From assembly GCF_014524565.1 (NCBI RefSeq), contig NZ_CP060139.1, positions 806,001-870,000 of the forward strand: a stretch of DNA of 64,000 nucleotides, written 5' to 3'. Source of the stretch: Croceimicrobium hydrocarbonivorans (GTDB taxonomy: Bacteria; Bacteroidota; Bacteroidia; Flavobacteriales; Schleiferiaceae). The notes beneath the pieces are model-generated. The model had not been told where the DNA came from. It saw nothing but the letters and a program-made list of their open reading frames with translations, and did not search any database. A program made the position numbers and the translations under genes. Positions 1 through 64,000 of the stretch are shown here, one piece after another; position 1 is the first letter of the stretch; every line of letters begins with the position of its first letter.

Positions 1-1306
1 TTTGATACAGCGATTGAAACTTTCCTTCTAATAAAATAGCCAAAGGAATACCACTTTCACGGAAACGCTCACGGGGAGGTGGTTGATATAAATCGGCCAG
101 ACTAACAATGGCCGGGCTGGCTCTGCGCACACTATAGGGTGAGGAACGTAAAAGAATGGTCTTCTTTACTCCTTCGGCAATTACCGTATCCAAACTTGAG
201 GCAAACTGCAACCAAATGGCATTGAGGTCCTTGGCTATAGGATGCTTACTCTGCGGCATTACCATTGGGAAGTAAATCCAGGGGCGGATCTGACGTTGAT
301 CATTCACCCCCGCAGCCACCATATCTCCTACTATATCCGTATTTACCCGAACACCATATTTAAAGAGCAGATCATTCAACTGCAAACGATCGAAAAGTGG
401 CAAACTCATAAACTGCGATTTCTCGCTCAAGCTGTCCATAGATGCTTCAATCCCATCCAATAACCAGATGGTACGACCACCATTCATTACATATTGGTCG
501 AGCAAATATTTATCCAGATCATTGAAGGCTTTACGGGGCTTCGCAATCACCATGGCATCGAAGCGATTTAAACGTCGCTGCTGACCGGCAATGCTAATAT
601 CTTCATTGGTAGAATCACTCTTAAACTCGCGAATATTAAAGAGGTTAACCTGATAGTTATTGCTCAACTCCCGAGCAAAGTCGGCTACCTCACGGGGTCC
701 TAATTCATCATGCCCCTGCAGGAATCCCACCAAGGGCTTATCCGATTGTGTTAAGGCCCGAATGGTATTGGCTAGGCTAAACTCCAAATTTTCAATGCTA
801 CTATTGATCTGCGATTCGGGAGATGCTCCTAATTGATCCTGAAGTAATAAGGCCGGAGCTTCCGATTCACCATAGTTCAATAAGGCGCCAGGGAATATGG
901 TTTTCACCGATGAGCCCCCATCCTTGTTCATCGATAACTGATAGGGTTTTAAGCCCTTAAACTGCAGTTGTTGGAATACATCATTGGTTTCTTCCTCACT
1001 CGCGTTTTCAGTAGGATCAATAAAGCTGTATTGCAAATTGGGATTATAGGCCCGGAACTCATCCAACATTTGACGGGTCTCCAATTGCAAGCGTTGGAAG
1101 CCGGCTGGGAAATCACCATCCAGGTACACCTTAACCAGCATTACATCGTCAAAGCTTTCCAATAATTGAATGGTAGCGTCGGATAGGCTGTAGCGCTTTT
1201 CGGCGGTTAAATCGAGGCGGAAAAATTTAAGGCTGCCAATAAAGTTCACGAGGAAAACGATCCCGATGAATAAAAGGAAGCGGACTATATCTCTTCTTTT
1301 CTTCAT
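1..1306 (-). CDS. gldG: GldG, gliding-motility ABC transporter auxiliary protein (partial)
   Basis: The frame is open from an ATG at 1306 to the left window edge, giving about 435 codons with no stop, so the C-terminus is missing. An N-terminal membrane segment (about residues 7-25) is followed by a long extracytoplasmic region resembling the ABC_transp_aux family: early TAEKRYSLS, then FLQGHDELG, and LLDQYVMNGGRTIWLLDG further on. In Flavobacterium, GldG works with GldF and the ATPase GldA in gliding; the transported substrate is unknown. The start overlaps the stop of gldF by one base, so the two are translationally linked. The ATPase gldA is not in this window. Family call is confident; motility in this strain is inference. 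Confidence 0.9.
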   Translation of the reverse strand, partial: MKKRRDIVRFLLFIGIVFLVNFIGSLKFFRLDLTAEKRYSLSDATIQLLESFDDVMLVKVYLDGDFPAGFQRLQLETRQMLDEFRAYNPNLQYSFIDPTENASEEETNDVFQQLQFKGLKPYQLSMNKDGGSSVKTIFPGALLNYGESEAPALLLQDQLGASPESQINSSIENLEFSLANTIRALTQSDKPLVGFLQGHDELGPREVADFARELSNNYQVNLFNIREFKSDSTNEDISIAGQQRRLNRFDAMVIAKPRKAFNDLDKYLLDQYVMNGGRTIWLLDGIEASMDSLSEKSQFMSLPLFDRLQLNDLLFKYGVRVNTDIVGDMVAAGVNDQRQIRPWIYFPMVMPQSKHPIAKDLNAIWLQFASSLDTVIAEGVKKTILLRSSPYSVRRASPAIVSLADLYQPPPRERFRESGIPLAILLEGKFQSLYQ

Positions 1307-2037
1307 TACCATTTCCGACTTTGAATTACCACTCGAGTTGCCCCAATAAAGAGGGCTATCACGCTTACAAAATAGAGGAGATCTCGGCTATCCAGAACCC
1401 CACGACTCATGGAAACATAGTGCTCATTAATTCCCAATTTCAGGATTATTAAATCTGCACTGCCAAAGAGGTCGAAGCCTGCTATTTGATCAAATCCATA
1501 AAAGACGAAAAAGCAGAGGAACATAGCCAACAAGAAGGCTACAATCTGATTATCAGTTAAGGATGAAGCGAATAAGCCAATACTCAAAAAGGCCCCTCCT
1601 AAAAAGAGTAAGCCAATATAGGATCCAAAAGTTCCGCCACTATCTAAATTACCGGCTGGGTTGCCTAATTGGTAAACCGAATAATAGTAGAGTAAAGTTG
1701 GTAATAGAGCCAAGAGCAAAAGGAATAATCCCGCCACATATTTAGCGAGGATAATCTGTAAATCCGATAAGGGCTTGGTAAGTAAAATCTCGAGGGTCCC
1801 CGCCTTTTTTTCATCGGCGAAAAGCCGCATGCTCAGGGCTGGAATCAAGAACAAAAATACCCAGGGTGAAATGGTAAATAAATTCCCCAAAGAGGCATAA
1901 CCACCATCTAGGATATTAAAGTTACCAGGGAAGAGCCAGAGGAAGACTCCATTAATTAATAGGTATACCAGGATTACCAGGTAACCAATTATACTTCCGA
2001 AGAAGGATCGTATTTCTTTCTGAATCAATGCTATCAT
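1306..2037 (-). CDS. gldF: GldF, gliding-motility ABC transporter permease
   Basis: A 243-residue ABC-2 type permease with about six hydrophobic segments. The family signature after the second helix, FADEKKAGTLEILLTKPLS (about residues 73-91), is clear. It starts IALIQKEIRSFFGS, as usual for GldF. It would form the inner-membrane channel with GldG, driven by GldA encoded elsewhere. Its start overlaps the end of the upstream ABM gene by four bases and its stop overlaps gldG by one, so it lies inside a four-gene minus-strand operon. Other ABC-2 permeases look similar, but the partner gldG settles the name. Confidence 0.92.
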   Translation of the reverse strand: MIALIQKEIRSFFGSIIGYLVILVYLLINGVFLWLFPGNFNILDGGYASLGNLFTISPWVFLFLIPALSMRLFADEKKAGTLEILLTKPLSDLQIILAKYVAGLFLLLLALLPTLLYYYSVYQLGNPAGNLDSGGTFGSYIGLLFLGGAFLSIGLFASSLTDNQIVAFLLAMFLCFFVFYGFDQIAGFDLFGSADLIILKLGINEHYVSMSRGVLDSRDLLYFVSVIALFIGATRVVIQSRKW

Positions 2038-2330
2038 CGCAGGGCTTCAATTTCTTGAGTACTCCAGGCTTGTGGCTTATCTGCAAAGAGCTGCTTGGTA
2101 AAAGCCCAAACCCCTTTAAAGAGATCCGAATGTCGATAGGCTTCCAAATCCTCTTCTCCTTGCCACCAACTGTAGGTGAAGTAAACGTTGCTTTGATTCA
2201 CATCGTTTAGGAGTAAGAGTCTTTCACATCCCGGAAAGGACCGGATTTGTGCTTTATGCTGATGAAAGTTTTCCAAAAAATCAGGAACCGCTTCTTCGCG
2301 GAAGGTCATTTTTACTATCCGTACAATCAT
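2034..2330 (-). CDS. ABM-fold monooxygenase-like protein
   Basis: A 98-residue protein matching the antibiotic-biosynthesis-monooxygenase (ABM) ferredoxin-like fold: an N-terminal strand MIVRIVKMTF, a helix around FLENFHQHKAQI, GCERLLLL, and the common SWWQGEEDLEAYRHSDLF segment. Such proteins are dimeric; some act on quinones or haem, but many have no known substrate. No catalytic residue can be assigned by eye. It overlaps the SAM hydrolase upstream and gldF downstream by four bases each. Co-transcription with gldFG probably reflects conserved gene order more than shared function. Confidence 0.75.
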   Translation of the reverse strand: MIVRIVKMTFREEAVPDFLENFHQHKAQIRSFPGCERLLLLNDVNQSNVYFTYSWWQGEEDLEAYRHSDLFKGVWAFTKQLFADKPQAWSTQEIEALR

Positions 2331-3124
2331 TCGTAACTGATACTGATTTCACTCATTATACCCAGGCCTAAGAGGCTACTTGCGCCGTTCACCTCCTGGC
2401 TGCGCGCATCGCGATAAGCAATTTCCAGCAAACCTAAAGAATTAATCAGGGCCAGAACCCCATCTTGAGGATTATCCTGATAGGACCAAGCTATGCGCGA
2501 TAGAGAGCGATTACGGGGCAAATGTACTTCCAGACTGCGAGCATGCAAAGCTTCGCTTAAATCCTGGGCCTTTAGATTAGTAATAAGGTTTCCGTAATTA
2601 TCTACATAAATAACATGACCTTGAATTCGCCTGCGACCGCCATCCAAATTAGGCTTGGGCATGCTCAGGCTTTTAATGCGATCCACAGCTTTGCCCAATA
2701 AACTTAGGGCGCCACCTTGTGCTAAATGCACGGCTGCCTTGGATAAGAAATCTCGCCCCGGAAACATGGTTCCCGCCTGCTCCCCTATTTCTACTCGATG
2801 TATGGCTTTAGCTCTACGCGCGCCTTGCAAAAGGCTCAGCACCCCATTATCTGCCGCGATAAAGTATTGCCCATCAAGCTCCATGGCTAACCACCTACCA
2901 TCGCCCGCCAATTCTCCACATAAAATGAGGTGCACCGTAGCCGGGGGAAAGGCGCTGTATGCCTGCCCGATTACAAAGGCTGCCTCAATTAAATTACCGG
3001 GGCCTAGGGAATGGCTTAAATCCAAAACTTTAAGCTCCGGGGCTAAGGTCGCCAAGACCCCATGCACCATGGCGCGGTAGGGATCTTTAAATCCGTAATC
3101 AGAGCTTAATGTTATCAATGCCAT
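2327..3124 (-). CDS. SAM hydrolase / SAM hydroxide adenosyltransferase (DUF62)
   Basis: A 265-residue member of the fluorinase/chlorinase-like DUF62 family, whose ordinary members hydrolyse S-adenosylmethionine to adenosine and methionine using hydroxide. Seen: N-terminal LITLSSDYGFKDPYRAMVHG, the IEAAF segment, AADNGVLSLL, and the C-terminal YVDNYGNLITN. The frame extends upstream to 3178, but the ATG at 3124 begins exactly at the conserved N-terminus, and a promoter -7 box at 3176-3183 overlaps the longer form, so 3124 is preferred. It is the first gene of the operon leading to gldFG. The halogenase subfamily is unlikely, but the deciding loop cannot be judged by eye. Confidence 0.88.
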   Translation of the reverse strand: MALITLSSDYGFKDPYRAMVHGVLATLAPELKVLDLSHSLGPGNLIEAAFVIGQAYSAFPPATVHLILCGELAGDGRWLAMELDGQYFIAADNGVLSLLQGARRAKAIHRVEIGEQAGTMFPGRDFLSKAAVHLAQGGALSLLGKAVDRIKSLSMPKPNLDGGRRRIQGHVIYVDNYGNLITNLKAQDLSEALHARSLEVHLPRNRSLSRIAWSYQDNPQDGVLALINSLGLLEIAYRDARSQEVNGASSLLGLGIMSEISISYE

Positions 3125-3175
3125 AGACTTTATCCGATAGGAGGCAATCGGCCTTTTTGTTGTTATTTTGTAAAG

Positions 3176-3183
3176 CAAAAGTA
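3176..3183 (-). promoter_or_regulatory. Putative -7 box for the SAM hydrolase-gldFG operon
   Basis: TACTTTTG on the minus strand fits the Bacteroidetes -7 consensus TAnnTTTG. It lies 51 bases before the ATG at 3124. A TTTG at the usual -33 distance is not clear. Confidence 0.5.
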
Positions 3184-3225
3184 TTTAAAACAAGCGCAAG
3201 CTTTAATCAAAGAATCACTAGTAAT

Positions 3226-4191
3226 TTGAGTGAAAAAACACTAAGCGTGGCCTCAGTAGACCCATTAGAAATTTATGGGGCTAACAATAAGTATCTCAAT
3301 CTTATTAAAAGTTATTTCCCCGAATTGAAAATCACCGCTCGTGGTGAGCAAATCAAAGTGAATGGCGAAGAAAGCCAAATTTTGAAATTCGAGGAAAAGG
3401 TAGAAGAGATTGTAAACTACTTACACCGCTTTAATTCCTTAAGCGTAAATCAGGTGGATCGCATTCTGAAAGACGAAATGGTTTTGGACGCTAAAGATGC
3501 TCCTAATACCGACATCATATTGTACGGCACCAATGGACAGCCCATTAAAGCGCGTACCCTGAACCAGCGCCGCATGATAAAATCCATTAATCATAATGAT
3601 GTGATTTTTGCGGTGGGCCCTGCCGGAACTGGTAAAACCTATACAGCGGTGGCCTTGGCGGTTCGCGCCTTAAAAAACAAAGAGGTAAAACGCATTATCC
3701 TTACCCGCCCTGCGGTGGAGGCTGGCGAGAACCTGGGATTTTTACCGGGCGACCTTAAAGAAAAGCTCGATCCCTATTTACAGCCTTTATACGATGCTTT
3801 GCGCGATATGATTCCGCCAGAAAAGCTCGCTTATTATTTGGAGAGCGGAACCATCCAAATTGCACCTTTGGCCTTTATGCGTGGGCGAACCTTGGATCGG
3901 GCCTTTGTAATTCTCGATGAAGCCCAGAACACCACGCATGCCCAAATGAAGATGTTTCTTACCCGTATGGGGGCGTCGGCTAAGTTTATCGTAACCGGAG
4001 ATGCCAGCCAGATAGACTTGCCTCGTAAACAAATTTCAGGCTTAAAGGAAGCCCTGCGCATCCTTCAGAACATCGAAGGCATCGACACCATTTACCTTGA
4101 AGAAAACGACGTAATTCGTCACCAATTAGTTAAAAACATAATTCGCGCTTACGACAAGCAGGAAAAAGATGAAAGCAATCACAAAGACTAA
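3226..4191 (+). CDS. phoH: PhoH-family ATPase/RNA helicase-like protein
   Basis: A cytoplasmic P-loop NTPase of 321 residues from the proposed start. It has the usual N-terminal KH-like part ([16 protein letters not shown]), the Walker A motif GPAGTGKT (about 131-138), [17 protein letters not shown], and the Walker B motif VILDEAQN (about 228-235). The frame opens with an ATG at 3157, but that adds 23 unconserved residues encoded in the divergent promoter region. A TTG at 3226, giving (M)SEKTLSV, is a better start. It shares 23 bases with purC downstream. PhoH proteins are linked to RNA metabolism; the precise role is unsettled. Confidence 0.9.
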
Positions 4192-5122
4192 TTTTCAGTT
4201 CCCCGGTCAAACTTCTTTTTATCAGGGAAAAGTTCGGGACGTTTATAGCCTAAGCAACAACCTCTTGGTGATGGTGGCTTCGGATCGTATTTCTGCTTTC
4301 GATGTGGTTCTTCCGAAGGGCATTCCTGGAAAAGGACAGGTATTAAATCAGATTGCCAATTTCTTTTTAGATGCCACTTCAGATATCGTTCCCAACTGGA
4401 AAACCGTAATGGCCGATCCAATGGTGACTATTGGCCAAAAAGCAGAACCATTCAAAGTAGAAATGGTAATTCGCGGTTATTTAACCGGGCATGCCTGGCG
4501 AACTTATAAAAGTGGGGGTCGGGAATTATGTGGTGTAGCTTTAGCTGAAGGCATGGTGGAGAATCAGGCTTTCGCCGAAGCGATTATCACTCCTACCACT
4601 AAGGCAGATCAAGGTTTACATGATGAGGATATTAGTCGTGAAGCGATTTTAGCACAAGGAATTGTTTCGGAAAGCGATTACCTCCAATTGGAAAAATATA
4701 CCCGTGCCTTATTTCAACGTGGACAAGAAATGGCTCGTGAAAGAGGTTTAATTCTTGTTGACACCAAATACGAATTCGGCAAGAATGCAGACGGTGAAAT
4801 CATTTTGATCGACGAAATTCACACCCCTGACTCCTCTCGTTACTTCTATGCCAAAGGTTACGAAGAGCGTTTAAGCAAAGGAGAGGCTCAAAGACAATTG
4901 AGTAAAGAATTCGTTCGAGAATGGTTAATGGCCAATGGCTTCCAAGGTAAAGAAGGACAAACTGTACCCGAAATGACTGAGGCCTTTGTTCAGGAAGTTT
5001 CGGAGCGCTATGCTGAGCTTTTCGAAAAAATTACCGGACAGGAATTTAATGCTGACAACAGTTCCGATCCTATGCAAAGGATGGAAGAAAACATAGTAAA
5101 GCATCTAAAACAACTAGCATGA
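4169..5122 (+). CDS. purC: SAICAR synthetase (purine biosynthesis)
   Basis: Phosphoribosylaminoimidazole-succinocarboxamide synthase joins CAIR and aspartate with ATP to give SAICAR. Seen: [12 protein letters not shown] near the N-terminus, [46 protein letters not shown] and the metal/ATP site [13 protein letters not shown]. The 317-residue length fits the longer form found in Bacteroidota and fungi rather than the ~240-residue E. coli enzyme. The start lies 23 bases inside phoH, and the stop overlaps the next gene's ATG by four bases, indicating a phoH-purC-barrel transcript. Confidence 0.96.
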
Positions 5123-5727
5123 AAAAGTGGATTTTAGCCCTCGTTCTCACCTTTAGCTTAGGCAGCTTACAAGCCCAATTGGATTTCGGTTTAAGAGCCG
5201 GAGTAGGTTTAGCCAAAGCAGGAATCAGTGATTTCAACAGTGCCCAACAGGCCATTGAGGATATTGAAGATGCAGAGCGCGAGCTAAGCTACCATGCCGG
5301 GATTTACTTTAAAATTAAAACACCGGTCCTTTTTATTCAACCCGAAGTTATCTTCTCTCAAGTAAGTCAAAGCGTGAATGCCCAACAGTCTGGTACCACT
5401 GCAAAACGCAGTTTGGAATTGGATATGAGCCGGGTAGACATCCCCCTTTTAATTGGCAAACAATTTGGCCCCTTGCGATTAATGGCTGGACCTGTTTACA
5501 GTGCCAATATCAGCGATTTAAGTGGTAATATCGATTCTGATCTTAAATCAGGAACCTTCGGCTATCAATTAGGCCTCGGTTTCGAAATCAAAAAATTACT
5601 GATTGATGTGCGCTATGAAGGTGCCTTCTCACCTTGGGCTTCCAATTTGATTGTAGATCAAACTGAATATCAGGTAGACCTTCGCACCAGTCAAATTCTG
5701 GTCTGCTTAGGTTTCGAACTTTTCTAG
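5119..5727 (+). CDS. Small outer-membrane beta-barrel protein (PorT-like fold)
   Basis: A 202-residue exported protein. Residues 1-19 form a signal peptide ending LQAQ. The mature part has alternating hydrophobic strands of the OMP_b-brl_2 kind ([52 protein letters not shown]) and ends in an aromatic F as barrels do. It probably forms an eight-stranded barrel in the outer membrane. Function is unknown. It overlaps purC by four bases. Only two bases separate its stop from that of the convergent exonuclease gene. Confidence 0.75.
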
Positions 5728-5729
5728 AT

Positions 5730-6995
5730 TTATTCGGCTTCCGCCGGAAGGGACATTAAGGTAAATTCGCCCGATAAAATTCCTAATTTAAGGAACTCCA
5801 TATAGCTGGGCTCATTGCTGATGGGCGTCATCAGATGATGCACCCTTTCCCAACTTTTTAGCTTATCGTTCAATTTGTAAAAGAGATAGCCCTTTAATTG
5901 GCCTTCTTCAATCACAAAAACGGAACGTTCTGCACTTTGGCGTCCTTTGGCCTGAACCAAGGCTTTCTCTGGCATATCCATTAAAAAAGGCAAGGGATCT
6001 TTACCATTGCGACCTTTCAAACCTCTTTGATACATCCGCAAAGCACGGTTAGCCGCCTGAAGATTAGAAGCCTTTAATACCGGCTTTTTCTTACCAGTCT
6101 TGGCCAAATCATTAACACTTAAGGCGGGTGGATTTTGGCGTTTATCTACAAATATCCCTACTTGTAAATTGCTAGCTTGAATACGATTAAAGGGAGGATG
6201 CGATAAATTCAATTCCTCCTGTTTCTTGATTCGGGCAATAAGCCAATTGCCGGTTGGCTCCACTTTTAAGCTATGGGTTTGATCCTTTAAAGCAACTATA
6301 CGCTCGCTATCTCCTATAAACAAACGATTGATAGCGGCTTTAATATTATCCGAAGCACCGAGGTAAATTAACTTACCGTGGCGATCATGTAAATAATAAA
6401 TACCACGATTGTGTTTTACAGATCGTAAAAGGTCACGAATCTTATCCTTGTGGTAATCCCCTTCCAAAATGCTTTGCTCAAAGGAATTGATCCCTTTGCT
6501 TTGGTCTTTATCACGAAGAATCTCAAATAATTCCAAGGTAGCGCGGGCATCATGCTCAGCGCGATGCTTGGCGGGACGCGTTAAACCCAATTCCTCACAT
6601 AGGGAATCCAGTCCATAACTTTTCAATCCAGGGATTAAAGACTCGGCTAGGGAAATAGTATCAAGAGTAGATCTTTCAAATTGATAACCTAAGCGATCAA
6701 ATTCCTGACGGATCATACGATAATCGAACTCCACATTATGCCCTACAATTACGGCATCTTGAGTGATATCAATTAAACGCTTGGCAATTTCATGGAATCG
6801 CGGAGCACGCAAAAGCATCTTATCGGTAATCCCGGTAATCTTCTGAACGTAGGGCTGCACCTTACGATGTGGATGAACGAGACTGATCAATTGATCGACA
6901 ATTTCCTCACCATCGTAGCGGAATGCTGCAATCTCAATCATTGACTCCTTTCCAAAAGGACCTCCACTGGATTCAATGTCCACAACACAATACAT
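5730..6995 (-). CDS. DnaQ-like 3'-5' exonuclease fused to a degenerate GIY-YIG domain
   Basis: A 421-residue protein. Residues 1-165 are a DEDDh exonuclease with all expected acids visible: D6 and E8 in VVDIESS, D91 in GHNVEFDYR, and H144/D149 in HRAEHDAR. Residues 196-275 resemble the UvrC/Cho GIY-YIG fold (RGIYYLHD, then IYLGASDN, later HPPFN). However, the catalytic arginine position reads alanine (A221), and the glutamate position in the LIARIKK segment reads lysine. A C-terminal UvrC/Cho-associated extension follows. The family is common in Bacteroidota and presumably acts in DNA repair. The ATG at 6995 is preferred to 7019 because conserved sequence begins there. Confidence 0.88.
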   Translation of the reverse strand: MYCVVDIESSGGPFGKESMIEIAAFRYDGEEIVDQLISLVHPHRKVQPYVQKITGITDKMLLRAPRFHEIAKRLIDITQDAVIVGHNVEFDYRMIRQEFDRLGYQFERSTLDTISLAESLIPGLKSYGLDSLCEELGLTRPAKHRAEHDARATLELFEILRDKDQSKGINSFEQSILEGDYHKDKIRDLLRSVKHNRGIYYLHDRHGKLIYLGASDNIKAAINRLFIGDSERIVALKDQTHSLKVEPTGNWLIARIKKQEELNLSHPPFNRIQASNLQVGIFVDKRQNPPALSVNDLAKTGKKKPVLKASNLQAANRALRMYQRGLKGRNGKDPLPFLMDMPEKALVQAKGRQSAERSVFVIEEGQLKGYLFYKLNDKLKSWERVHHLMTPISNEPSYMEFLKLGILSGEFTLMSLPAEAE

Positions 6996-7064
6996 AAGGC
7001 GAAGATATTTATTATTCAAAAAATTGCGGCACGAGCAAAGCTTATGTATTTACTTTGTGTGCGA

Positions 7065-9305
7065 ATGGAAATCCACTTTCGGCGGCATATCGGCTCTATC
7101 GCTCTCTTAGCGACAATTCTGTTTTTTTCTGCTCCGCTGGAAGCGCAAGATATTCCACTGGATAGCATTCTTCATAAAGCGCGTACCCTCAGGCCTCAAA
7201 ATCTTAAAAAATATTACAGCTACAAAAGTAGATTTAAAGAAAGATGTAAGGCTCATGTTCAGGAAGTTCCTTTCGAGATATGGCCTGTTTCGGGAGTTTT
7301 AATACCTGCTCAAAAGGATACCGGGCTGGCATATTACAGTGAGGCATTAATTGATGCCCGCTATGGAGGACCGCAACATTATTTTCAGGATGTATTGATA
7401 AAACGTGAAGCCGGAAAGGTTCCTATTCCTAATTGGCAGCAATTACCTGCTTACGATTTTAACCTCCTTCAGAAAAGGATTTACCTCAATGAAGCTTTCG
7501 ACCGTGGATTTGTGAGCCCCTTAAGCGAGGAAGGTGCAGGCATCTACCTTTTTGAGCTTACAAGCCTAAACCATGAACAGCAGGTCGCCCGCATTGCCTT
7601 CGCTCCTCGTAAAGAGAAGTTCCCGGCTATGACCGGATTTATTGATCTGCACTTAGCCTCTGGCCTACCTCTGCATGCCCAATTCAATATTTCGGCTAAT
7701 AACCAATTGGAATTATTGGATAGCATTGCGGTGGTACAAAACTTCAAATGGGAGAAGGGGGTCTATCGAGCCGAAAATCAACAAATAGAAATCTATCTTA
7801 ACTTATTTCACTTTCGTGGATACTATCAGGTTCGCCTGGATTATGAACAATTTCGCTATCGGGAAATCTGGCAAAAAAGCGAGTTCGATGATTTGGTTTT
7901 TGATTTAAAATCCAGCGAATTCAATACCGATAGCAGCTATTGGCAAAGCTGGAAACGAAGTCCGCAATTGAGTAAGTATCTGGATTCCCTGCAAATTTCA
8001 CCTAGTCGAAAACAGCAATTCCGCAGCTTTGGGCGCAGTCGACTAGACCCGGGACCTTATCGCTTTTACAAGAATATCTTTAGGGGCTATACCCGTCGTA
8101 ATGGGAACTTCTTCTGGGACTTACCCCCGCTATACAAAGGCTTGGGCTTTAATCCGGTTGAAGGTTTGTATTGGAAAGGACAAAGCCGCATTGGTTATGC
8201 GAATTCGGATCACGAAATCAGCCTGCGATTACAAGCACGTACGGGTACCGCAGACCAAAGGGTTAAACCCATGGCCGAATTAAGCTGGCAGGGAGATTTG
8301 AGCAATCCTATCCAATTAAGCTTGGAGGCGGGCTCCGACTACCGACAGTTTAATGAAGAAGAACCCATTTTGCCGGTTTTAAGCACTATTTACAACTTGG
8401 TGCTAGCCCGAAATTATATTAGTCTTTATGGTAAAGACTACTTCAAGCTTAAGTACCAGAGTGAATCATTAAGTGGCCTTACCATGGGATTAGACACCGA
8501 ATACGCATGGCGCTATCCCCTCTTTAATCGCAGCAATTTTAGCTTGGTGGATGCGGATGCTGACTATGTGAGCAATAATCAGGGATTCGCCCCAAATATC
8601 AACCCGGGAGGTTTCAAGGCTCATAATTCCATGCGCTTCGATTTGAGTTTAAGCTTTCAATTTGGCGACCGATATGAGCGCCGCTATAATCAACGCTTTC
8701 AGGATGTTTTAAAAGGAAGACGCAGCTTAAAAGTGCGCTCACCAAAAATCTATTACGACCTTAAAATTGGGGTCCCCACCTTTGCGGCAGAAACCGATTT
8801 CATCTTTCAAAGCCTAGGTGTTCAACATCAATTTAGATGGGGGAATATTGGCTTATCGCAATTCGACGTTAGTGGTGGTCATTTTCTGCGCAATCGCAAT
8901 GTTCCCTTTATTGATTACCGACATTTTGATGGAGTGCAAATTTTCTTTTTGCAACCCAGCACCAGTCGATCGGCGCGCATCAAACAATTCAGCACCCTAC
9001 CCTATTACAGCTACAGTACAACCGACGCTTACTTTGAACTCCACTACGAGCACAATTTTGATGGAGCCTTACTCTCCAATAATAACTTCTTGCGCCGCTA
9101 TAAAATCCATAGCCTGGCCGGATTCAATTCCTTGCATCTCTTAAATGAGAAAGCCTTTATTGAAGTCTTCTTTGGCTTTGATAATATTTTCAAGGTCCTT
9201 CGGGTAGAATTGGCCGGAGGTCTAGATAACTTCAATCGCCTAAGACCCTCACTGCGCGTGGGCTTCGACTTCCGTTACGACTATTATCAAAAAAATCGAC
9301 GCTAG
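7065..9305 (+). CDS. DUF5686-family outer-membrane protein lacking the usual N-terminal domain
   Basis: A 746-residue exported protein. The signal peptide ends LEAQ about 28 residues in. The body matches the DUF5686 family: an N-terminal ILHKARTLRPQNLKKYYSY, a central FDDLVFDLKSSEFN, and a barrel-like C-terminal half with many aromatic-ended strands closing with RVGFDFRYDYYQKN. Most DUF5686 proteins carry a CarboxypepD-regulatory-like domain after the signal peptide; here the helical part follows directly, so that domain is absent. The start at 7065 gives a clean signal peptide; 7044 adds seven residues. Function of the family is unknown. It lies 50 bases upstream of the LVIVD lipoprotein genes. 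Confidence 0.75.
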   Translation: MEIHFRRHIGSIALLATILFFSAPLEAQDIPLDSILHKARTLRPQNLKKYYSYKSRFKERCKAHVQEVPFEIWPVSGVLIPAQKDTGLAYYSEALIDARYGGPQHYFQDVLIKREAGKVPIPNWQQLPAYDFNLLQKRIYLNEAFDRGFVSPLSEEGAGIYLFELTSLNHEQQVARIAFAPRKEKFPAMTGFIDLHLASGLPLHAQFNISANNQLELLDSIAVVQNFKWEKGVYRAENQQIEIYLNLFHFRGYYQVRLDYEQFRYREIWQKSEFDDLVFDLKSSEFNTDSSYWQSWKRSPQLSKYLDSLQISPSRKQQFRSFGRSRLDPGPYRFYKNIFRGYTRRNGNFFWDLPPLYKGLGFNPVEGLYWKGQSRIGYANSDHEISLRLQARTGTADQRVKPMAELSWQGDLSNPIQLSLEAGSDYRQFNEEEPILPVLSTIYNLVLARNYISLYGKDYFKLKYQSESLSGLTMGLDTEYAWRYPLFNRSNFSLVDADADYVSNNQGFAPNINPGGFKAHNSMRFDLSLSFQFGDRYERRYNQRFQDVLKGRRSLKVRSPKIYYDLKIGVPTFAAETDFIFQSLGVQHQFRWGNIGLSQFDVSGGHFLRNRNVPFIDYRHFDGVQIFFLQPSTSRSARIKQFSTLPYYSYSTTDAYFELHYEHNFDGALLSNNNFLRRYKIHSLAGFNSLHLLNEKAFIEVFFGFDNIFKVLRVELAGGLDNFNRLRPSLRVGFDFRYDYYQKNRR

Positions 9306-9355
9306 CTTGTTCCAACCCTTTTGGCTCAGGAGCCATCTTTAGGGAAAACAAGACT

Positions 9356-9856
9356 ATGAAGTACAAGGCAATGATTGCCGCCCTGTCTCTGCTATTCTTG
9401 AGCAGTTGCTTAACTGACCCTTGGGGAGATTATGGGTATCCGGAATCAAACTACAAACCCATCTTAATGGAGCGCAGTTCACTTGAGAGCTCCGTGAAAT
9501 TAGTGGACCCGCAAGCCATTAAAAACTTTGGCAAAATCTACCGCTACAATGACCTGCTTTTTATAAATGAGGTTTATGAAGGCGTGCATATCATTAATAA
9601 TGCAGATCCTGCAAACCCGGTAAATATTGGCTTCATCACTATCCCCGGTAATATTGATATCGCTATTAAGAATGACTATATCTACGCGGATAATGCGGTG
9701 GACCTGATTGTAATCGCCTACGACGGACAAAATGTACAAGTGGTAGATCGAAACCGCGAGGTGTTCCCTGAGCTTCCCGCTCCGGATGGCTACTACAGTA
9801 GTGATCTCTCTGAAAGACCTGAGAATACCATAATCGTAAAATGGAAAGAGAAATGA
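9356..9856 (+). CDS. LVIVD-repeat lipoprotein, N-terminal propeller half
   Basis: A 166-residue lipoprotein; the lipobox LLFLSSC places the acylated Cys at about residue 18. Two LVIVD-type blades are visible: GKIYRYNDLLFINEVYEGVH followed by INNADPANPVNIGF, then DIAIKNDYIYADNAVDLIVI. This is the order normally found in the first half of LVIVD propeller lipoproteins, and the protein stops where the linker to the second half is expected. Its last four bases are the first four of the next gene, which carries the rest of the pattern. Role unknown; probably a surface or periplasmic scaffold. Confidence 0.75.
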   Translation: MKYKAMIAALSLLFLSSCLTDPWGDYGYPESNYKPILMERSSLESSVKLVDPQAIKNFGKIYRYNDLLFINEVYEGVHIINNADPANPVNIGFITIPGNIDIAIKNDYIYADNAVDLIVIAYDGQNVQVVDRNREVFPELPAPDGYYSSDLSERPENTIIVKWKEK

Positions 9857-10587
9857 AAAAGTATATCAGTATTCTGGCCATCGCATTCTTATGGTCATGT
9901 CAATCCGACTCCAGTAGCGACACTTCTAATGGTGGAGGCGCTGGTCAAGGTGGAAGCTTAGCTCGATTTACCATTGCCGGAGACCATCTCTATGCAGTGC
10001 ATAACCAGAGCCTCAATGTCTTTGACATTTCCAATAATGCCAATGCCATCTACCTGAGTAAGCAAGAATTGTTTACCACCGTTGAAACAATCTTTACCCG
10101 TGATAGTAACACCATTTTTATTGGCTCTACTTCTGGGATGTTTATTTATGATGTGAGCAGCGCTCCCAGCATTCAACGATTAAGCACCTATCAACATATT
10201 GTTTCCTGCGATCCGGTGGTAGCCAATGAGGACTATGCCTATGTTACCTTACGATCTGATCAAACTAATAACTTCTGTTGGCGCGGGGTAAATCAATTGG
10301 ATATTGTAGATATCCGCGATTTAAGCAATCCTCAATTGGTAAGCAGCTTCCCAATGGTTAGTCCTCGTGGCCTTGGCCTTTATGGCGATACGCTTATGGT
10401 TTGTGATGAGGGATTGAAGGTGCTCAATGTTGCAGATCCCAATGCGATAAAATTGATCGATGTTGATGAAGACTTCAAGGCTATTGACCTTATCCCCTAC
10501 GGCAATTTAATTATTGCAGTGGCTGAGGATGGTTTAAGTCAATATCGCTACCACAAAGGCAAGCTTAACCTTTTAAGCCGACTCTAA
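9853..10587 (+). CDS. LVIVD-repeat lipoprotein, C-terminal propeller half
   Basis: A 244-residue lipoprotein from the ATG at 9853, which overlaps the previous stop (ATGA). The frame can start at 9841, but the shorter form gives the clean lipobox AFLWSC, then QSDSSSD. Next comes the glycine-rich linker GGGAGQGGSLARFTI, characteristic of the middle of single-chain LVIVD proteins. Blades include LYAVHNQSLNVFDISN, TIFIGSTSGMFIYDVS, NQLDIVDIRDLSNPQLV and DEGLKVLNVADPN. The S/D-rich stretch after the Cys resembles flavobacterial surface-export signals. It overlaps the downstream barrel gene by one base. Function unknown. Confidence 0.78.
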   Translation: MKKYISILAIAFLWSCQSDSSSDTSNGGGAGQGGSLARFTIAGDHLYAVHNQSLNVFDISNNANAIYLSKQELFTTVETIFTRDSNTIFIGSTSGMFIYDVSSAPSIQRLSTYQHIVSCDPVVANEDYAYVTLRSDQTNNFCWRGVNQLDIVDIRDLSNPQLVSSFPMVSPRGLGLYGDTLMVCDEGLKVLNVADPNAIKLIDVDEDFKAIDLIPYGNLIIAVAEDGLSQYRYHKGKLNLLSRL

Positions 10588-11264
10588 TGAAACGACTCAC
10601 TGCTATCCTTTTAACCTTATCGTTTGGCTATCCCATAATGGCAAAGAATGATGGGTCTGGCAAAGACCAGAAAGATATCCCAATCCCCGAATGGCAGATT
10701 GGCCTGGTGGTTACGGATATAGTTATACCTTCATTAACGCTGGATGCCAGTATTGAAGTGGCCCCTCGAAATCATATTGGTATTCGCTTGGCCAGTCCGC
10801 AGTATCAGTCCTTCTCCGACTATGATCTATACCAACGTAGCAATTGGGCCTTTAAAGGAGGTATCTATCATAAGATTTTTATGCCTTTGGATGAATATGA
10901 TATGTTCACCTTTCGCCACGGAGTTCGCTTCGGAATTTCTGAATTGGAATTCGAAGCCACGGTTTGGGACCCTTATCAAAACAATGGCAATACCTATTTA
11001 GAATATCGGGATGTAAGCTATAGCGATCAACCCATTAGCCTGGGTTATGAGATAATGGCGGGCTGGCAGAACAACTTCAAAAGCTTGTATTTCGAAATCT
11101 ATTTCGGCCTGAGCTACGAGTTCATAAACAATGCTTCTGATCTTAAAGCTATTGAATATAAGGGTGAAGATTTCAGCTTGGATTACTTCGGGCCGGGCTA
11201 TGAATACAATAGCAGCATTCGCCCGGTAATGGGACTGGTAATAGGTTTAACTGATCCTTATTAA
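10587..11264 (+). CDS. Exported beta-barrel protein of unknown function
   Basis: A 225-residue protein with a signal peptide ending around YPIMAK and strand-like segments (VVTDIVIPSLTLDASIEV, RNHIGIRLASP, FTFRHGVRFGISE, LYFEIYFGLSYEFIN, IRPVMGLVIGL) that suggest an outer-membrane barrel. Its ATG overlaps the stop of the second LVIVD lipoprotein (TAATG), so it is probably made together with the propeller proteins and may anchor or display them; that link is inference. Its stop shares the tetramer TTAA with the stop of convergent yggS. Confidence 0.6.
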   Translation: MKRLTAILLTLSFGYPIMAKNDGSGKDQKDIPIPEWQIGLVVTDIVIPSLTLDASIEVAPRNHIGIRLASPQYQSFSDYDLYQRSNWAFKGGIYHKIFMPLDEYDMFTFRHGVRFGISELEFEATVWDPYQNNGNTYLEYRDVSYSDQPISLGYEIMAGWQNNFKSLYFEIYFGLSYEFINNASDLKAIEYKGEDFSLDYFGPGYEYNSSIRPVMGLVIGLTDPY

Positions 11265-11923
11265 TTCCGCGCTCCGAAAATACTGGAGCCAATACGCACC
11301 ATGGTAGAACCCTCTTCCATTGCGATTTTATAATCTCCGCTCATTCCCATACTGAGCACTTTAAAATAGTCCTTCTCAAAGAGTTCCTGCTTAAGCTGAT
11401 GAAAAAATTGGCTTAGGCCACGGAACTCTTTTCGTACCTGGTCCTCATTATCGGTGAATGTCGCCATCCCCATCAAGCCACAAATACGAACATTTGGATA
11501 AAGACTTTCGAGGTCTTTACTGAACAATGCTTTGGCCTCATCATAATCGAAACCAAATTTGCTGTCTTCCTCTGCGATGTGAATTTGCACCAGGCAATCA
11601 ATGCGGCGATCTACTTTGGAAGCTTCCTTATTTAAGGTTTTAATGCGCTTCTCCTTATCCATACCATGGACCATGGAAACAAAGGGAGCCATATACTTGA
11701 TCTTATTGTCCTGAACATGGCCAATCATATGCCACTCAATGTCCTTAGGAAGAGCTTCAGCCTTATCGCTCATCTCCTGGATACGATTCTCTCCAAAAAC
11801 GCGCTGACCGGCCTCATAGGCCTCCTGGATGGCTGAGTTTGGTTTGGTTTTAGAAACCGCTACTAATTGAACATCTGCCGCCAATCCGGCTTTGATTTGA
11901 ACTAAATTCTCTGCTATCGACAT
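11261..11923 (-). CDS. yggS: YggS/PROSC-family PLP homeostasis protein
   Basis: A 220-residue PLP-binding protein with an alanine-racemase-like barrel. Seen: VQLVAVSKTKP with the PLP lysine, GQRVFGENRIQE, EWHMIGHVQDNK, CGLMGMATF, and LSMGMSGDYKIAMEEGSTMVRIGSSIFG at the C-terminus. The family binds pyridoxal phosphate without a known catalytic activity and buffers the free cofactor. Length fits the family. A terminator separates it from rpsT upstream, and no clear promoter was found for it. Its end overlaps the convergent barrel gene by four bases. Confidence 0.93.
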   Translation of the reverse strand: MSIAENLVQIKAGLAADVQLVAVSKTKPNSAIQEAYEAGQRVFGENRIQEMSDKAEALPKDIEWHMIGHVQDNKIKYMAPFVSMVHGMDKEKRIKTLNKEASKVDRRIDCLVQIHIAEEDSKFGFDYDEAKALFSKDLESLYPNVRICGLMGMATFTDNEDQVRKEFRGLSQFFHQLKQELFEKDYFKVLSMGMSGDYKIAMEEGSTMVRIGSSIFGARN

Positions 11924-11937
11924 GGGGCAATTTTAAA

Positions 11938-11973
11938 TAAAAAAAGCCCTTCAACTCAAGGCTGAAGGGCTTT
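11938..11973 (-). terminator. Rho-independent terminator of rpsT
   Basis: On the minus strand AAAGCCCTTCA and TGAAGGGCTTT pair as an 11-bp stem around a 9-base loop, followed by a run of T. It lies 20 bases after the rpsT stop. Confidence 0.85.
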
Positions 11974-11992
11974 AAATTTTGTGAACTTGTAA

Positions 11993-12244
11993 CTACAAGC
12001 CGTTCACGTATAAAGTTAAGCTAGACTTCAAGTTAGAAGCTTTCTTATCATGAATGATGTTTTTCTTCGCTAATTTATCTACCATAGCAATTACTTCTGG
12101 AAGACGTTTTGCAGCAGCACCCTTATCGGTTTCTTCACGTAAGGCACGAACAGCATTACGAGCAGTTTTATGCTGGTAGCGATTCAACACACGCTTTTTT
12201 TCATTAGCGCGAATTCTTTTTAATGCGGACTTGTGATTTGCCAT
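11993..12244 (-). CDS. rpsT: 30S ribosomal protein S20
   Basis: An 83-residue, lysine/arginine-rich protein. MANHKSALKRIRANEKKRV at the N-terminus and HKTARNAVRAL further on are the S20 signature. It binds 16S rRNA in small-subunit assembly. Its ATG begins 13 bases after the 3' end of tRNA-Glu, and the only good promoter lies before the tRNA, so it is probably made from a joint tRNA-mRNA precursor. No Shine-Dalgarno sequence is visible in the A/T-rich spacer. A strong terminator follows. Confidence 0.97.
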   Translation of the reverse strand: MANHKSALKRIRANEKKRVLNRYQHKTARNAVRALREETDKGAAAKRLPEVIAMVDKLAKKNIIHDKKASNLKSSLTLYVNGL

Positions 12245-12257
12245 AACTTTTTAATTG

Positions 12258-12329
12258 CAGCCCCTAGGAGAATCGAACTCCTCTTTCCAGGATGAAAACC
12301 TGGCGTCCTAACCGATAGACGAAGGGGCC
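12258..12329 (-). tRNA. tRNA-Glu (anticodon TTC)
   Basis: A 72-base cloverleaf on the minus strand. The acceptor arms GGCCCCT and AGGGGCT pair (one G-T). The anticodon stem CCAGG/CCTGG encloses the loop TTTTCAT, so the anticodon is TTC. The T-arm reads GAGGAGTTCGATTCTCC. The discriminator base is G at 12258 and CCA is not encoded. It directly precedes rpsT. Confidence 0.95.
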
Positions 12330-12357
12330 TTGGGTGTCCCGTTTAATTTTGGGAGTG

Positions 12358-12388
12358 CAAATGTAAGTGCATTTTAGAATTCCGCAAA
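12358..12388 (-). promoter_or_regulatory. Consensus Bacteroidetes promoter for tRNA-Glu and rpsT
   Basis: Minus strand: TTTG (12388-12385), 19 bases, then TACATTTG (12365-12358), a full match to TTTG-N19-TAnnTTTG. Transcription would begin about 20 bases before the tRNA. It is the best promoter in the window. Confidence 0.75.
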
Positions 12389-12461
12389 GGGTCTGCTAGA
12401 AATTTTTGACCTTTTTTCTGCATTTTTTCTCAAATAGCTGAAATCCAGTTCAATTATTTTA

Positions 12462-13934
12462 TCAGTAAGCCTTCGCGAAAATCACTCTGCCTTTGCTAGG
12501 AGCACCGGTATACACACATTTACCCTCTTCTGCCTGCTGATCCAATGGAATACAGCGGATGGTAGCCTTGGTTTCGGCCTTAATTTTCTCTTCGGTTTCT
12601 GAGCTTCCATCCCAATGGGCCCATACGAAACCACCGGCTTCGATCTTGGCTTTAAAATCTTCCCAATCATCCGAAGTATAGCTGTGGCTTTCGCGGAAGT
12701 CCTTGGCCTTGTTTAAGAGGTTGCTTTGAATTTCCTCCAATAAGGCAGCTACTTGGTCCTCTAAGCCATCTACAGACACCACTTCTTTACTGAGGGTATC
12801 ACGACGCGCCAGCTCCACGGTATTGTTCTCCATATCACGAGGCCCCATAGCGATGCGTAAAGGCACTCCTTTCAATTCGTATTCTGCAAATTTCCAACCG
12901 GGCTTATGGGTATCGCGGTTATCAAATTTTACCCGTATCCCTTTTGCTCTCAATCGGCTTTGGATCTCATTTACCTTTTCGGAGATTTGATCTAATTGCT
13001 CCTGTCCTTTGTAGATAGGAACAATCACCACTTGATAAGGGGCTAAGTTTGGAGGCAAGACCAATCCTTGGTCATCGGAATGGGTCATTACCAAGGCTCC
13101 CATCAAGCGAGTACTTACCCCCCAGGAGGTAGCCCAAACATATTCCTCTTTACCTTCTTTGGATGCATATTTCACATCAAAGGCTTTAGCAAAATTCTGC
13201 CCTAAGAAGTGGCTGGTACCAGCTTGCAGTGCTTTACCATCTTGCATCATTGCCTCGATACAATAGGTTTCTTCCGCACCCGCAAAACGTTCGCTTTCCG
13301 TTTTCAAACCTTTGATTACAGGAATCGCCATGAAATTTTCCGCGAATTCGGAGTAGATACCTAACATGGTTTCCGCTTCTTCAATCGCTTCTTCACGACT
13401 TGCGTGAGCAGTATGACCTTCTTGCCATAGGAACTCAGCCGTACGCAGGAATAATCGAGTACGCATTTCCCAGCGCACAACATTTGCCCACTGATTTATC
13501 TTTAAAGGTAAATCTCGGTAACTTTGAATCCAGTTTTTATAGGTATCCCAGATAATAGTCTCGGAAGTAGGGCGAACAATAAGTTCTTCCTCTAAACGAG
13601 CATCAGGGTCAACCACCACACCTTTACCTTCATCATCATTCTTTAAACGATAATGCGTAACCACAGCACATTCTTTAGCAAAGCCTTCAACGTGGCTCGC
13701 CTCGCGAGAGAAAAAGGACTTCGGAATGAAAAGCGGGAAATACGCATTTTCGTGTCCGGTTTCTTTAAACATGCGGTCGAGTTCGGCTTGCATTTTTTCC
13801 CAAATCGCATAGCCGTAGGGCTTTATCACCATGGAACCACGAACGGCGCTGTTCTCTGCGAGATCCGCACGAACCACCAGTTCATTGTACCATTTAGAAT
13901 AGTCTTCCGATCTTTTCGTTAACTTCTGAGCCAT
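12462..13934 (-). CDS. proS: Prolyl-tRNA synthetase, archaeal/eukaryotic-type
   Basis: A 490-residue class II aminoacyl-tRNA synthetase charging tRNA-Pro. Seen: [51 protein letters not shown], motif 2 [24 protein letters not shown], motif 3 region [29 protein letters not shown], and a C-terminal domain ending VIFAKAY. The lack of the ~180-residue editing insert and the presence of the extra C-terminal domain mark the archaeal-type enzyme normal in Bacteroidota. The ATG at 13934 is preferred to 13979: the -7 box at 13977-13984 overlaps the longer start. Confidence 0.96.
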
Positions 13935-13976
13935 GAATTTTGTAAATGGTATGGAGTTTGTTTTATTCCTATACGG

Positions 13977-13984
13977 CAAAACTA
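13977..13984 (-). promoter_or_regulatory. Putative -7 box of proS
   Basis: Minus-strand TAGTTTTG matches TAnnTTTG and lies 42 bases before the proS ATG. No -33 TTTG is clear. It overlaps the longer proS frame and so argues for the start at 13934. Confidence 0.5.
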
Positions 13985-14005
13985 AGTATTTAACGAATCC
14001 CTAAA

Positions 14006-15454
14006 ATGAAAGTCATGAAAAAGCTAGTTACCTACGCCTTTGCAAGCGTCTTCGCATTGAGTGCTTGCGGCTCCAAAACTCAAACCGTAAATAACTATTA
14101 CGACGACGGTCTGTACTCCGAGCCAGGCTACGCAGAAAACACTCCAGCTAGCCAGCAAAATGACTTCAGCCTGGAGGATGTTGATCCCGATTCTAAATCA
14201 GCCGAAGAATTGGATTATTATGATCCTAATGATAATTCAAGCACTAACCAGTCTTTAGCTGGCAATGGCACTACCGTTATCAATAACTACTATTCTCCTT
14301 CTTACCGCAATCCAGGATGGAATAACAACTATTACTGGAATGGTTACGGATGGAATAACTGGGCTTTTAACAACTACTATTACGATCCTTTCTTTGACCC
14401 ATACTATTGCAGTGCCTGGGGACCTTCCTGGGGATTCCGGTGGGGATACAGCTCTTGGGGATGGAGATCCAGATGGGGATGGAACGCCGGATGGGGACCT
14501 GGTTACTACGGCGGTGGATGGTATGGATATAATTCCTACTGGGCCGGTTACAACAATGGATATTATAATGGCTACTACAATGGAGCCTATGATTCTTACG
14601 GACGCAACCGTCTTTATACTGGACCTCGCGGAAGCTATGGCCGCGCCGGATCTTACAATGTTGCATCAAGAAGTGGTGTAACCAGTCGCAGAACCGCTTA
14701 TGCCACTACCGGCAGAACCACTCGTGGTAAAACCAATGCAACTACTTCTGGCCGGGTAAACCGCTCCGAAGTTCGCAGCAGTCGTTTTAGTACCAATAAC
14801 ATCAATACTCGTTCGGCCAGCACTACATCTCGTGTAAGTACTACCGGAAGAAGCACCGCTTCTAGCAGCAACCCCGTACGCACCAGCAGATACACTAGTA
14901 ATGTAAGTCGTAGTAATGGTTACACCGCTACTCCTAGCGGCAGAAGCTCAAGTGCCAGCACTACTCGGACCAGCACCAGAACTAATACCAGTACCCGTGG
15001 TTCTAACTACAGCAATCAAGGTCGTAGTACAACCCGAACTAGCACTGTAACTCGTAGCAACCAAAGTGAAGGCAGCAGCCGTACTCAAAGTTCAGGAAAC
15101 ACCAGTCGTTCGAATAGCAATTACCAAAGTCGTAGTCAGAGAACTCAGACTTTCCAAAGACAGAATAATAGCAATTCATCAAATAACTATCAATCTGGCA
15201 GCTCCAGAACTAACAGCAATAACCGCAGCTATACCCCTTCAAGCAATAGCCGCAGTAACAGTAGCAGTCGTAGTTATACGCCTTCCAGCTCTAGTCGCAG
15301 TAACTCCAGCTACAATCGTTCTTCCGGTTCTTCACGTAGTTCAGGCTCTGCAGGTAGATCATCATCTGGCTCCTCACGCAGCAGTAGTGGTAGCAGCCGT
15401 TCATCCGGCTCAAGTCGCTCTTCAAGCTCTAGCCGCTCTGGCCGCGGACGTTAG
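14006..15454 (+). CDS. Low-complexity lipoprotein (W/Y/G/N-rich core, S/R/T-rich tail)
   Basis: A 482-residue lipoprotein with lipobox ALSAC (Cys about 21). Residues 22-95 are acidic and Asn-rich and contain VNNYYDD and VINNYYSPSY. Residues about 95-205 are extremely rich in Trp, Tyr, Gly and Asn. The remainder to the C-terminus is a Ser/Arg/Thr tail with repeats such as RSYTPSS and SSRSS, ending RSGRGR. Proteins of this kind, sometimes labelled vitellogenin-like, are seen next to proS and an OmpP1 porin in other flavobacteria (recollection). No enzymatic motif. The basic tail suggests binding to polyanions such as LPS or DNA; inference. An ATG at 14015 is an equally possible start. Confidence 0.7.
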   Translation: MKVMKKLVTYAFASVFALSACGSKTQTVNNYYDDGLYSEPGYAENTPASQQNDFSLEDVDPDSKSAEELDYYDPNDNSSTNQSLAGNGTTVINNYYSPSYRNPGWNNNYYWNGYGWNNWAFNNYYYDPFFDPYYCSAWGPSWGFRWGYSSWGWRSRWGWNAGWGPGYYGGGWYGYNSYWAGYNNGYYNGYYNGAYDSYGRNRLYTGPRGSYGRAGSYNVASRSGVTSRRTAYATTGRTTRGKTNATTSGRVNRSEVRSSRFSTNNINTRSASTTSRVSTTGRSTASSSNPVRTSRYTSNVSRSNGYTATPSGRSSSASTTRTSTRTNTSTRGSNYSNQGRSTTRTSTVTRSNQSEGSSRTQSSGNTSRSNSNYQSRSQRTQTFQRQNNSNSSNNYQSGSSRTNSNNRSYTPSSNSRSNSSSRSYTPSSSSRSNSSYNRSSGSSRSSGSAGRSSSGSSRSSSGSSRSSGSSRSSSSSRSGRGR

Positions 15455-15486
15455 TCAAATTGATAAAAACGAAAACATTGAATATC

Positions 15487-17019
15487 ATGAAAAAGCTAAG
15501 TCTCTTGATTCTGGGTCTCTGCTCTGGATTACTTAGTGCTCAAACAGCAGATGACATAGAACTCTTTCAACTGAGAAATTTACACGGCACCCCTCGCTAT
15601 ACTGCAATGGGGGGTGCTTTTACAGCCCTCGGCAACGATTTTAGTGCTTATAGCATCAACCCTGCTTCAGCGGCAGTAAATCGTTACAGCGACCTAGGTT
15701 TCACGCTAGGATTCAATAATCGCAATGGAAATTATTCCAATTTCTATGGGCAAAATGGTTCTGAAAATAATTTCGACCTCAACTTCGAAAACGTAGGTCT
15801 GAACCTTATCCTCAATCCAGATGACGCCAATCGCTTTTCATTAGCCTTTAGCACCACTAAGCTTGCTGATTTTGATCGCAGCTTCAATCTGGATGGACTA
15901 AACAACACTTACACTTTAGGTCAGTATTGGGCCGAAAGTTCAGCTGGACAGCATGTAGATAATATCAGCTGGGATGCTTATGCCGCTTGGCAAGCTTACC
16001 TCCTGGTTTCTACCAATGACACCATCGACCCTGATGGATATGCCTACGGACAAGATGATGGTAACGGTAATATTATCGCAAACAGCACCCTGCGTTATAC
16101 CTTTAATCAGGATGGTTCTTTTAATGAGACCAATATTGTGATGGGATTGGACCAAGGTGGAAAAGTCTATTATGGCTTATCCTTTGCCTTCCCTACCTTG
16201 AGTTTCCGCCGGGAAGAGTTTATCACCGAATACAATCTCAATACCGCAAATCCTCCCTACAGTGCTAATCAGTACACCTACCGTCGCTTAAATGATATTT
16301 ATGCGAATGGTTTCAATATGAAGTTTGGCTTTATTTACCGCCCCATCCCTGAATTAAGGATTGGTGCATCCTATCAAAGCCCTAGCTGGTATACGGTTAA
16401 TCAATTCTATGAATCTGATGTAGAGGCAAATTTCAACCAGGAGCCTTATTCCGGAGTTGGTACCGCTACTCAAAGTGATATTCTGGAAACAGGACAATAT
16501 GCCTATCGACTCAGAACTCCTGCCATTTACCGTGCTGGTGTGGCAAGTGTTATCGGAAAGTTCCTCATCTTAAGTGTAGACTATTACTACCAAAATCAAG
16601 GTAATACCCAATTGTACACCAATAACAACAGCTTTAATATCAGCGAAAGCTTGCTGCAAACAGATTATCAGCCTGGTATCGATCAACTCTATCGCAATGG
16701 TCGTCAAACCATTTCCGCTGGAGCGGAGGTGCGAATCAAAAAGATTTTCCTTCGCGGTGGTTACCGTTATGATGAATCTATATACGGTGATGATTATCAA
16801 GATAACACTGTTGGGGCCATGCAATCCTTAAGCTGTGGATTAGGCTATAAAAGTGGTCCTTGGAGTTTTGACCTTGCTTGGATTAATAGCAGCCGTGATC
16901 GCACTTATGCCCTTTACCGCGGTATTGATCAGAGCAATCAAAGTTTTGAAGTGCTTCAGGATTTGGACATGACTGAAGTCTCCAACAATATAGTCGCAGG
17001 GGTTACCCTCAAGTTTTAA
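15487..17019 (+). CDS. OmpP1/FadL-family outer-membrane protein
   Basis: A 510-residue barrel. The signal peptide ends LLSAQ about 20 residues from the ATG at 15487 (the frame starts at 15460, but the shorter form has the normal signal). The mature N-terminus has the FadL-type pattern RNLHGTPRYTAMGGAFTALGNDFSAYSINPASAAV; strands follow, and the protein ends NNIVAGVTLKF with a terminal aromatic. FadL relatives carry hydrophobic molecules across the outer membrane; the ligand here is unknown. It lies 32 bases after the lipoprotein gene and is followed by a strong terminator, suggesting a two-gene transcript. Confidence 0.88.
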   Translation: MKKLSLLILGLCSGLLSAQTADDIELFQLRNLHGTPRYTAMGGAFTALGNDFSAYSINPASAAVNRYSDLGFTLGFNNRNGNYSNFYGQNGSENNFDLNFENVGLNLILNPDDANRFSLAFSTTKLADFDRSFNLDGLNNTYTLGQYWAESSAGQHVDNISWDAYAAWQAYLLVSTNDTIDPDGYAYGQDDGNGNIIANSTLRYTFNQDGSFNETNIVMGLDQGGKVYYGLSFAFPTLSFRREEFITEYNLNTANPPYSANQYTYRRLNDIYANGFNMKFGFIYRPIPELRIGASYQSPSWYTVNQFYESDVEANFNQEPYSGVGTATQSDILETGQYAYRLRTPAIYRAGVASVIGKFLILSVDYYYQNQGNTQLYTNNNSFNISESLLQTDYQPGIDQLYRNGRQTISAGAEVRIKKIFLRGGYRYDESIYGDDYQDNTVGAMQSLSCGLGYKSGPWSFDLAWINSSRDRTYALYRGIDQSNQSFEVLQDLDMTEVSNNIVAGVTLKF

Positions 17020-17023
17020 AATT

Positions 17024-17048
17024 AAGCCGGCTAATGCCGGCTTTTTTG
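17024..17048 (+). terminator. Rho-independent terminator after the OmpP1 gene
   Basis: AAGCCGGC, a 4-base loop TAAT, GCCGGCTT, then a T run. An 8-bp GC-rich stem five bases after the stop. Confidence 0.9.
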
Positions 17049-17159
17049 TTTCTAAGCTCGCTTGGAAAAGGTAAAGAAGCATCGATGCTTTGAAATATGA
17101 GCATCCTTGAAATTGTCTTAAATTCGGGCCTCTCTTTAAAGCAAACAAAAATTAAGAGT

Positions 17160-20100
17160 ATGCTCCGAAATAAACACCTCCTGCTCAGCACCTTATTGGC
17201 ATTTGGGCTTCAAGCTCAGGATTCATTGGTAGACAAGGTTTCCTTAGGTGGACTCAGTTTTCGAAATATAGGCCCTGCCCTAACTTCTGGGCGTATTGCA
17301 GATATAGCTGTAAACCCTAAAAACAGCAGTGAATATTATGTTGGTGTAGCCAGCGGAGGTCTTTGGAAAACCAGCAATCACGGTACTACCTACAGCCCGG
17401 TATTTGATTCACAAAGCTCCTACTCGATTGGATGCGTGGCCATTGACCCTAAGAACCCCAATATTGTTTGGGTGGGTAGTGGCGAAAACAACAACCAACG
17501 ATCTGTGCCTTATGGAGATGGCTTGTATAAAAGCACCGACGGAGGAAGCTCCTGGAAAAAGGTAGGTCTTGAAAATTCGGAGCATATTGGCATGATTGCC
17601 ATTCATCCTGATGACCCTAATAAAGTTTTTGTGGCAGCCTATGGCCCTTTATGGAGCGCCGGTGGTGATCGAGGTATTTACCGCACTACCGATGGAGGTG
17701 CAAGTTGGGAGAAGGTACTTGAGGTTTCAGAAAACACCGGCTTTAATGAGGTACACTTCGACCCAAATAATCCCATGGTGCTCTATGCAGCCGCCCATCA
17801 ACGTCGTCGCCATGTTTGGACCTACGTAAGCGGTGGACCGGAAAGTGGCATCTACAAGAGTACTGATGGCGGTAAAAGCTGGAAAGAATTAAAGAAAGGA
17901 TTGCCATCGGAAAAAGGTCGAATTAGCTTGGGCCTGAGTAAGCACAATCCAGATTTACTTTATGCCATGGTGGAAGAACATGGATTCTATCGTAGTGATG
18001 ACCGTGGAGCTTCCTTCCGAAAGGTAAATGACTACAATACCAGCGGAAACTACTATGTAGAATTGGTGGTGGATCCAAAGAATCCTGAAGTAGTATATTC
18101 CATGGATACCTATATGCATGTTAGTCGCGACGGAGGCCAAAGCTGGAATCCTGTTCCTGAAAACAACAAACATGTGGATAATCATTGTCTTTGGATCAAC
18201 CCTAAGGACACAAAGCAAATGATTGCCGGTTGTGACGGCGGATTATATGAAACTTGGGATAGCGGTCAAAATTGGCATTTCAAACCCAATTTACCAGTTA
18301 CCCAATTTTACCGGGTTGCGGTAGATAATGCCGAACCATTTTATAATGTATACGGTGGCACCCAGGATAATTTTAGTTTGGGTGGACCTTCACAAACCAT
18401 AAACTCAAGAGGAGTAGTAAATTCCGATTGGTATGTTACCAATACCGGCGATGGATTCGAAAGTCAGATTGACCCCAAGAACCCAGATATTGTTTATGCC
18501 CAGGCACAATATGGTTGGTTAGTTCGCTATGATCGTCGCAGTGGCGAATCAGTAGGAATTAAACCTAGCCCGAATAAAGGCGAAAAGGCCTACCGCTGGA
18601 ATTGGGATGCGCCTCTATTAATCAGCCCACACAATCACAAACGCCTGTATTTCGCCGCCAATAAAGTTTTCCGTAGTGATGATCGCGGTGATAATTGGAC
18701 GGTAATTTCACCCGATTTAAGTCAGCAAATTGATCGACACAGCTTAAAAGTAATGGGCAAAGTACAATCAGTTGATGCAATTGCCTATGATAAATCCACC
18801 TCCGTATATGGCAATATTGTGGCTTTGGATGAATCGCCTCTCAAGGAAGGGCTACTCTACATAGGAACTGATGATGGCTTAATTCAGGTGAGCGAAGATG
18901 GAGGTAAAAACTGGCGAAAGATTAGCGAATTTCCAGGCGTTCCTAAGAACACTTATGTCAATCAGGTATTAGCAGATTTATTTGATGAGAACACCGTTTA
19001 TGCTCTCTTCAACAATCATAAGAATGGCGATTTTAAACCTTATGTATTAAAGAGTACCGACAAAGGCGCTACTTGGACTAAAATCAATGCTAATTTACCA
19101 GAGCGAGGTTCTGTATACGCAATGCGCCAGGATCATATTAACAAGGACTTGCTTTTTATCGGAACTGAGTTTGGCGTACAGTTTAGCATTAATGGCGGTA
19201 AAAGCTGGCGCGCTCTAAGTGCTGGATTACCTACCATCGCAATCCGTGACTTGGATATTCAACGTCGGGAAAACGATTTGGTATTGGCAAGCTTCGGACG
19301 AGGATTTTACATCTTGGATGATTACAGTGCTTTGAGAGAATTAAGTGAAAGCAATCTTCAAAACGAAGCACACCTCTTCCCTACTAAAACAACGAAGCTG
19401 TTTTTCGAAGCCAGTCCGCTGGGCTATGGCCAGAAAGGATTTATGGGTGCCAGCTATTATACAGCTCCAAATCCAAAGAGGGAAGTTTGCTTCAATCTCT
19501 ATATCAAAGATTTGAAGAAAGGATTAAAAGCTAAGCGAAAGGACATTGAATCGAAAGCCAATAAGGAAGGTAAGGACATTGTATACCCAAGCCTGGAACG
19601 GTTAAAGGCAGAAAACGATGAAGAATCCACTTATCTATTATTTGTAATAATGGATAATGAGGATAAAGAAATTCGTCGATTCACCAGCCGTCCTTCCAAA
19701 GGTATCAATCGATACTATTGGGATGGCACTTTAGGAAATCGTGCTTATGCCAATTCAAGGGGCGAGCCTTTCACCTCAGCAGGATCCGCAAATTTAGCGG
19801 CTCCCGGAACCTATCAGGTGGAGGTATTTATCTCAGAAAATGGAACACTAAGACCTTTGAATGTAAAGCAGAGCTTCCAAATCGAATGGCTCAATAACAA
19901 TACCTTCAAAGCTTCAGACTATAATAAGCTCCATGAATTTCAGGATAGCCTGGAAACTATTCGAAGAGAAATTGTTGCTTTAAATCAATTGCACAGCAAA
20001 CTGGAAAAACGCACTAAAGAATTGAAGGCTTTAGCACGAAACACGCCAGGAGCGCCCTTAACTATCCTGAATGATTTACAAAAGATCGAACAGGACCTTG

Positions 20101-20375
20101 ATGTATTGACGGTGAAATTAGGCGGAGATCAAATTCGGGAGAAATACAATTTTGAAACAGCTCCGGGATTAATGCAACGCTTAAGCTCAGCCGTTTGGAA
20201 TTCCTATGCTACCAGTTCAGCTCCTACTGGAGAGCAACGTAAAAACTTGCGAATCCTTAATCAAGAGCGCTTGCCCTTGGAGACTGAAATCAAACGCATT
20301 GAAAAGGAATTGAAGAATTTCTACAGCATACTTTTAAACAGTGGCGCGCCCTATCTAGATGGCGAAATGGACTAA
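17160..20375 (+). CDS. Exported Asp-box propeller protein (VPS10/sortilin-like)
   Basis: A 1071-residue exported protein; signal peptide ends GLQAQ (about residue 20). Residues 30-730 hold about ten Asp-box motifs (for example KSTDGGSSW, RTTDGGASW, KSTDGGKSW, VSRDGGQSW, VSEDGGKNW, KSTDKGATW), as in sortilin/VPS10 and sialidase-like propellers. The start FRNIGPALTSGRIADIAVNP is typical of the bacterial family. The C-terminal 300 residues contain a beta domain and a charged helical region likely to be coiled coil (about 920-1050). There is no T9SS sorting domain, so it is probably periplasmic. No sialidase catalytic set is evident. The ATG at 17160 is chosen over 17097 for its signal peptide. 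Confidence 0.83.
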   Translation: MLRNKHLLLSTLLAFGLQAQDSLVDKVSLGGLSFRNIGPALTSGRIADIAVNPKNSSEYYVGVASGGLWKTSNHGTTYSPVFDSQSSYSIGCVAIDPKNPNIVWVGSGENNNQRSVPYGDGLYKSTDGGSSWKKVGLENSEHIGMIAIHPDDPNKVFVAAYGPLWSAGGDRGIYRTTDGGASWEKVLEVSENTGFNEVHFDPNNPMVLYAAAHQRRRHVWTYVSGGPESGIYKSTDGGKSWKELKKGLPSEKGRISLGLSKHNPDLLYAMVEEHGFYRSDDRGASFRKVNDYNTSGNYYVELVVDPKNPEVVYSMDTYMHVSRDGGQSWNPVPENNKHVDNHCLWINPKDTKQMIAGCDGGLYETWDSGQNWHFKPNLPVTQFYRVAVDNAEPFYNVYGGTQDNFSLGGPSQTINSRGVVNSDWYVTNTGDGFESQIDPKNPDIVYAQAQYGWLVRYDRRSGESVGIKPSPNKGEKAYRWNWDAPLLISPHNHKRLYFAANKVFRSDDRGDNWTVISPDLSQQIDRHSLKVMGKVQSVDAIAYDKSTSVYGNIVALDESPLKEGLLYIGTDDGLIQVSEDGGKNWRKISEFPGVPKNTYVNQVLADLFDENTVYALFNNHKNGDFKPYVLKSTDKGATWTKINANLPERGSVYAMRQDHINKDLLFIGTEFGVQFSINGGKSWRALSAGLPTIAIRDLDIQRRENDLVLASFGRGFYILDDYSALRELSESNLQNEAHLFPTKTTKLFFEASPLGYGQKGFMGASYYTAPNPKREVCFNLYIKDLKKGLKAKRKDIESKANKEGKDIVYPSLERLKAENDEESTYLLFVIMDNEDKEIRRFTSRPSKGINRYYWDGTLGNRAYANSRGEPFTSAGSANLAAPGTYQVEVFISENGTLRPLNVKQSFQIEWLNNNTFKASDYNKLHEFQDSLETIRREIVALNQLHSKLEKRTKELKALARNTPGAPLTILNDLQKIEQDLDVLTVKLGGDQIREKYNFETAPGLMQRLSSAVWNSYATSSAPTGEQRKNLRILNQERLPLETEIKRIEKELKNFYSILLNSGAPYLDGEMD

Positions 20376-20396
20376 AAGCCTATTTTATTGTAAAGA

Positions 20397-20425
20397 AAGC
20401 CACCTTTTTTAGGGTGGCTTTTTTA
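20397..20425 (+). terminator. Rho-independent terminator after the Asp-box gene
   Basis: AAGCCACC and GGTGGCTT form an 8-bp stem around a T-rich loop, then a T run, about 20 bases after the stop. Confidence 0.88.
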
Positions 20426-20540
20426 TTTATTAAGCACTGGCAATCTGTTGGTTACCAATTGAATTTGCAAAACTTGCCTTTCCAATCGCTTTCCACAGGC
20501 AAAACCTGCACAAACATTTCTATGGGATAAAGCAAAATTG

Positions 20541-20582
20541 AGGTCATCAAAACCAACCTTAACCAAACAAAACCGATGACCT
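20541..20582 (+). promoter_or_regulatory. Inverted repeat that could sequester the start codon of the T9SS-cargo gene
   Basis: AGGTCATC (20541-20548) and GATGACCT (20575-20582) are perfect 8-base inverted copies around a 26-base loop made almost wholly of A and C. The right arm contains the ATG at 20576. In RNA the hairpin would cover the start of the four-gene operon. A protein-binding dyad is the alternative. Confidence 0.4.
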
Positions 20583-21631
20583 ATCGATTAATTCTGATGC
20601 GAAGCCTAGGAATATTCCTGGCTTCGCTTTCGCTTTCTGCACAAAATTCTGGCAATTACTTTAATGACAGCACATCAGCCCGCTATCGCTATGATCTCGA
20701 AAGCCATCAATACGCTACCATACCGGGTGGCACCTCTATTAATGATTTAGATCCATTAGAAAAGGAATTGTTGAAACCTCTATGGGATATTCAAAAAATA
20801 AGCTCCGGAATAAATTCCTCCAACGAGCCTTATTATGAAATCCAAAATGTTCGGAATAGTTCCATAGAGAACTGGCTTTCAAAACCCTATCGACAGCTTC
20901 TTACTCCAGCTGGTAGTTATGGTTTCGATTCTTTGGGAAATGAAGTTTACTACTTCCCTAATAATCCAATTGAGAATCTCGACATGCAGGATCAAGTCAA
21001 TCAGATTCAGTCAGATGGCTTTCAACCCATTATGATGTTCTTTCCAACCAAAAGAGATGATTTTGTGCAGGAAGCACTAGACCAAGGGGCTACGATGCTT
21101 AATCACGAGGATAATGCCTTCACTTTAATCCTGGGGGAATCAGAAGTTCGGATTGAACCTGAAACAAAAACGATACAAAATCGCTATCGGATCGAAAACA
21201 CTCAATATGAAGTCACTACTGCTTACACGCTACTTTCTCCATACGGTTATGTCCCGATTTGGGAGAAGGAAAGCAGGCAGCGTTTGGATTTAGATCATCC
21301 AATAAGCCTGATTAATCAAAGGACCTTTCGCAACCATGTGATTGAGGACCTTTATGATAAGATCGAAAAGTATACTGATAAAGCTTATTTACAAGTCTAT
21401 CCGAACCCGGTAGTTTCAGAATTTGAAATAATACTACGTGGCCTTCCAGAAGCTCAGGTAAGTCTGATCCAGATTCGGGACCATTTTGGAAATATTCTAT
21501 TCAGCTATTCAAATCCCTCGGTTGATCAGAACATTATTCATTTGGATGGATCTACTTATCCCTCTGGCGTACTAATCCTCTTAGTCTATACCCAGGAAGG
21601 CATTTTCACTGAAACCCTAACCAAAATCTAA
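20576..21631 (+). CDS. Secreted protein with T9SS type A sorting domain, unknown function
   Basis: A 351-residue protein. The signal peptide ends SLSAQ (about residue 22). Residues 30-270 match no family I know; they include TIPGGTSINDLDPLEKELLKP and a segment PIMMFFPTKRDDFVQEALDQ. Residues about 272-351 are a T9SS type A C-terminal domain: LQVYPNPVVSEFEI, a middle strand pair, and the terminal FTETLTKI. It should cross the outer membrane through T9SS and be released or anchored at the surface. It is the first gene of a tight operon; three bases separate it from the hydrolase. An ATG at 20597 is an alternative start. Confidence 0.75.
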   Translation: MTYRLILMRSLGIFLASLSLSAQNSGNYFNDSTSARYRYDLESHQYATIPGGTSINDLDPLEKELLKPLWDIQKISSGINSSNEPYYEIQNVRNSSIENWLSKPYRQLLTPAGSYGFDSLGNEVYYFPNNPIENLDMQDQVNQIQSDGFQPIMMFFPTKRDDFVQEALDQGATMLNHEDNAFTLILGESEVRIEPETKTIQNRYRIENTQYEVTTAYTLLSPYGYVPIWEKESRQRLDLDHPISLINQRTFRNHVIEDLYDKIEKYTDKAYLQVYPNPVVSEFEIILRGLPEAQVSLIQIRDHFGNILFSYSNPSVDQNIIHLDGSTYPSGVLILLVYTQEGIFTETLTKI

Positions 21632-21634
21632 GTC

Positions 21635-23167
21635 ATGAAATTGCTTTATTCTTCGCTTCTCAATCTATTTCTAGCCTCTTCGATTTTTGCTCAGATCGAA
21701 GTTATCTCAACCGATTCCTTACGAGTTATTGATACTGATCCAGAAGGAGGAAGCTCTGGTGGTCTAATTGGCGGATCGACACTTCTCAATTCGGACAGCA
21801 GTTTAGTGGGCAGGAAACTAGTCTTCTGGATTCATGGCTTAGCAGGCAATGAACATTCTTGGAATCGCATTCAAGCATCCACAGAAAACCAAACAGGCAA
21901 TCCTATTCCCAATTACCCAGAACGAAATGTAGAGGGTTACGCCCTTAGTTATGAGGGAAGTGAAAACTTAAATATCTTTCAATTAGGCGGCCATGTAAAT
22001 AATGGTTTGATGGAAACCTGGCGAGTTTCAATCCCCCGGCGCGATACCCTTGATGTTCGAAACAATTTTGTTATCGCCCATAGTCAAGGTGGCATAGTTG
22101 CTCGCGCTATTCGCTACATGAATCTAATAGATTCCTCAAATTACCATTGGCAATTTGGAGCCATAGCAACATTTGGCAGTCCGCACGGAGGAGCCCAAAT
22201 CATTAATTCCACTCAGACAGGAGGGCTTGTCCAAACCTGGATTGATGATGGCTGCAAAAAAATATCAAGGGGCGAAATTCAAACATTCGTAGGTACGCGT
22301 TGGTGGCTGGATCTAATTATTAGTAATGATGCCGTAGTATCCTTCTCCAATCTCACCTGCAATGGGCTCAACAAAATGGCCCTGCCAATATTAATCAATG
22401 CCATAAGGAAACCGGTTGGTGCTGACTATGCTGTAGGAGCAAGTAACCTAGCGAAACTGGATAGTATGGCTTATTTAGACACCATGAAAGTAGTCACTTT
22501 TTATGGTGTAGAGCAGGAACCCGTGCTATGGCGAACTATCCATAGTATGACCTATACCAAAGACTCGTCCATTGCGGGCAATCCTCTTTCGACAGATCCT
22601 TTTGGACTAAATGAAGATGATGAGCTCCCAATATTTGTAAATCATAAAATATCGAGCTATCACGCAAAATGGTCAAGCCATAATTCAAGATCAAATCAAT
22701 TATGGTATCAAATCACTTGGCATAGTAAAGATGAAAAGGAGAAAGCGGAAATCTATCGAGATGCCCATGATTGGTTAGCCTACGCAAATCTCAATTGGAA
22801 GCGATTCATTGGCGCTCGGAAAGACACTACTTATATCGATGGTTACCATTGTGAATGCTTGGTAAATCTTGGAGGAACAGATGGTTATCAGTTCACCTAT
22901 CAGCATGTTCAAAATCCTGGTGATTGCAATGACTCATTGGCCGTCAATTGCCAGGCAAATCCTAAAATCGTACATACGGTGATTGAAGAACCTAATGACG
23001 GGGTAGTTCCAGTTTCCTCGCAAATTGGGTATCCGAATCGATTTAATTCTTTCCTAATGGAAAACACTAATCATATGCAGGAAAGAAATTGTGGAGAAAC
23101 CAAGAAAATGTTAAAGCTTCTATTCAATGGTGACTATGGAGATAAATTTAAACTTGATAAAAAATGA
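21635..23167 (+). CDS. Exported alpha/beta hydrolase, PGAP1/lipase-like
   Basis: A 510-residue protein with a signal peptide ending SIFAQ (residue 20). VFWIHGLAGNEHSW (64-76) gives the oxyanion-hole HG. FVIAHSQGGIVARAI is a nucleophile elbow with Ser150. D455 in EEPNDGVVPVSS and H480 in NTNHMQERN are well placed to complete the triad. A mid-region rich in aromatic residues (300-420) could be a lid or binding insert, and several Cys suggest disulfides. The likely activity is esterase or lipase; the substrate is unknown. It lacks a T9SS tail, so is probably periplasmic unless carried otherwise. It overlaps the next gene by four bases. Confidence 0.75.
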   Translation: MKLLYSSLLNLFLASSIFAQIEVISTDSLRVIDTDPEGGSSGGLIGGSTLLNSDSSLVGRKLVFWIHGLAGNEHSWNRIQASTENQTGNPIPNYPERNVEGYALSYEGSENLNIFQLGGHVNNGLMETWRVSIPRRDTLDVRNNFVIAHSQGGIVARAIRYMNLIDSSNYHWQFGAIATFGSPHGGAQIINSTQTGGLVQTWIDDGCKKISRGEIQTFVGTRWWLDLIISNDAVVSFSNLTCNGLNKMALPILINAIRKPVGADYAVGASNLAKLDSMAYLDTMKVVTFYGVEQEPVLWRTIHSMTYTKDSSIAGNPLSTDPFGLNEDDELPIFVNHKISSYHAKWSSHNSRSNQLWYQITWHSKDEKEKAEIYRDAHDWLAYANLNWKRFIGARKDTTYIDGYHCECLVNLGGTDGYQFTYQHVQNPGDCNDSLAVNCQANPKIVHTVIEEPNDGVVPVSSQIGYPNRFNSFLMENTNHMQERNCGETKKMLKLLFNGDYGDKFKLDKK

Positions 23168-24384
23168 TCCGATTTAGACCCCTAATTATACTGCTAATTG
23201 CTGTTTTATTGAGTTGTCATAAAGACAAGCAAATCAGATCCAGCCCTTCCTTTAAAGCTAATTTGGAAATTAAATGGCGAAAATCAATTGTTCCAAACCC
23301 AAGTATAGACTTCACTATCGCGATTAACCCAATACTCTATGAAAACACTGTCGTTTTCGGAACGGAATATTTTCTATATAACCAATCTGCACCTATCCTC
23401 TTTCTTGACACCTCAAATGGTAGCCTTGAAAATTACTGGTCAGATTATTTAGATGGGAACGACTTATATGTTGGAGAAACAAGTGCAAATGATGGCCAAT
23501 TTCTTTTTCTGAGCACACATCATTCAATTGATTGTGTAAACCTTGAGAATCATAATACACAATGGCAAGCTAAGGTTTCAGGGAATGGCCCTCACATTTA
23601 CACCAACAAGGGCTATTTATACACCGCCATTGACTACGATGGAAATAAAGGTGCTGCTATACTTAGATCCCCCACCGACCACCTTGAATGGAATACTATT
23701 TACGCATTTAAACGCACTGATCGTTTTGATCCAAGTTTTGACTCTATGGGATTTGGTGAATTGGCTAACGGCGATGAAGTGGTAGTATGGAAAAATCGCA
23801 GTTACACTGGTTCTGCGGATCGAACCGACATATTCGCTTACAATTTAACAGCGGATACCTTACTCTGGAGGAATATGGATATGGAAATAAATTCTGGGAT
23901 CATCCCTCTTAAAGTCAAAGATCAGAGAGTATTTGGCTTAGTAAAGAATCATGTTTTCTGTATGAACTTAAACTCTGGGGATATGATTTGGATTCGGGAT
24001 GCAAGAGAAATTGTAAAACCAACCTTGGATTTTGGCTTTTTTGCTGGAGACCTCCATCTCACTTCAGATGCTGTTGTATTTAAAGGAGATAGTGATGAAA
24101 TTATTGCCGTAAACCAATCTAATGGAGCACTTAGATACATCCGCCAAGATGTTACCTGGGGTTTCGAAGATCGATTTAGCGTTTACAATGGCAAACTATT
24201 TTTCACTGGCGGTTACCAATTTGTAGTTTTTGATCCAGAAATCGGAGAAGTACTCTACAACGAAGATTTAAGCCATCAGTTTAAAACCATTCGAAGCAGA
24301 ATCGTATTCGACCCTATACGCCCTGTTATGTATTTTCACAATGGTCGCGAAGCCTTCTGCGTCAAAGTCCCCAATTTAGATTAA
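23164..24384 (+). CDS. PQQ-like beta-propeller lipoprotein
   Basis: A 406-residue lipoprotein: AVLLSC lipobox, Cys about 18, followed by HKDK, resembling a flavobacterial surface-export signal. Repeating units such as TVVFGTEYFLYN, LFLDTSNGSLENYW, FLSTHHSIDCVNLENHNTQWQAK, HVFCMNLNSGDMIWIRDAR, IIAVNQSNGALRYIRQ and LFFTGGYQFVVFDPEIGEVLYN are PQQ/BamB-type blades (roughly six or seven). No calcium/quinone dehydrogenase site is seen, so it is probably a binding scaffold. It sits between an exported hydrolase and a small outer-membrane protein, suggesting one envelope complex (inference). Confidence 0.7.
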   Translation: MIRFRPLIILLIAVLLSCHKDKQIRSSPSFKANLEIKWRKSIVPNPSIDFTIAINPILYENTVVFGTEYFLYNQSAPILFLDTSNGSLENYWSDYLDGNDLYVGETSANDGQFLFLSTHHSIDCVNLENHNTQWQAKVSGNGPHIYTNKGYLYTAIDYDGNKGAAILRSPTDHLEWNTIYAFKRTDRFDPSFDSMGFGELANGDEVVVWKNRSYTGSADRTDIFAYNLTADTLLWRNMDMEINSGIIPLKVKDQRVFGLVKNHVFCMNLNSGDMIWIRDAREIVKPTLDFGFFAGDLHLTSDAVVFKGDSDEIIAVNQSNGALRYIRQDVTWGFEDRFSVYNGKLFFTGGYQFVVFDPEIGEVLYNEDLSHQFKTIRSRIVFDPIRPVMYFHNGREAFCVKVPNLD

Positions 24385-24399
24385 CCTAAACCTGACCAA

Positions 24400-25044
24400 A
24401 TGAAAACCTTATTCCTTTCGCTTTTGCTTAGTCCTCTTTTATTTCAAAGTGCCAAAGGGCAACTCTTGGACTCCTCGCATCATAGACTTAGCTTCAGGCC
24501 ACTTTCCTCCTACAGCCCCAAGTTTCCGGATGTCACTAATCAGTTCACATATGGAGGGATATCCATTAGCGCATTTGCCCCCTTTAACAATGCTAATACC
24601 GGTTTTAACATTCAATTCTCCTTAGATGCTGGGAATATTTCCATGGAGGAAGCTGGTACAATAGACTTGTTTTGGAGCACCAGTAACTATTCAATATCTG
24701 CAACAGGCAACTTTTTCACTCCTTCTGTTTACGCAGGGCTCTGCACCTTAATTCCTTTAAACAAAAACTGGACTTTAAGCTGCTCTGCAAACCTTGGAGC
24801 CTCTTTAGGTATAGCTTTCCTCGACTCTTATGTCACATTAAATAATGTAACAGATTACAGTTCGAGTATCGAGGAATTGCTAAGCATAGGAAACCTATTT
24901 GAATTAGGTTTGGCCCATAGCAGTAAAGCCAAAAGTGGTTATGAAATCGGGATTAGCTTCACCTTGCCTTGGATAATCGAATCTTATACTGAGCCTTATA
25001 CTTACTATAGTTATGGACTGTATTACAGTTACCTGTTTTTCTAA
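24400..25044 (+). CDS. Exported protein, probable small outer-membrane barrel
   Basis: A 214-residue protein with signal peptide ending SAKGQ (residue 21). The mature part is rich in Ser, Tyr, Asn and Phe with alternating strands (FTYGGISISAFAPF, FNIQFSLDAGNISM, YSISATGNFFTPSVYAGLC, YEIGISFTLPWI) and ends YYSYLFF, an aromatic terminus usual for barrels. No family recognised. It is the last gene of the four-gene exported operon, 15 bases after the propeller gene. Confidence 0.55.
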   Translation: MKTLFLSLLLSPLLFQSAKGQLLDSSHHRLSFRPLSSYSPKFPDVTNQFTYGGISISAFAPFNNANTGFNIQFSLDAGNISMEEAGTIDLFWSTSNYSISATGNFFTPSVYAGLCTLIPLNKNWTLSCSANLGASLGIAFLDSYVTLNNVTDYSSSIEELLSIGNLFELGLAHSSKAKSGYEIGISFTLPWIIESYTEPYTYYSYGLYYSYLFF

Positions 25045-25106
25045 TCAAGAGTCAGATTTGCTATTTCTTCAGGCTTGATTGACGCCAATTCTTTTCAACC
25101 CATATA

Positions 25107-25137
25107 GGTGTATAATCTTATATAAGACTAAAACACC
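25107..25137. repeat. Nested AT-rich palindrome upstream of folE
   Basis: A perfect 12-base palindrome TCTTATATAAGA (25116-25127) lies inside an outer inverted pair GGTGT (25107-25111) and ACACC (25133-25137), nearly co-centred. It lies about 75 bases upstream of the folE -7 box and 65 bases after the preceding stop. It may be a regulator site or a weak hairpin. No T run follows. Confidence 0.4.
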
Positions 25138-25212
25138 ATAATTTAATCAAGTGGTTATAGTTTCCCCTTATCATCCTTTGTATCAGTGTCCGTTTACACC
25201 CTTATTTTATAT

Positions 25213-25220
25213 TACCTTTG
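25213..25220 (+). promoter_or_regulatory. Putative -7 box of folE
   Basis: TACCTTTG, an exact TAnnTTTG. It lies inside the longest folE frame, downstream of its first ATG at 25186, and so moves the likely start to 25258 or 25264. Confidence 0.55.
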
Positions 25221-25263
25221 CCGGCTCAATTCATTGCGCCTGCCGCATTCTAATTCATTGACG

Positions 25264-25950
25264 GTGAACACTGATAACCCAATAAATTCCCACGACGAAG
25301 AAGGGGATTTACATATTTCAAACAGCAATATTGAAACTCCACTTAAAGCCAATGCCTTTGAGATGGATGATGCTACTAAAATTCAGGTGATCCAAGAGCA
25401 TTTTGAAAAAATCATGGACACCCTGGGACTTGATCTTCAAGATGATAGTCTTAAAGGAACTCCTAAAAGGGTGGCGAAAATGTTTGTTCAGGAAATCTTT
25501 GGAGGACTGCATCCAGATCGAAAGCCCAGCGCCAGCACCTTTGAAAATAAGTATCAATACGGTGAAATGCTGGTGGAAAAGAACATTGTTGTTTATTCTA
25601 CTTGCGAGCATCATTTCCTTCCGATTGTTGGACGAGCCCATGTGGCTTATATCTCCAAAGGCCGTGTAATTGGCCTCAGTAAGATGAACCGCATCGTAGA
25701 TTATTACGCCAAACGTCCACAAGTGCAGGAGCGGATGACCAAGCAAATTGTTGCTGCCCTTCAAGAAGCACTGGGAACAGATGATGTTGCCTGTGTAATT
25801 GACGCTAAACACCTTTGTGTTAATTCACGTGGGATACGCGATATTGAAAGCAGTACCGTTACCGCTGAATTTGGTGGTGCTTTTAAAGAGGAAGAGAAAA
25901 AACGTGACTTCCTCGACTACATTAATTTAGACACACATTTCGGAGCCTAA
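25264..25950 (+). CDS. folE: GTP cyclohydrolase I
   Basis: Converts GTP to dihydroneopterin triphosphate, the first step of tetrahydrofolate and pterin synthesis. Seen: [20 protein letters not shown], the zinc site [13 protein letters not shown], the GKVIGLSK-like [27 protein letters not shown] (described by parts), and [13 protein letters not shown]. From a GTG at 25264 it has 228 residues, near the family norm. The first in-frame ATG (25186) lies upstream of the probable promoter and would add 26 unrelated residues; a TTG at 25258 is also possible. It is followed 11 bases later by cysS, indicating an operon. Confidence 0.93.
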
Positions 25951-25961
25951 AATTTAAGATC

Positions 25962-27449
25962 ATGGCCTTATACGAGGAAAACGACTTATACCTCTACAAT
26001 TCCATAAGTCGAAAAAAGGAAAAGTTCAATGCCCTAAATGCACCTCACCTGGGTCTCTACGTTTGTGGACCCACTGTGTATAGCGAAGTTCACTTAGGGA
26101 ATTGCCGCACCTTTATTTCCTTCGATATGGTCTACCGTTACCTAAGTCATTTGGGCTATAAGGTGCGCTATGTTCGAAACATCACCGATGCCGGCCACCT
26201 CGAAAATGATGCGGATGAAGGTGAAGACAAAATCAGTCAGCGTGCTCGACTAGAGCAATTAGAACCCATGGAAATAGTTCAGAACTACACGCTGAATTTC
26301 CATAAGGTTTTGGAGCAATTCAACAATATTCCTCCATCCATTGAGCCAACTGCTACCGGTCATATCGTTGAACAAATCGATATGATTCAAAAAATCATTG
26401 ATGCTGGTTTAGCCTATGAAAAAAACGGATCCGTTTACTTCAATGTGGCTAAGTACAATGAAAGCAATAACTACGGAGAACTCAGTGGTCGCAAGATTGA
26501 AGAATTAATCAGCGGCACTCGTGAACTCGATGCTCAAAGCGAAAAAGATAGTCCGTTGGATTTTGCCATTTGGAAAAAAGCCAGCCCCAGCCATATCATG
26601 CGCTGGAACTCTCCCTGGAGTGCCGGTTTCCCTGGTTGGCATTTAGAATGTTCCGTAATGAGCACTAAATACCTGGGCGAAGAATTCGACATTCATGGTG
26701 GTGGTATGGATTTAAAATTCCCACACCACGAGTGTGAGATTGCTCAGAACCAAGCCAGCACCGGCCATAAAGGACCACGCTACTGGATGCACGGCAATAT
26801 GCTCACCCTTAATGGGCAAAAAATGAGCAAAAGCACCGGAAACACTTTGAGTCCGAGCGAGCTGTTCAGTGGCGATACCGATAAATTGGAGAAAGGCTTT
26901 CATCCTACTGTAGCCCGCTTCTTTATGATGCAGGCTCATTATGGATCGCAACTCGACTTTAGCAGCGATGCATTGGAAGCGGCTGAAAAGGGCTATTTCC
27001 GATTAATGGGAGCCTGGAATAATTTACAAAAGCTCAGTCCGGGTGAAGGATCTGACTTCAAGGTTAAAGCATGGCGAGAGTCTTGTTATGCTGCTATGAA
27101 TGATGACTTCAACTCGCCCATTCTAATTTCCCAATTATTTGAAGCAGCTCGCTTCATTAATAGTCGTGGGGAAGAAAATAGTGGCTTGAGCGCAGATGAT
27201 CTGGCATTACTCAAAAACACCTTTAGCATCTTTGTTTTTGATGTGCTAGGTTTAGAAGACATCACCCATAGCAATCAAGGTTCTGGCGACAAGCTCGATG
27301 AAGTAGTGCAAATTTTATTAGACCTCCGCACTCAAGCCCGTGCCGACCGTAATTTCAGCTTAAGCGATACCATTCGAGACCAATTGGCATCAGTTGGAAT
27401 TGAAGTGAAGGACGGAAAAGACGGTAGTACCTTTAGCCTTAAATCTTAA
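25962..27449 (+). CDS. cysS: Cysteinyl-tRNA synthetase
   Basis: A 495-residue class I synthetase. The HIGH-type motif reads HLGN in [19 protein letters not shown], with the first zinc Cys just before it. ADEGEDKI, the zinc residues in GWHLECS and HHECEIAQ, and the KMSKS loop ([12 protein letters not shown]) are all present. The C-terminal helical domain has DFNSP. It charges tRNA-Cys in the cytoplasm. It lies 11 bases after folE and one base before yidD. Confidence 0.97.
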
Positions 27450-27450
27450 T

Positions 27451-27702
27451 GTGATCGATTTTATCAAAAAGATAATCAGCTTGCCATTTATCCTTTTGGT
27501 ACGAATCTATCAATACCTAATTTCGCCGCTTACTCCCGGCGCCTGCCGCCATACTCCCACTTGTTCAGAATATGCCGTTCAAGCAATTCGAATTTGGGGG
27601 CCAATTAAAGGTAGCTGGCTGGGAATAAAAAGAATAGCAAAATGTCACCCTTGGGGCACTTCGGGCTACGACCCGGTTCCCCAGAAAGAAAAAAAAGAAT
27701 GA
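27451..27702 (+). CDS. yidD: Membrane-protein insertion efficiency factor YidD
   Basis: An 83-residue protein beginning with GTG one base after the cysS stop. The family core is complete: [56 protein letters not shown] (described by parts). An N-terminal amphipathic/hydrophobic segment associates it with the inner membrane, where YidD helps YidC-dependent insertion. Its stop overlaps the next gene's ATG (ATGA). Position behind cysS instead of the classic rpmH-rnpA-yidC cluster is usual in Bacteroidota. Confidence 0.94.
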
Positions 27703-28823
27703 AAGTAAAAATCTGGACTAGTGCCTTTTTGAGCGGCATAATCCTCAGTGCTTGTCAGGGTCCTACTACCCCTACCGAACATGACCATGATCATGAAAGC
27801 GACAGCACTCAAACTAAAGACAGTACCACTACCCTTCTTTATGAAGGAGAAGGTCATTTAGCAAACATCCGCCAACTCACGGATGGTGGTGACAATGCTG
27901 AAGCCTATTTCAGTTTTGATGGAAAAATGGCTGTTTTCCAAAGCAATTTTAAAGATTGGGATATAAACTGCGACCAAATCTTTTACTTCAATATTGAGGG
28001 TGATGATTTGATGAGCAAACGTCCACCAATGATTAGCACCGGAATGGGCCGAACTACTTGCTCGTATTTCCTGCCAGGAGACAGCACTATTGTTTATGCT
28101 TCAACCCACTTAGGTGCTGAGGCCTGTCCTCCAGAACCCGGTCATGAAGAAGGTTATGTATGGCCCATTTATGCCGATTACGACATCTTCGTGGCGGATT
28201 TAAAAGGCAATATCCTAGATACCTTAACTAGCTCTCCAGGCTACGATGCCGAACCTACTGTGAGCCCCAAAGGTGATCGCATTGTTTTTACATCTACTCG
28301 TACTGGCGACTTAGAACTATGGACCATGAAATTAGATGGCTCTGATAAAAAGCAAGTAACCAGCGGCTTAGGCTATGATGGCGGTGCCTTTTTCTCACCA
28401 GATGGAACAAAATTGGTTTTCCGTGCATCTCGCCCACAAGGTGAAGAGGCCGAAGCAGAATACAAAGGCCTATTAGATCGCGGATTGGTAAAACCTTCTA
28501 ATATGGAGCTCTATGTTTGTAATGTGGATGGAAGTGATTTACAGCAAGTAACCAAATTAGGAAATGCCAATTGGGCGCCTTTCTTCCACCCCAGCGGTGA
28601 AAAAATTATTTTCAGTTCCAATCACAAAACCAAGCGAGGCTTTCCCTTTAACCTTTTCATGGTTAATGTGGATGGAAGTGGCTTAGAGCAAATCACTTTT
28701 GACGAACAATTTGATGCTTTCCCAATGTTCAGCCCTGATGGAAGCAAATTGATCTTCTCCTCGAACCGCAATAATGGTGGTACCCGAAATACCAATCTGT
28801 TTATAGCCGATTGGGTGGAATAA
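27699..28823 (+). CDS. PD40/TolB-like propeller lipoprotein
   Basis: A 374-residue lipoprotein: ILSAC lipobox followed by an acidic His-rich linker ([10 protein letters not shown]) that might bind metal. WD40-like PD40 blades recur: [71 protein letters not shown] and [19 protein letters not shown]. This is the TolB-type propeller, but a Tol/Pal context is absent. The start at 27699 overlaps yidD (ATGA) and yields the proper lipobox; 27642 would place 19 extra residues before it. A terminator follows. Confidence 0.82.
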
Positions 28824-28845
28824 AAATCCCCAAACCTATTTATCT

Positions 28846-28882
28846 AAACACCTCCTTGAATTTCACGGGGGTGTTTTTTTTT
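28846..28882 (+). terminator. Rho-independent terminator of the folE-cysS-yidD-PD40 run
   Basis: AACACCtCC and GGgGGTGTT pair with one mismatch around an 11-base loop, followed by a T run of about ten. Confidence 0.85.
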
Positions 28883-28977
28883 TAGCAAAATTCAAATAGC
28901 ACTTTTAATAGTACAGTGATTCTCTGAAAAACTACCTTTAACCTCCTTAATTCACTATTCAACCTAATATTTCCCTT

Positions 28978-29352
28978 ATGAAAAAAGTAACTGGCATTGG
29001 CGGCATCTTCTTTAAAAGTAAAGATCCCGAAAGTTTAAAGGCTTGGTATCAGAAACATTTAGGCTTCAGTACCGATCCATACGGAGTTAAATTCGACTGG
29101 AAAGATGATAGTGAAGCTGAAAACGGCTATACCCTATGGAGTCCCTTCCCTGAAACTACCGATTACTTTAAACCCTCTCAGAAAGATTTCATGATCAACT
29201 TCAGAGTGGACGATCTGGAAGCCCTGGTGGCGGAACTCAAGAAAGATGGGGTAGAATTAATCGACGAAATTGCCACATATGATTACGGTAAATTCGTGCA
29301 TCTACTCGATCCAGAAGGTCATAGCATTGAGCTTTGGGAACCAATCAACTAA
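28978..29352 (+). CDS. VOC-family (glyoxalase-like) protein
   Basis: A 124-residue vicinal-oxygen-chelate fold protein. Two beta-alpha-beta-beta-beta units: GGIFFKSKDPESLKAWYQKHLGF, and MINFRVDDLEALVAELKKDGVEL followed by FVHLLDPEGHSIELWEP (described by parts). The C-terminal Glu in IELWEP is the usual metal-binding position. The substrate is unknown; relatives include dioxygenases and glyoxalases. It has its own upstream region after the terminator. Confidence 0.85.
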   Translation: MKKVTGIGGIFFKSKDPESLKAWYQKHLGFSTDPYGVKFDWKDDSEAENGYTLWSPFPETTDYFKPSQKDFMINFRVDDLEALVAELKKDGVELIDEIATYDYGKFVHLLDPEGHSIELWEPIN

Positions 29353-29411
29353 GACCTTAGCCAGCCGTTCCCCTAAATCATAAGCTTATCTTTAAACCCA
29401 GATAAGTTGAA

Positions 29412-29783
29412 ATGGACCCTATTAAGAAAAATCAATTAATAGAAGCCTGCTTACAAAAGCGTCATGAAGGTTCTGAAAGTCAAGGTTTAAAAAGATTCCT
29501 AAGCGAACAAGGCCTAAGTGAATTAGAATGTTCTGAGATTATCCGGAAATCAGATCACCTCTATTTATCGGATATTCGGAAAAATCCACCCCAAGCTCCT
29601 AAGCAGAGGGTTTTCTTCCCCATGCTGGTGCTCTTTGGCCTACTAGCTCTGATGGTGATGGTTTTCTTCGATTACTATCAAGCAGGAATAGTAGGCCTCA
29701 TTCTAGTTTGGCTTTCCCTCCGCAAATTCAGATCAAAGCCCACCAGTAGTCGAAATACACGCTTCCAGCATTTCAAGAAATAA
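29412..29783 (+). CDS. Small membrane protein, unknown function
   Basis: A 123-residue protein. Residues 1-60 are soluble and helical (IEACLQKRHEGSES, SEQGLSELECSEII). Residues about 68-102 form two closely spaced membrane helices (FFPMLVLFGLLALMVMVFF, then AGIVGLILVWLSL), and the C-terminus is basic. No family recognised. Coding is supported by length and a good transmembrane pattern. It converges with the methyltransferase gene 21 bases away. Confidence 0.6.
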   Translation: MDPIKKNQLIEACLQKRHEGSESQGLKRFLSEQGLSELECSEIIRKSDHLYLSDIRKNPPQAPKQRVFFPMLVLFGLLALMVMVFFDYYQAGIVGLILVWLSLRKFRSKPTSSRNTRFQHFKK

Positions 29784-29804
29784 AGTAGAAAAGTTTGGAC
29801 GAAT

Positions 29805-30575
29805 TTACTTCGAACAAACGTAAAGTACCTCCCCGTCCATAAGGGCAAAGCGCTTAATTTCTTCCGGACTAAAGGCTTCACGAACTTTATAGGCCTCCAC
29901 CTTAAAACCTTCCTCAGCTAATCGCTTAGGATAATCGGCTCCATATTGACGTACGTGATCATATTGACCAAAACGACGGATTCTTTCCTCAGGATCGGTA
30001 ATTGTAGGATCTTCATCCGTCACTTCCTGACCTGCTTTGAAAGGCACTTGCATGATCGCCAAGCCACCAGGCTTCAATACCCGACAAAGCTCGCGCATAC
30101 ATTGACGATCATCGGTTACATGCTCTAAAACATGGTTACAGAAAATCACATCAAAATGATTATCCTCATATTGGATATCATGAATATCCATCTTCACATC
30201 TGCGATAGGAGAATCTAAATCAGCCGTTAGGTAATCCAGGTTCTTCATCTTGCGAAAGCGACCATAGAAACACTGTTCTGGCGCAACATGCAACATGCTT
30301 TGCTTGGAATCAAAAAACTTGCTTTCGCGCTGTAAGTACAACCAAAGTAAACGATGGCGTTCCAATGACAATGAAGCTGGAGCCAAGGCATTTTCTCGCT
30401 GACGACCTTTATAACCATAAGGTAAAAGCTTGCGATACTTGCGACCATCGATAGGGTCTTCAAAGCGATCGCCCTTATAAAACAGAGCTAAGATCGGAGC
30501 GGCCGCATAGCTCAAACGGATTAGCATCGGTCGCGGAATTGTGTTCAGGGCGAACTTAAAAAGCGATTTAATCAT
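29805..30575 (-). CDS. Class I SAM-dependent methyltransferase
   Basis: A 256-residue protein. An N-terminal hydrophobic patch (LSYAAAPILALFY) may touch the membrane. The methyltransferase_11 fold follows: MLHVAPEQCFYGRF, DYLTADLDSPIADVKMDIHDI, FDVIFCNHVLEHVTDD, ELCRVLKPGGLAIMQVPF. The usual GxGxG loop is replaced by HVAPEQ, as in a subgroup of cell-envelope-associated methyltransferases. The substrate is unknown. Its ATG overlaps the map stop by four bases, and it is the last gene of the gpmI operon. Confidence 0.85.
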   Translation of the reverse strand: MIKSLFKFALNTIPRPMLIRLSYAAAPILALFYKGDRFEDPIDGRKYRKLLPYGYKGRQRENALAPASLSLERHRLLWLYLQRESKFFDSKQSMLHVAPEQCFYGRFRKMKNLDYLTADLDSPIADVKMDIHDIQYEDNHFDVIFCNHVLEHVTDDRQCMRELCRVLKPGGLAIMQVPFKAGQEVTDEDPTITDPEERIRRFGQYDHVRQYGADYPKRLAEEGFKVEAYKVREAFSPEEIKRFALMDGEVLYVCSK

Positions 30576-31357
30576 AGTTCAGGGTTTATGCCCAGCACCT
30601 CATAGATGTAATCAAAAGTCGATAAAATTTGGGGCTCTCCATCCACCAAAGCCACATCATGCTCGAAGTGAGCTGCTGGCTTGCCATCTACGGTATTAAT
30701 GGTCCAACCGTCGGGCAATTGCTTTACGCGAAAAGTACCCATGGTGATCATCGGCTCAATAGCCAGAACCATTCCATTCTTCAGGGCCTTGCCCCTCCCG
30801 CGCTTGCCAAAGTTTGGCACTTGGGGATCTTCATGAAGCTTCGTTCCGATACCATGTCCTACTAAATCGCGAACCACCCCAAATCCGTGGTCTTCGGCAT
30901 GCTTTTGAATAGCAAATCCAATATCCCCAACTCTGCGGCCGGGTCTAAATTCATCAATTCCCAAATACAAGCTTTCGCGAGTAACATCTAAGAGCTTCTT
31001 GATATCAGGAGCCACATCCCCTACCTCAAAGGTGTAGGCATGATCGCCATAATATCCATCTAACAATGCTCCACAATCTATGCTTACCACATCTCCATCT
31101 TCCAAAGGAATATCGGTTGGTAAACCATGAACCACGGTTTCATTTTTGGAAATTAACAGCGTACTCGGGCAACCATAAAGCCCTTTAAAACCGGGCTTGG
31201 CGCCTTGAGATAAAATATATTCTTCGGCCTTACGATCGAGGTCTGAAGGTTTAACACCAGGCCCTACTTCTTTGGCCAGCATTCCTAAGGTTCGACTTAC
31301 CACTAAAGCTGCTGCACGCAGTTTTTCAATTTCGGCCGGAGTTCTTAAATGAATCAT
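30572..31357 (-). CDS. map: Methionine aminopeptidase, type I
   Basis: A 261-residue enzyme removing the initiator methionine. The five metal ligands can be read: the two Asp in SIDCGALLDGYYGDHAYTF, His in GHGIGTKLHEDPQVPNF, Glu in MVLAIEPMI, and Glu in HFEHDVALV. It begins MIHLRTPAEIEKLR as usual. It is the third gene of the gpmI-HAD-map-methyltransferase operon: six bases after the HAD gene and overlapping the methyltransferase by four. Confidence 0.96.
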   Translation of the reverse strand: MIHLRTPAEIEKLRAAALVVSRTLGMLAKEVGPGVKPSDLDRKAEEYILSQGAKPGFKGLYGCPSTLLISKNETVVHGLPTDIPLEDGDVVSIDCGALLDGYYGDHAYTFEVGDVAPDIKKLLDVTRESLYLGIDEFRPGRRVGDIGFAIQKHAEDHGFGVVRDLVGHGIGTKLHEDPQVPNFGKRGRGKALKNGMVLAIEPMITMGTFRVKQLPDGWTINTVDGKPAAHFEHDVALVDGEPQILSTFDYIYEVLGINPEL

Positions 31358-31363
31358 TAATAT

Positions 31364-31783
31364 CTAAAATCTGAAAAATCTTTTCTTGGAGTTCTTACGT
31401 GGACGGTTATTAGCTGGTTCCTCCTCATTCCCGCTAATAATTTGATAAACCACCCCCCATCCAGGGAATCCTTGCAAATTGCGATCATCCACAAACAAAT
31501 CTGCATGAATCTTACGACTAGCCTCCTTCTCATCGTAGGCCTCTTCGGGATAACTCTTGTTTACGGCGTAAAACTCTACCCCATTTTCTTTGCAAAAGTC
31601 CACCGCTTCCTGAAGCTTGCGACCATATCGATAGGTCCATAAAATAAGGCGATGCCCATCTTTCTGTAGCATCTTTAAAGTTTCAAATGCAAAGGGTTTG
31701 GCCTTCCCAATGGCCGGATATGCATCATCTACAATAGTCCCATCAAAATCGATGGCTAAAATCTTCGATTCGTCAGTAATCAT
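31364..31783 (-). CDS. BT0820-type HAD hydrolase
   Basis: A 139-residue small HAD phosphatase. Motif I is ILAIDFDGTIVDD, motif II falls in LILWTYR, and the last acid pair is DLFVDDRNLQGFPGW. The C-terminus is basic (RPRKNSKKRFF). It resembles the Bacteroides BT0820 group, for which sugar-phosphatase activity has been suggested; the substrate here is unknown. It overlaps gpmI by four bases. Confidence 0.85.
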   Translation of the reverse strand: MITDESKILAIDFDGTIVDDAYPAIGKAKPFAFETLKMLQKDGHRLILWTYRYGRKLQEAVDFCKENGVEFYAVNKSYPEEAYDEKEASRKIHADLFVDDRNLQGFPGWGVVYQIISGNEEEPANNRPRKNSKKRFFRF

Positions 31784-33297
31784 ACAATTAAGGATTTACC
31801 GCTCATTGCTTGCGGCTTCTCAATATTCAACAGTTCCAAAAGGGTTGGCGCTACATCGCCTAAAACACCTTCGTGCAATTTAATCTTTTCTACATCATTC
31901 CCAATCAGGAAGCATGGTACCGGCTGTGTGGTATGCGCTGTATTTGGACTTCCATCTTCGTTACGCATGCAATCGGCATTACCATGGTCGGCCAATATGA
32001 TGAAACGATAGCCTTTCTTTAGTCCGGCTTCAACCACCGCTTGAGCACATTGATCTACTGTTTCACAAGCCTTAATAGCCGCCTCCATCACTCCGGTATG
32101 CCCCACCATATCGGGGTTTGCAAAGTTTAGGCAGATAAAATCAGGGCTCTTACTTTCAATATCTTCAATGATCGCATCACGTACCTCAAAGGCACTCATC
32201 TCTGGCTGCAGGTCATAGGTTGCCACCTTGGGCGATGAAATAAGCAAACGGTGCTCACCTTCGTATTCGGCTTCCCGTCCTCCGGAAAAGAAGAAGGTAA
32301 CGTGTGGATATTTTTCGGTTTCAGCAATACGTACCTGAGTCTTCCCAGCTTTGCTAATCACCTCACCTAGTGTATCGCTTAAATTATCTTTTTCATAAAT
32401 CACCTTTACCCCTTTGAAGGTATCATCATAGCGGGTCATGGTCACATAATAGAGATTCAGCTTTTTCATCTCCTGCTCCGGAAAATCTTGCTGATTTAAA
32501 GCCATGGTAATTTGTCGACCGCGATCCGTTCGGAAGTTGAAGCAAATCACCACATCATCCTCAGCAATTAAGCCATTGCTATTGATGATTCCAGGCTCAA
32601 TAAACTCATCGGTAATTCCACGCTCATAATTGCTTTCCAAGCAGGCCTTAGCTGAGGCAAAAGATTCTCCTTCACCTTTCACCATAAGGTCATAAGCCTT
32701 ACGCACCCGCTCCCATCTTTTATCACGGTCCATGGCAAAATAACGACCAACCACTGAGGCCACAGCCCCACCATGTTTGGCTAAATGCTGCTCCAAATCG
32801 GCCATATAGCCCAATCCTCCCTTCGGATCAGTATCGCGTCCATCTGTAAAGGTGTGAACAAAAATGTCTTGCAAACCGCGATCGGCCGCAGCGGTTATCA
32901 AACCTTTAAGATGTTGGATATGGGAGTGCACCCCTCCATCTGAAAGTAAACCGATGAAATGCACTTTTTTCTTCTGGTTCAGAGCATAGTCCAAAGCTTC
33001 CACCAATACGGGCTCCTTAGCTAAACTGCCATCTTCAACAGCCATATTAATTTTCACCAAATCTTGATACACCACGCGGCCGGCTCCCAGGTTCATGTGG
33101 CCAACTTCACTATTTCCCATTTGCCCATCTGGTAAACCAACGGCCAAGCCGGAAGCCTGCAAACGCGTGTTCGGATATTGATGGTAAAGTGAGTCCACAA
33201 AAGGAGTTTGAGCCTTATCAATGGCGGATACCTCAAGATTCTTAGCGATGCCCCAACCATCTAAAATGATCAGTGCCGCTTTTGGCGAATTGCTCAT
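31780..33297 (-). CDS. gpmI: 2,3-bisphosphoglycerate-independent phosphoglycerate mutase
   Basis: A 505-residue dimanganese enzyme interconverting 3- and 2-phosphoglycerate in glycolysis. Seen: ALIILDGWGIAKN at the N-terminus, the nucleophile serine in GQMGNSEVGHMNLGAGR, DGRDTDPKG, VVGRYFAMDRDKRWER, FVNFDMVGH-type NFANPDMVGHTG, and ILADHGNAD. Full length for the family. First gene of a four-gene minus-strand operon with a -7 box 18 bases before its ATG. Confidence 0.97.
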   Translation of the reverse strand: MSNSPKAALIILDGWGIAKNLEVSAIDKAQTPFVDSLYHQYPNTRLQASGLAVGLPDGQMGNSEVGHMNLGAGRVVYQDLVKINMAVEDGSLAKEPVLVEALDYALNQKKKVHFIGLLSDGGVHSHIQHLKGLITAAADRGLQDIFVHTFTDGRDTDPKGGLGYMADLEQHLAKHGGAVASVVGRYFAMDRDKRWERVRKAYDLMVKGEGESFASAKACLESNYERGITDEFIEPGIINSNGLIAEDDVVICFNFRTDRGRQITMALNQQDFPEQEMKKLNLYYVTMTRYDDTFKGVKVIYEKDNLSDTLGEVISKAGKTQVRIAETEKYPHVTFFFSGGREAEYEGEHRLLISSPKVATYDLQPEMSAFEVRDAIIEDIESKSPDFICLNFANPDMVGHTGVMEAAIKACETVDQCAQAVVEAGLKKGYRFIILADHGNADCMRNEDGSPNTAHTTQPVPCFLIGNDVEKIKLHEGVLGDVAPTLLELLNIEKPQAMSGKSLIV

Positions 33298-33314
33298 GAT
33301 TCAATTTTAAGCTG

Positions 33315-33322
33315 CAAAATTA
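33315..33322 (-). promoter_or_regulatory. Putative -7 box of the gpmI operon
   Basis: Minus-strand TAATTTTG matches TAnnTTTG 18 bases before the gpmI ATG. The untranslated leader would be about ten bases. No -33 TTTG is clear. Confidence 0.55.
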
Positions 33323-33390
33323 GACATTGCCTTTCGAAAGACCTTCGATCTAAAGGATTAATCCCTGAAAGGCAAAGGCTAAGCGCTCAA

Positions 33391-34071
33391 TTAAGCCAGT
33401 TCTATAAGAGCCGCCAGGGCTTGCTGGATATTCGCACGAACTTCGAGGATACTGGCTTCCATCATATAGCATGGCGCACAAACAATTTTAAGCTCAGTAT
33501 CTACACTTACTTCGTCTACTGTTTTTGACTGCGCCTCCACTCCAATGCTTTCCATGCCACCGGAAATGGCCGCTATATCATAGGGAGAAGCCTCTACAGT
33601 GCTTCCCACACTGAGATGAGCATGATAATGTGTGCCCTCCAAGGCCTTGGCTAGGGTAGTAGGACTCATACACAAAGCCGCGATTGGCTTCTGGTTTTCA
33701 ATCATATTGAGCACTAAGGCTTTGACCTCTGGTAGGATACTTCCCTCCGGGCCTTCAAAAGCCCATTTAGTGAGATTTTTAGCTGTACCAAAGCCACCGG
33801 GCATAAATAAGGCATCTATCTCAGAAGGATCAAAGTCAGCCAGATCCATTACTTCCCCTCTGGCAATTCGAGCCGACTCAATCAATACATTTCGTTCTTG
33901 GTCCATTTCGGAACCATCGAGATGATTGACCACATGATGTTGCTTTACATTTGGGGCAATACATTGGTATTCATGCCCTGCTTCGGCTATGGCCAGGAGA
34001 CTAAGAACTGCTTCATGTATTTCAGTTCCATCGTAAACTCCAGAGCCATGCAAGAGTACGCCTATCTTCAT
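33391..34071 (-). CDS. elbB: ElbB-family DJ-1/PfpI glyoxalase-like protein
   Basis: A 226-residue class I amidotransferase-like protein. It starts KIGVLLHGSGVYDGTEIHEAV, has LFMPGGFGTAKNL, and carries the nucleophile Cys in PIAALCMSPTTLAK, each typical of ElbB. E. coli ElbB shows glyoxalase activity; an older link to isoprenoid synthesis is uncertain. It appears to be transcribed alone, with 89 bases to the alkD gene upstream and 93 to gpmI downstream. Confidence 0.92.
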   Translation of the reverse strand: MKIGVLLHGSGVYDGTEIHEAVLSLLAIAEAGHEYQCIAPNVKQHHVVNHLDGSEMDQERNVLIESARIARGEVMDLADFDPSEIDALFMPGGFGTAKNLTKWAFEGPEGSILPEVKALVLNMIENQKPIAALCMSPTTLAKALEGTHYHAHLSVGSTVEASPYDIAAISGGMESIGVEAQSKTVDEVSVDTELKIVCAPCYMMEASILEVRANIQQALAALIELA

Positions 34072-34160
34072 AGTTTCTGTTTGGACAGCAAATTAGAGAA
34101 TTGCTAAGTCCTCTCAAACCATCAGGAACAAAAGAGTAAATAAGAGGCTGTTAATAACGG

Positions 34161-34856
34161 CTATTTAGACAAGCTCTTCTTTGCTAAGCGAGCCAGTATT
34201 ATGGGATCCTGCAATTCTTTAATGGCGTCTTTGGCCGCCCAAAATTTATATTTAGAATCCCCCAATTGCCATTCCTTTTGAATGTAATCCTGAATTTGGG
34301 CATTGAGCCACAAACTGCGCTTTCCTAATGTTCTGAGTACCCAAGAGTTTGCCTTTCGCACAAAATTTCGATCATCTTCAATAAACTCTTTCACCAAAGG
34401 AAGATATTCGAGCAAGTCCGAATCAGGCATTTTTTTATGATGCATGCTGATAGAGGCGATCATTACCAGTCCTGCTCTCCTTTGAAACTCGCCCGGCAAT
34501 GGAGCCCACAACCAAGGTAGCTCGCGGGCAAAGCTTGTCTTTTGAAATAATGATCCACAAAATTGATCCACCAGATCCCAGCTATAGAGGTCTTCCATAA
34601 ATCGATCAGCCTGCTCTCGGCTTAATTCCTTGGCAGGAAAGATTAGTCCAGCGGCTAGTTTCGCTTCATGGTAGTCCGTTTCAAAGAGTTCCAAGGCCAA
34701 TTCAGCATTTCCTTTAAATGGCTTGATGTATTCCCGAATATCAGGCATACGCACTCCCAGTGCATGCTCATTTGGAATCCCGAATCCGGCTAACTTAATG
34801 CGATATCCTTCATCGCTTAAATCTTGGAGACCTTCAATAAAATGAAGAACATCCAT
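34161..34856 (-). CDS. AlkD-like DNA alkylation repair protein
   Basis: A 231-residue HEAT-repeat protein. Family features are GIPNEHALGVRMPDIREY, HEAKLAAGLIFPAK, WDLVDQFCGSLF (the conserved WD in the DNA-binding cleft) and FVRKANSWVLRTLGKR. AlkD glycosylases remove bulky cationic N3/N7 alkylated purines without base flipping. The key W and D of WDLVD are present. It begins one base after the pepE stop, so the two form an operon driven from the pepE promoter. Confidence 0.88.
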   Translation of the reverse strand: MDVLHFIEGLQDLSDEGYRIKLAGFGIPNEHALGVRMPDIREYIKPFKGNAELALELFETDYHEAKLAAGLIFPAKELSREQADRFMEDLYSWDLVDQFCGSLFQKTSFARELPWLWAPLPGEFQRRAGLVMIASISMHHKKMPDSDLLEYLPLVKEFIEDDRNFVRKANSWVLRTLGKRSLWLNAQIQDYIQKEWQLGDSKYKFWAAKDAIKELQDPIILARLAKKSLSK

Positions 34857-34857
34857 C

Positions 34858-35586
34858 TTAGCCTAATAAGAAGCTTACATCACCTTGCGGAATTTCGCGC
34901 ATTTCCTTTTGCGCTTCAAACAAGACCGCCGAATGAGGTCCCTTCAGCTCTAGCTTACCTTTCTCCAAACGCAACCAAGATCCTTCACGGAGGCCAATTA
35001 CTGCTTGAGAGTTCTGAAAATGAAACTCATTGATCCGAGTGGCTCGGGTTTCCCCCTGATGTTTAGAGTTCGGATCCGGATCTAAATAATGTGGATTGAT
35101 ATTAAAGGGCACTAAAGCCAGGGCTTCAAAGCTAGGTGGATATACGATCGGCATATCATTCGTGGTACCAATGCTAAGTCCTGTTAAATTACTTCCGGCG
35201 CTACTTCCCATATAAGGAATCCCTTTAACCACCGCTGCTCTTAAGGCTTCGATAAGCTCTAATTCATATAGAGTTTTAGTAAGGAGGAATGTATTACCAC
35301 CGCCCACAAAAATGGCTTGGGCTTTCGCAATGGCTTCTTTGGGATCCGCAAACTCATGAATACCCTTAACCTCAATCCCCTTTGCGGCTAAAGCCTTGGT
35401 GGGATACTTGGTATATTCATCAAAGCTGATTCCTCCGGGACGAGCATAAGGAATGAATAACAATTCCTTGGCCTCTCCCAAAAATCCCTCCACCTCATCC
35501 AGCAGATATTCCATGTAATCTGAGCCATGTATTTTACTGGTAGAGATCATTAAAACTTTGGAAGAATCGGAGTGATAGGCTTTCAT
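34858..35586 (-). CDS. pepE: Dipeptidase E (alpha-aspartyl dipeptidase)
   Basis: A 242-residue S51-family serine peptidase that cleaves Asp-X dipeptides. The nucleophile Ser sits in YMGSSAGSNLTG; the His is probably in NINPHYLDPD; AIFVGGGNTFLLTKTLYE is the other signature. It is cytoplasmic and lacks a signal peptide. A -7 box lies 17 bases before the ATG. It is co-transcribed with the alkD-like gene. Confidence 0.93.
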   Translation of the reverse strand: MKAYHSDSSKVLMISTSKIHGSDYMEYLLDEVEGFLGEAKELLFIPYARPGGISFDEYTKYPTKALAAKGIEVKGIHEFADPKEAIAKAQAIFVGGGNTFLLTKTLYELELIEALRAAVVKGIPYMGSSAGSNLTGLSIGTTNDMPIVYPPSFEALALVPFNINPHYLDPDPNSKHQGETRATRINEFHFQNSQAVIGLREGSWLRLEKGKLELKGPHSAVLFEAQKEMREIPQGDVSFLLG

Positions 35587-35602
35587 GCTAGGTACTTTGC
35601 GG

Positions 35603-35610
35603 CAAAGGTA
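35603..35610 (-). promoter_or_regulatory. Putative -7 box of pepE-alkD
   Basis: Minus-strand TACCTTTG matches TAnnTTTG 17 bases before the pepE ATG. A TTTG at -33 was not found. Confidence 0.55.
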
Positions 35611-35636
35611 TCATTTCATACCTAGAAAAAAGGTCC

Positions 35637-36914
35637 TTAATCCTTTTCCGCCTGATACTTAGACTCCTCCCAAAGTGTAGTCCACACGCCCATTTTCAGA
35701 CCCTCGATCCGAGTCCAAATCGGGCGAACTCTACCCCCATAGGCAGAAATATGATTGTAATCTCCGAAGAAGGCCAAAGGATTAGTGCGGAAGGAATCTT
35801 CACTGATTTGCAGATTGATCCAGGTCTCACCTTGATCGGTGCTGCGGGCTAAATACACGTGGGTATGATTGCCTTCCAAATCACGACGATCATAAAAAAC
35901 AGCATACAGAATATTGCTTACAGGATCTACGCACATCCAGGTGAAAAATTGATCTGCTGATCCGGTATCATCATTTACCCGAATAGCATCCGTCCAAGTA
36001 TCGCCACGATCGTCGGAGCGCATTACCCAAACATCGTAATTGCCTTCGCGATCATCCACCCAGTTTACATATAGGCTTCCAGTGGTATCGCAAATAGTAA
36101 CCGGCATTCCATTGGCCCTTTGCACGCCTGGCACATCAATATCCCAACCTCCGGATTGCTGAGCAATTACCCGATCCTCGGTCCAGCTTTCTCCCGCATC
36201 GCTGCTCTTGGAGAAATATAAATTCCCACGATTACCCCAGGTTACATAGATGGTACCATCTGGCCCAACGGCGGGCACGGCTCCTTCGGTGGTACTGTCA
36301 TTATCCAAACAGTTCCCGGGAATGGTATTTACTTGAATTGCTTCTGACCAGGTTTCTCCGCCATCCAAAGATTTGGAGAATAAAATATTGCTCTCATCCT
36401 TGGGATCTTCGCTGCCATAATTATCAAACTGAGTCCAGGTAATGTATATCGCATTTGTATTAGTATCAACTACCGCCCAATGCTTATCCTGATCTTTGGG
36501 ATGCGCCATTCCGGTAAAGCTTCCATTAGACCAGGTTTGACCACCATCAGTACTTTTCTGAATAACTATCCGATCCAGAATCTCTTCGCTAGACCAGTTC
36601 TCACCGGTAGGATCCGACAAATGCAAATAATAATGATGACCAGCCGTATCCGTAATTAAAACCGGATCCCCCCATACGCCAAAGGAAGAAACCATGGTAT
36701 CTCCAGTCCAAGTTTCACCACCATCGGTACTGTAAAATACCGCATCAAGCACTGCTCCGGCGACAATATTATCTGGGTTTCGAGGATTAATGGAAATACT
36801 AGGCTCACAATAACCCCGACCTCGAAGCAAGCTTCCTTCGCCGATTAAGACATTTTGAGCTGAGAGGGATAAGCCACAAAGACCTATCAATGAACTAAGA
36901 ATTACTTTCTTCAT
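35637..36914 (-). CDS. Exported sialidase-fold Asp-box protein
   Basis: A 425-residue exported protein; signal peptide ends SLSAQ (about residue 19). Six Asp-boxes recur at blade spacing: YSTDGGETW, KSTDGGQTW, KSLDGGETW, KSSDAGESW, RSDDRGDTW and RSTDQGETW. This makes a six-bladed sialidase-like propeller. YCEPSISINPRNPDNIVAG is the usual opening of the non-sialidase secreted group. I cannot identify the Arg triad, so sialidase activity is not claimed. Its ATG at 36914 overlaps the O-methyltransferase stop (ATGA); 36929 is a poorer start inside that gene. Confidence 0.82.
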   Translation of the reverse strand: MKKVILSSLIGLCGLSLSAQNVLIGEGSLLRGRGYCEPSISINPRNPDNIVAGAVLDAVFYSTDGGETWTGDTMVSSFGVWGDPVLITDTAGHHYYLHLSDPTGENWSSEEILDRIVIQKSTDGGQTWSNGSFTGMAHPKDQDKHWAVVDTNTNAIYITWTQFDNYGSEDPKDESNILFSKSLDGGETWSEAIQVNTIPGNCLDNDSTTEGAVPAVGPDGTIYVTWGNRGNLYFSKSSDAGESWTEDRVIAQQSGGWDIDVPGVQRANGMPVTICDTTGSLYVNWVDDREGNYDVWVMRSDDRGDTWTDAIRVNDDTGSADQFFTWMCVDPVSNILYAVFYDRRDLEGNHTHVYLARSTDQGETWINLQISEDSFRTNPLAFFGDYNHISAYGGRVRPIWTRIEGLKMGVWTTLWEESKYQAEKD

Positions 36915-37552
36915 TTTACACGAATACACATGAGTCCATCGCGCAGGGGTAAAAGCAGATTTTCTACCCGATCATCCTCTTGCACGAAGGTATTGAATTC
37001 CAATAAGGCGAGGGTACTTTCATCATTGGGCTGTAAATCCTCAATCACCTTCCCACTCCACAACACATTGTCTGCCAGGATAAAGGCCCCGGACTTCAAG
37101 CTCGGAATTAGGAGCTTGTAATAATCTAAATAGCGAGGTTTATCCGCATCAATAAAGATCAAATCCCAATCTCGTTTCAGGTTTTGGAGTGTATCCAGAG
37201 CATCACCAATATGTAAGTGAATTTGCTCGGCCTTGCCAGCCTCAGTGAAATACTTCTTACACATAGTCTCCAGTTCATCATTGATCTCAAGGGTATGCAG
37301 CTCCCCTCCTTCCTGCAGACCTTCGGCCAGGCATAAGGCTGAATAGCCCGTATAAGTACCTATTTCCAAAATGTATTTCGGTCGGGCCAATTTCGATATC
37401 ATCGCTAAATACCGTCCTTGCAAAGCCCCACTAAGCATGCGTGGCTGCAGGATTTTCAAATGGGTTTCGCGATTTAATTGGGCTAAGAGCTCAGGCTCTG
37501 CATCGTGATGCGCACTGAGGTAGTCTTCTAGTTTGGGATCGAGAAAATGCAT
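36911..37552 (-). CDS. Class I O-methyltransferase (COMT-like)
   Basis: A 213-residue member of the Methyltransf_3 family, relatives of catechol and caffeoyl-CoA O-methyltransferases. Seen: ILEIGTYTGYSALCLAEGL (SAM loop), ELHTLEINDEL, IHLHIGDALDTL, LIFIDADKPRYLDYY (metal site) and ILADNVLWSGKV. It acts in the cytoplasm on a hydroxylated small molecule or possibly tRNA (as TrmR does). A -7 box lies 16 bases before the ATG. It is co-transcribed with the Asp-box gene. Confidence 0.9.
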   Translation of the reverse strand: MHFLDPKLEDYLSAHHDAEPELLAQLNRETHLKILQPRMLSGALQGRYLAMISKLARPKYILEIGTYTGYSALCLAEGLQEGGELHTLEINDELETMCKKYFTEAGKAEQIHLHIGDALDTLQNLKRDWDLIFIDADKPRYLDYYKLLIPSLKSGAFILADNVLWSGKVIEDLQPNDESTLALLEFNTFVQEDDRVENLLLPLRDGLMCIRVK

Positions 37553-37567
37553 AAATCAGAATTGCAT

Positions 37568-37575
37568 CAAAAGTA
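37568..37575 (-). promoter_or_regulatory. Putative -7 box of the O-methyltransferase gene
   Basis: Minus-strand TACTTTTG matches TAnnTTTG. It lies 22 bases from a weaker plus-strand box for the divergent DUF1015 gene, so the two promoters share DNA. Confidence 0.5.
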
Positions 37576-37597
37576 GCTATTAAGTGCGGCGATTCCC

Positions 37598-37605
37598 TAA
37601 TTTCG
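37598..37605 (+). promoter_or_regulatory. Possible -7 box of the DUF1015 gene
   Basis: TAATTTCG differs from TAnnTTTG by one base. It ends five bases before the ATG at 37611, which would imply a nearly leaderless transcript. Confidence 0.3.
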
Positions 37606-37610
37606 CCTCC

Positions 37611-38843
37611 ATGATCACCCTCAAACCTTTTCGCGCTTATCGCCCACCGCGGGATAAGGCTTATTTAGTTGCTACCCGTTCCTACCTGACTTATACAGAA
37701 GAGGAACTGGACGATAAACTGAATAATAACCCTTTCAGTTTTATGCATGTCATAAATCCGAAAGCTGGACGTGCATTGGCCCCAGGAAAAGCCAAGTACG
37801 ACATGGTTCGTGAAGGTTTTGAGCTTTGGTGTGAGGAGGAGATTTTCCTTAAGGATGAGCAGGCCTCCTATTATTTATACAGCCAGGTTAAGGATGGCAA
37901 TGAATACATTGGCCTGATTGCAGCTGTAAGCGTTGAAGATTATTTAGAAGGGCGCATCAAAAAACATGAAAACACCCTCAGTGCCCGTGAGGAAATGTTT
38001 ACCGATTACCTGGAAGAAACCGGCTTTAATGCTGAACCAGTATTGCTCATCTATCATGATGATTTTGAACTAAACCGCCTCTTCGCGCGCTATATCGAAA
38101 CCAGGGCCGAATATGAATTCACCTCTACTGATCGGGTTTTTCATCGCCTTTGGCCCATAACAGACTCCAAAGATCTGGAACTAATTACGGCCGCGTTTGA
38201 GCGTCAAAACTGCCTTTATATTGCAGATGGTCATCATCGTAGTGCCAGTTCTGCTCGTTTGGCAAAGCGCATGCAGGAAAAAGGCAAAACAGTAGGGGCA
38301 CATCAATATTTCATGGCCTTCCTGATTGGGGAAGAGCAAATGAAAATTTACGACTTCAACCGCCTGGTCATTAATGATAGTGGCAAGACCAAAGCTCAGG
38401 TCCTGGCCGAATTGGAACATGGTTTTAATATCGAACCCAAGCATCAGGAAACCTTCCACCCTCAAAAAATCCATGAAATTGGAATGTACATGGATGGGGA
38501 GTGGTTTAAACTGAACCCCAAGATTGGCAGCTTCGACCCCAATGATGCGGTGGGTCACTTGGATGCGGAGATATTAAGTCGCAGCATTCTGGATCCGGTA
38601 TTCCACATTAAAGATCTGAAATCGGATGATCGGGTCGATTTTGTTCCCGGCACCTATGGTTTGGATTATTTGAAGAAGGCGGTAGACAAAGGAGCTTACC
38701 ACCTGGCCTTTAGCTTATTCCCTGTAAGCATCGAGCAGATTAAACAGGTAAGTGATGAAGGTAAAATTATGCCTCCTAAAAGCACCTATATCGAACCTAA
38801 ACTGAGAAGTGGTTTGGTAATTTATCCGATTAACGAGGATTAA
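37611..38843 (+). CDS. DUF1015-family protein
   Basis: A 410-residue cytoplasmic protein of the DUF1015 family (PFAM DUF1015, predicted SpoU/kinase-like in some annotations, function unknown). Seen: ITLKPFRAYRPPRDKAYLVA, NPFSFMHVINP, EYIGLIAAVSVEDYLEGRIKKHE (in parts), and the family hallmark YIADGHHRSASSARLA. The ATG at 37611 begins the conserved N-terminus; 37584 adds nine residues across the promoter region. In other genomes it often lies near serA; here it does not. Its stop shares TTAA with the convergent HupE gene. Confidence 0.85.
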   Translation: MITLKPFRAYRPPRDKAYLVATRSYLTYTEEELDDKLNNNPFSFMHVINPKAGRALAPGKAKYDMVREGFELWCEEEIFLKDEQASYYLYSQVKDGNEYIGLIAAVSVEDYLEGRIKKHENTLSAREEMFTDYLEETGFNAEPVLLIYHDDFELNRLFARYIETRAEYEFTSTDRVFHRLWPITDSKDLELITAAFERQNCLYIADGHHRSASSARLAKRMQEKGKTVGAHQYFMAFLIGEEQMKIYDFNRLVINDSGKTKAQVLAELEHGFNIEPKHQETFHPQKIHEIGMYMDGEWFKLNPKIGSFDPNDAVGHLDAEILSRSILDPVFHIKDLKSDDRVDFVPGTYGLDYLKKAVDKGAYHLAFSLFPVSIEQIKQVSDEGKIMPPKSTYIEPKLRSGLVIYPINED

Positions 38844-39415
38844 AAAGGCCAGTTTTCCAGGCACATAATTAAGGCTAAACCAAAGCCAGCACCCGACACA
38901 AAAAGGTTCCAATCGCGAATTTTCCGATTGAGCATAAAGCTATAAACTCCCATTAGCAAAAGTGTAATAGCCACTAATAAGAGCTGCGCCAATTCAATAC
39001 CCAGATTAAAGGGTAATAGAGCTTGCCAGTAATTGCTATCGCCCATTACTAGCATATCGTAGTAATTGGAAAAGCCCAATCCGTGAATTAAGCCAAAGAC
39101 CCCGGCAATCCAGACTTTGGATTTATTATTCTGATTTTGTCCGGACTTGGTTAAATTATAAAGGGCCGTAAGCAGAATGGTTAATGGAATCAGAAATTCG
39201 ATGATTCCTTTATCAATCTTAATCACATCCAAGGCCCCCAAGCTAAGGGTCAGGGAATGCCCGATTGTAAAGAAGGTTACAGCGGCTACTACTCGTAACC
39301 AATTTCGACTTTGATACACTGCCATTAGCACCACTACAAACAAGATGTGGTCCATAGCCTGAATACTCATGATATGCTCATAACCCAGGCGCAGATAAGT
39401 CGAAAATGTTTGCAT
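38840..39415 (-). CDS. HupE/UreJ-family membrane protein
   Basis: A 191-residue inner-membrane protein with about six helices. IMSIQAMDHILFVVVLMA has the family His (DH), FFTIGHSLTLSLG the second, and FGLIHGLGFSNYY the third. These histidines are thought to bind nickel or another metal. No hydrogenase or urease gene is nearby, so this belongs to the general Bacteroidota HupE_UreJ_2 group. It starts one base after the DUF6702 stop, forming a pair seen repeatedly in the phylum (recollection). Confidence 0.85.
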   Translation of the reverse strand: MQTFSTYLRLGYEHIMSIQAMDHILFVVVLMAVYQSRNWLRVVAAVTFFTIGHSLTLSLGALDVIKIDKGIIEFLIPLTILLTALYNLTKSGQNQNNKSKVWIAGVFGLIHGLGFSNYYDMLVMGDSNYWQALLPFNLGIELAQLLLVAITLLLMGVYSFMLNRKIRDWNLFVSGAGFGLALIMCLENWPF

Positions 39416-39416
39416 A

Positions 39417-39893
39417 CTAAAAGACTAATTTCTTTTCAGATTCCGCAGAAGTGAGGTAGGCCGATCGAAGTTCATCTCCAATTCGAACATTCACAATATT
39501 GCTCTGATCATCAAAGCTATCAAAAAAGACGCTATTGCGAACTACCAATTCTGCTGGCTTTTCAGGGCAAGGGTAGAAAAAGTACAAATAAATCATTTCC
39601 ACCTCAACTTCTTTTCCAAGGTAGTTCTGTTTTAAGGACTTAGGGCCAATCTTCAGATTAAATTCTTGTGAAATATAAGCCGCCACCAAGCTATCCGCAC
39701 TGGGATGCTCATCGGCCTCACCCAATTTCAAAGAATAGGCAAGATCCTTTTCGAGGTGATTTTCCAGGTCTTCCCGAAAAAGCCGAAGGGTGCATTGCAT
39801 TTCTTGATCCTTATACTCCACTTGAGCAATACTCACATGAAAATCATGGCGCGGCAGACAAAGACTAATTAGAACTAAAATTAACTGAGGCAT
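39417..39893 (-). CDS. DUF6702-family exported protein
   Basis: A 158-residue protein from the ATG at 39893; the longer frame to 40091 runs into the pirin gene and has no signal peptide. N-terminal MPQLILVLISLCLPRHDFHV is a short signal sequence followed by the family's HDFHVSIAQVEY pattern; the C-terminal part has YFFYPCPEKPAELVVRNSVFFD (in parts). This matches DUF6702, which regularly accompanies HupE/UreJ proteins. It may deliver or bind a metal outside the inner membrane; inference. Confidence 0.75.
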   Translation of the reverse strand: MPQLILVLISLCLPRHDFHVSIAQVEYKDQEMQCTLRLFREDLENHLEKDLAYSLKLGEADEHPSADSLVAAYISQEFNLKIGPKSLKQNYLGKEVEVEMIYLYFFYPCPEKPAELVVRNSVFFDSFDDQSNIVNVRIGDELRSAYLTSAESEKKLVF

Positions 39894-39960
39894 CTTAGTA
39901 AATTGAACGCCAAAGTAGCAAATCTCCTCAGGAGCGCTAGCTATAATACCCAAATATCGA

Positions 39961-40839
39961 ATGTCGAATACAGACCTAATTATTCCTGAAAGGAGTCGTG
40001 ATATTGGCGACTTCCTGGTTGGCAGACTTTTACCTTTTCGCAAGAAACGAATGGTAGGCCCATTTATCTTCATTGACCATATGGGCCCCACCCAATTAGG
40101 ACCTAATCATTATATGGATGTGGATCAGCATCCCCATATTGGATTGGCAACTTTAACCTTTTTATTGGAGGGCGAGGTAGAACATCGCGACAGCTTGGGG
40201 ACTCAGCAAATAATTCGCCCGGGCTCCGTAAACTGGATGGTAGCCGGATCCGGGGTAAGCCACACCGAAAGAACCCCAGCACATTTGCGCAATGGAAATA
40301 TCTTCACGGTGCATGGCTATCAAATATGGGTGGCTTTGCCTAAGGATCTAGAAAAAGTAGAACCCTCTTTTCATCATTTCGATAGTGATGATTTACCCCA
40401 GTGGCAAGATGGCCCTAATCAATGGAAATTAGTCGCTGGCGAAGCCTTTGGTCGCAAATCACCAGTCCCAGTGCACTCCCCGCTTTTTATGCTGGAGTTA
40501 AACTGTGAAACAGATTCCGAAATCGACCTGCAAGGTCAGCTAAAGGGTGAAATTGGAATTTGCGTGGTAGAAGGTAAAGTATGGGCTTGCGACCAAGAGG
40601 TGGAAGCAGGTAATCTTTTAGTTTCAAAAGATGAAAATGCATGCAAATTGAAGATTGCTGCAAATAGCCATATATTATTCTTCGGTGGTGAAGCCTTCCC
40701 TGAATCTCGCAACATTTATTGGAATTTTGTTTCGAGCGAAACCCAATTAATTGAAGAGGCCAAAGAAAAATGGCAACAGCACGATTGGCCTAAAGTTGAT
40801 GGCGACAGCAGTTATGTTCCTCTCCCTGAAATCTCTTAA
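39961..40839 (+). CDS. Pirin-family protein
   Basis: A 292-residue bicupin. The metal site of the N-terminal cupin is intact: His in DVDQHPHIGLATLTFLLEGEVEHRDSLG (in parts) and Glu/His in SHTERTP. GPFIFIDHMGP and GYQIWVALP are also family signatures. Some bacterial pirins have quercetinase activity; the substrate here is unknown. Divergent from the DUF6702 gene with 67 bases between. Confidence 0.92.
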   Translation: MSNTDLIIPERSRDIGDFLVGRLLPFRKKRMVGPFIFIDHMGPTQLGPNHYMDVDQHPHIGLATLTFLLEGEVEHRDSLGTQQIIRPGSVNWMVAGSGVSHTERTPAHLRNGNIFTVHGYQIWVALPKDLEKVEPSFHHFDSDDLPQWQDGPNQWKLVAGEAFGRKSPVPVHSPLFMLELNCETDSEIDLQGQLKGEIGICVVEGKVWACDQEVEAGNLLVSKDENACKLKIAANSHILFFGGEAFPESRNIYWNFVSSETQLIEEAKEKWQQHDWPKVDGDSSYVPLPEIS

Positions 40840-40851
40840 TCCTACCTGTTT

Positions 40852-41514
40852 ATGAAAATGAAATTATCTCTTCTGCTCTTAAGCCTGATTAGCCTAAATA
40901 GCTGGGCTCAAAATAAAGATGGCTTTAGCCTGGAAATGTTTGGCGGCAGCTTCAGCGTGCAGAACGCCTTTGGTAGCAAATATGATTATCAAGGCATCAA
41001 AGCCTGGACGGGCATTGCCTTTGAAGCGGGAGCCGGAGCAGCCTTTCGGCAAAATGCGGGTCGAAATCAGCAATGGGGATTAAAACTTGGAATTTCGCGC
41101 ATGGCCTTTAGCTATACCGGCAGCGATTATGTGGATGGCAATGGCGACACCCAAATTTACCGTCCTCAAAGTACGCGTCGCATCTATTTCAACTTCACCC
41201 CAATCTATGCTTTTCGCTTAGCAGAAAGCAGCGGTTTCGATTTTGACCTGGAAAGCAGCTTGAGCATAAAACTTCCAATCAATGCCTATTCCTTGAGTTT
41301 GGATGCCGCTCAGAATAATACCGATATCAATGATTTTGACCGCTATTCTTTGGGGGAACTCAGTATTTTCCAAGCTCAAATAGCCCCCACCTTTGTTTGG
41401 GAGACCACTCGACTGGGAGTTTATTTCGCTTATAATTTAAACAGCGGCACTAATTGGGAAAGCATTTCTGGCTGGGGCGCCGGATTGCAAATCAGTTATT
41501 TTATTGAAGACTGA
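40852..41514 (+). CDS. Exported outer-membrane barrel protein
   Basis: A 220-residue protein; the signal peptide ends NSWAQ (about residue 20). Strands such as GFSLEMFGGSFSVQNAFG, QWGLKLGISRMAFSY, RRIYFNFTPIYAFRL, FDFDLESSLSIKLP and LGVYFAYNLNS fit a small barrel (about eight strands). No family name. It starts 12 bases after the pirin gene, and its stop abuts the convergent LysE stop in the palindrome TGATCA. Confidence 0.65.
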   Translation: MKMKLSLLLLSLISLNSWAQNKDGFSLEMFGGSFSVQNAFGSKYDYQGIKAWTGIAFEAGAGAAFRQNAGRNQQWGLKLGISRMAFSYTGSDYVDGNGDTQIYRPQSTRRIYFNFTPIYAFRLAESSGFDFDLESSLSIKLPINAYSLSLDAAQNNTDINDFDRYSLGELSIFQAQIAPTFVWETTRLGVYFAYNLNSGTNWESISGWGAGLQISYFIED

Positions 41515-42153
41515 TCAGAGAAACCAAAGGCCTAAGGCGATAAGAAGAAGGACCACAACTTGCAGCCACTTCATAAAATGACCGAAAGCCGCTTTGGCTA
41601 AATAGCGCTTAAACTGTCCCGCTAAAATGGCCATCAGGCTGAAGATTAAAAAAGCCTGCAGCATAAAGCTTAGGCCCATAAAACTCATTTGCTGAAAAGC
41701 CGGCCAAGGAGCATCAGAATCCACAAATTGAGGTAAAAGTGCCAGGAAGAATAAAGTCACCTTGGGGTTGAGAACATTCATTAAAAAGCCCTTGGCCCAA
41801 GAAGACCAAAATCCGGGAATAAGCGAAGTTCCTTTAGACTTTTCCAGATGAATGGCTTGCGGTTCTTCCCTCCAGGCACCATAGGCCAAGTACACTAAAT
41901 ACAGGGTTCCAGCCAATCGTAAGGCCACGGAAATCTGTGGAAACTCCAAAAGCAATAAAGCCAAGCCACTCGCCGCCAGTAGCGTATGTACCAATACCCC
42001 GGAGGCTAATCCGGCCGATAGACTTATGCCCCTGCGAGAACCCCGACTCAGGCTTTCGGTCAAGACAAAAATATTATCTGGCCCCGGCATAAAAGTGAGG
42101 GCTATGGCAGCACTTAAAAAGGTGAAATATAATTCCCAGTTCACGGTCAGCAA
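41515..42153 (-). CDS. LysE-family amino-acid exporter
   Basis: A 212-residue inner-membrane protein with about six helices. FTFLSAAIALTFMPGPDNIFVLTESLSRG (in parts) carries the PGP(D/N) signature of LysE/RhtB exporters, and GFLMNVLNPKVTLFFLALLPQFV the second one. Likely exports an amino acid or derivative. No ATG is available: the frame begins TTG at 42153 with a GTG at 42144 as alternative, and an in-frame stop lies just upstream. Confidence 0.9.
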   Translation of the reverse strand: MLTVNWELYFTFLSAAIALTFMPGPDNIFVLTESLSRGSRRGISLSAGLASGVLVHTLLAASGLALLLLEFPQISVALRLAGTLYLVYLAYGAWREEPQAIHLEKSKGTSLIPGFWSSWAKGFLMNVLNPKVTLFFLALLPQFVDSDAPWPAFQQMSFMGLSFMLQAFLIFSLMAILAGQFKRYLAKAAFGHFMKWLQVVVLLLIALGLWFL

Positions 42154-42231
42154 GATATACTGCTTTAGGGATTCTATGAAGATTGGCTCGCTGGGATTTG
42201 TAAATTAGCACCAGCCGAATAAACCTGTGTG

Positions 42232-42747
42232 ATGTCCAAAACCCCAAGCACCCCAATTAATTGGTTCGCTCTTTACACCAAGCCCCGCGCCGAAAAAAAA
42301 GTTGCCGAGCGACTTAAAGCAAAAGGTTGTCAGGTTTATGCCCCCACCCAGACTGTAATTAAGCAATGGAGCGATCGCAAGAAGAAGATCGAAGAACCGT
42401 TCTTTAAAAGTTATGTCTTTGTTCAATTTGAGCTTAAGGATAAATTTGAAATCTTGAACACCCCAGGAGTGGTTGCTCAGGTAACCTGGTTGGGAAAAGC
42501 GGCAGAAATTCGGGCCGAAGAAATTGAAGCTATCCAAGAGTTTTTGCAAGCTTACCAAGGAGTTAGCATAGAACAAATTGATTTTGAAGCGGGACAAAAA
42601 CTACGCATTAAACACGGCGAACTGGAAGATGAATACGGAACGGTAGTTCGCCAAAACAAGCATCGGGTGGTGCTCGAAATTGAAAAACTGGGAATGGCTT
42701 TATATGCCGAAGTCCCCAAAAGTCAAGTTGAAAATATTGAAAAATGA
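42232..42747 (+). CDS. Stand-alone NusG-family antiterminator (UpxY/RfaH-like)
   Basis: A 171-residue protein from the ATG at 42232 (a GTG at 42229 precedes it). The NGN domain WFALYTKPRAEKKVAERLKAKG, FFKSYVFVQFEL, and VVAQVTWLGKAAEIR is followed by a KOW-like domain (GQKLRIKHGELEDEYGTVV). It is shorter than housekeeping NusG and matches the UpxY type that binds RNA polymerase and extends long operons. UpxY genes usually head capsule or polysaccharide loci; no such genes occur here. Its stop overlaps the thioredoxin gene by four bases. Confidence 0.85.
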   Translation: MSKTPSTPINWFALYTKPRAEKKVAERLKAKGCQVYAPTQTVIKQWSDRKKKIEEPFFKSYVFVQFELKDKFEILNTPGVVAQVTWLGKAAEIRAEEIEAIQEFLQAYQGVSIEQIDFEAGQKLRIKHGELEDEYGTVVRQNKHRVVLEIEKLGMALYAEVPKSQVENIEK

Positions 42748-43286
42748 AAAAGCTATTTAGTACTCTGTTCATCCTTAGTCTAGCCCTGAACAGCTGGGCC
42801 CAAAATGCTGAGGAATCGCCTAAAATTAATTGGCTCACCATAGAAGAGTTGGAGGAAGCCCAGGCAAAGGAACCGCGCAAAGTGTTTGTTGACCTATATA
42901 CCAGTTGGTGTACTTGGTGCCATAAGATGGATAAGGCCACCTTTCAACACCCAGGCATTGTAGAGTATGTAAATGCAAATTACTATGCCGTGAAGTTCAA
43001 TGCTGAAAGCAAGGACTCCATCTATTTTAAGGGGCATACTTTTAAATATGTGGCTCAAGGCCGTAGAGGCTATAATGAACTGGCCGCCACCTTGGCCAAT
43101 GGTCGTCTTTCCTATCCCACGATCGTGTATTTGGATGAGGAACTCAATGTAATCCAACCGGTACCCGGATATATGGACCCGAAATCATTTGAGCAGGTTA
43201 TCACCTATTTAGCTGGAAATCATTATAAAGAACAGCCTTTCGACCAGTACAAAATGAACTACGAATTGGTCTATTCTCTCAAATAG
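42744..43286 (+). CDS. Periplasmic thioredoxin-like protein
   Basis: A 180-residue protein with signal peptide ending NSWAQ (residue 20) and a thioredoxin fold: VFVDLYTSWCTWCHKMDKATF holds the CxxC active site (C56 and C59), and LSYPTIVYLDEEL has the cis-proline. The family (thioredoxin_7, DsbD-gamma-like) performs disulfide exchange in the periplasm. ATGA overlap with the NusG-like gene suggests coupled translation, an unusual pairing. Confidence 0.88.
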   Translation: MKKLFSTLFILSLALNSWAQNAEESPKINWLTIEELEEAQAKEPRKVFVDLYTSWCTWCHKMDKATFQHPGIVEYVNANYYAVKFNAESKDSIYFKGHTFKYVAQGRRGYNELAATLANGRLSYPTIVYLDEELNVIQPVPGYMDPKSFEQVITYLAGNHYKEQPFDQYKMNYELVYSLK

Positions 43287-43338
43287 AAAGCTCAAGATTT
43301 CAGGCTGGGAAAGCTAGGTAAGAGCGCGGCAATTACCT

Positions 43339-43346
43339 TAACTTTG
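43339..43346 (+). promoter_or_regulatory. Putative -7 box of pheT
   Basis: TAACTTTG matches TAnnTTTG, 20 bases before the pheT ATG. No clear -33 TTTG. Confidence 0.5.
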
Positions 43347-43365
43347 CGCTTTTCAAAATCTCAGC

Positions 43366-45789
43366 ATGAAGATCTCATACAATTGGCTTAAGGAGTATTT
43401 GAACACCGACCTCAGTCCAGAAAAAGCAGCGGAATATTTAACCGACACCGGATTAGAAGTTGAAGGTTTGGAGCAAATCGACACCATTAAAGGTGGCTTG
43501 CGCGGAGTTGTAATTGGAGAAGTACTAAGCTGCGTACCCCATCCAGATGCCGATAAACTTAAAGTTACAGAGGTAAATATTGGTGCCGATGAGCCGGTAC
43601 AAATTGTATGTGGCGCCCCTAATGTGGCTGCCGGACAAAAAGTTCCCGTGGCTACGGTTGGTACCGAAATTTATACTGAGGACGGCTCCTTCACCATTAA
43701 GAAAAGCAAACTACGTGGCCAGGTTTCGGAAGGCATGATTTGCGCCGAAGATGAGCTGGGATTAGGCGAGAGCCACGATGGTATTATGATCTTAGACCCT
43801 GCCGCCAAAGTGGGTAGCCCTGCGGCAGAGTATTTCGAAATAGAGTCCGACTATGTAATTGAAATAGGACTTACCCCCAACCGTACCGACGCCATGAGTC
43901 ATTACGGAGTAGCTCGTGATCTGCGTGCTGCTTTACTGCGATTTAATCAGGGGAAACCCGAATTAAAGCTTCCTTCCGTTTCGGCCTTTAAAACCGAACG
44001 CAATGATATGCCCGTTTCGGTGCGTATCGAAAATGAAGAAGCTTGTTATCGCTATATGGGTATCTCCATCCAAGGAGTAAAAGTGGAAGAGTCACCAGCC
44101 TGGTTACAAAACCGCTTAAGAGCCATTGGCTTAAAGCCGGTAAACAACATTGTGGATATAGGTAACTATGTTCTACACGAGACCGGCCACCCAATGCATG
44201 CCTTTGATGCCGATAAAATTGCTGGAAAGGAAATCATCATTAAAAATGCTGTGGCCGGCGATAAATTCATCACCCTCGATGGTAGTGAATTGGAATTAAG
44301 CGATCAGGATTTAATGATCTGGGATGCCGAACGCCCCTTGGTTTTAGCCGGTGTTTACGGTGGTCAGAACTCAGGCGTAAGCAGCAGCACTGAAAATGTA
44401 TTTCTGGAAGTAGCTTATTTCGATCCGGTACACATTCGGAAAAGTGCTAAGCGTCATGCTCTGAATACCGATTCCTCTTTCCGCTATGAGCGAGGTGTGG
44501 ATCCAGAAATGACCGAATACGCCTTAAAACGAGCGGTAACCTTAATTCAGGAAATTGCGGGTGGCGAAGTTGCTATGGCTATTGCCGATGAGCATCCGGT
44601 GAAGATTCAAAATCAGGAGCTCACTTTAAATTTAGATCGCATGAATAGCCTGATTGGTGAGGCCATCCCCACCGAAATGGTTCGCGATATTTTAGCTTCC
44701 TTGGATATCCGCATCAAGGCGGAGTCCGGTAAAAACTGGCACCTCGAAGTACCAGCTTACCGTCGTGATGTAGAACGTGAAGCCGATGTAGTAGAAGAAG
44801 TACTGCGTATCTATGGTTTCAATGCAGTACCCTACGATGGTCCCATGCGTATTTCAGTAGCTCAAAAAAGTGCCGATGATGATGCTCGTGAAAGAGATAT
44901 GATCAGCAGCTTATTAAGTAGCCTGGGCTATCATGAAATGATGAACAACTCACTCACCAAAGCTTCTTATTACGAGAAGTACGGCTTTGAGCCCGAAGCG
45001 AGTGTGGCAATGCTCAACCCACTGAGTCAGGATTTGGCCGTAATGCGCCAATCTATGCTATTCGGTGGATTGGAAGCGGTTGAATACAATAGTAAACGCC
45101 AAAGAGCAAATCTTAAGTTTTTTGAATTTGGTCGTTGCTACCGTAAAAAGGAAGCTGGTTTTGAAGAACGCGAAGACCTAGCCCTGTGGTTAACCGGTTT
45201 AGCCGAAGATGAAAACTGGAAGCAAGGTTCCCAAGCCAGCGACTTTTACCAATTGAAAAATGCGGTTCTATTGCTTTTTGAACGCATCGGATTAAGTGGC
45301 TATCAAGAATCAGCTTCGGATGCCGCCATCTTTAGTGAAGGATTAAAATGGCATCGTGGCAAAAAGGTTTTAGCCGAAATTGGTAAGGTAAACCCTGGCC
45401 TACTTAAAAGCTTTGATCTGAAAACCGCCGTTTTCTATGCCGAACTAAATTGGGAAGCTTTAGTGGATGCTGCTCGTAAAAACAGCATTGTAATGAGCGA
45501 CCTGCCTAAGTTCCCAGAAGTACGTCGCGACTTAGCTTTATTGGTGGACAGCAACGTGAAATACGGTGACTTAGCGCAAGCAGCAGCCAAAGCAGGTGGC
45601 AAGCTCCTAAAGGCAGTGAACCTCTTTGATGTGTACGAAGGCAAAAACTTACCGGAAGGAAAGAAATCCTACGCCTTAAGTTTCACCCTGGCTCATGAGG
45701 AAAAGACCCTTAATGATAAAGCAGTAGAGCAAATCATGTCTAAGATTCTGGCCAGCCTAGAGAAACAATTCGGAGCCAGCCTGCGTTAG
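43366..45789 (+). CDS. pheT: Phenylalanyl-tRNA synthetase, beta subunit
   Basis: An 807-residue subunit of the heterotetrameric enzyme. Domain order is standard: N-terminal MKISYNWLKEYLNTDLSPE, tRNA-binding domain (about 40-150, HPDADKLKVTEVNIG), B3/4 editing region (GNYVLHETGHPMHAFDADKI, in parts), B5 (YRRDVEREADVVEEVLRIYGF, in parts), catalytic-like core, and the FDX-ACB anticodon-binding domain at the end (FPEVRRDLALLVD). The alpha subunit pheS is not in the window, which is normal in Bacteroidota. HDAC-like gene follows after seven bases. Confidence 0.97.
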   Translation: MKISYNWLKEYLNTDLSPEKAAEYLTDTGLEVEGLEQIDTIKGGLRGVVIGEVLSCVPHPDADKLKVTEVNIGADEPVQIVCGAPNVAAGQKVPVATVGTEIYTEDGSFTIKKSKLRGQVSEGMICAEDELGLGESHDGIMILDPAAKVGSPAAEYFEIESDYVIEIGLTPNRTDAMSHYGVARDLRAALLRFNQGKPELKLPSVSAFKTERNDMPVSVRIENEEACYRYMGISIQGVKVEESPAWLQNRLRAIGLKPVNNIVDIGNYVLHETGHPMHAFDADKIAGKEIIIKNAVAGDKFITLDGSELELSDQDLMIWDAERPLVLAGVYGGQNSGVSSSTENVFLEVAYFDPVHIRKSAKRHALNTDSSFRYERGVDPEMTEYALKRAVTLIQEIAGGEVAMAIADEHPVKIQNQELTLNLDRMNSLIGEAIPTEMVRDILASLDIRIKAESGKNWHLEVPAYRRDVEREADVVEEVLRIYGFNAVPYDGPMRISVAQKSADDDARERDMISSLLSSLGYHEMMNNSLTKASYYEKYGFEPEASVAMLNPLSQDLAVMRQSMLFGGLEAVEYNSKRQRANLKFFEFGRCYRKKEAGFEEREDLALWLTGLAEDENWKQGSQASDFYQLKNAVLLLFERIGLSGYQESASDAAIFSEGLKWHRGKKVLAEIGKVNPGLLKSFDLKTAVFYAELNWEALVDAARKNSIVMSDLPKFPEVRRDLALLVDSNVKYGDLAQAAAKAGGKLLKAVNLFDVYEGKNLPEGKKSYALSFTLAHEEKTLNDKAVEQIMSKILASLEKQFGASLR

Positions 45790-45796
45790 AAGCGGC

Positions 45797-46699
45797 ATGC
45801 TGAAGATCGCCTTCGATCCTATTTACCATCATCCTTTGCCCGAGGGACATCGTTTCCCGATGGCAAAGTACAGTCTGTTGCCGGAGCAATTACTCTATGA
45901 AGGTACTTGTACGGAAGACAATTTCTTTCGACCTGAGCTCCTTAAGGAGGAACAGATTTTACGTACCCATTGCCCGGAATACTGGCAAAAACTTAAGGAC
46001 TTAAAATTAAGTCGCGCCGAAGAACGTCGCACCGGCTTTCCACTATCTGCTCAATTGGTAGAAAGGGAAAGGCGCATTGCTCAAGGTACCATTGACTGCT
46101 GTTTTCATGCACTGGAATATGGTGTTTCCCTCAATATCGCCGGAGGCACCCATCATGCCTATACCAATCGTGGTGAAGGATTTTGCCTGCTAAATGACAT
46201 TGGCGTTGCGGCGCATTATCTACTGGATCATAATCTTGCTCAACAAATACTGGTTGTAGATCTGGATGTACATCAGGGAAATGGAACGGCCGAAATAATG
46301 GCTGGCGAAAATCGGGTATTCACCTTTTCGATGCATGGCGAAAAAAACTACCCTCTACATAAGGAAAAGAGTGATCTGGATATTGCCCTGGCAGATGACA
46401 CCAATGATCTGGAATATCTAAGTCGACTTAGAGAAGAACTTCCAAGACTCTTGGATCGCCTAAATGCCGATTTCATTTTCTACCAATCGGGAGTGGATGT
46501 TTTGGCCACGGATAAATTAGGACGCCTGGGCATGAGCATAGCAGGTTGTAAAGAGAGGGACCGCTTTGTTTTTGAAGAAGCTCAAAAGAGGCAGATTCCA
46601 GTAGTTTGCAGTATGGGTGGGGGCTATAGCGAACGACTGGCCGATATTGTGGAAGCCCATGCCAATACCTATCGCTTGGCGCAGACCATGTATTTCTAA
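45797..46699 (+). CDS. Histone-deacetylase-family protein
   Basis: A 300-residue zinc amidohydrolase of the class I/II HDAC fold. Seen: HPLPEGHRFPMAKY, the catalytic His pair in NIAGGTHHAYTNRGEGFCLLND (in parts), zinc ligands Asp and His in VVDLDVHQGNGTAE and Asp in QSGVDVLATDKLGRL, and the final GGGYS. Bacterial members act on acetylated polyamines or small amides; the substrate here is unknown. Co-transcription with pheT is likely (seven-base gap). The stop overlaps the kinase stop by four bases. Confidence 0.92.
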   Translation: MLKIAFDPIYHHPLPEGHRFPMAKYSLLPEQLLYEGTCTEDNFFRPELLKEEQILRTHCPEYWQKLKDLKLSRAEERRTGFPLSAQLVERERRIAQGTIDCCFHALEYGVSLNIAGGTHHAYTNRGEGFCLLNDIGVAAHYLLDHNLAQQILVVDLDVHQGNGTAEIMAGENRVFTFSMHGEKNYPLHKEKSDLDIALADDTNDLEYLSRLREELPRLLDRLNADFIFYQSGVDVLATDKLGRLGMSIAGCKERDRFVFEEAQKRQIPVVCSMGGGYSERLADIVEAHANTYRLAQTMYF

Positions 46700-49326
46700 A
46701 TCTCCTTAGGAAGGTAAATCTTAAAGGTGGTTCCCTGATTAACGATACTCTTCAACTCCACCTTACCACCCATGGCTTCCACTTGATTCTTCATAATGTA
46801 CAAACCTAAACCCCGAGCCTTCGGATGTTGATGAAAGGTTTGATACAATTGAAAGAGACGATCTTTATAGCGCTTCAAATCTATTCCCAACCCATTATCT
46901 TGAACTTCCAGAATATGGAATTCACGATTTTCACCGAGTCGTATATGTACACGAGGTTCTCGATCTGGATGGCGATAACGCAGGGTATTGCTTAATAAAT
47001 TGAGCAAGATACTTTCCAAATAAGCTCTTACGGAGTACACTTCCGCTTCTGTATTAAAGTCGAGTTCTACCTTAGCATTTAGAGCCTTTAATTCAGCCCC
47101 AAGAATATCCAGAATCCGCTGTACTTCATCACTGAGTCGCAAATTAGCCTTGCTACGATTTAAGCTTTGATTGATGGCTATGATCTCATTCAAATGCTTA
47201 ATGGTAGACTCTAAGCCATCACTAACCTTGCGCAAATAATCCCATAGTTCTTGCTTTTCATCTTCACTTTTTGCCAAATCCACCGCTTCTATTAAGCCTT
47301 GAAGATTAGCAGAATGAGAGCGAATATTATGGGAAACGATATAGGTAAAGCTCTGCAGGCGTTTATTCTGTTCAGAAGTAATGTTGAGCAAGGCTTCCAT
47401 TTCCTTGTTCTTCACTTCCTCCTCATGAATATCCTGCATTACTAAAAGGCTATAGAGGAATTCACCATTGGCATTCCAAATCGGTTTATTGCGAACATGT
47501 AGCCAACGTGCTCCTTCTTCGGCATCCAGTAAAACCTTCAGTTCAATGCTGCGCTGGGCATAAATGGCAATGAGTAGATCTTCCTTTTGCTTGCGATTCT
47601 CCTGACTTTTGAAAAGCTGCTCTGGTTCTTTATTGAGCGCGAAATCCGGCTTCCAGCCGAAAAATTCCATACAGGCGGTGTTCAGCCAATCTACCTTCCC
47701 CTCCGGACTGATTATCATAATTAAGTCGGAGGTATTCCTGGCGATTAAAGCTAATTTATGCTGTTCTTTCTCAAAGGCCTTTTGATCATCAATGGCGGTG
47801 AGGATACCATACCAGGAGCTGCGTTCAGCTGACTTCGATTCCGGACGCACCCGAATGCGAAACCAGCGCTCCTCTCCCAACTTATTCTCAATTCGAAATT
47901 CGGTATCTAAATCCTTAAAATTACGTGCCGAATAAACCACAGATCCCAAAAGGGTAGAGTAATCCTTGGGACTAATTACTTGCATTATACTACTAGGGTC
48001 ATCGACCAAGTTTTGCCGTTGAATCCCAAAGTTCACCTCTTCAAAAGCCTTGCTTAAAAAGCTTAGCGACAAATTTTTGTTAGGCTCATAATCTACCTGA
48101 AAAACTACTCCCGGAATGCTTTCCGTTAGTTTTTCCAATTGTTCGCGATGGGCCCTGGACTTTGCTCTTTCGGCTTCCCTGTCTGTAACATCTTGCTGTA
48201 AGCCTAAATGACCTACAATTCGATTTTTATCATCGCGTAAAAGCAGATAATCACCTTCAATTTTAATCAGGCTTCCATCGGTTCGCCGTTCCTCGGTTAA
48301 ATTGTGTAAATGACCTTTCTCGAAAAAGTTTTTCCACACATTAAGTCCGGATTCTATATCATGCAAAAAGAAATCTCGCGGACTAAGATTTAAGAATTCA
48401 TCTTCGCTCTGAAAGCCATATTGATCGAGGATCATTTTATTACAGCGGGTGATCACCTGATTCTCAAAGGCATATTTTACCACTGCATCCTTATCAGTAT
48501 CCTCATTCCACTCCTGAGGTTCTGGCAGCATCATGAAAAATACTCCGATCATCTGATTTTCGAAAAAGAAATTCAGTTCCCTTTGTCGGGCATCCAGCTG
48601 TTCTTCTGCTGCTTGCAAAGCAGAGATATCAAAGCCTCGGGCATAGATCACATCTACATCTCCATAACAATCCGGAAAGGAAATAAACTGCCAATGCGTA
48701 CTTACAAATCCTGCTCCACGCGGATTCTTTTTCTCGATCCGTACATTACAAATTAATCCCGGATGCTCGAGGCAATAATGGGCCGTTTCCCGACCGATTT
48801 CTCTGCTTTGTTCAGCTACATCGGCCATGGAGTTTTCCCCAATTCGAGAAGCTTTTTCGGCAAAAAAATGTTCGACATACAGAGTATTATGGAAGAGATA
48901 TCTTCCTTCCCGATCTATTTTAATTAAATAAGGATAATAGAGTTGATCATCATGCCATGGATTTTGCGGAGCATATAAATGCAATGCCACGAAATAATCC
49001 GGATAGTTTTCCAAGAGCCTTTGTTCTACTTCAAAGTTTAGAAAGTCTTTATTGGAAGCGTAGTTTAATTGGAAGTGATTCGACTCTCCTTTATGGTATA
49101 TCTCCAGGCAATAATTAAATTGTTTTGCCCCTAGTGTATGAGCTTTAAAATCTTCAGAAGCATGGCGATCAATACCAATAGAAACCGCCAGGGCATTATT
49201 CACAAAGACTTCACCACTGGGAACATGGCAAATCCAATAGCCAAAGGGAGCTTCCTGCTCCAAGGCAATAAGTAATTGATTATCGGAAGATATTTCTTGA
49301 AATGCCGAAGACCGGGGAGCAGCCAT
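46696..49326 (-). CDS. Soluble multi-PAS sensor histidine kinase
   Basis: An 876-residue kinase without a signal peptide or membrane helix, so cytoplasmic. About five PAS/PAC units occupy residues 1-645; the clearest are FFFENQMIGVFFMMLPEP onward, ESIPGVVFQVDYEPNK onward, and ARNTSDLIMIISPEGKVDWL onward. The dimerisation H-box is FTYIVSHNIRSHSANL, the N-box LLNLLSNTLRYRH, G1 DNGLGIDL and G2 RGLGLYIMKNQVEAMGG. There is no receiver domain and no response-regulator gene nearby. It is the third gene of the lysC-olsF operon, 31 bases after olsF. Confidence 0.9.
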   Translation of the reverse strand: MAAPRSSAFQEISSDNQLLIALEQEAPFGYWICHVPSGEVFVNNALAVSIGIDRHASEDFKAHTLGAKQFNYCLEIYHKGESNHFQLNYASNKDFLNFEVEQRLLENYPDYFVALHLYAPQNPWHDDQLYYPYLIKIDREGRYLFHNTLYVEHFFAEKASRIGENSMADVAEQSREIGRETAHYCLEHPGLICNVRIEKKNPRGAGFVSTHWQFISFPDCYGDVDVIYARGFDISALQAAEEQLDARQRELNFFFENQMIGVFFMMLPEPQEWNEDTDKDAVVKYAFENQVITRCNKMILDQYGFQSEDEFLNLSPRDFFLHDIESGLNVWKNFFEKGHLHNLTEERRTDGSLIKIEGDYLLLRDDKNRIVGHLGLQQDVTDREAERAKSRAHREQLEKLTESIPGVVFQVDYEPNKNLSLSFLSKAFEEVNFGIQRQNLVDDPSSIMQVISPKDYSTLLGSVVYSARNFKDLDTEFRIENKLGEERWFRIRVRPESKSAERSSWYGILTAIDDQKAFEKEQHKLALIARNTSDLIMIISPEGKVDWLNTACMEFFGWKPDFALNKEPEQLFKSQENRKQKEDLLIAIYAQRSIELKVLLDAEEGARWLHVRNKPIWNANGEFLYSLLVMQDIHEEEVKNKEMEALLNITSEQNKRLQSFTYIVSHNIRSHSANLQGLIEAVDLAKSEDEKQELWDYLRKVSDGLESTIKHLNEIIAINQSLNRSKANLRLSDEVQRILDILGAELKALNAKVELDFNTEAEVYSVRAYLESILLNLLSNTLRYRHPDREPRVHIRLGENREFHILEVQDNGLGIDLKRYKDRLFQLYQTFHQHPKARGLGLYIMKNQVEAMGGKVELKSIVNQGTTFKIYLPKEI

Positions 49327-49357
49327 TGATGCTAAATTTTAAGCCGCTCTAAGGTAA

Positions 49358-51055
49358 TTAAAGTTCAAGATTCTGACGATGGATATACATAAATCCATCT
49401 AAAGAATTATTAAATAGCGGATCTACATTAAAGCAAACAATCAATGCATTTTGCTGTAAATACTTTTTAATCAAAGGAGGTATACGCAGATCACCGGGCT
49501 CTATTTCATCAATTCTACGATCGAATTGCACTAAATCCTCAGGACTGGAATTCATAACCATATCCCTAGCTTCTGCCTTTAATTTTAGTTTAAAAGGCTT
49601 TCGGGGCCTAATCTCTTGGGCTAAACTGGCATCGCCAAAATTCTTTAATAAGAAAGCCACCATTAGATTGCGACTAAAGATGGAAAAGCTATTGCTGATA
49701 CTAGCGCATCCCACTATAAATTCCAGTTCTTCATGTCGTCGCATTACCTCCCTGATGCCATTCCACATCACAAACAGAGGTAAAGGCTTTTGCTGATGGG
49801 CCGGAATAATAAAGGCTCTTCCCATTTCCAAAGAACGCCCTAACATAGGTTGAATACGCTTCTTAAACTTGAAAAGGGTGCTTAGGTAAAAACCATTAAA
49901 GCCATATTTAGGGTAGACCTCAGTACCAATCGCCAGTCGGTAAGCGCCCACTATTCGCATTTCTTCCTTATCCCAAAGCACCAAATGATGGTAGTGATAG
50001 TCAAAGGTATCCAGATCTAAAGCCAGGTTTGAGCCCTCACCAATGGCCCGAAAGGTAATTTCACGTAAGCGACCAATCTCACGAATCATATTAGGCACCT
50101 GGGCTGCTTTGCACAGAAATACCTGATAGCTCCGTTTTTCTTCAATCAAGGCCTCCTTCTCCAGCAAAAACTCATATTCTTCCTGGATCAAATCTGCATC
50201 TACCGGATCGGCTATTGGTTTAGGCTCCGCAGGTCTTTTAGGACTAAAAAGCTTAAACTCCGGATGCAATGCATTGCTAAGGAGATACACTCTTTGGCGC
50301 AATAAGGCTGTAAGCTGATGCTCTCGCGGGTACAGGGCCAATTCCTTGGGATAAATGGTACGTCCAATTCGAATGGTTACCGGTCGTGATCGGTAGCTAC
50401 GCAATTCCGAAGGCACCTTTAAATCCTGAAAGATGGGTCCTAATCGCTGTAAAAGGTGGTATAAAAATGTTTGATTCGCTTTAAAGAAAACTGGGGTTAC
50501 CGGCACCTGAGCATCAGCGATTTCACGAATCATATTCACATCCCATTCTCCATCTTCCAATTGACGTTTTGAAATACGATAATTGGTACTCACAGAGCCT
50601 GCCGGGAAAATTGCCAGGGCCTTTCCTTCTTTTAGGGATTCACTTAAGCTAGCGCCAGAGCTCACCCCACTTTCATCTAAATCCCAATAATGGGCAATTG
50701 GCTTTAATCGCTGCCAAAGATCAGAGCCCACTATTCGTAGATCAGGACGAATAGACGCAACTAATTTTATAAGTAAAAGTGCATCAATTCCGGCCAGGGG
50801 ATGATTACAAATCAATACCACCGGGCCAGAAGTTGGAATGCGTTTTAATTCTTCTTCAAAATATTGAAAGCTGAGATCTAATTCGCGAATAACATCATCC
50901 ACAAAAAGATTTTCCTCCCGGCTATCCGTTCCAGAAAACAACTCCTCCACACTCTTCACCTTTGCCAGGTGTAATAGGGTCTTGAGTAAAGCCTCCCTGC
51001 CAATTTTAGGGAGTTTTACCGTGCGAAACATTTCTCCGGAACCAAGTCGGGCCAT
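49358..51055 (-). CDS. OlsF/GlsF-type bifunctional aminolipid synthase
   Basis: A 565-residue fusion. Residues about 75-260 are a PlsC-like O-acyltransferase: PVVLICNHPLAGIDALLL holds the active His85/Asp91 (spaced NHP..GID as in this subgroup), and LAIFPAGSVSTN the substrate loop. Residues about 310-470 are a GNAT-like OlsB N-acyltransferase: VFLCKAAQVPNMIREIGRLREITFR (in parts), GEGSNLALDLDTFDYHYHHLVLWD and LEMGRAFIIPAHQQKPLPL. This order matches OlsF of Serratia and Flavobacterium, which makes ornithine or glycine lipids. The amino acid head group cannot be told from sequence. It begins four bases after lysC. Confidence 0.85.
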   Translation of the reverse strand: MARLGSGEMFRTVKLPKIGREALLKTLLHLAKVKSVEELFSGTDSREENLFVDDVIRELDLSFQYFEEELKRIPTSGPVVLICNHPLAGIDALLLIKLVASIRPDLRIVGSDLWQRLKPIAHYWDLDESGVSSGASLSESLKEGKALAIFPAGSVSTNYRISKRQLEDGEWDVNMIREIADAQVPVTPVFFKANQTFLYHLLQRLGPIFQDLKVPSELRSYRSRPVTIRIGRTIYPKELALYPREHQLTALLRQRVYLLSNALHPEFKLFSPKRPAEPKPIADPVDADLIQEEYEFLLEKEALIEEKRSYQVFLCKAAQVPNMIREIGRLREITFRAIGEGSNLALDLDTFDYHYHHLVLWDKEEMRIVGAYRLAIGTEVYPKYGFNGFYLSTLFKFKKRIQPMLGRSLEMGRAFIIPAHQQKPLPLFVMWNGIREVMRRHEELEFIVGCASISNSFSIFSRNLMVAFLLKNFGDASLAQEIRPRKPFKLKLKAEARDMVMNSSPEDLVQFDRRIDEIEPGDLRIPPLIKKYLQQNALIVCFNVDPLFNNSLDGFMYIHRQNLEL

Positions 51056-51059
51056 GCGA

Positions 51060-52316
51060 TCAGATTCTGATTACAATTTGATAAGTGTCGGTACTTACTT
51101 GCTCGAGCAATTTACGTCCTCTGCTTTGAATGTCTGCTACCGCACTGTTATCATAATGTCTAACAGTATAAAGCTCCAAATCACCAATTACCGACACATC
51201 GAAACTCTGCTTAAGTTGCTCCAAAAGAGCGGGTGTTGCAATAGGATCATCGTTTACACAGAAGGATGAACTGGTAGCGGCATGCTGAGATAAATTCACG
51301 CGCAAGCCATACTCATGAAATAATTTATAAATTTTGGAAAGGTGATCTTCCGCAATGAAAGCCAGATCTCGGGTTGCCAAGCTGATTAATTGCTGATTGC
51401 TCTTGCGGATAAAACATGGTAAGAAGGGCTCCAAGTTAACTCCCTCCGAAATGGTAGTTCCCTCCTGGTCCAGATCACTAAATGAACGTACACGCAATGG
51501 CACGCCGCGTTCCTGCAGGGGCTGAATAGTCTTAGGGTGAATTACCGATGCTCCATAAAAAGCTAATTCGATCGCTTCCCGGAAACTGATCTTCTTCAAT
51601 AATTCCGTGCCCTGAAATACCTTGGGGTCTCCATTCAAAACTCCGGGCACATCTTTCCAGATAGTCACTTCCTCGGCTTGCAAAACATAGGCAATTACCG
51701 ATGCGGTATAATCGGATCCCTCACGACCTAAGGTAGTTGGATTGAAATTATCATCCGAGCCAATAAAACCCTGAGTGATATAGGAATTACCGCTCTTCAC
51801 ATTATCCAGAACCAAACGACGGGTTAAATTCCAGTTTACTCGGGCGGCACGATAATTTTGATCGGTACGGATCAATTTTCGAGCATCCAACCAACGGTTT
51901 TCAAAACCTTCAAAATTTAAATAAGCTGATACAATTTTGGTGGATATCAACTCTCCAAAACCAACGATCTGATCATAAACCTGATTGAAGCTTCCCACTG
52001 CTGGCGACTCTACAATGGTTTCTAACTGAAGGAATAGTTCACCTACCTCATTAGTCAGGCGCTCATTGGATTGAGGGAAAAGCTCATCAATAATCTGCTG
52101 ATGCGAATTCTTCAAATCCTTCAACTGTTTACTGCAGTCCTCCTTCTTTCCATTCAAGAAAGATTTCACCAAATCCTCAAGGGCATTGGTAGTTTTCCCC
52201 ATGGCCGAAACCACAATAAGGATATCATCTGCTGTAAAGTGTTGAACGATGGATGCCACGCGCTGCACTCCTGCCGCGTCTTTCACACTGGCTCCACCGA
52301 ATTTAAAGATTCGCAT
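51060..52316 (-). CDS. lysC: Aspartate kinase
   Basis: A 418-residue monofunctional aspartokinase, first step of the lysine/threonine/methionine branch. Seen: FKFGGASVKD (usual KFGGTSV), IVVSAMGKTTNALEDL, TTLGREGSDYTASVIAY and DPKVFQGTELLKKISFREAIEL (in parts). The C-terminal ACT domains are reduced: NLSQHAATSSSFCV marks one regulatory unit, in keeping with the shorter Bacteroidota form. It is the first gene of lysC-olsF-kinase, with a -7 box 17 bases before the ATG. Confidence 0.95.
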   Translation of the reverse strand: MRIFKFGGASVKDAAGVQRVASIVQHFTADDILIVVSAMGKTTNALEDLVKSFLNGKKEDCSKQLKDLKNSHQQIIDELFPQSNERLTNEVGELFLQLETIVESPAVGSFNQVYDQIVGFGELISTKIVSAYLNFEGFENRWLDARKLIRTDQNYRAARVNWNLTRRLVLDNVKSGNSYITQGFIGSDDNFNPTTLGREGSDYTASVIAYVLQAEEVTIWKDVPGVLNGDPKVFQGTELLKKISFREAIELAFYGASVIHPKTIQPLQERGVPLRVRSFSDLDQEGTTISEGVNLEPFLPCFIRKSNQQLISLATRDLAFIAEDHLSKIYKLFHEYGLRVNLSQHAATSSSFCVNDDPIATPALLEQLKQSFDVSVIGDLELYTVRHYDNSAVADIQSRGRKLLEQVSTDTYQIVIRI

Positions 52317-52333
52317 GTTAAATTATTAAGCGG

Positions 52334-52341
52334 CAAAAATA
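52334..52341 (-). promoter_or_regulatory. Putative -7 box of the lysC operon
   Basis: Minus-strand TATTTTTG matches TAnnTTTG 17 bases before the lysC ATG. Confidence 0.55.
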
Positions 52342-52405
52342 CTAATTAGGCTTTGCCGATATTCCACAAAATACCGTCCAGGAACGGCTTTAAGATTTTA
52401 AAGGA

Positions 52406-53623
52406 TCAATCCAATTTGGAGGCTTTGCTCCCCGCTAGATAAGCACTGGTCCAGGCATGCTGGAAATTATAACCCCCGGTAATGGCGTCCACATTCACAA
52501 ATTCGCCAATCGCATAGAGGCCTGGGTACTTCTTCACTTCATAAGTCTGCATATCCAAGTCTCGTAGGTCGAGGCCTCCGGCAGTAACAAACTCTTCCTT
52601 AAAGGTGGTTTTTCCGCTTACGCCGAAAGGACTGCGTAGCAAATTCTCAAGCAAACGATTAAACTCCTTTTTCGACAAATCTCGATTGGATTTACCCTCC
52701 GGCACCTCGGCCAAATGCAAAATGGCCTTCCACAAACGGGATGGCATATCAAAGGCCCTGCTGTTTGCTACTCCCTTGGCGGGATGGGCGAAAAAATATT
52801 CCTGCAATTGCGTTCTCGCTTCTTCTTCCGAAAGTCCCAGCCAATTAATTAAAATGGGAAACTGATAATTGCGCTCCTTCAAATCCGGGGCATACCAAGC
52901 ACTCAGCTTTAATACTGCTGGCCCCGAAAATCCCCAATGAGTAATTAATAAAGGTCCTTGTTCTTTCCACTTGGTAGCGGGAATTTGCACCCAGGCGTTA
53001 GGCACCGACAGGCCCATCAAATCTTTGAGTGGTGACTGTGGTACATTAAAGGTGAATAAGGAAGGACAAGGCTGAACCCAATTCAAATCAAAGCTCTTTA
53101 AAAAAGCATAGCCACTTTCCTTAGGCTGTCCGCCCAGAGCGAGAATTACCGCCTCACAATCATATGTGGAACGATCACGAAACTCTAATCGATAGCCACC
53201 TTCTTTGGTCTCGAGCTGGATTAAATCCTTTTGCATTTGGATACGCACCCCGGCTTTTTGTGCCGCCTTTTCCAATACCTGAATTACCGATTCACTAGAG
53301 TCGCTTTTGGGAAAAACCCGACCATCAGCCTCCACCTTTAATTCCAGGCCCTGTTCCTCAAACCATGCGCGGGCCTCTGGATATCCAAAACGACCAAAGG
53401 CCTTTTTCAAGGAGCGCCCCCCACGGGGATAGGCCTTCACCAATTCTGAAGTGTAGGGACAGTGGTGTAGCACATTGCAACGTCCACCACCACTTACCCG
53501 AACCTTGGAAAGTAGTTTATTGGATTTCTCAAAAAGGACTACTTCAGTATCGGGGCTGGCAGCATGAATAGCCGCAAAGAAACCGGCCGCTCCCCCACCA
53601 ATTACTGCAATTCGCTTTTTCAC
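52406..53623 (-). CDS. HI0933/YhiN-family flavoprotein
   Basis: A 405-residue FAD protein. RIAVIGGGAAGFFAAIHAA is the dinucleotide-binding motif; SNKLLSKVRVSGGGRCNVLH is the HI0933 hallmark; AVILALGGQP, THWGFSGPAVLKLSAW and the C-terminal GLYAIGEFVNVDAITGGYNFQHAW (in parts) complete it. The reaction is unknown; an NAD(P)H oxidoreductase is assumed. Third gene of the lysA operon, overlapping the acetyltransferase by four bases. Confidence 0.92.
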   Translation of the reverse strand: MKKRIAVIGGGAAGFFAAIHAASPDTEVVLFEKSNKLLSKVRVSGGGRCNVLHHCPYTSELVKAYPRGGRSLKKAFGRFGYPEARAWFEEQGLELKVEADGRVFPKSDSSESVIQVLEKAAQKAGVRIQMQKDLIQLETKEGGYRLEFRDRSTYDCEAVILALGGQPKESGYAFLKSFDLNWVQPCPSLFTFNVPQSPLKDLMGLSVPNAWVQIPATKWKEQGPLLITHWGFSGPAVLKLSAWYAPDLKERNYQFPILINWLGLSEEEARTQLQEYFFAHPAKGVANSRAFDMPSRLWKAILHLAEVPEGKSNRDLSKKEFNRLLENLLRSPFGVSGKTTFKEEFVTAGGLDLRDLDMQTYEVKKYPGLYAIGEFVNVDAITGGYNFQHAWTSAYLAGSKASKLD

Positions 53624-54084
53624 TCCTGTTTATTGAGCCACCACTTGCAATTCCACCATTCGGTTTCAATGCCTGCGCCCATTTTCTCATAAAAGCGCAC
53701 GGCGGATTCATTCCAATCCAGTACCTGCCAATCCAATCGCTTTGCACCAGCTTCTTTCGCATAATCGGCGGTAGCTTCTAGTAGCATTTTGCCGTAGCCT
53801 TTACCGCGATGTTCAGGTTCAACGATTAAATCTTCAAGGTAATAACAGGCTCCTTTCCAAGTCGAATAGCGAGGATAAAACAATGAAATGCCGATAATAC
53901 CGTCCTGAGCATGCTTTAGCACTAAGTACTCGAAACGGCCCATTTCCCAGTCTTCCAAAAGCTCCGCCTCGGTGGTAATCACTTCCTGCGGCGCCTTCTC
54001 GAAATCGGCCAAAGCCTTGATCAGGCGCAGTAAATCAGAGATATCCTCTGCACAGCCTCGAATAATTTCTACTTCTGTGGCCAT
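53620..54084 (-). CDS. GNAT N-acetyltransferase, SSAT-like
   Basis: A 154-residue acetyltransferase. LLRLIKALADFEKAPQEV near the N-terminus and YYLEDLIVEPEHRGKGYGKMLL (acetyl-CoA loop RGKGYG) plus RLDWQVLDWNESAVRFYEKMGA (in parts) resemble spermidine/spermine and thialysine acetyltransferases. The substrate is probably a diamine or amino-acid side chain (inference). It overlaps lysA by 16 bases and the flavoprotein by four. Confidence 0.9.
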   Translation of the reverse strand: MATEVEIIRGCAEDISDLLRLIKALADFEKAPQEVITTEAELLEDWEMGRFEYLVLKHAQDGIIGISLFYPRYSTWKGACYYLEDLIVEPEHRGKGYGKMLLEATADYAKEAGAKRLDWQVLDWNESAVRFYEKMGAGIETEWWNCKWWLNKQE

Positions 54085-55313
54085 TCCATTTCCACTTGGT
54101 TATGCAGGAGGTCCTCTAAATTCTGACGACGAGTAATCAAATGCGCCTTGCCTTTATGCACCAATACCTCGGCTGGTTTATAGCGACTGTTGTAATTATT
54201 GGCCATGGTAAAGCAATAGGCTCCGGCATTGCGGAAGGCTAAAATATCACCCTGACGTACCTCAGCGATCTGGCGATCATTGGCGAAGGTGTCGGTTTCG
54301 CAGATATAGCCAACAACGGTATAAACTCGCGGATCAGCCTTGGGATTGCTAATATTCTCTATATGATGGTAGGCATCGTAAAACATAGGACGAATCAAGT
54401 GATTCATACCTGTATCTACCTGAGCAAAAACGGTGGCTGTGGTTTGCTTTAAGCCATTTACCTGACAGCAAAAAGTTCCGGATTCAGACACCAGGAATTT
54501 ACCAGGTTCGAATTCAATTTCAAGTTCTCTTCCATATTCCGCGCAGAACTCCTTGAACATACCAGTCATTTTTTGCCCCAACTCCTCAACATTTGTGGCA
54601 ATGTCATCTGCCTTATAAGGCACCTTAAAACCGCTACCAAAGTCTAGGTATTTCAAATCGGGGAAATCGCGAGCTACATCAAATAATAATTGGGCTCCTA
54701 CCAAAAAGGTATCTACATCCAGAATATCGCTTCCGGTATGCATGTGCACACCTTCTACATTGAGGTTCAGGCTTTGCACCAAGCGCTCTAGATGGCGACG
54801 TTGATGAATACTAATTCCGAATTTGGAGTCGATATGCCCTACGGAAATCTTGCTATGACCACCAGCCATAATATGGGGATTCATCCGGATACATACGGGA
54901 TAGCTATTACCGTATTTAGCGCCAAACTGCTCCAGGATGCTGAGGTTATCGATATTGATACGTACACCATGGGCCACGGCCTTTTCAATTTCGGCCATAG
55001 AAACTCCATTGGGAGTGTAGATGATTTCTTCGGCGGCAAAGCCTGCTCTAAGGCCTAATTCCACTTCTTGAATAGAAACAGTATCCAAACCGGCTCCCAA
55101 TTGCTGGAAGAAGCGAAGCACATTAATATTGCTTAGCGCTTTACATGCGTAGTTAATCTTAAGCTTCGATCCTTTAAAAGCCTTTTGCAAACGTTTATAT
55201 TGGGCCTCCATCTTGGCCGTATCGTATATGTAAAGCGGGCTTCCAAAATCTTCGCAGATCTGGCGTACATCCAGTCCGCCAATCTCGTAGTGATCGTTCT
55301 TAAGTTGTAACAT
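54069..55313 (-). CDS. lysA: Diaminopimelate decarboxylase
   Basis: A 414-residue PLP enzyme that makes lysine from meso-diaminopimelate. The PLP lysine is in LKINYACKALSN; GVHMHTGSDI, LDFGSGFKVPY, FEPGKFLVSESGTF and the active-site Cys region VGYICETDTFAND follow. The frame reaches 55385, but the ATG at 55313 opens the conserved N-terminus and lies 17 bases after a -7 box, so the longer start is rejected. First gene of lysA-GNAT-flavoprotein. DAP-type peptidoglycan is implied. Confidence 0.95.
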   Translation of the reverse strand: MLQLKNDHYEIGGLDVRQICEDFGSPLYIYDTAKMEAQYKRLQKAFKGSKLKINYACKALSNINVLRFFQQLGAGLDTVSIQEVELGLRAGFAAEEIIYTPNGVSMAEIEKAVAHGVRINIDNLSILEQFGAKYGNSYPVCIRMNPHIMAGGHSKISVGHIDSKFGISIHQRRHLERLVQSLNLNVEGVHMHTGSDILDVDTFLVGAQLLFDVARDFPDLKYLDFGSGFKVPYKADDIATNVEELGQKMTGMFKEFCAEYGRELEIEFEPGKFLVSESGTFCCQVNGLKQTTATVFAQVDTGMNHLIRPMFYDAYHHIENISNPKADPRVYTVVGYICETDTFANDRQIAEVRQGDILAFRNAGAYCFTMANNYNSRYKPAEVLVHKGKAHLITRRQNLEDLLHNQVEMEWPQK

Positions 55314-55330
55314 TATAATTATTATTGCCG

Positions 55331-55338
55331 CAAAGGTA
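55331..55338 (-). promoter_or_regulatory. Putative -7 box of the lysA operon
   Basis: Minus-strand TACCTTTG matches TAnnTTTG 17 bases before the lysA ATG. The box overlaps the first possible ATG (55338) of the divergent membrane-protein gene. Confidence 0.55.
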
Positions 55339-55361
55339 TGAATGACCATCCATCCAATTCC

Positions 55362-55844
55362 ATGAAGGACTATACTGAAATTCAAATGATCCGTAATTGG
55401 CTCCTTTGGATTATCCTAATTGCCCTCTTACTCTTTTTCACTTTCGCTACGGTTTCGCAATTAATCTTTGGCATTCCGGTAGGCGAAAATCCTATGCCCT
55501 CCTGGGCTTTAATTGCCGGGACATTATTCATTGCCTTTATCACCGTTGTGATGGCAAGAACCCAATTGATCCTTAACATCGACACCAAAACATTGATGAT
55601 TCAGTTTGGAGCTTTGGGCCGAATGGAAAGAAATTGGTCGGAAGTTTCCAAAGTGAAAATCATCAATATGCCATTGGCCAGCGTAGGAAAAAGAAAGCAT
55701 CCCCAATATGGAGATCTCTACAATGCCGGTGGCAAGCAGGGGCTTTTAATAGAGTTTAAAGATCAAAGCAAGGTTTTGGTTTCAAGCCGCCAAGCGGAAA
55801 AACTGAAGGCTTATTTAAAGCAAATTAAAAAGCTGAAAGACTGA
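55362..55844 (+). CDS. Small membrane protein with PH-like cytoplasmic domain
   Basis: About 160 residues from the ATG at 55362 (55338 or 55386 are also possible). Two membrane helices come early (NWLLWIILIALLLFFTFATV and WALIAGTLFIAFITVVMA). The rest, with LILNIDTKTLMIQFGALGR, WSEVSKVKIINMPL and GLLIEFKDQSKVLVSSRQ, looks like a bacterial PH domain (bPH/YdbT-like). Function unknown. It is divergent from lysA and 45 bases before fbp. Confidence 0.65.
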   Translation: MKDYTEIQMIRNWLLWIILIALLLFFTFATVSQLIFGIPVGENPMPSWALIAGTLFIAFITVVMARTQLILNIDTKTLMIQFGALGRMERNWSEVSKVKIINMPLASVGKRKHPQYGDLYNAGGKQGLLIEFKDQSKVLVSSRQAEKLKAYLKQIKKLKD

Positions 55845-55863
55845 ATATTTTAGACGGTCCCGC

Positions 55864-55871
55864 TAAATTTG
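55864..55871 (+). promoter_or_regulatory. Putative -7 box of fbp
   Basis: TAAATTTG matches TAnnTTTG 18 bases before the ATG at 55890. It rules out the longer TTG start at 55869, which lies inside the box. Confidence 0.55.
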
Positions 55872-55889
55872 CTGCATACCTCTCAATCC

Positions 55890-56900
55890 ATGGAAAGACA
55901 TATTACTCTGGGTGAGTTCATCATCCAAAACCAAAAAGACTTCCCTTATGCCAAGGGAGAACTCAGTGCTTTGCTTAGCTCCATTCGCCTCGCCGGTAAA
56001 ATGGTTAATCAAGAAATCAATAAGGCCGGTTTAGCCAATATTATTGGTGCCGCTGGTGTGGAGAACGTTCAAGGTGAAGCCCAGCAAAAACTTGATGTTT
56101 TAGCCAATGACATGTTTATCAGCACCCTGCGCAAGAGGGGCGAAATTTGTGGTTTGGCTAGTGAAGAAATGGAAGAACACATTGTGTTTAACGATGAAAT
56201 TCATTCCAATGCACGCTATGTAGTATTGATCGATCCTCTGGATGGTAGCAGCAATATTGATGTTAACGTATCGGTTGGTACCATCTTTAGCATATTCCGC
56301 CGGGTGAGTGAGCCTGGTACTCCCGTGACCTTGGAAGACTTTTTACAACCTGGTCATAAACAAGTGGCAGCAGGATATTTGGTTTACGGCACCTCTACCA
56401 TGTTGGTATACACTACCGGAAATGGAGTGCATGGCTTTACCTACGACCCGGGAATTGGTAGCTTCTTCCTTTCGCATCCTAATATGCGAGTGAAGGAAAA
56501 CGGCAAGATTTACTCCATCAATGAAGGGAACTATGTACATATGCCCGAGGGGGTAAAAAAGTACATTAAGTGGTGCCAGGAATTAGACCCTGCGACCAAT
56601 CGCCCTCTCACCTCTCGTTATATTGGCTCCTTGGTAGCTGACTTCCATCGCAACCTTTTAAAAGGCGGGATTTATATCTACCCCAAGGGAACCAAAGCCC
56701 CAAAAGGAAAACTGCGCTTATTATATGAGTGCAATCCGATGGCCTTCTTGATTGAACAAGCGGGTGGAAAAGCCAGCGACGGCCATACTCGAATTATGGA
56801 TATCCTCCCTACCGAATTACACGAGCGCGTTCCCTTCTTCTGTGGAAGCTCTGAAATGGTAGATCAAGCAGAAGCCTTTTTGCGTGAGTATCAAGACTAA
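55890..56900 (+). CDS. fbp: Fructose-1,6-bisphosphatase, class I
   Basis: A 336-residue gluconeogenic enzyme that hydrolyses fructose 1,6-bisphosphate. Metal and catalytic motifs are complete: [51 protein letters not shown] (in parts), TRYIGS-type [14 protein letters not shown], and [20 protein letters not shown] (in parts). The ATG at 55890 gives [10 protein letters not shown], the usual N-terminus. A strong two-way terminator follows. Confidence 0.97.
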
Positions 56901-56943
56901 TTTTTTCATTTCAGGCTTAGAACAAGCCCCGAAATATTCCCAT

Positions 56944-56976
56944 AAAAAAAGCGGCCTCCGATGAGAGCCGCTTTTT
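56944..56976. terminator. Bidirectional terminator between fbp and the LytTR gene
   Basis: AAAAAGCGGC and GCCGCTTTTT form a 10-bp stem around CTCCGATGAGA. T runs occur on both strands, so it can serve fbp (plus) and the convergent LytTR gene (minus), though the latter ends 110 bases away. Confidence 0.85.
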
Positions 56977-57086
56977 GGTTGAGGGGGAAGGAAAATGGTT
57001 TGATAACCGTTGGCTAAAGTCGCCTATCCCCCGCTATTCCTCAAATGTCTGGCATTAATAACCGAAATTCCGGCACGAAATACAGC

Positions 57087-58832
57087 TTAAGCCTCTCCCT
57101 CAAATCGCTTTTTAAGGTCCTCCTTATAAGTTCTGGAGACAGGCAGTTCCTTTCCATCCTCGAGGAGAACCTTGGTGGCATAAACTGCTTTCAAGAAAGA
57201 AGCTTGCACTAAATAACTCCGATGGATACGAATAAAGTCATGGCCACTCAATTGCTCTTCCATTGCTTTAAGGGTACTGCGCTCCACTTCCGGGTTTTTA
57301 CGATTCTTTAAAAACAAGTTCACATAGTGCCCATCCGACTCGAGGTAGATCAAATCCTCAATATTGATTACCGCTTTTGATTTCAATCGCAATTGACTGG
57401 GCAATTCCGGCTCGGGGGCCTGATGTTCGTCAATTAAACTAAATTTTGCGCTTTCAAGCTTCGTGATATTGCTAAGAGCTTCGGCACTTAAGCGCGCTGC
57501 TTCGGCCTCTTCCGCTTCTCGCTCCGAAGTAATTCTTTTGGCCTTTTTACGACTGAGCCAAAAGATAAGACTCCCTAAGGCCAGGAAAACTAAAACAACC
57601 ATCAGGGCCATTTTATAGGAACGTACCTTTTCCTCTTGCTGCCCTCTTAAAGCAGCCATCTCAATTTCATTACTTGCCTGTTTTATTTTAGCGGCATCTC
57701 GCTTTTGGCCCAGCTCAGCCTGTTTCTGTTTACTTAAACGCAAATACTTCAATGCCGAATCGGCCTCGCCTTTCAACTCAAAATGATGGGCAAAGGCTTC
57801 CAAATATTCAGGATCATTTAAAAAGTAGTTTTGATTGGGACTTTGCCGAATGGAATCGAAATAAGGGGCACCAGCCTCATAATCACCTTTATTATTGGCC
57901 ATGCTTAAACTAAGCATCCATAAATTTTCCAAAGTCCGACCGCGGCCTCTCCCTCGTGGCGGCATTAAGCTATAGGCACTATCTAAATAAACCTGTGCCG
58001 TATCCCATGCTGCCAGTTTGCTGTAGTTCCGAGACAGATTTGCCAAAACCTCCACCTGATCGAATAATGAACCCATTTCCTGATGAATGGTCAAGGCCTT
58101 ATGTAAATAATAAATGGCTGAATCAAAATTGCCCAAGGCCCGATGAGCTACCGCGATATTATTATAGGAGCGAGCTTCGATATTGCGATCCGGAACTTTA
58201 TTGCTGTTTTTTAGCGCCTTTTGAAACCAGCGCAATGCTTCTTCTTCCTGATGAATCCTACCATATAATGAACCCAAACTAAGATAAGTAAGAGCAATAC
58301 CCTGATAATCGATCCTTTGCTGGATCAAGGCGGTCTCCTTCATCAGCACTACAGCGGAATCATAGGACTCGCGCATCATTAGCGCATTCGCCATATTTTT
58401 AATGGCCACCGCATACTGCAGGCTATCTTGGTCCTCCATCGCCAAGCGGCGTAGAATATGAAAACTGGAATCACCACTTTCAAATTGGCGAATCCGATAA
58501 TAGGATATTCCCAAATTCTTGAGTACAACCTCATAATTAAAGCGATCATCGTAGTGTTCGCCCTCTTTTAAATGACTGAGTGATTTTTTAAAATTTTTGG
58601 CGGCTTCGGTAGGATTGGCTGAAAATGTTCCGGCCAGGCCTTTTAAGAAATAAGCCCGCCCCAAGGCAACTGAATCATCCGTGTATTGCAATAGGCCCTG
58701 AGCGATTGAATCCAGAACCTTAGGATTTCGAATATCCTGTAAAGATGCTTCTACCCATTTCTCCTTTTCTCCCTGAGCATAAGCACCATAAGTCACGAGA
58801 AGCCCCAATACTGCCCCCAATATTCTCTTCAT
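57087..58832 (-). CDS. Membrane TPR sensor with LytTR DNA-binding domain
   Basis: A 581-residue one-component regulator. Signal peptide (ends AYAQ, about residue 20), then about seven tetratricopeptide repeats (residues 50-380, for example RSYNNIAVAHRALGNFDSAIYY in parts), a helical stalk, one membrane helix (MALMVVLVFLALGSLIFWL, about 408-426), a coiled-coil linker rich in Glu/Ala, and a C-terminal LytTR domain (INIEDLIYLESDGHYVNLFL in parts, then HRSYLV and VSRTYKEDL). So periplasmic TPRs would sense and a cytoplasmic LytTR would bind DNA. The target is unknown. The ATG at 58832 gives the clean signal peptide. Confidence 0.88.
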   Translation of the reverse strand: MKRILGAVLGLLVTYGAYAQGEKEKWVEASLQDIRNPKVLDSIAQGLLQYTDDSVALGRAYFLKGLAGTFSANPTEAAKNFKKSLSHLKEGEHYDDRFNYEVVLKNLGISYYRIRQFESGDSSFHILRRLAMEDQDSLQYAVAIKNMANALMMRESYDSAVVLMKETALIQQRIDYQGIALTYLSLGSLYGRIHQEEEALRWFQKALKNSNKVPDRNIEARSYNNIAVAHRALGNFDSAIYYLHKALTIHQEMGSLFDQVEVLANLSRNYSKLAAWDTAQVYLDSAYSLMPPRGRGRGRTLENLWMLSLSMANNKGDYEAGAPYFDSIRQSPNQNYFLNDPEYLEAFAHHFELKGEADSALKYLRLSKQKQAELGQKRDAAKIKQASNEIEMAALRGQQEEKVRSYKMALMVVLVFLALGSLIFWLSRKKAKRITSEREAEEAEAARLSAEALSNITKLESAKFSLIDEHQAPEPELPSQLRLKSKAVINIEDLIYLESDGHYVNLFLKNRKNPEVERSTLKAMEEQLSGHDFIRIHRSYLVQASFLKAVYATKVLLEDGKELPVSRTYKEDLKKRFEGEA

Positions 58833-59035
58833 CTTCCTTCGATTTTGACAATCCCCTCGAGGGCAATATAGTTTCATTATTACACTAAGGCAAGCCGAAT
58901 CTGGATAAAAATATGCCCGAAAGCCAGACCCAGCAAGGGGTTTAGAAGCTAATCCACTACTTAACAGTTAGATGAACCTGGCATTATCAAATTTTAAATC
59001 TCAATTTTCGGGTTCCGGCTCAAAGCCTCAACTCT

Positions 59036-59043
59036 TACCTTTG
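59036..59043 (+). promoter_or_regulatory. Putative -7 box of mfd
   Basis: TACCTTTG matches TAnnTTTG 51 bases before the mfd ATG. Transcription would begin just before the stem-loop at 59053-59079. Confidence 0.55.
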
Positions 59044-59052
59044 CGCGCTCAC

Positions 59053-59079
59053 ACCATCCCTCAATTAAGAGTGGATGGT
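59053..59079 (+). promoter_or_regulatory. Stem-loop at the 5' end of the mfd transcript
   Basis: ACCATCC-CTC and GAG-T-GGATGGT form a 10-bp stem with one bulged T around the loop AATTAA. No T run follows, so it is not a terminator. It occupies nearly all of the predicted leader. Confidence 0.5.
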
Positions 59080-59094
59080 TTAATGGTTTAGGGC

Positions 59095-62000
59095 ATGGCC
59101 TACAAGGCAAGTAATTTTCTGGAGCGCTATTCGGATGATCAGCGCATTAAACTCATTCTTGATCAGTGGTCTAAAGCAGATCCTCAAAAGCTTGAAATTA
59201 GAGGTATCTCAGGATCGCTTGGCGCCATTGCCCTGGCCCAAAGCTTTCAACAAAGTGAAATACCGCATCTGATAATCCTAAATGATAAGGAGCAAGCGGC
59301 CTATTTTCTCAATGATTTGGAAGGTTTGATTGGTGAGAAAGATGTGCTTTTCTATCCCGCTTCCTATCGTCGACCTTATGACACCGAAGAAACAGACAAT
59401 GCCAATGTCCTTTTACGAGCAGAGGTATTAAACCGCTTGAACAGCCGGAAGAAACCCGCCATTCTGGTTAGCTATGCCGATGCGCTTTTCGAAAAGGTAG
59501 TGACGCGCAAAAGCCTTAGTGCCCACACCTTTAGCATTAGAACCGGCGATGAGCTTAGCATTGATTTCCTGAATGAAACCCTCTTCGAATATCAATTTGA
59601 AAGAGTGGACTTCGTAATTGAGCCTGGACAGTTTTCCGTTCGAGGTGGTATAGTGGATGTGTATTCCTTCTCCCATGATCAGCCTTTCCGGATTGAGTTT
59701 TTCGATGATGAAATTGAAAGCATTCGAACCTTCGATATCGAAAGCCAACTGAGTATTGATCAGGTGAAGCGTATTCAATTAGTACCGAATGTAGAAAACA
59801 AGGTACTGATGGAAAGTCGGGAAAGTTTTCTGGAGTACATAGGTCCCAAAACCATCGTTTGGACCCAAAATTCAAATCTGATTGGGAGCAAACTTCAAGA
59901 TCTTTATGAAAAGGCCCTGGAACTTTTTCGGGAGATCAACTCCGATATCAGTCGCAGTGAACCGGCGGAACTCTATATAAACAAGGAATTATTTCATCAG
60001 CACTTAAAGAACTTCCATCAACTGGAGTGGCAGGCGGATGCTGGCTTTGAGGCCAATTTAAAAATCGAATTCAACTCTAAACCTCAACCCAGCTTCAATA
60101 AGAAGTTTGAGCTCCTCGTAGATGATCTGCGCAAGCATAGCGAAGAAGATTATGACAATTTCCTGCTTTGCCTCAATCAAACCCAGGTAGAACGTTTCGA
60201 TGCCATTTTCGAAGACATTGGCAAGGAGGTTAAGTTTCAACCTATTGTACACACTCTGCATGAGGGCTTTATTGACCAGGAAGCCAAAACCCTGGTTTAT
60301 ACCGACCATCAAATTTTCGAGCGTTATCAGAAATTCCGTTTAAGAACCGGCTACGAAAAGCGTCAGGCGGTAAGCCTTAAGGAGCTCACCGCTTTGCAGG
60401 TTGGGGATTATATCACCCACATTGACCATGGTATTGGGGAGTTCGGTGGACTGCAAAAAATTGAGGTCAACGGCAAGCATCAAGAAGCAATTAAACTGAT
60501 TTACAGCGGAGGCGATGTGCTCTATGTGAGCATTCACTCTTTGCATAAGATCAGCCGCTATAATGGCAAAGAAGGCACGGTGCCCTCGGTGCATAAACTG
60601 GGATCAGGAGTTTGGCAAAAAACTAAGTCCAAGGCTAAGACTCGCGTTAAAAAGGTGGCCTTCGACCTTATAAAGCTTTATGCTAAACGTAAGGCTACGC
60701 ATGGTTTTCAGTTTTCACCAGACAATTATTTACAGCACGAATTAGAGGCTTCCTTTATTTATGAGGATACGCCCGATCAAGAATCGGCTACTCAGGCCAT
60801 TAAGCAGGACATGGAAGCGCAAACCCCAATGGACCGTCTTATTTGTGGAGATGTTGGCTTCGGAAAAACAGAATTGGCGGTACGAGCAGCCTTTAAGGCG
60901 GTATGCGATAGCAAGCAAGTGGCGGTTTTGGTGCCTACAACTATTCTCGCCTTTCAACATCATAAAACCTTTAGCAAACGATTGGCCGATTTCCCATGCC
61001 GAGTTGAGTATATAAACAGATTTCGCAGTAGGAAAGAGCAAACCGAAATCCTGAAAGATTTAGAAGATGGCAAGGTTGATATCATTATTGGCACCCATCG
61101 CCTGGTGGGTAAGGACATCAAGTTTAAAGACTTAGGACTGCTGGTTATTGATGAGGAGCAAAAATTTGGCGTAAGCGTTAAGGACAAGCTCAAGAACCTA
61201 AAGGTGAATGTGGATACCCTTACCCTAACGGCCACACCCATTCCGCGAACCTTGCAGTTTTCACTGATGCAGGCGCGAGACCTGAGTGTAATGACTACTC
61301 CGCCACCCAACCGCCACCCCATTGAAACCCAATTGATTCCCTTTAATGAGGAAATCATCCGCGACAGCTTGCGCTATGAATTAAGCAGAGGTGGACAGGT
61401 TTTCTTCATCCACAACCGAGTGGAGAATATTAAAGAAGTGGCGGGTATGCTGCAAAGGCTAATACCAGATGCGAAAATGGGTATTGGTCATGGCCAGATG
61501 GAAGGCAAAAAATTAGAGCAGTTAATGTTGCAATTTATTGATGGTGAATTCGATATTCTGGTGGCTACCTCAATTATTGAAAATGGTTTGGATGTACCTA
61601 ATGCGAATACCATCATCATTAATAATGCACAAAATATAGGCCTGAGCGATCTGCATCAAATGCGAGGTCGCGTGGGTCGAAGCAATAAAAAGGCCTTCTG
61701 TAAATTAATTACTCCTCCCCTTTCGGCGATGAGCGATGAAGCCCGCAAAAGAATGCAGGCCATCGAAAAATTCAGTGATTTGGGAAGCGGCTTCCATATT
61801 GCCATGCGCGATTTAGAAATCCGGGGAGCCGGGGATTTATTGGGTGCTGAACAAAGTGGCTTTATCAATGATATTGGCTTTGATACCTTCCAAAAAATCC
61901 TTGCTGAAGCAATAGAAGAACTCAAGGAAACTGAGTTTAAAGATCTCTATGCCGAAGAATTAAAGAACAAGGAAAGCATCAGCGATACCCTATTGGATAC

Positions 62001-62424
62001 TGACCTGGAGATATTGATCCCCGATCAATATGTGAATAAGGTAGATGAGCGCTTGAAGCTTTATCAGGAATTGGATCAATTGCGCACGGAAGCCGAAATT
62101 GAAACCTATGCCCGCGATTTAGCCGATCGCTTTGGACCTATCCCTCGGGAGGTGGACGAGCTTTTCGACTCAATTCGCTTACGTCGACTTGGACAGAAAA
62201 TCGGATTTGAGAAAGTGGTTCTGAAGCAAGAACGCTTGCTTTGTTATTTCACCTCGGATCAGGAATCACCCTACTTCCAATCGGATCGCTTCCAAAAAGT
62301 ACTCTTGTATTTGAAGTCGGCTCCGCAAGCTCAGCTTAAAGAACGCAATGCTAAATTGTATTTGAGCTTCCAGGATGTGCTCAGTGTTCACGATGCTTTT
62401 GAAGTACTCAAACCCATCCTGTAG
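59095..62424 (+). CDS. mfd: Transcription-repair coupling factor
   Basis: An 1109-residue DNA translocase that removes stalled RNA polymerase and recruits UvrA. Order: UvrB-like N-terminal region (about 1-350), CarD-like polymerase-interacting domain (LQVGDYITHIDHGIGEFGGL, about 435-455), Walker A GDVGFGKT (about 585), DEEQ box LLVIDEEQKFGV, LTATPIPRTLQFSL, helicase lobe 2 (GHGQMEGKKLEQLM, QMRGRVGRS), and the C-terminal TRCF domain. Length is normal. It is transcribed alone with a structured leader. Confidence 0.97.
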   Translation: MAYKASNFLERYSDDQRIKLILDQWSKADPQKLEIRGISGSLGAIALAQSFQQSEIPHLIILNDKEQAAYFLNDLEGLIGEKDVLFYPASYRRPYDTEETDNANVLLRAEVLNRLNSRKKPAILVSYADALFEKVVTRKSLSAHTFSIRTGDELSIDFLNETLFEYQFERVDFVIEPGQFSVRGGIVDVYSFSHDQPFRIEFFDDEIESIRTFDIESQLSIDQVKRIQLVPNVENKVLMESRESFLEYIGPKTIVWTQNSNLIGSKLQDLYEKALELFREINSDISRSEPAELYINKELFHQHLKNFHQLEWQADAGFEANLKIEFNSKPQPSFNKKFELLVDDLRKHSEEDYDNFLLCLNQTQVERFDAIFEDIGKEVKFQPIVHTLHEGFIDQEAKTLVYTDHQIFERYQKFRLRTGYEKRQAVSLKELTALQVGDYITHIDHGIGEFGGLQKIEVNGKHQEAIKLIYSGGDVLYVSIHSLHKISRYNGKEGTVPSVHKLGSGVWQKTKSKAKTRVKKVAFDLIKLYAKRKATHGFQFSPDNYLQHELEASFIYEDTPDQESATQAIKQDMEAQTPMDRLICGDVGFGKTELAVRAAFKAVCDSKQVAVLVPTTILAFQHHKTFSKRLADFPCRVEYINRFRSRKEQTEILKDLEDGKVDIIIGTHRLVGKDIKFKDLGLLVIDEEQKFGVSVKDKLKNLKVNVDTLTLTATPIPRTLQFSLMQARDLSVMTTPPPNRHPIETQLIPFNEEIIRDSLRYELSRGGQVFFIHNRVENIKEVAGMLQRLIPDAKMGIGHGQMEGKKLEQLMLQFIDGEFDILVATSIIENGLDVPNANTIIINNAQNIGLSDLHQMRGRVGRSNKKAFCKLITPPLSAMSDEARKRMQAIEKFSDLGSGFHIAMRDLEIRGAGDLLGAEQSGFINDIGFDTFQKILAEAIEELKETEFKDLYAEELKNKESISDTLLDTDLEILIPDQYVNKVDERLKLYQELDQLRTEAEIETYARDLADRFGPIPREVDELFDSIRLRRLGQKIGFEKVVLKQERLLCYFTSDQESPYFQSDRFQKVLLYLKSAPQAQLKERNAKLYLSFQDVLSVHDAFEVLKPIL

Positions 62425-62613
62425 ATATTCTTGCAAAGCCTAATTTGTAGCTTCGAAAGCTGAAAATAGGATATCAAAAATTAAATCCAAAAACAGGTCA
62501 TTCACATACAAAAGTCGCTTTTTCAACTACTTAGAATGACCTTCAAGTATAGGTTTTTAGTCGATATTCCTATTCAGACTTGTATTTAATCTGACTTTTA
62601 GCTTACATTTGAA

Positions 62614-62652
62614 ATGCAATTTCTGGAGAGAGGACTTACGTTGGAGATTTAA
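62614..62652 (+). CDS. Possible 12-codon leader peptide before the HTH gene
   Basis: ATG at 62614 opens MQFLERGLTLEI followed by TAA, ending 26 bases before the HTH start. Its start context is the same 14 bases as that of the HTH gene, so if one is used the other plausibly is too. The left arm of the inverted repeat lies inside it. Not supported by conservation; could be fortuitous. Confidence 0.3.
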   Translation: MQFLERGLTLEI

Positions 62653-62669
62653 GGGAGTTAAACGTAAGT
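62634..62669 (+). promoter_or_regulatory. 9-bp inverted repeat in the HTH-gene leader
   Basis: ACTTACGTT (62634-62642) and AACGTAAGT (62661-62669) are perfect inverted copies with an 18-base loop, ending ten bases before the ATG at 62679. It may be a repressor dyad or an RNA hairpin affecting translation. Confidence 0.5.
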
Positions 62670-62678
62670 TCATTTGAA

Positions 62679-63065
62679 ATGCAAGATTATCGGAAGAAAG
62701 CGGAGACTATTTGCGAGAACATTCGTAAAATCCGTGAATTAAAGGGTTGGACCCGGGATCACCTGGCCGCCGAATTAAATCTATCCCCCAGCGGTTATGG
62801 AAAAATCGAACGCGGGGAAGTGGAGCTCACATTGAGCAAGCTTTATCAAATCAGTATTGTTTTAGAAACCGAAGTGGATCAGATTTTAAATTTGAATCCG
62901 GATCAGATTTTGAATTCCAAGGAAGAAAGCCCAAAAGAGGAAGTGGTTCATCATTTAAAACCCTCTTTAAATCAGGATACCCTATTGGTTAAATATGTAC
63001 TTCTATTAGAGGAAAAAGTCCAAAAAATGGAAGCCAGCTTTGGCTTAGGCCGTCACGCCATTTAA
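62679..63065 (+). CDS. XRE-type helix-turn-helix regulator
   Basis: A 128-residue protein. Residues 10-65 form the HTH_3 fold: ICENIRKIRELKGWTRDHLAAELNLSPSGYGKIERGEVELTLSKL (in parts). A linker repeats DQILN twice with a spacing of eight codons (GATCAGATTTT in the DNA). The C-terminus LLVKYVLLLEEKVQKMEASF is a likely coiled coil for dimerisation. Targets are unknown; repeats in its leader suggest autoregulation. Stand-alone, between mfd and a convergent T9SS-cargo gene. Confidence 0.85.
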   Translation: MQDYRKKAETICENIRKIRELKGWTRDHLAAELNLSPSGYGKIERGEVELTLSKLYQISIVLETEVDQILNLNPDQILNSKEESPKEEVVHHLKPSLNQDTLLVKYVLLLEEKVQKMEASFGLGRHAI

Positions 63066-63090
63066 TCTTCCTTTAAAAACTTCCTTGCCG

Positions 63091-63133
63091 CAAATAAAAA
63101 TCCAGGGCTTTGAATTTCTTCAGAACCCTGGAT
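63091..63133 (-). terminator. Rho-independent terminator of the T9SS-cargo gene
   Basis: ATCCAGGG and CCCTGGAT form an 8-bp stem; on the minus strand it is followed by a T-rich tract (complement of AAATAAAAA at 63092-63100), 24 bases after the stop at 63157. Confidence 0.75.
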
Positions 63134-63156
63134 CGGAGATAAGGGAGGAGATTCTT

Positions 63157-64000
63157 TTAGGGTATCAATATTTTCTCGGTCGAATGATTTCCCACTTGCA
63201 TTAGATAAATCCCGGAACTTAAGCCTCTTAAATCCACTTGAGACCGATCTGCAAAAGCTGGATATTCAAAATCTAAAACTGGCATTCCGTTTAAATCGAA
63301 GATCTTTCCGCTTAAGTCCTTTTGGCTCTTTGTCTGAAGTTCTAAAAATCCATCTTTCACCAAATAGCTCAGTCCGTCATCACTTCCGAGCTGCTCTTTA
63401 ACACTTAAGCTGGCTGAGGACAGCAAAATTTGAAAACGCTCTTCATTTCCTGCTTCCAGAATAAAGCTATAAGCCCCATTATTCAAATCATGCAGCACCG
63501 CCAATTGACGATCTTCCAGAACAATATGATAGCTATTGGAGAGCAGGCTGTCTTCTAATTGAATTTTAAAGTTTTTACCAATTTGATCGGATTCTATTTT
63601 TAGGGGAATGACCTTCGTTCTGCTGTCCGCTGGTGAAAAATCAATCGCATTATGACTCAAAGCCTCCGCATTGAAATAGGTCATTAAATTGGGTTTGGGG
63701 CTAGAGTTTGGAAAGAAGGGCGCATCCCAAAGTGTATCCAATTGATCCTGAGTGCCCGGTATTAAACCGATTAAAATCTCATCTCGATTTTCCGGCAATT
63801 GATCTTCATACAGCGAAAGCCAAAAGCGATCTGCAGGGACATTCTGTTGCTTGTAAAAAGTGGGCGCCTCGCTTATGGTGGTATGAGAGCTATTTAAAAC
63901 CAAGGATCCTAAACTTGGAGAAGCACCAGAAGCTTTCACCCAAAAGGATTGCATGGGAGCAATTAATGAAGAGCTAATATCATCAGCAAGGCCCGACCAA
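63157..64000 (-). CDS. C-terminal part of a T9SS-secreted protein (partial)
   Basis: The minus-strand frame is open to the right window edge, beyond the internal ATG at 63954: WSGLADDISSSLIAP runs into MQSFWVKASG, the 'IAPMQxFWV' pattern common just before the end of large secreted proteins in Bacteroidota. The last ~85 residues are a T9SS type A sorting domain (KIFDLNGMPVLDF, VDLRGLSSGIYLMQVG, TEKILIP). So this is the tail of a longer exported protein whose function cannot be seen. The start is outside the window. Confidence 0.82.
   Translation of the reverse strand, partial: WSGLADDISSSLIAPMQSFWVKASGASPSLGSLVLNSSHTTISEAPTFYKQQNVPADRFWLSLYEDQLPENRDEILIGLIPGTQDQLDTLWDAPFFPNSSPKPNLMTYFNAEALSHNAIDFSPADSRTKVIPLKIESDQIGKNFKIQLEDSLLSNSYHIVLEDRQLAVLHDLNNGAYSFILEAGNEERFQILLSSASLSVKEQLGSDDGLSYLVKDGFLELQTKSQKDLSGKIFDLNGMPVLDFEYPAFADRSQVDLRGLSSGIYLMQVGNHSTEKILIP

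Follow-up and report, generated by a model that had tools for sequence, protein, structure and literature searches.

An accessory gene cassette of marine Bacteroidota pairing a lipase-fold enzyme with a propeller lipoprotein: a possible T9SS-linked antagonism module

The window is the 64,000-nucleotide stretch analysed here, bases 806001–870000 of a single-contig genome of 4,035,598 bases (labelled G000). It contains three genes, A, B and C, that form a small accessory unit of marine Bacteroidota, made up of an enzyme (B), a membrane-anchored partner (C) and usually a surface-exported carrier (A). Our best explanation, for which we would not quite claim even chances, is a mobile accessory antagonism cassette with B as lipase effector, C as immunity lipoprotein and A as exported carrier. 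The copying of C on its own and its retention beside broken B genes suggest a self-protected weapon.

Gene order, spread and mobility

The cassette lies on the forward strand in an inserted block whose left edge is an intrinsic terminator 3' of a VPS10-like gene (20393–20424, + strand, a 14-pair stem with a T run). Gene A (20576–21631, 351 aa) and gene B (21635–23167, 510 aa) are 3 bases apart, and gene C (23164–24384, 406 aa) overlaps B by 4 bases. The small gene D (24400–25044, 214 aa), 15 bases further on, belongs to the inserted block and stands outside the conserved unit. The right edge is close to the Bacteroidota-type -7 box of folE, TACCTTTG (25213–25220, + strand), which is visible in all seven congeners, whose sequences we inspected; with a box of its own, folE is probably outside the A-D operon. 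A sequence-only reading had listed the same four reading frames and gaps, with the terminator on the left and folE on the right, all of which we could confirm, and the signal-like N-termini of A, B, C and D, judged by eye, agree with the export signals it had assigned. The gene spacing and the recurring B/C overlap would be consistent with co-transcription of A-B-C, possibly including D.

Only G000 and G001 among the seven congeners carry the A-D block at this site; VPS10 and folE are adjacent and A-D missing in all five others (G002–G006). Such an empty site in close relatives marks the cassette as mobile and favors a gain of the window copy in G000/G001. The insertion between VPS10 and folE also bears out the earlier impression of an undescribed envelope module distinct from its housekeeping neighbours. 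We noticed no mobile-element genes or element borders beside the window copy. G000 harbors a second cassette elsewhere, with a B that is 55% identical to window B and four tandem C genes, and its upstream flank matches that of the second G001 cassette. In a comparison of 12 loci (ORFs of at least 100 aa), the G002 and G004 cassettes share one flanking gene (49% identical) and thus may share an insertion site; the other flanks, besides the G000/G001 pairs, displayed weak similarities only.

Across the 16 large-genome loci used for identity and co-divergence comparisons, with CysS as a single marker, mean identity within the genus was 45% for B, 38% for C, 50% for A and 84% for CysS, and the corresponding values to genus g9 were 43%, 36%, 34% and 69%. 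A therefore follows the genera more than B or C do (50% vs 34%). The B tree does not resolve within this clade. Transfer would account for the B/C identity pattern, and so would an old duplication with loss.

A distant B-C pair is located on a 176 kb Fibrella plasmid, where it adjoins traN, traM and traK; it was the only such plasmid found among 72,556 plasmid records, and PLSDB classes it as non-mobilizable. The plasmid B (E 1.2e-25 to the B profile) keeps the S, D and H of the window enzyme and misses most conserved cysteines, and the plasmid C (E 1.5e-51) overlaps it by 1 base. The 252-aa gene before the plasmid B lacks a recognizable sorting domain and is not convincingly related to A.

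A search among 149 relatives resulted in matches to B in 29 genomes, to A in 20 (some of them resting on the sorting domain alone), to C in 16 and to D in 2. Of the four-gene envelope module first proposed, the joint travel of A, B and C stands, and D has to be removed; the neighbourhood check suggested with that proposal gave the same picture, a linkage of A-B-C that D rarely joins. We could examine 31 loci with a complete B and enough contig: 16 from large-genome genera, 11 from the small-genome genera g12 and g13, and 4 from outside records or records of uncertain place, titled Bacteroidota, Flavobacteriales, Saprospiraceae and Bacteroidales. Loci at contig ends (G040, G074, G082) and those with a broken B (G014:C2, G013 and the G003 remnant) were left out. 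At each of the 31, B is immediately followed by a full-length lipoprotein-like frame, with a 4-base overlap at 18; a partner constantly behind the enzyme is what an effector-immunity pair would show. (In G032, a spurious 854-aa frame was set aside and a 414-aa frame counted as C.) The same order turns up repeatedly, both within and beyond the family, which is more than chance would give, and we dropped the idea of unrelated genes that merely happen to be neighbours.

Kinship to C was direct at 20 of these loci, by profile at 7 (g12), by eye at 2 and by position at 2 (g13). The g12 profile probabilities of 96.9% and 85.7% cover 7 of 9 loci, with L136 and L140 outside the comparison; in g13 the profile probability was 13%, and at two loci the frame was assigned to C by its position, its length and its lipobox. 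The 20 loci with direct C kinship are also those with a firm A; at the 11 g12/g13 loci, the gene in the place of A is not detectably related to it. We therefore regard B-C as the core and A as its usual companion.

In the phylum search, B matched in 23 of 395 genomes, at full length only in G000; the remaining matches were partial, covered the hydrolase core and reached at most 46 bits. The family search gave matches in 30 of 88 genomes. One of these is of a partial core type (G012) and three are pieces (G013, G074, G082), so that 26 of the 88 genomes encode one or more B genes that are complete or close to it. Among 22 g12 genomes, 11 contain B, whole or in part. Some of the profile scores are circular, as the profiles were built from many proteins later found. 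The closest named record for window B is the Flavobacteriales MAG UBA7878 (93% identical), and other family records are titled Schleiferiaceae, Cryomorphaceae, Phaeocystidibacter and Owenweeksia. None of 50,697 phage records contained a relative of B, and none of 107 B pattern matches on viral contigs was confirmed. Known phage or defence families were dropped as well, PADLOC and PHROGs having given no matches.

The encoded proteins

The residues S150, D455 and H480 are invariant in all 24 aligned B sequences, window included, and several cysteines are conserved across the alignment. The predicted fold of B is that of a bacterial lipase or phospholipase (PlaB, Z 20.6 over 231 residues, rmsd 3.2, 13% identity), so that by both fold and Ser-Asp-His triad it is an alpha/beta-hydrolase lipase. 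Its structural neighbours include the foldase-bound lipases 2es4_B and 9g8u_A. B had been read as a PGAP1-like hydrolase with this triad; the hydrolase fold and the triad hold, and PGAP1 membership was dropped, as the score of 20.1 bits is below the Pfam cut-off of 24.3. B has no T9SS sorting domain of its own.

C proved to be the PQQ-type propeller lipoprotein that had been claimed. The PQQ_2/BamB propeller scores 34 bits against a cut-off of 27.6 and was detected in 30 of 30 C proteins, in all of which the lipobox Cys18 is invariant. Profile comparison gave E 5.8e-23 to 5d0o_B (BamB). Membership in the BamB family proper was rejected, with 15.4 bits on the equivalog model against a cut-off of 285.2.

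A is probably Sec-exported and carries a T9SS type A sorting domain (residues 270–351), in line with its earlier reading as T9SS cargo. Sequence scores for the domain are marginal (TIGR04183, 23.1 bits for a cut-off of 23; PF18962, 23.8 bits for a cut-off of 27), and the predicted fold shows it clearly (NucA CTD, Z 11.7). Of 22 A-position proteins, 14 match PF18962 at E<=0.01, and a profile scan of the L129 protein found no sorting domain. The T9SS translocon protein SprA scored above cut-off in all 32 genomes tested, cassette-bearing and cassette-free alike, and is thus not discriminating.

The N-terminal domain of A (residues ~34–259) modestly resembles LolA/LolB, which are half-open beta-barrels, in its predicted fold. 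Its neighbours are P. gingivalis LolA3 (Z 9.5, 158 residues, rmsd 5.0), a DUF1329 protein (Z 9.2), an ependymin-type protein (Z 8.7) and LolB (Z 8.6); the likeness is modest because unmatched models reach Z 7–8, and there is no sequence-level match between this domain and LolA/LolB. With window A as the lone query, the gene upstream of B was recovered at 15 of the 16 large-genome loci, and an N-domain profile of those 15 proteins finds G016, L137, L141, L145 and L146 (E 1e-11 to 1e-19, a small set). The same profile matched none of 8 A-position proteins of g12/g13, for which an earlier comparison was also low; a good g13 match had come from a profile containing the g13 relative L132. The assignment of A in g12/g13 therefore rests on position and general make-up.

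Uneven fates of B and C

At some loci, C is intact beside a damaged B. The B frame of G014:C2 starts past the catalytic serine, and in G013:C49 a tail of B is left and the wider match contains five stops; both loci retain an intact C. A B tail of about 46 residues precedes the second C of G010, and G038 has a solitary C-like lipoprotein in a stretch without a B match. C is also multiplied: G000 locus 2 has four copies, against one at its G001 counterpart; G019 also has four, G010 and L141 have two each, G002 has two and some pieces at contig ends, and G005 has two along with a third that is divided over two frames. The copies of G000 locus 2 are 85–95% identical and have dN/dS values of 0.11–0.21, a sign of purifying selection; diversifying selection on C was dropped, none being visible on average. 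No B remnants were found in the gaps between these copies. C can decay too (G005, G003, G033), and C tails remain in G003 and G033. C has outlived B in two clear cases, and the reverse was seen at 0 of 31 loci, a small sample. This lone multiplication, together with the retention of C beside broken B, does not favor the role of a propeller scaffold that had been assigned to C.

With CysS distance held constant, the partial correlation of B and C distances was 0.75 in 16 loci (0 of 5000 permutations), 0.68 in the 14 loci without G001 (1/5000) and 0.45 in 9 loci from two genera (54/5000). For the same three sets, A-B gave 0.77, 0.77 and -0.10 (0, 1 and 2854 of 5000 permutations) and A-C gave 0.71, 0.69 and 0.43 (1, 2 and 127 of 5000). 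B-C is the more consistent co-diverging pair at short range; the pairs are not independent, and distance-correlation tests of this kind are lenient.

Possible functions and known systems

Under the antagonism explanation, B would be secreted and, with its lipase fold, attack membrane lipids; the fold is predicted and the triad invariant, and substrate, outer-membrane export and toxicity are proposed. C would be an outer-membrane lipoprotein, produced together with B, that binds and silences it and so protects the maker and its kin, as suggested by the way it invariably follows B, is copied and is retained. A, exported by the T9SS according to its predicted sorting domain, may hold B or the lipid substrate of B and carry it to or across the outer membrane, with the carrier-like domain shielding a greasy surface, either of B or of the lipid. 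More doubtful is the complete version: a secreted phospholipase delivered by a Lol-fold carrier that the T9SS exports, immunity from a BamB-like outer-membrane lipoprotein, and a cassette that spreads between lineages, with only the immunity gene retained and multiplied in survivors.

Self-protection predicts the pattern found here, with C never missing behind B, multiplied and kept beside broken B, and with a mobile unit. The co-divergence of B and C beyond CysS distance and the purifying selection on C copies also argue for a weapon, as do the empty site in congeners and the plasmid pair beside tra genes, both signs of mobility. Several observations point the other way. Unlike polymorphic toxins, B keeps to one catalytic type with no swapping; streamlined marine genomes (g12, 11/22), in which weapons are less expected, carry the cassette; diversifying selection is not seen on average among the C copies, and C decays; C outlives B at the cassette in only two cases (vs none for the reverse); and neither B itself nor the gene before B on the Fibrella plasmid has a sorting domain.

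The persistence in streamlined genomes fits better with processing of surface lipids or lipoproteins, in foraging or envelope remodelling, where B would cut surface lipids, A, as a T9SS-exported Lol-fold carrier, take up the hydrophobic product, C, as a surface lipoprotein, bind B or lipid, and extra copies of C raise capacity. The lipase fold of B agrees with such a role, as does the resemblance of the A N-domain to lipid carriers (LolA3, Z 9.5; LolB, Z 8.6), and the accessible part of one report describes dedicated Lol proteins from an accessory pigment locus (PMC11885536). By itself, however, lipid processing predicts neither C beside a broken B nor the multiplication of C alone, no uptake or SusCD-like genes caught our eye at the listed loci, and we consider it rather unlikely; the Fibrella plasmid pair lowered our estimate for it slightly and raised that for the weapon slightly. 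It is also conceivable, if improbable, that C is a folding or maturation factor of B, comparable to lipase-specific foldases, with A serving as a surface tether. The invariable position of C after B, mostly in overlapping frames, agrees with this, and foldase-bound lipases are among the structural neighbours of B; but one would not expect a foldase to be multiplied by itself or to persist without its enzyme, and C is a BamB-type propeller, which is not known as a lipase foldase fold.

Least of all would we expect the four genes to act as one module of secreted cargo, hydrolase, propeller scaffold and membrane anchor, an option that we regard as very unlikely. All four are tightly spaced, and a small gene of roughly 200–235 aa follows C in G003, G013, G022, L137 and L145; but none of these five is detectably related to D, which was found in 2 of 149 relatives and was dropped as a module part for this reason, and several A-B-C loci (for example G004, G010 and G019) have no same-strand small gene behind C. 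D has no family match in Pfam, NCBIfam, PADLOC or PHROGs. It is possibly an outer-membrane barrel protein, and its membrane-anchor role rests on looks, a signal-like N-terminus and a barrel-like appearance judged by eye.

Among known systems, the proposed antagonism cassette resembles T6SS lipase effectors, which, in the part of the source available to us, come with several immunity genes (e.g. Tle1AH with Tli1 and Tli2), some annotated as outer-membrane lipoproteins (PMC7245790). Like Tle/Tli, B/C combines a GXSXG lipase-type enzyme with one or, as is often the case, multiple candidate immunity genes downstream; unlike them, B comes with a Sec-type signal and lies next to a T9SS-type gene, and the immunity candidate is a BamB-like propeller. 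T6SS VipB (PF05943) was found in 0 of 7 congeners, in a search whose control matched only E. coli, so that a Bacteroidota-type T6SS could be missed. According to the accessible portions of two further reports, sorting-domain genes stand beside toxin and immunity genes in TANFOR toxins of Bacteroidetes and in Apibacter Rhs loci, and the involvement of the T9SS in bacterial fights is called open or poorly understood (PMC7073777, PMC8125069). Gene A likewise lies beside putative toxin and immunity genes, whereas B has a lipase fold and is not swapped. Neither TANFOR nor Rhs appeared among the Pfam/NCBIfam matches of A or B, in libraries that may hold no TANFOR model.

We found no description of the A-B-C trio in the literature titles and abstracts listed, a coverage that excludes preprints and most subscription journals. 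If the weapon explanation is true, the cassette would count as a T9SS-linked variant of effector-immunity systems; with three genes, a predicted active-site serine and a candidate antidote, it offers a compact test of the T9SS in antagonism. If surface-lipid processing is true instead, it would be a lipase module travelling with an exported Lol-fold carrier, apparently undescribed too.

The individual proteins also differ from their closest known counterparts. B shares its predicted fold and Ser-Asp-His triad with PlaB and family I lipases and differs from them in its 13% identity, helical and beta insertions, conserved cysteines and gene context. A resembles LolA/LolB in the predicted fold of its N-domain, but it has a T9SS sorting domain, and DUF1329 and ependymin-type proteins score alike. 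C is a lipoprotein propeller like BamB; unlike BamB, it is far below the equivalog cut-off, accessory, mobile and multicopy.

Decayed and partial forms of the cassette

A remnant of the cassette could be observed in the congener G003. Here, the start of A (the T9SS sorting-domain protein) and the end of B (the lipase-fold hydrolase) are joined in a single frame of 142 aa (L091 6250–6678), with the tail of C, the BamB-type propeller lipoprotein, behind it. This arrangement is the scar of a decayed cassette. Genome G038 harbors a lone C-like propeller lipoprotein of 408 aa (L227 852–2078), in whose neighbourhood no match to B was found. The Fibrella plasmid CP155473.1 carries a B-C pair (L265 3981–7306) that adjoins the conjugative-transposon genes traN, traM and traK; no sorting domain was found in the gene at the position of A.

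Repeats around the four-C array

Downstream of the four tandem C copies in the second cassette locus of the source genome (L087), we noticed long repeat arrays (15720–17842 and 19060–20000), whose period of roughly 77 bases is an estimate from self-match spacing. Dispersed repeats with the motif GCCTGCCGGTAGGCGGG occur in intergenic gaps (e.g. 10165–10576, 11819–12133 and 13379–13675), both between the C copies and at other places in the locus.

The folE flank

An additional gene of 544 aa with a match of sorting-domain type (L118 11742–13376) lies between D, the small gene behind C, and folE in the congener G001, the only genome in which this interval holds it. The source genome contains two GTP cyclohydrolase I genes (window 25186–25950 and G000:C1:224757–225425), and such a pair, with 55–59% identity, is present in all seven congeners. 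Given that its -7 box is located at 25213, folE in the window probably starts further downstream than the GTG at 25186.
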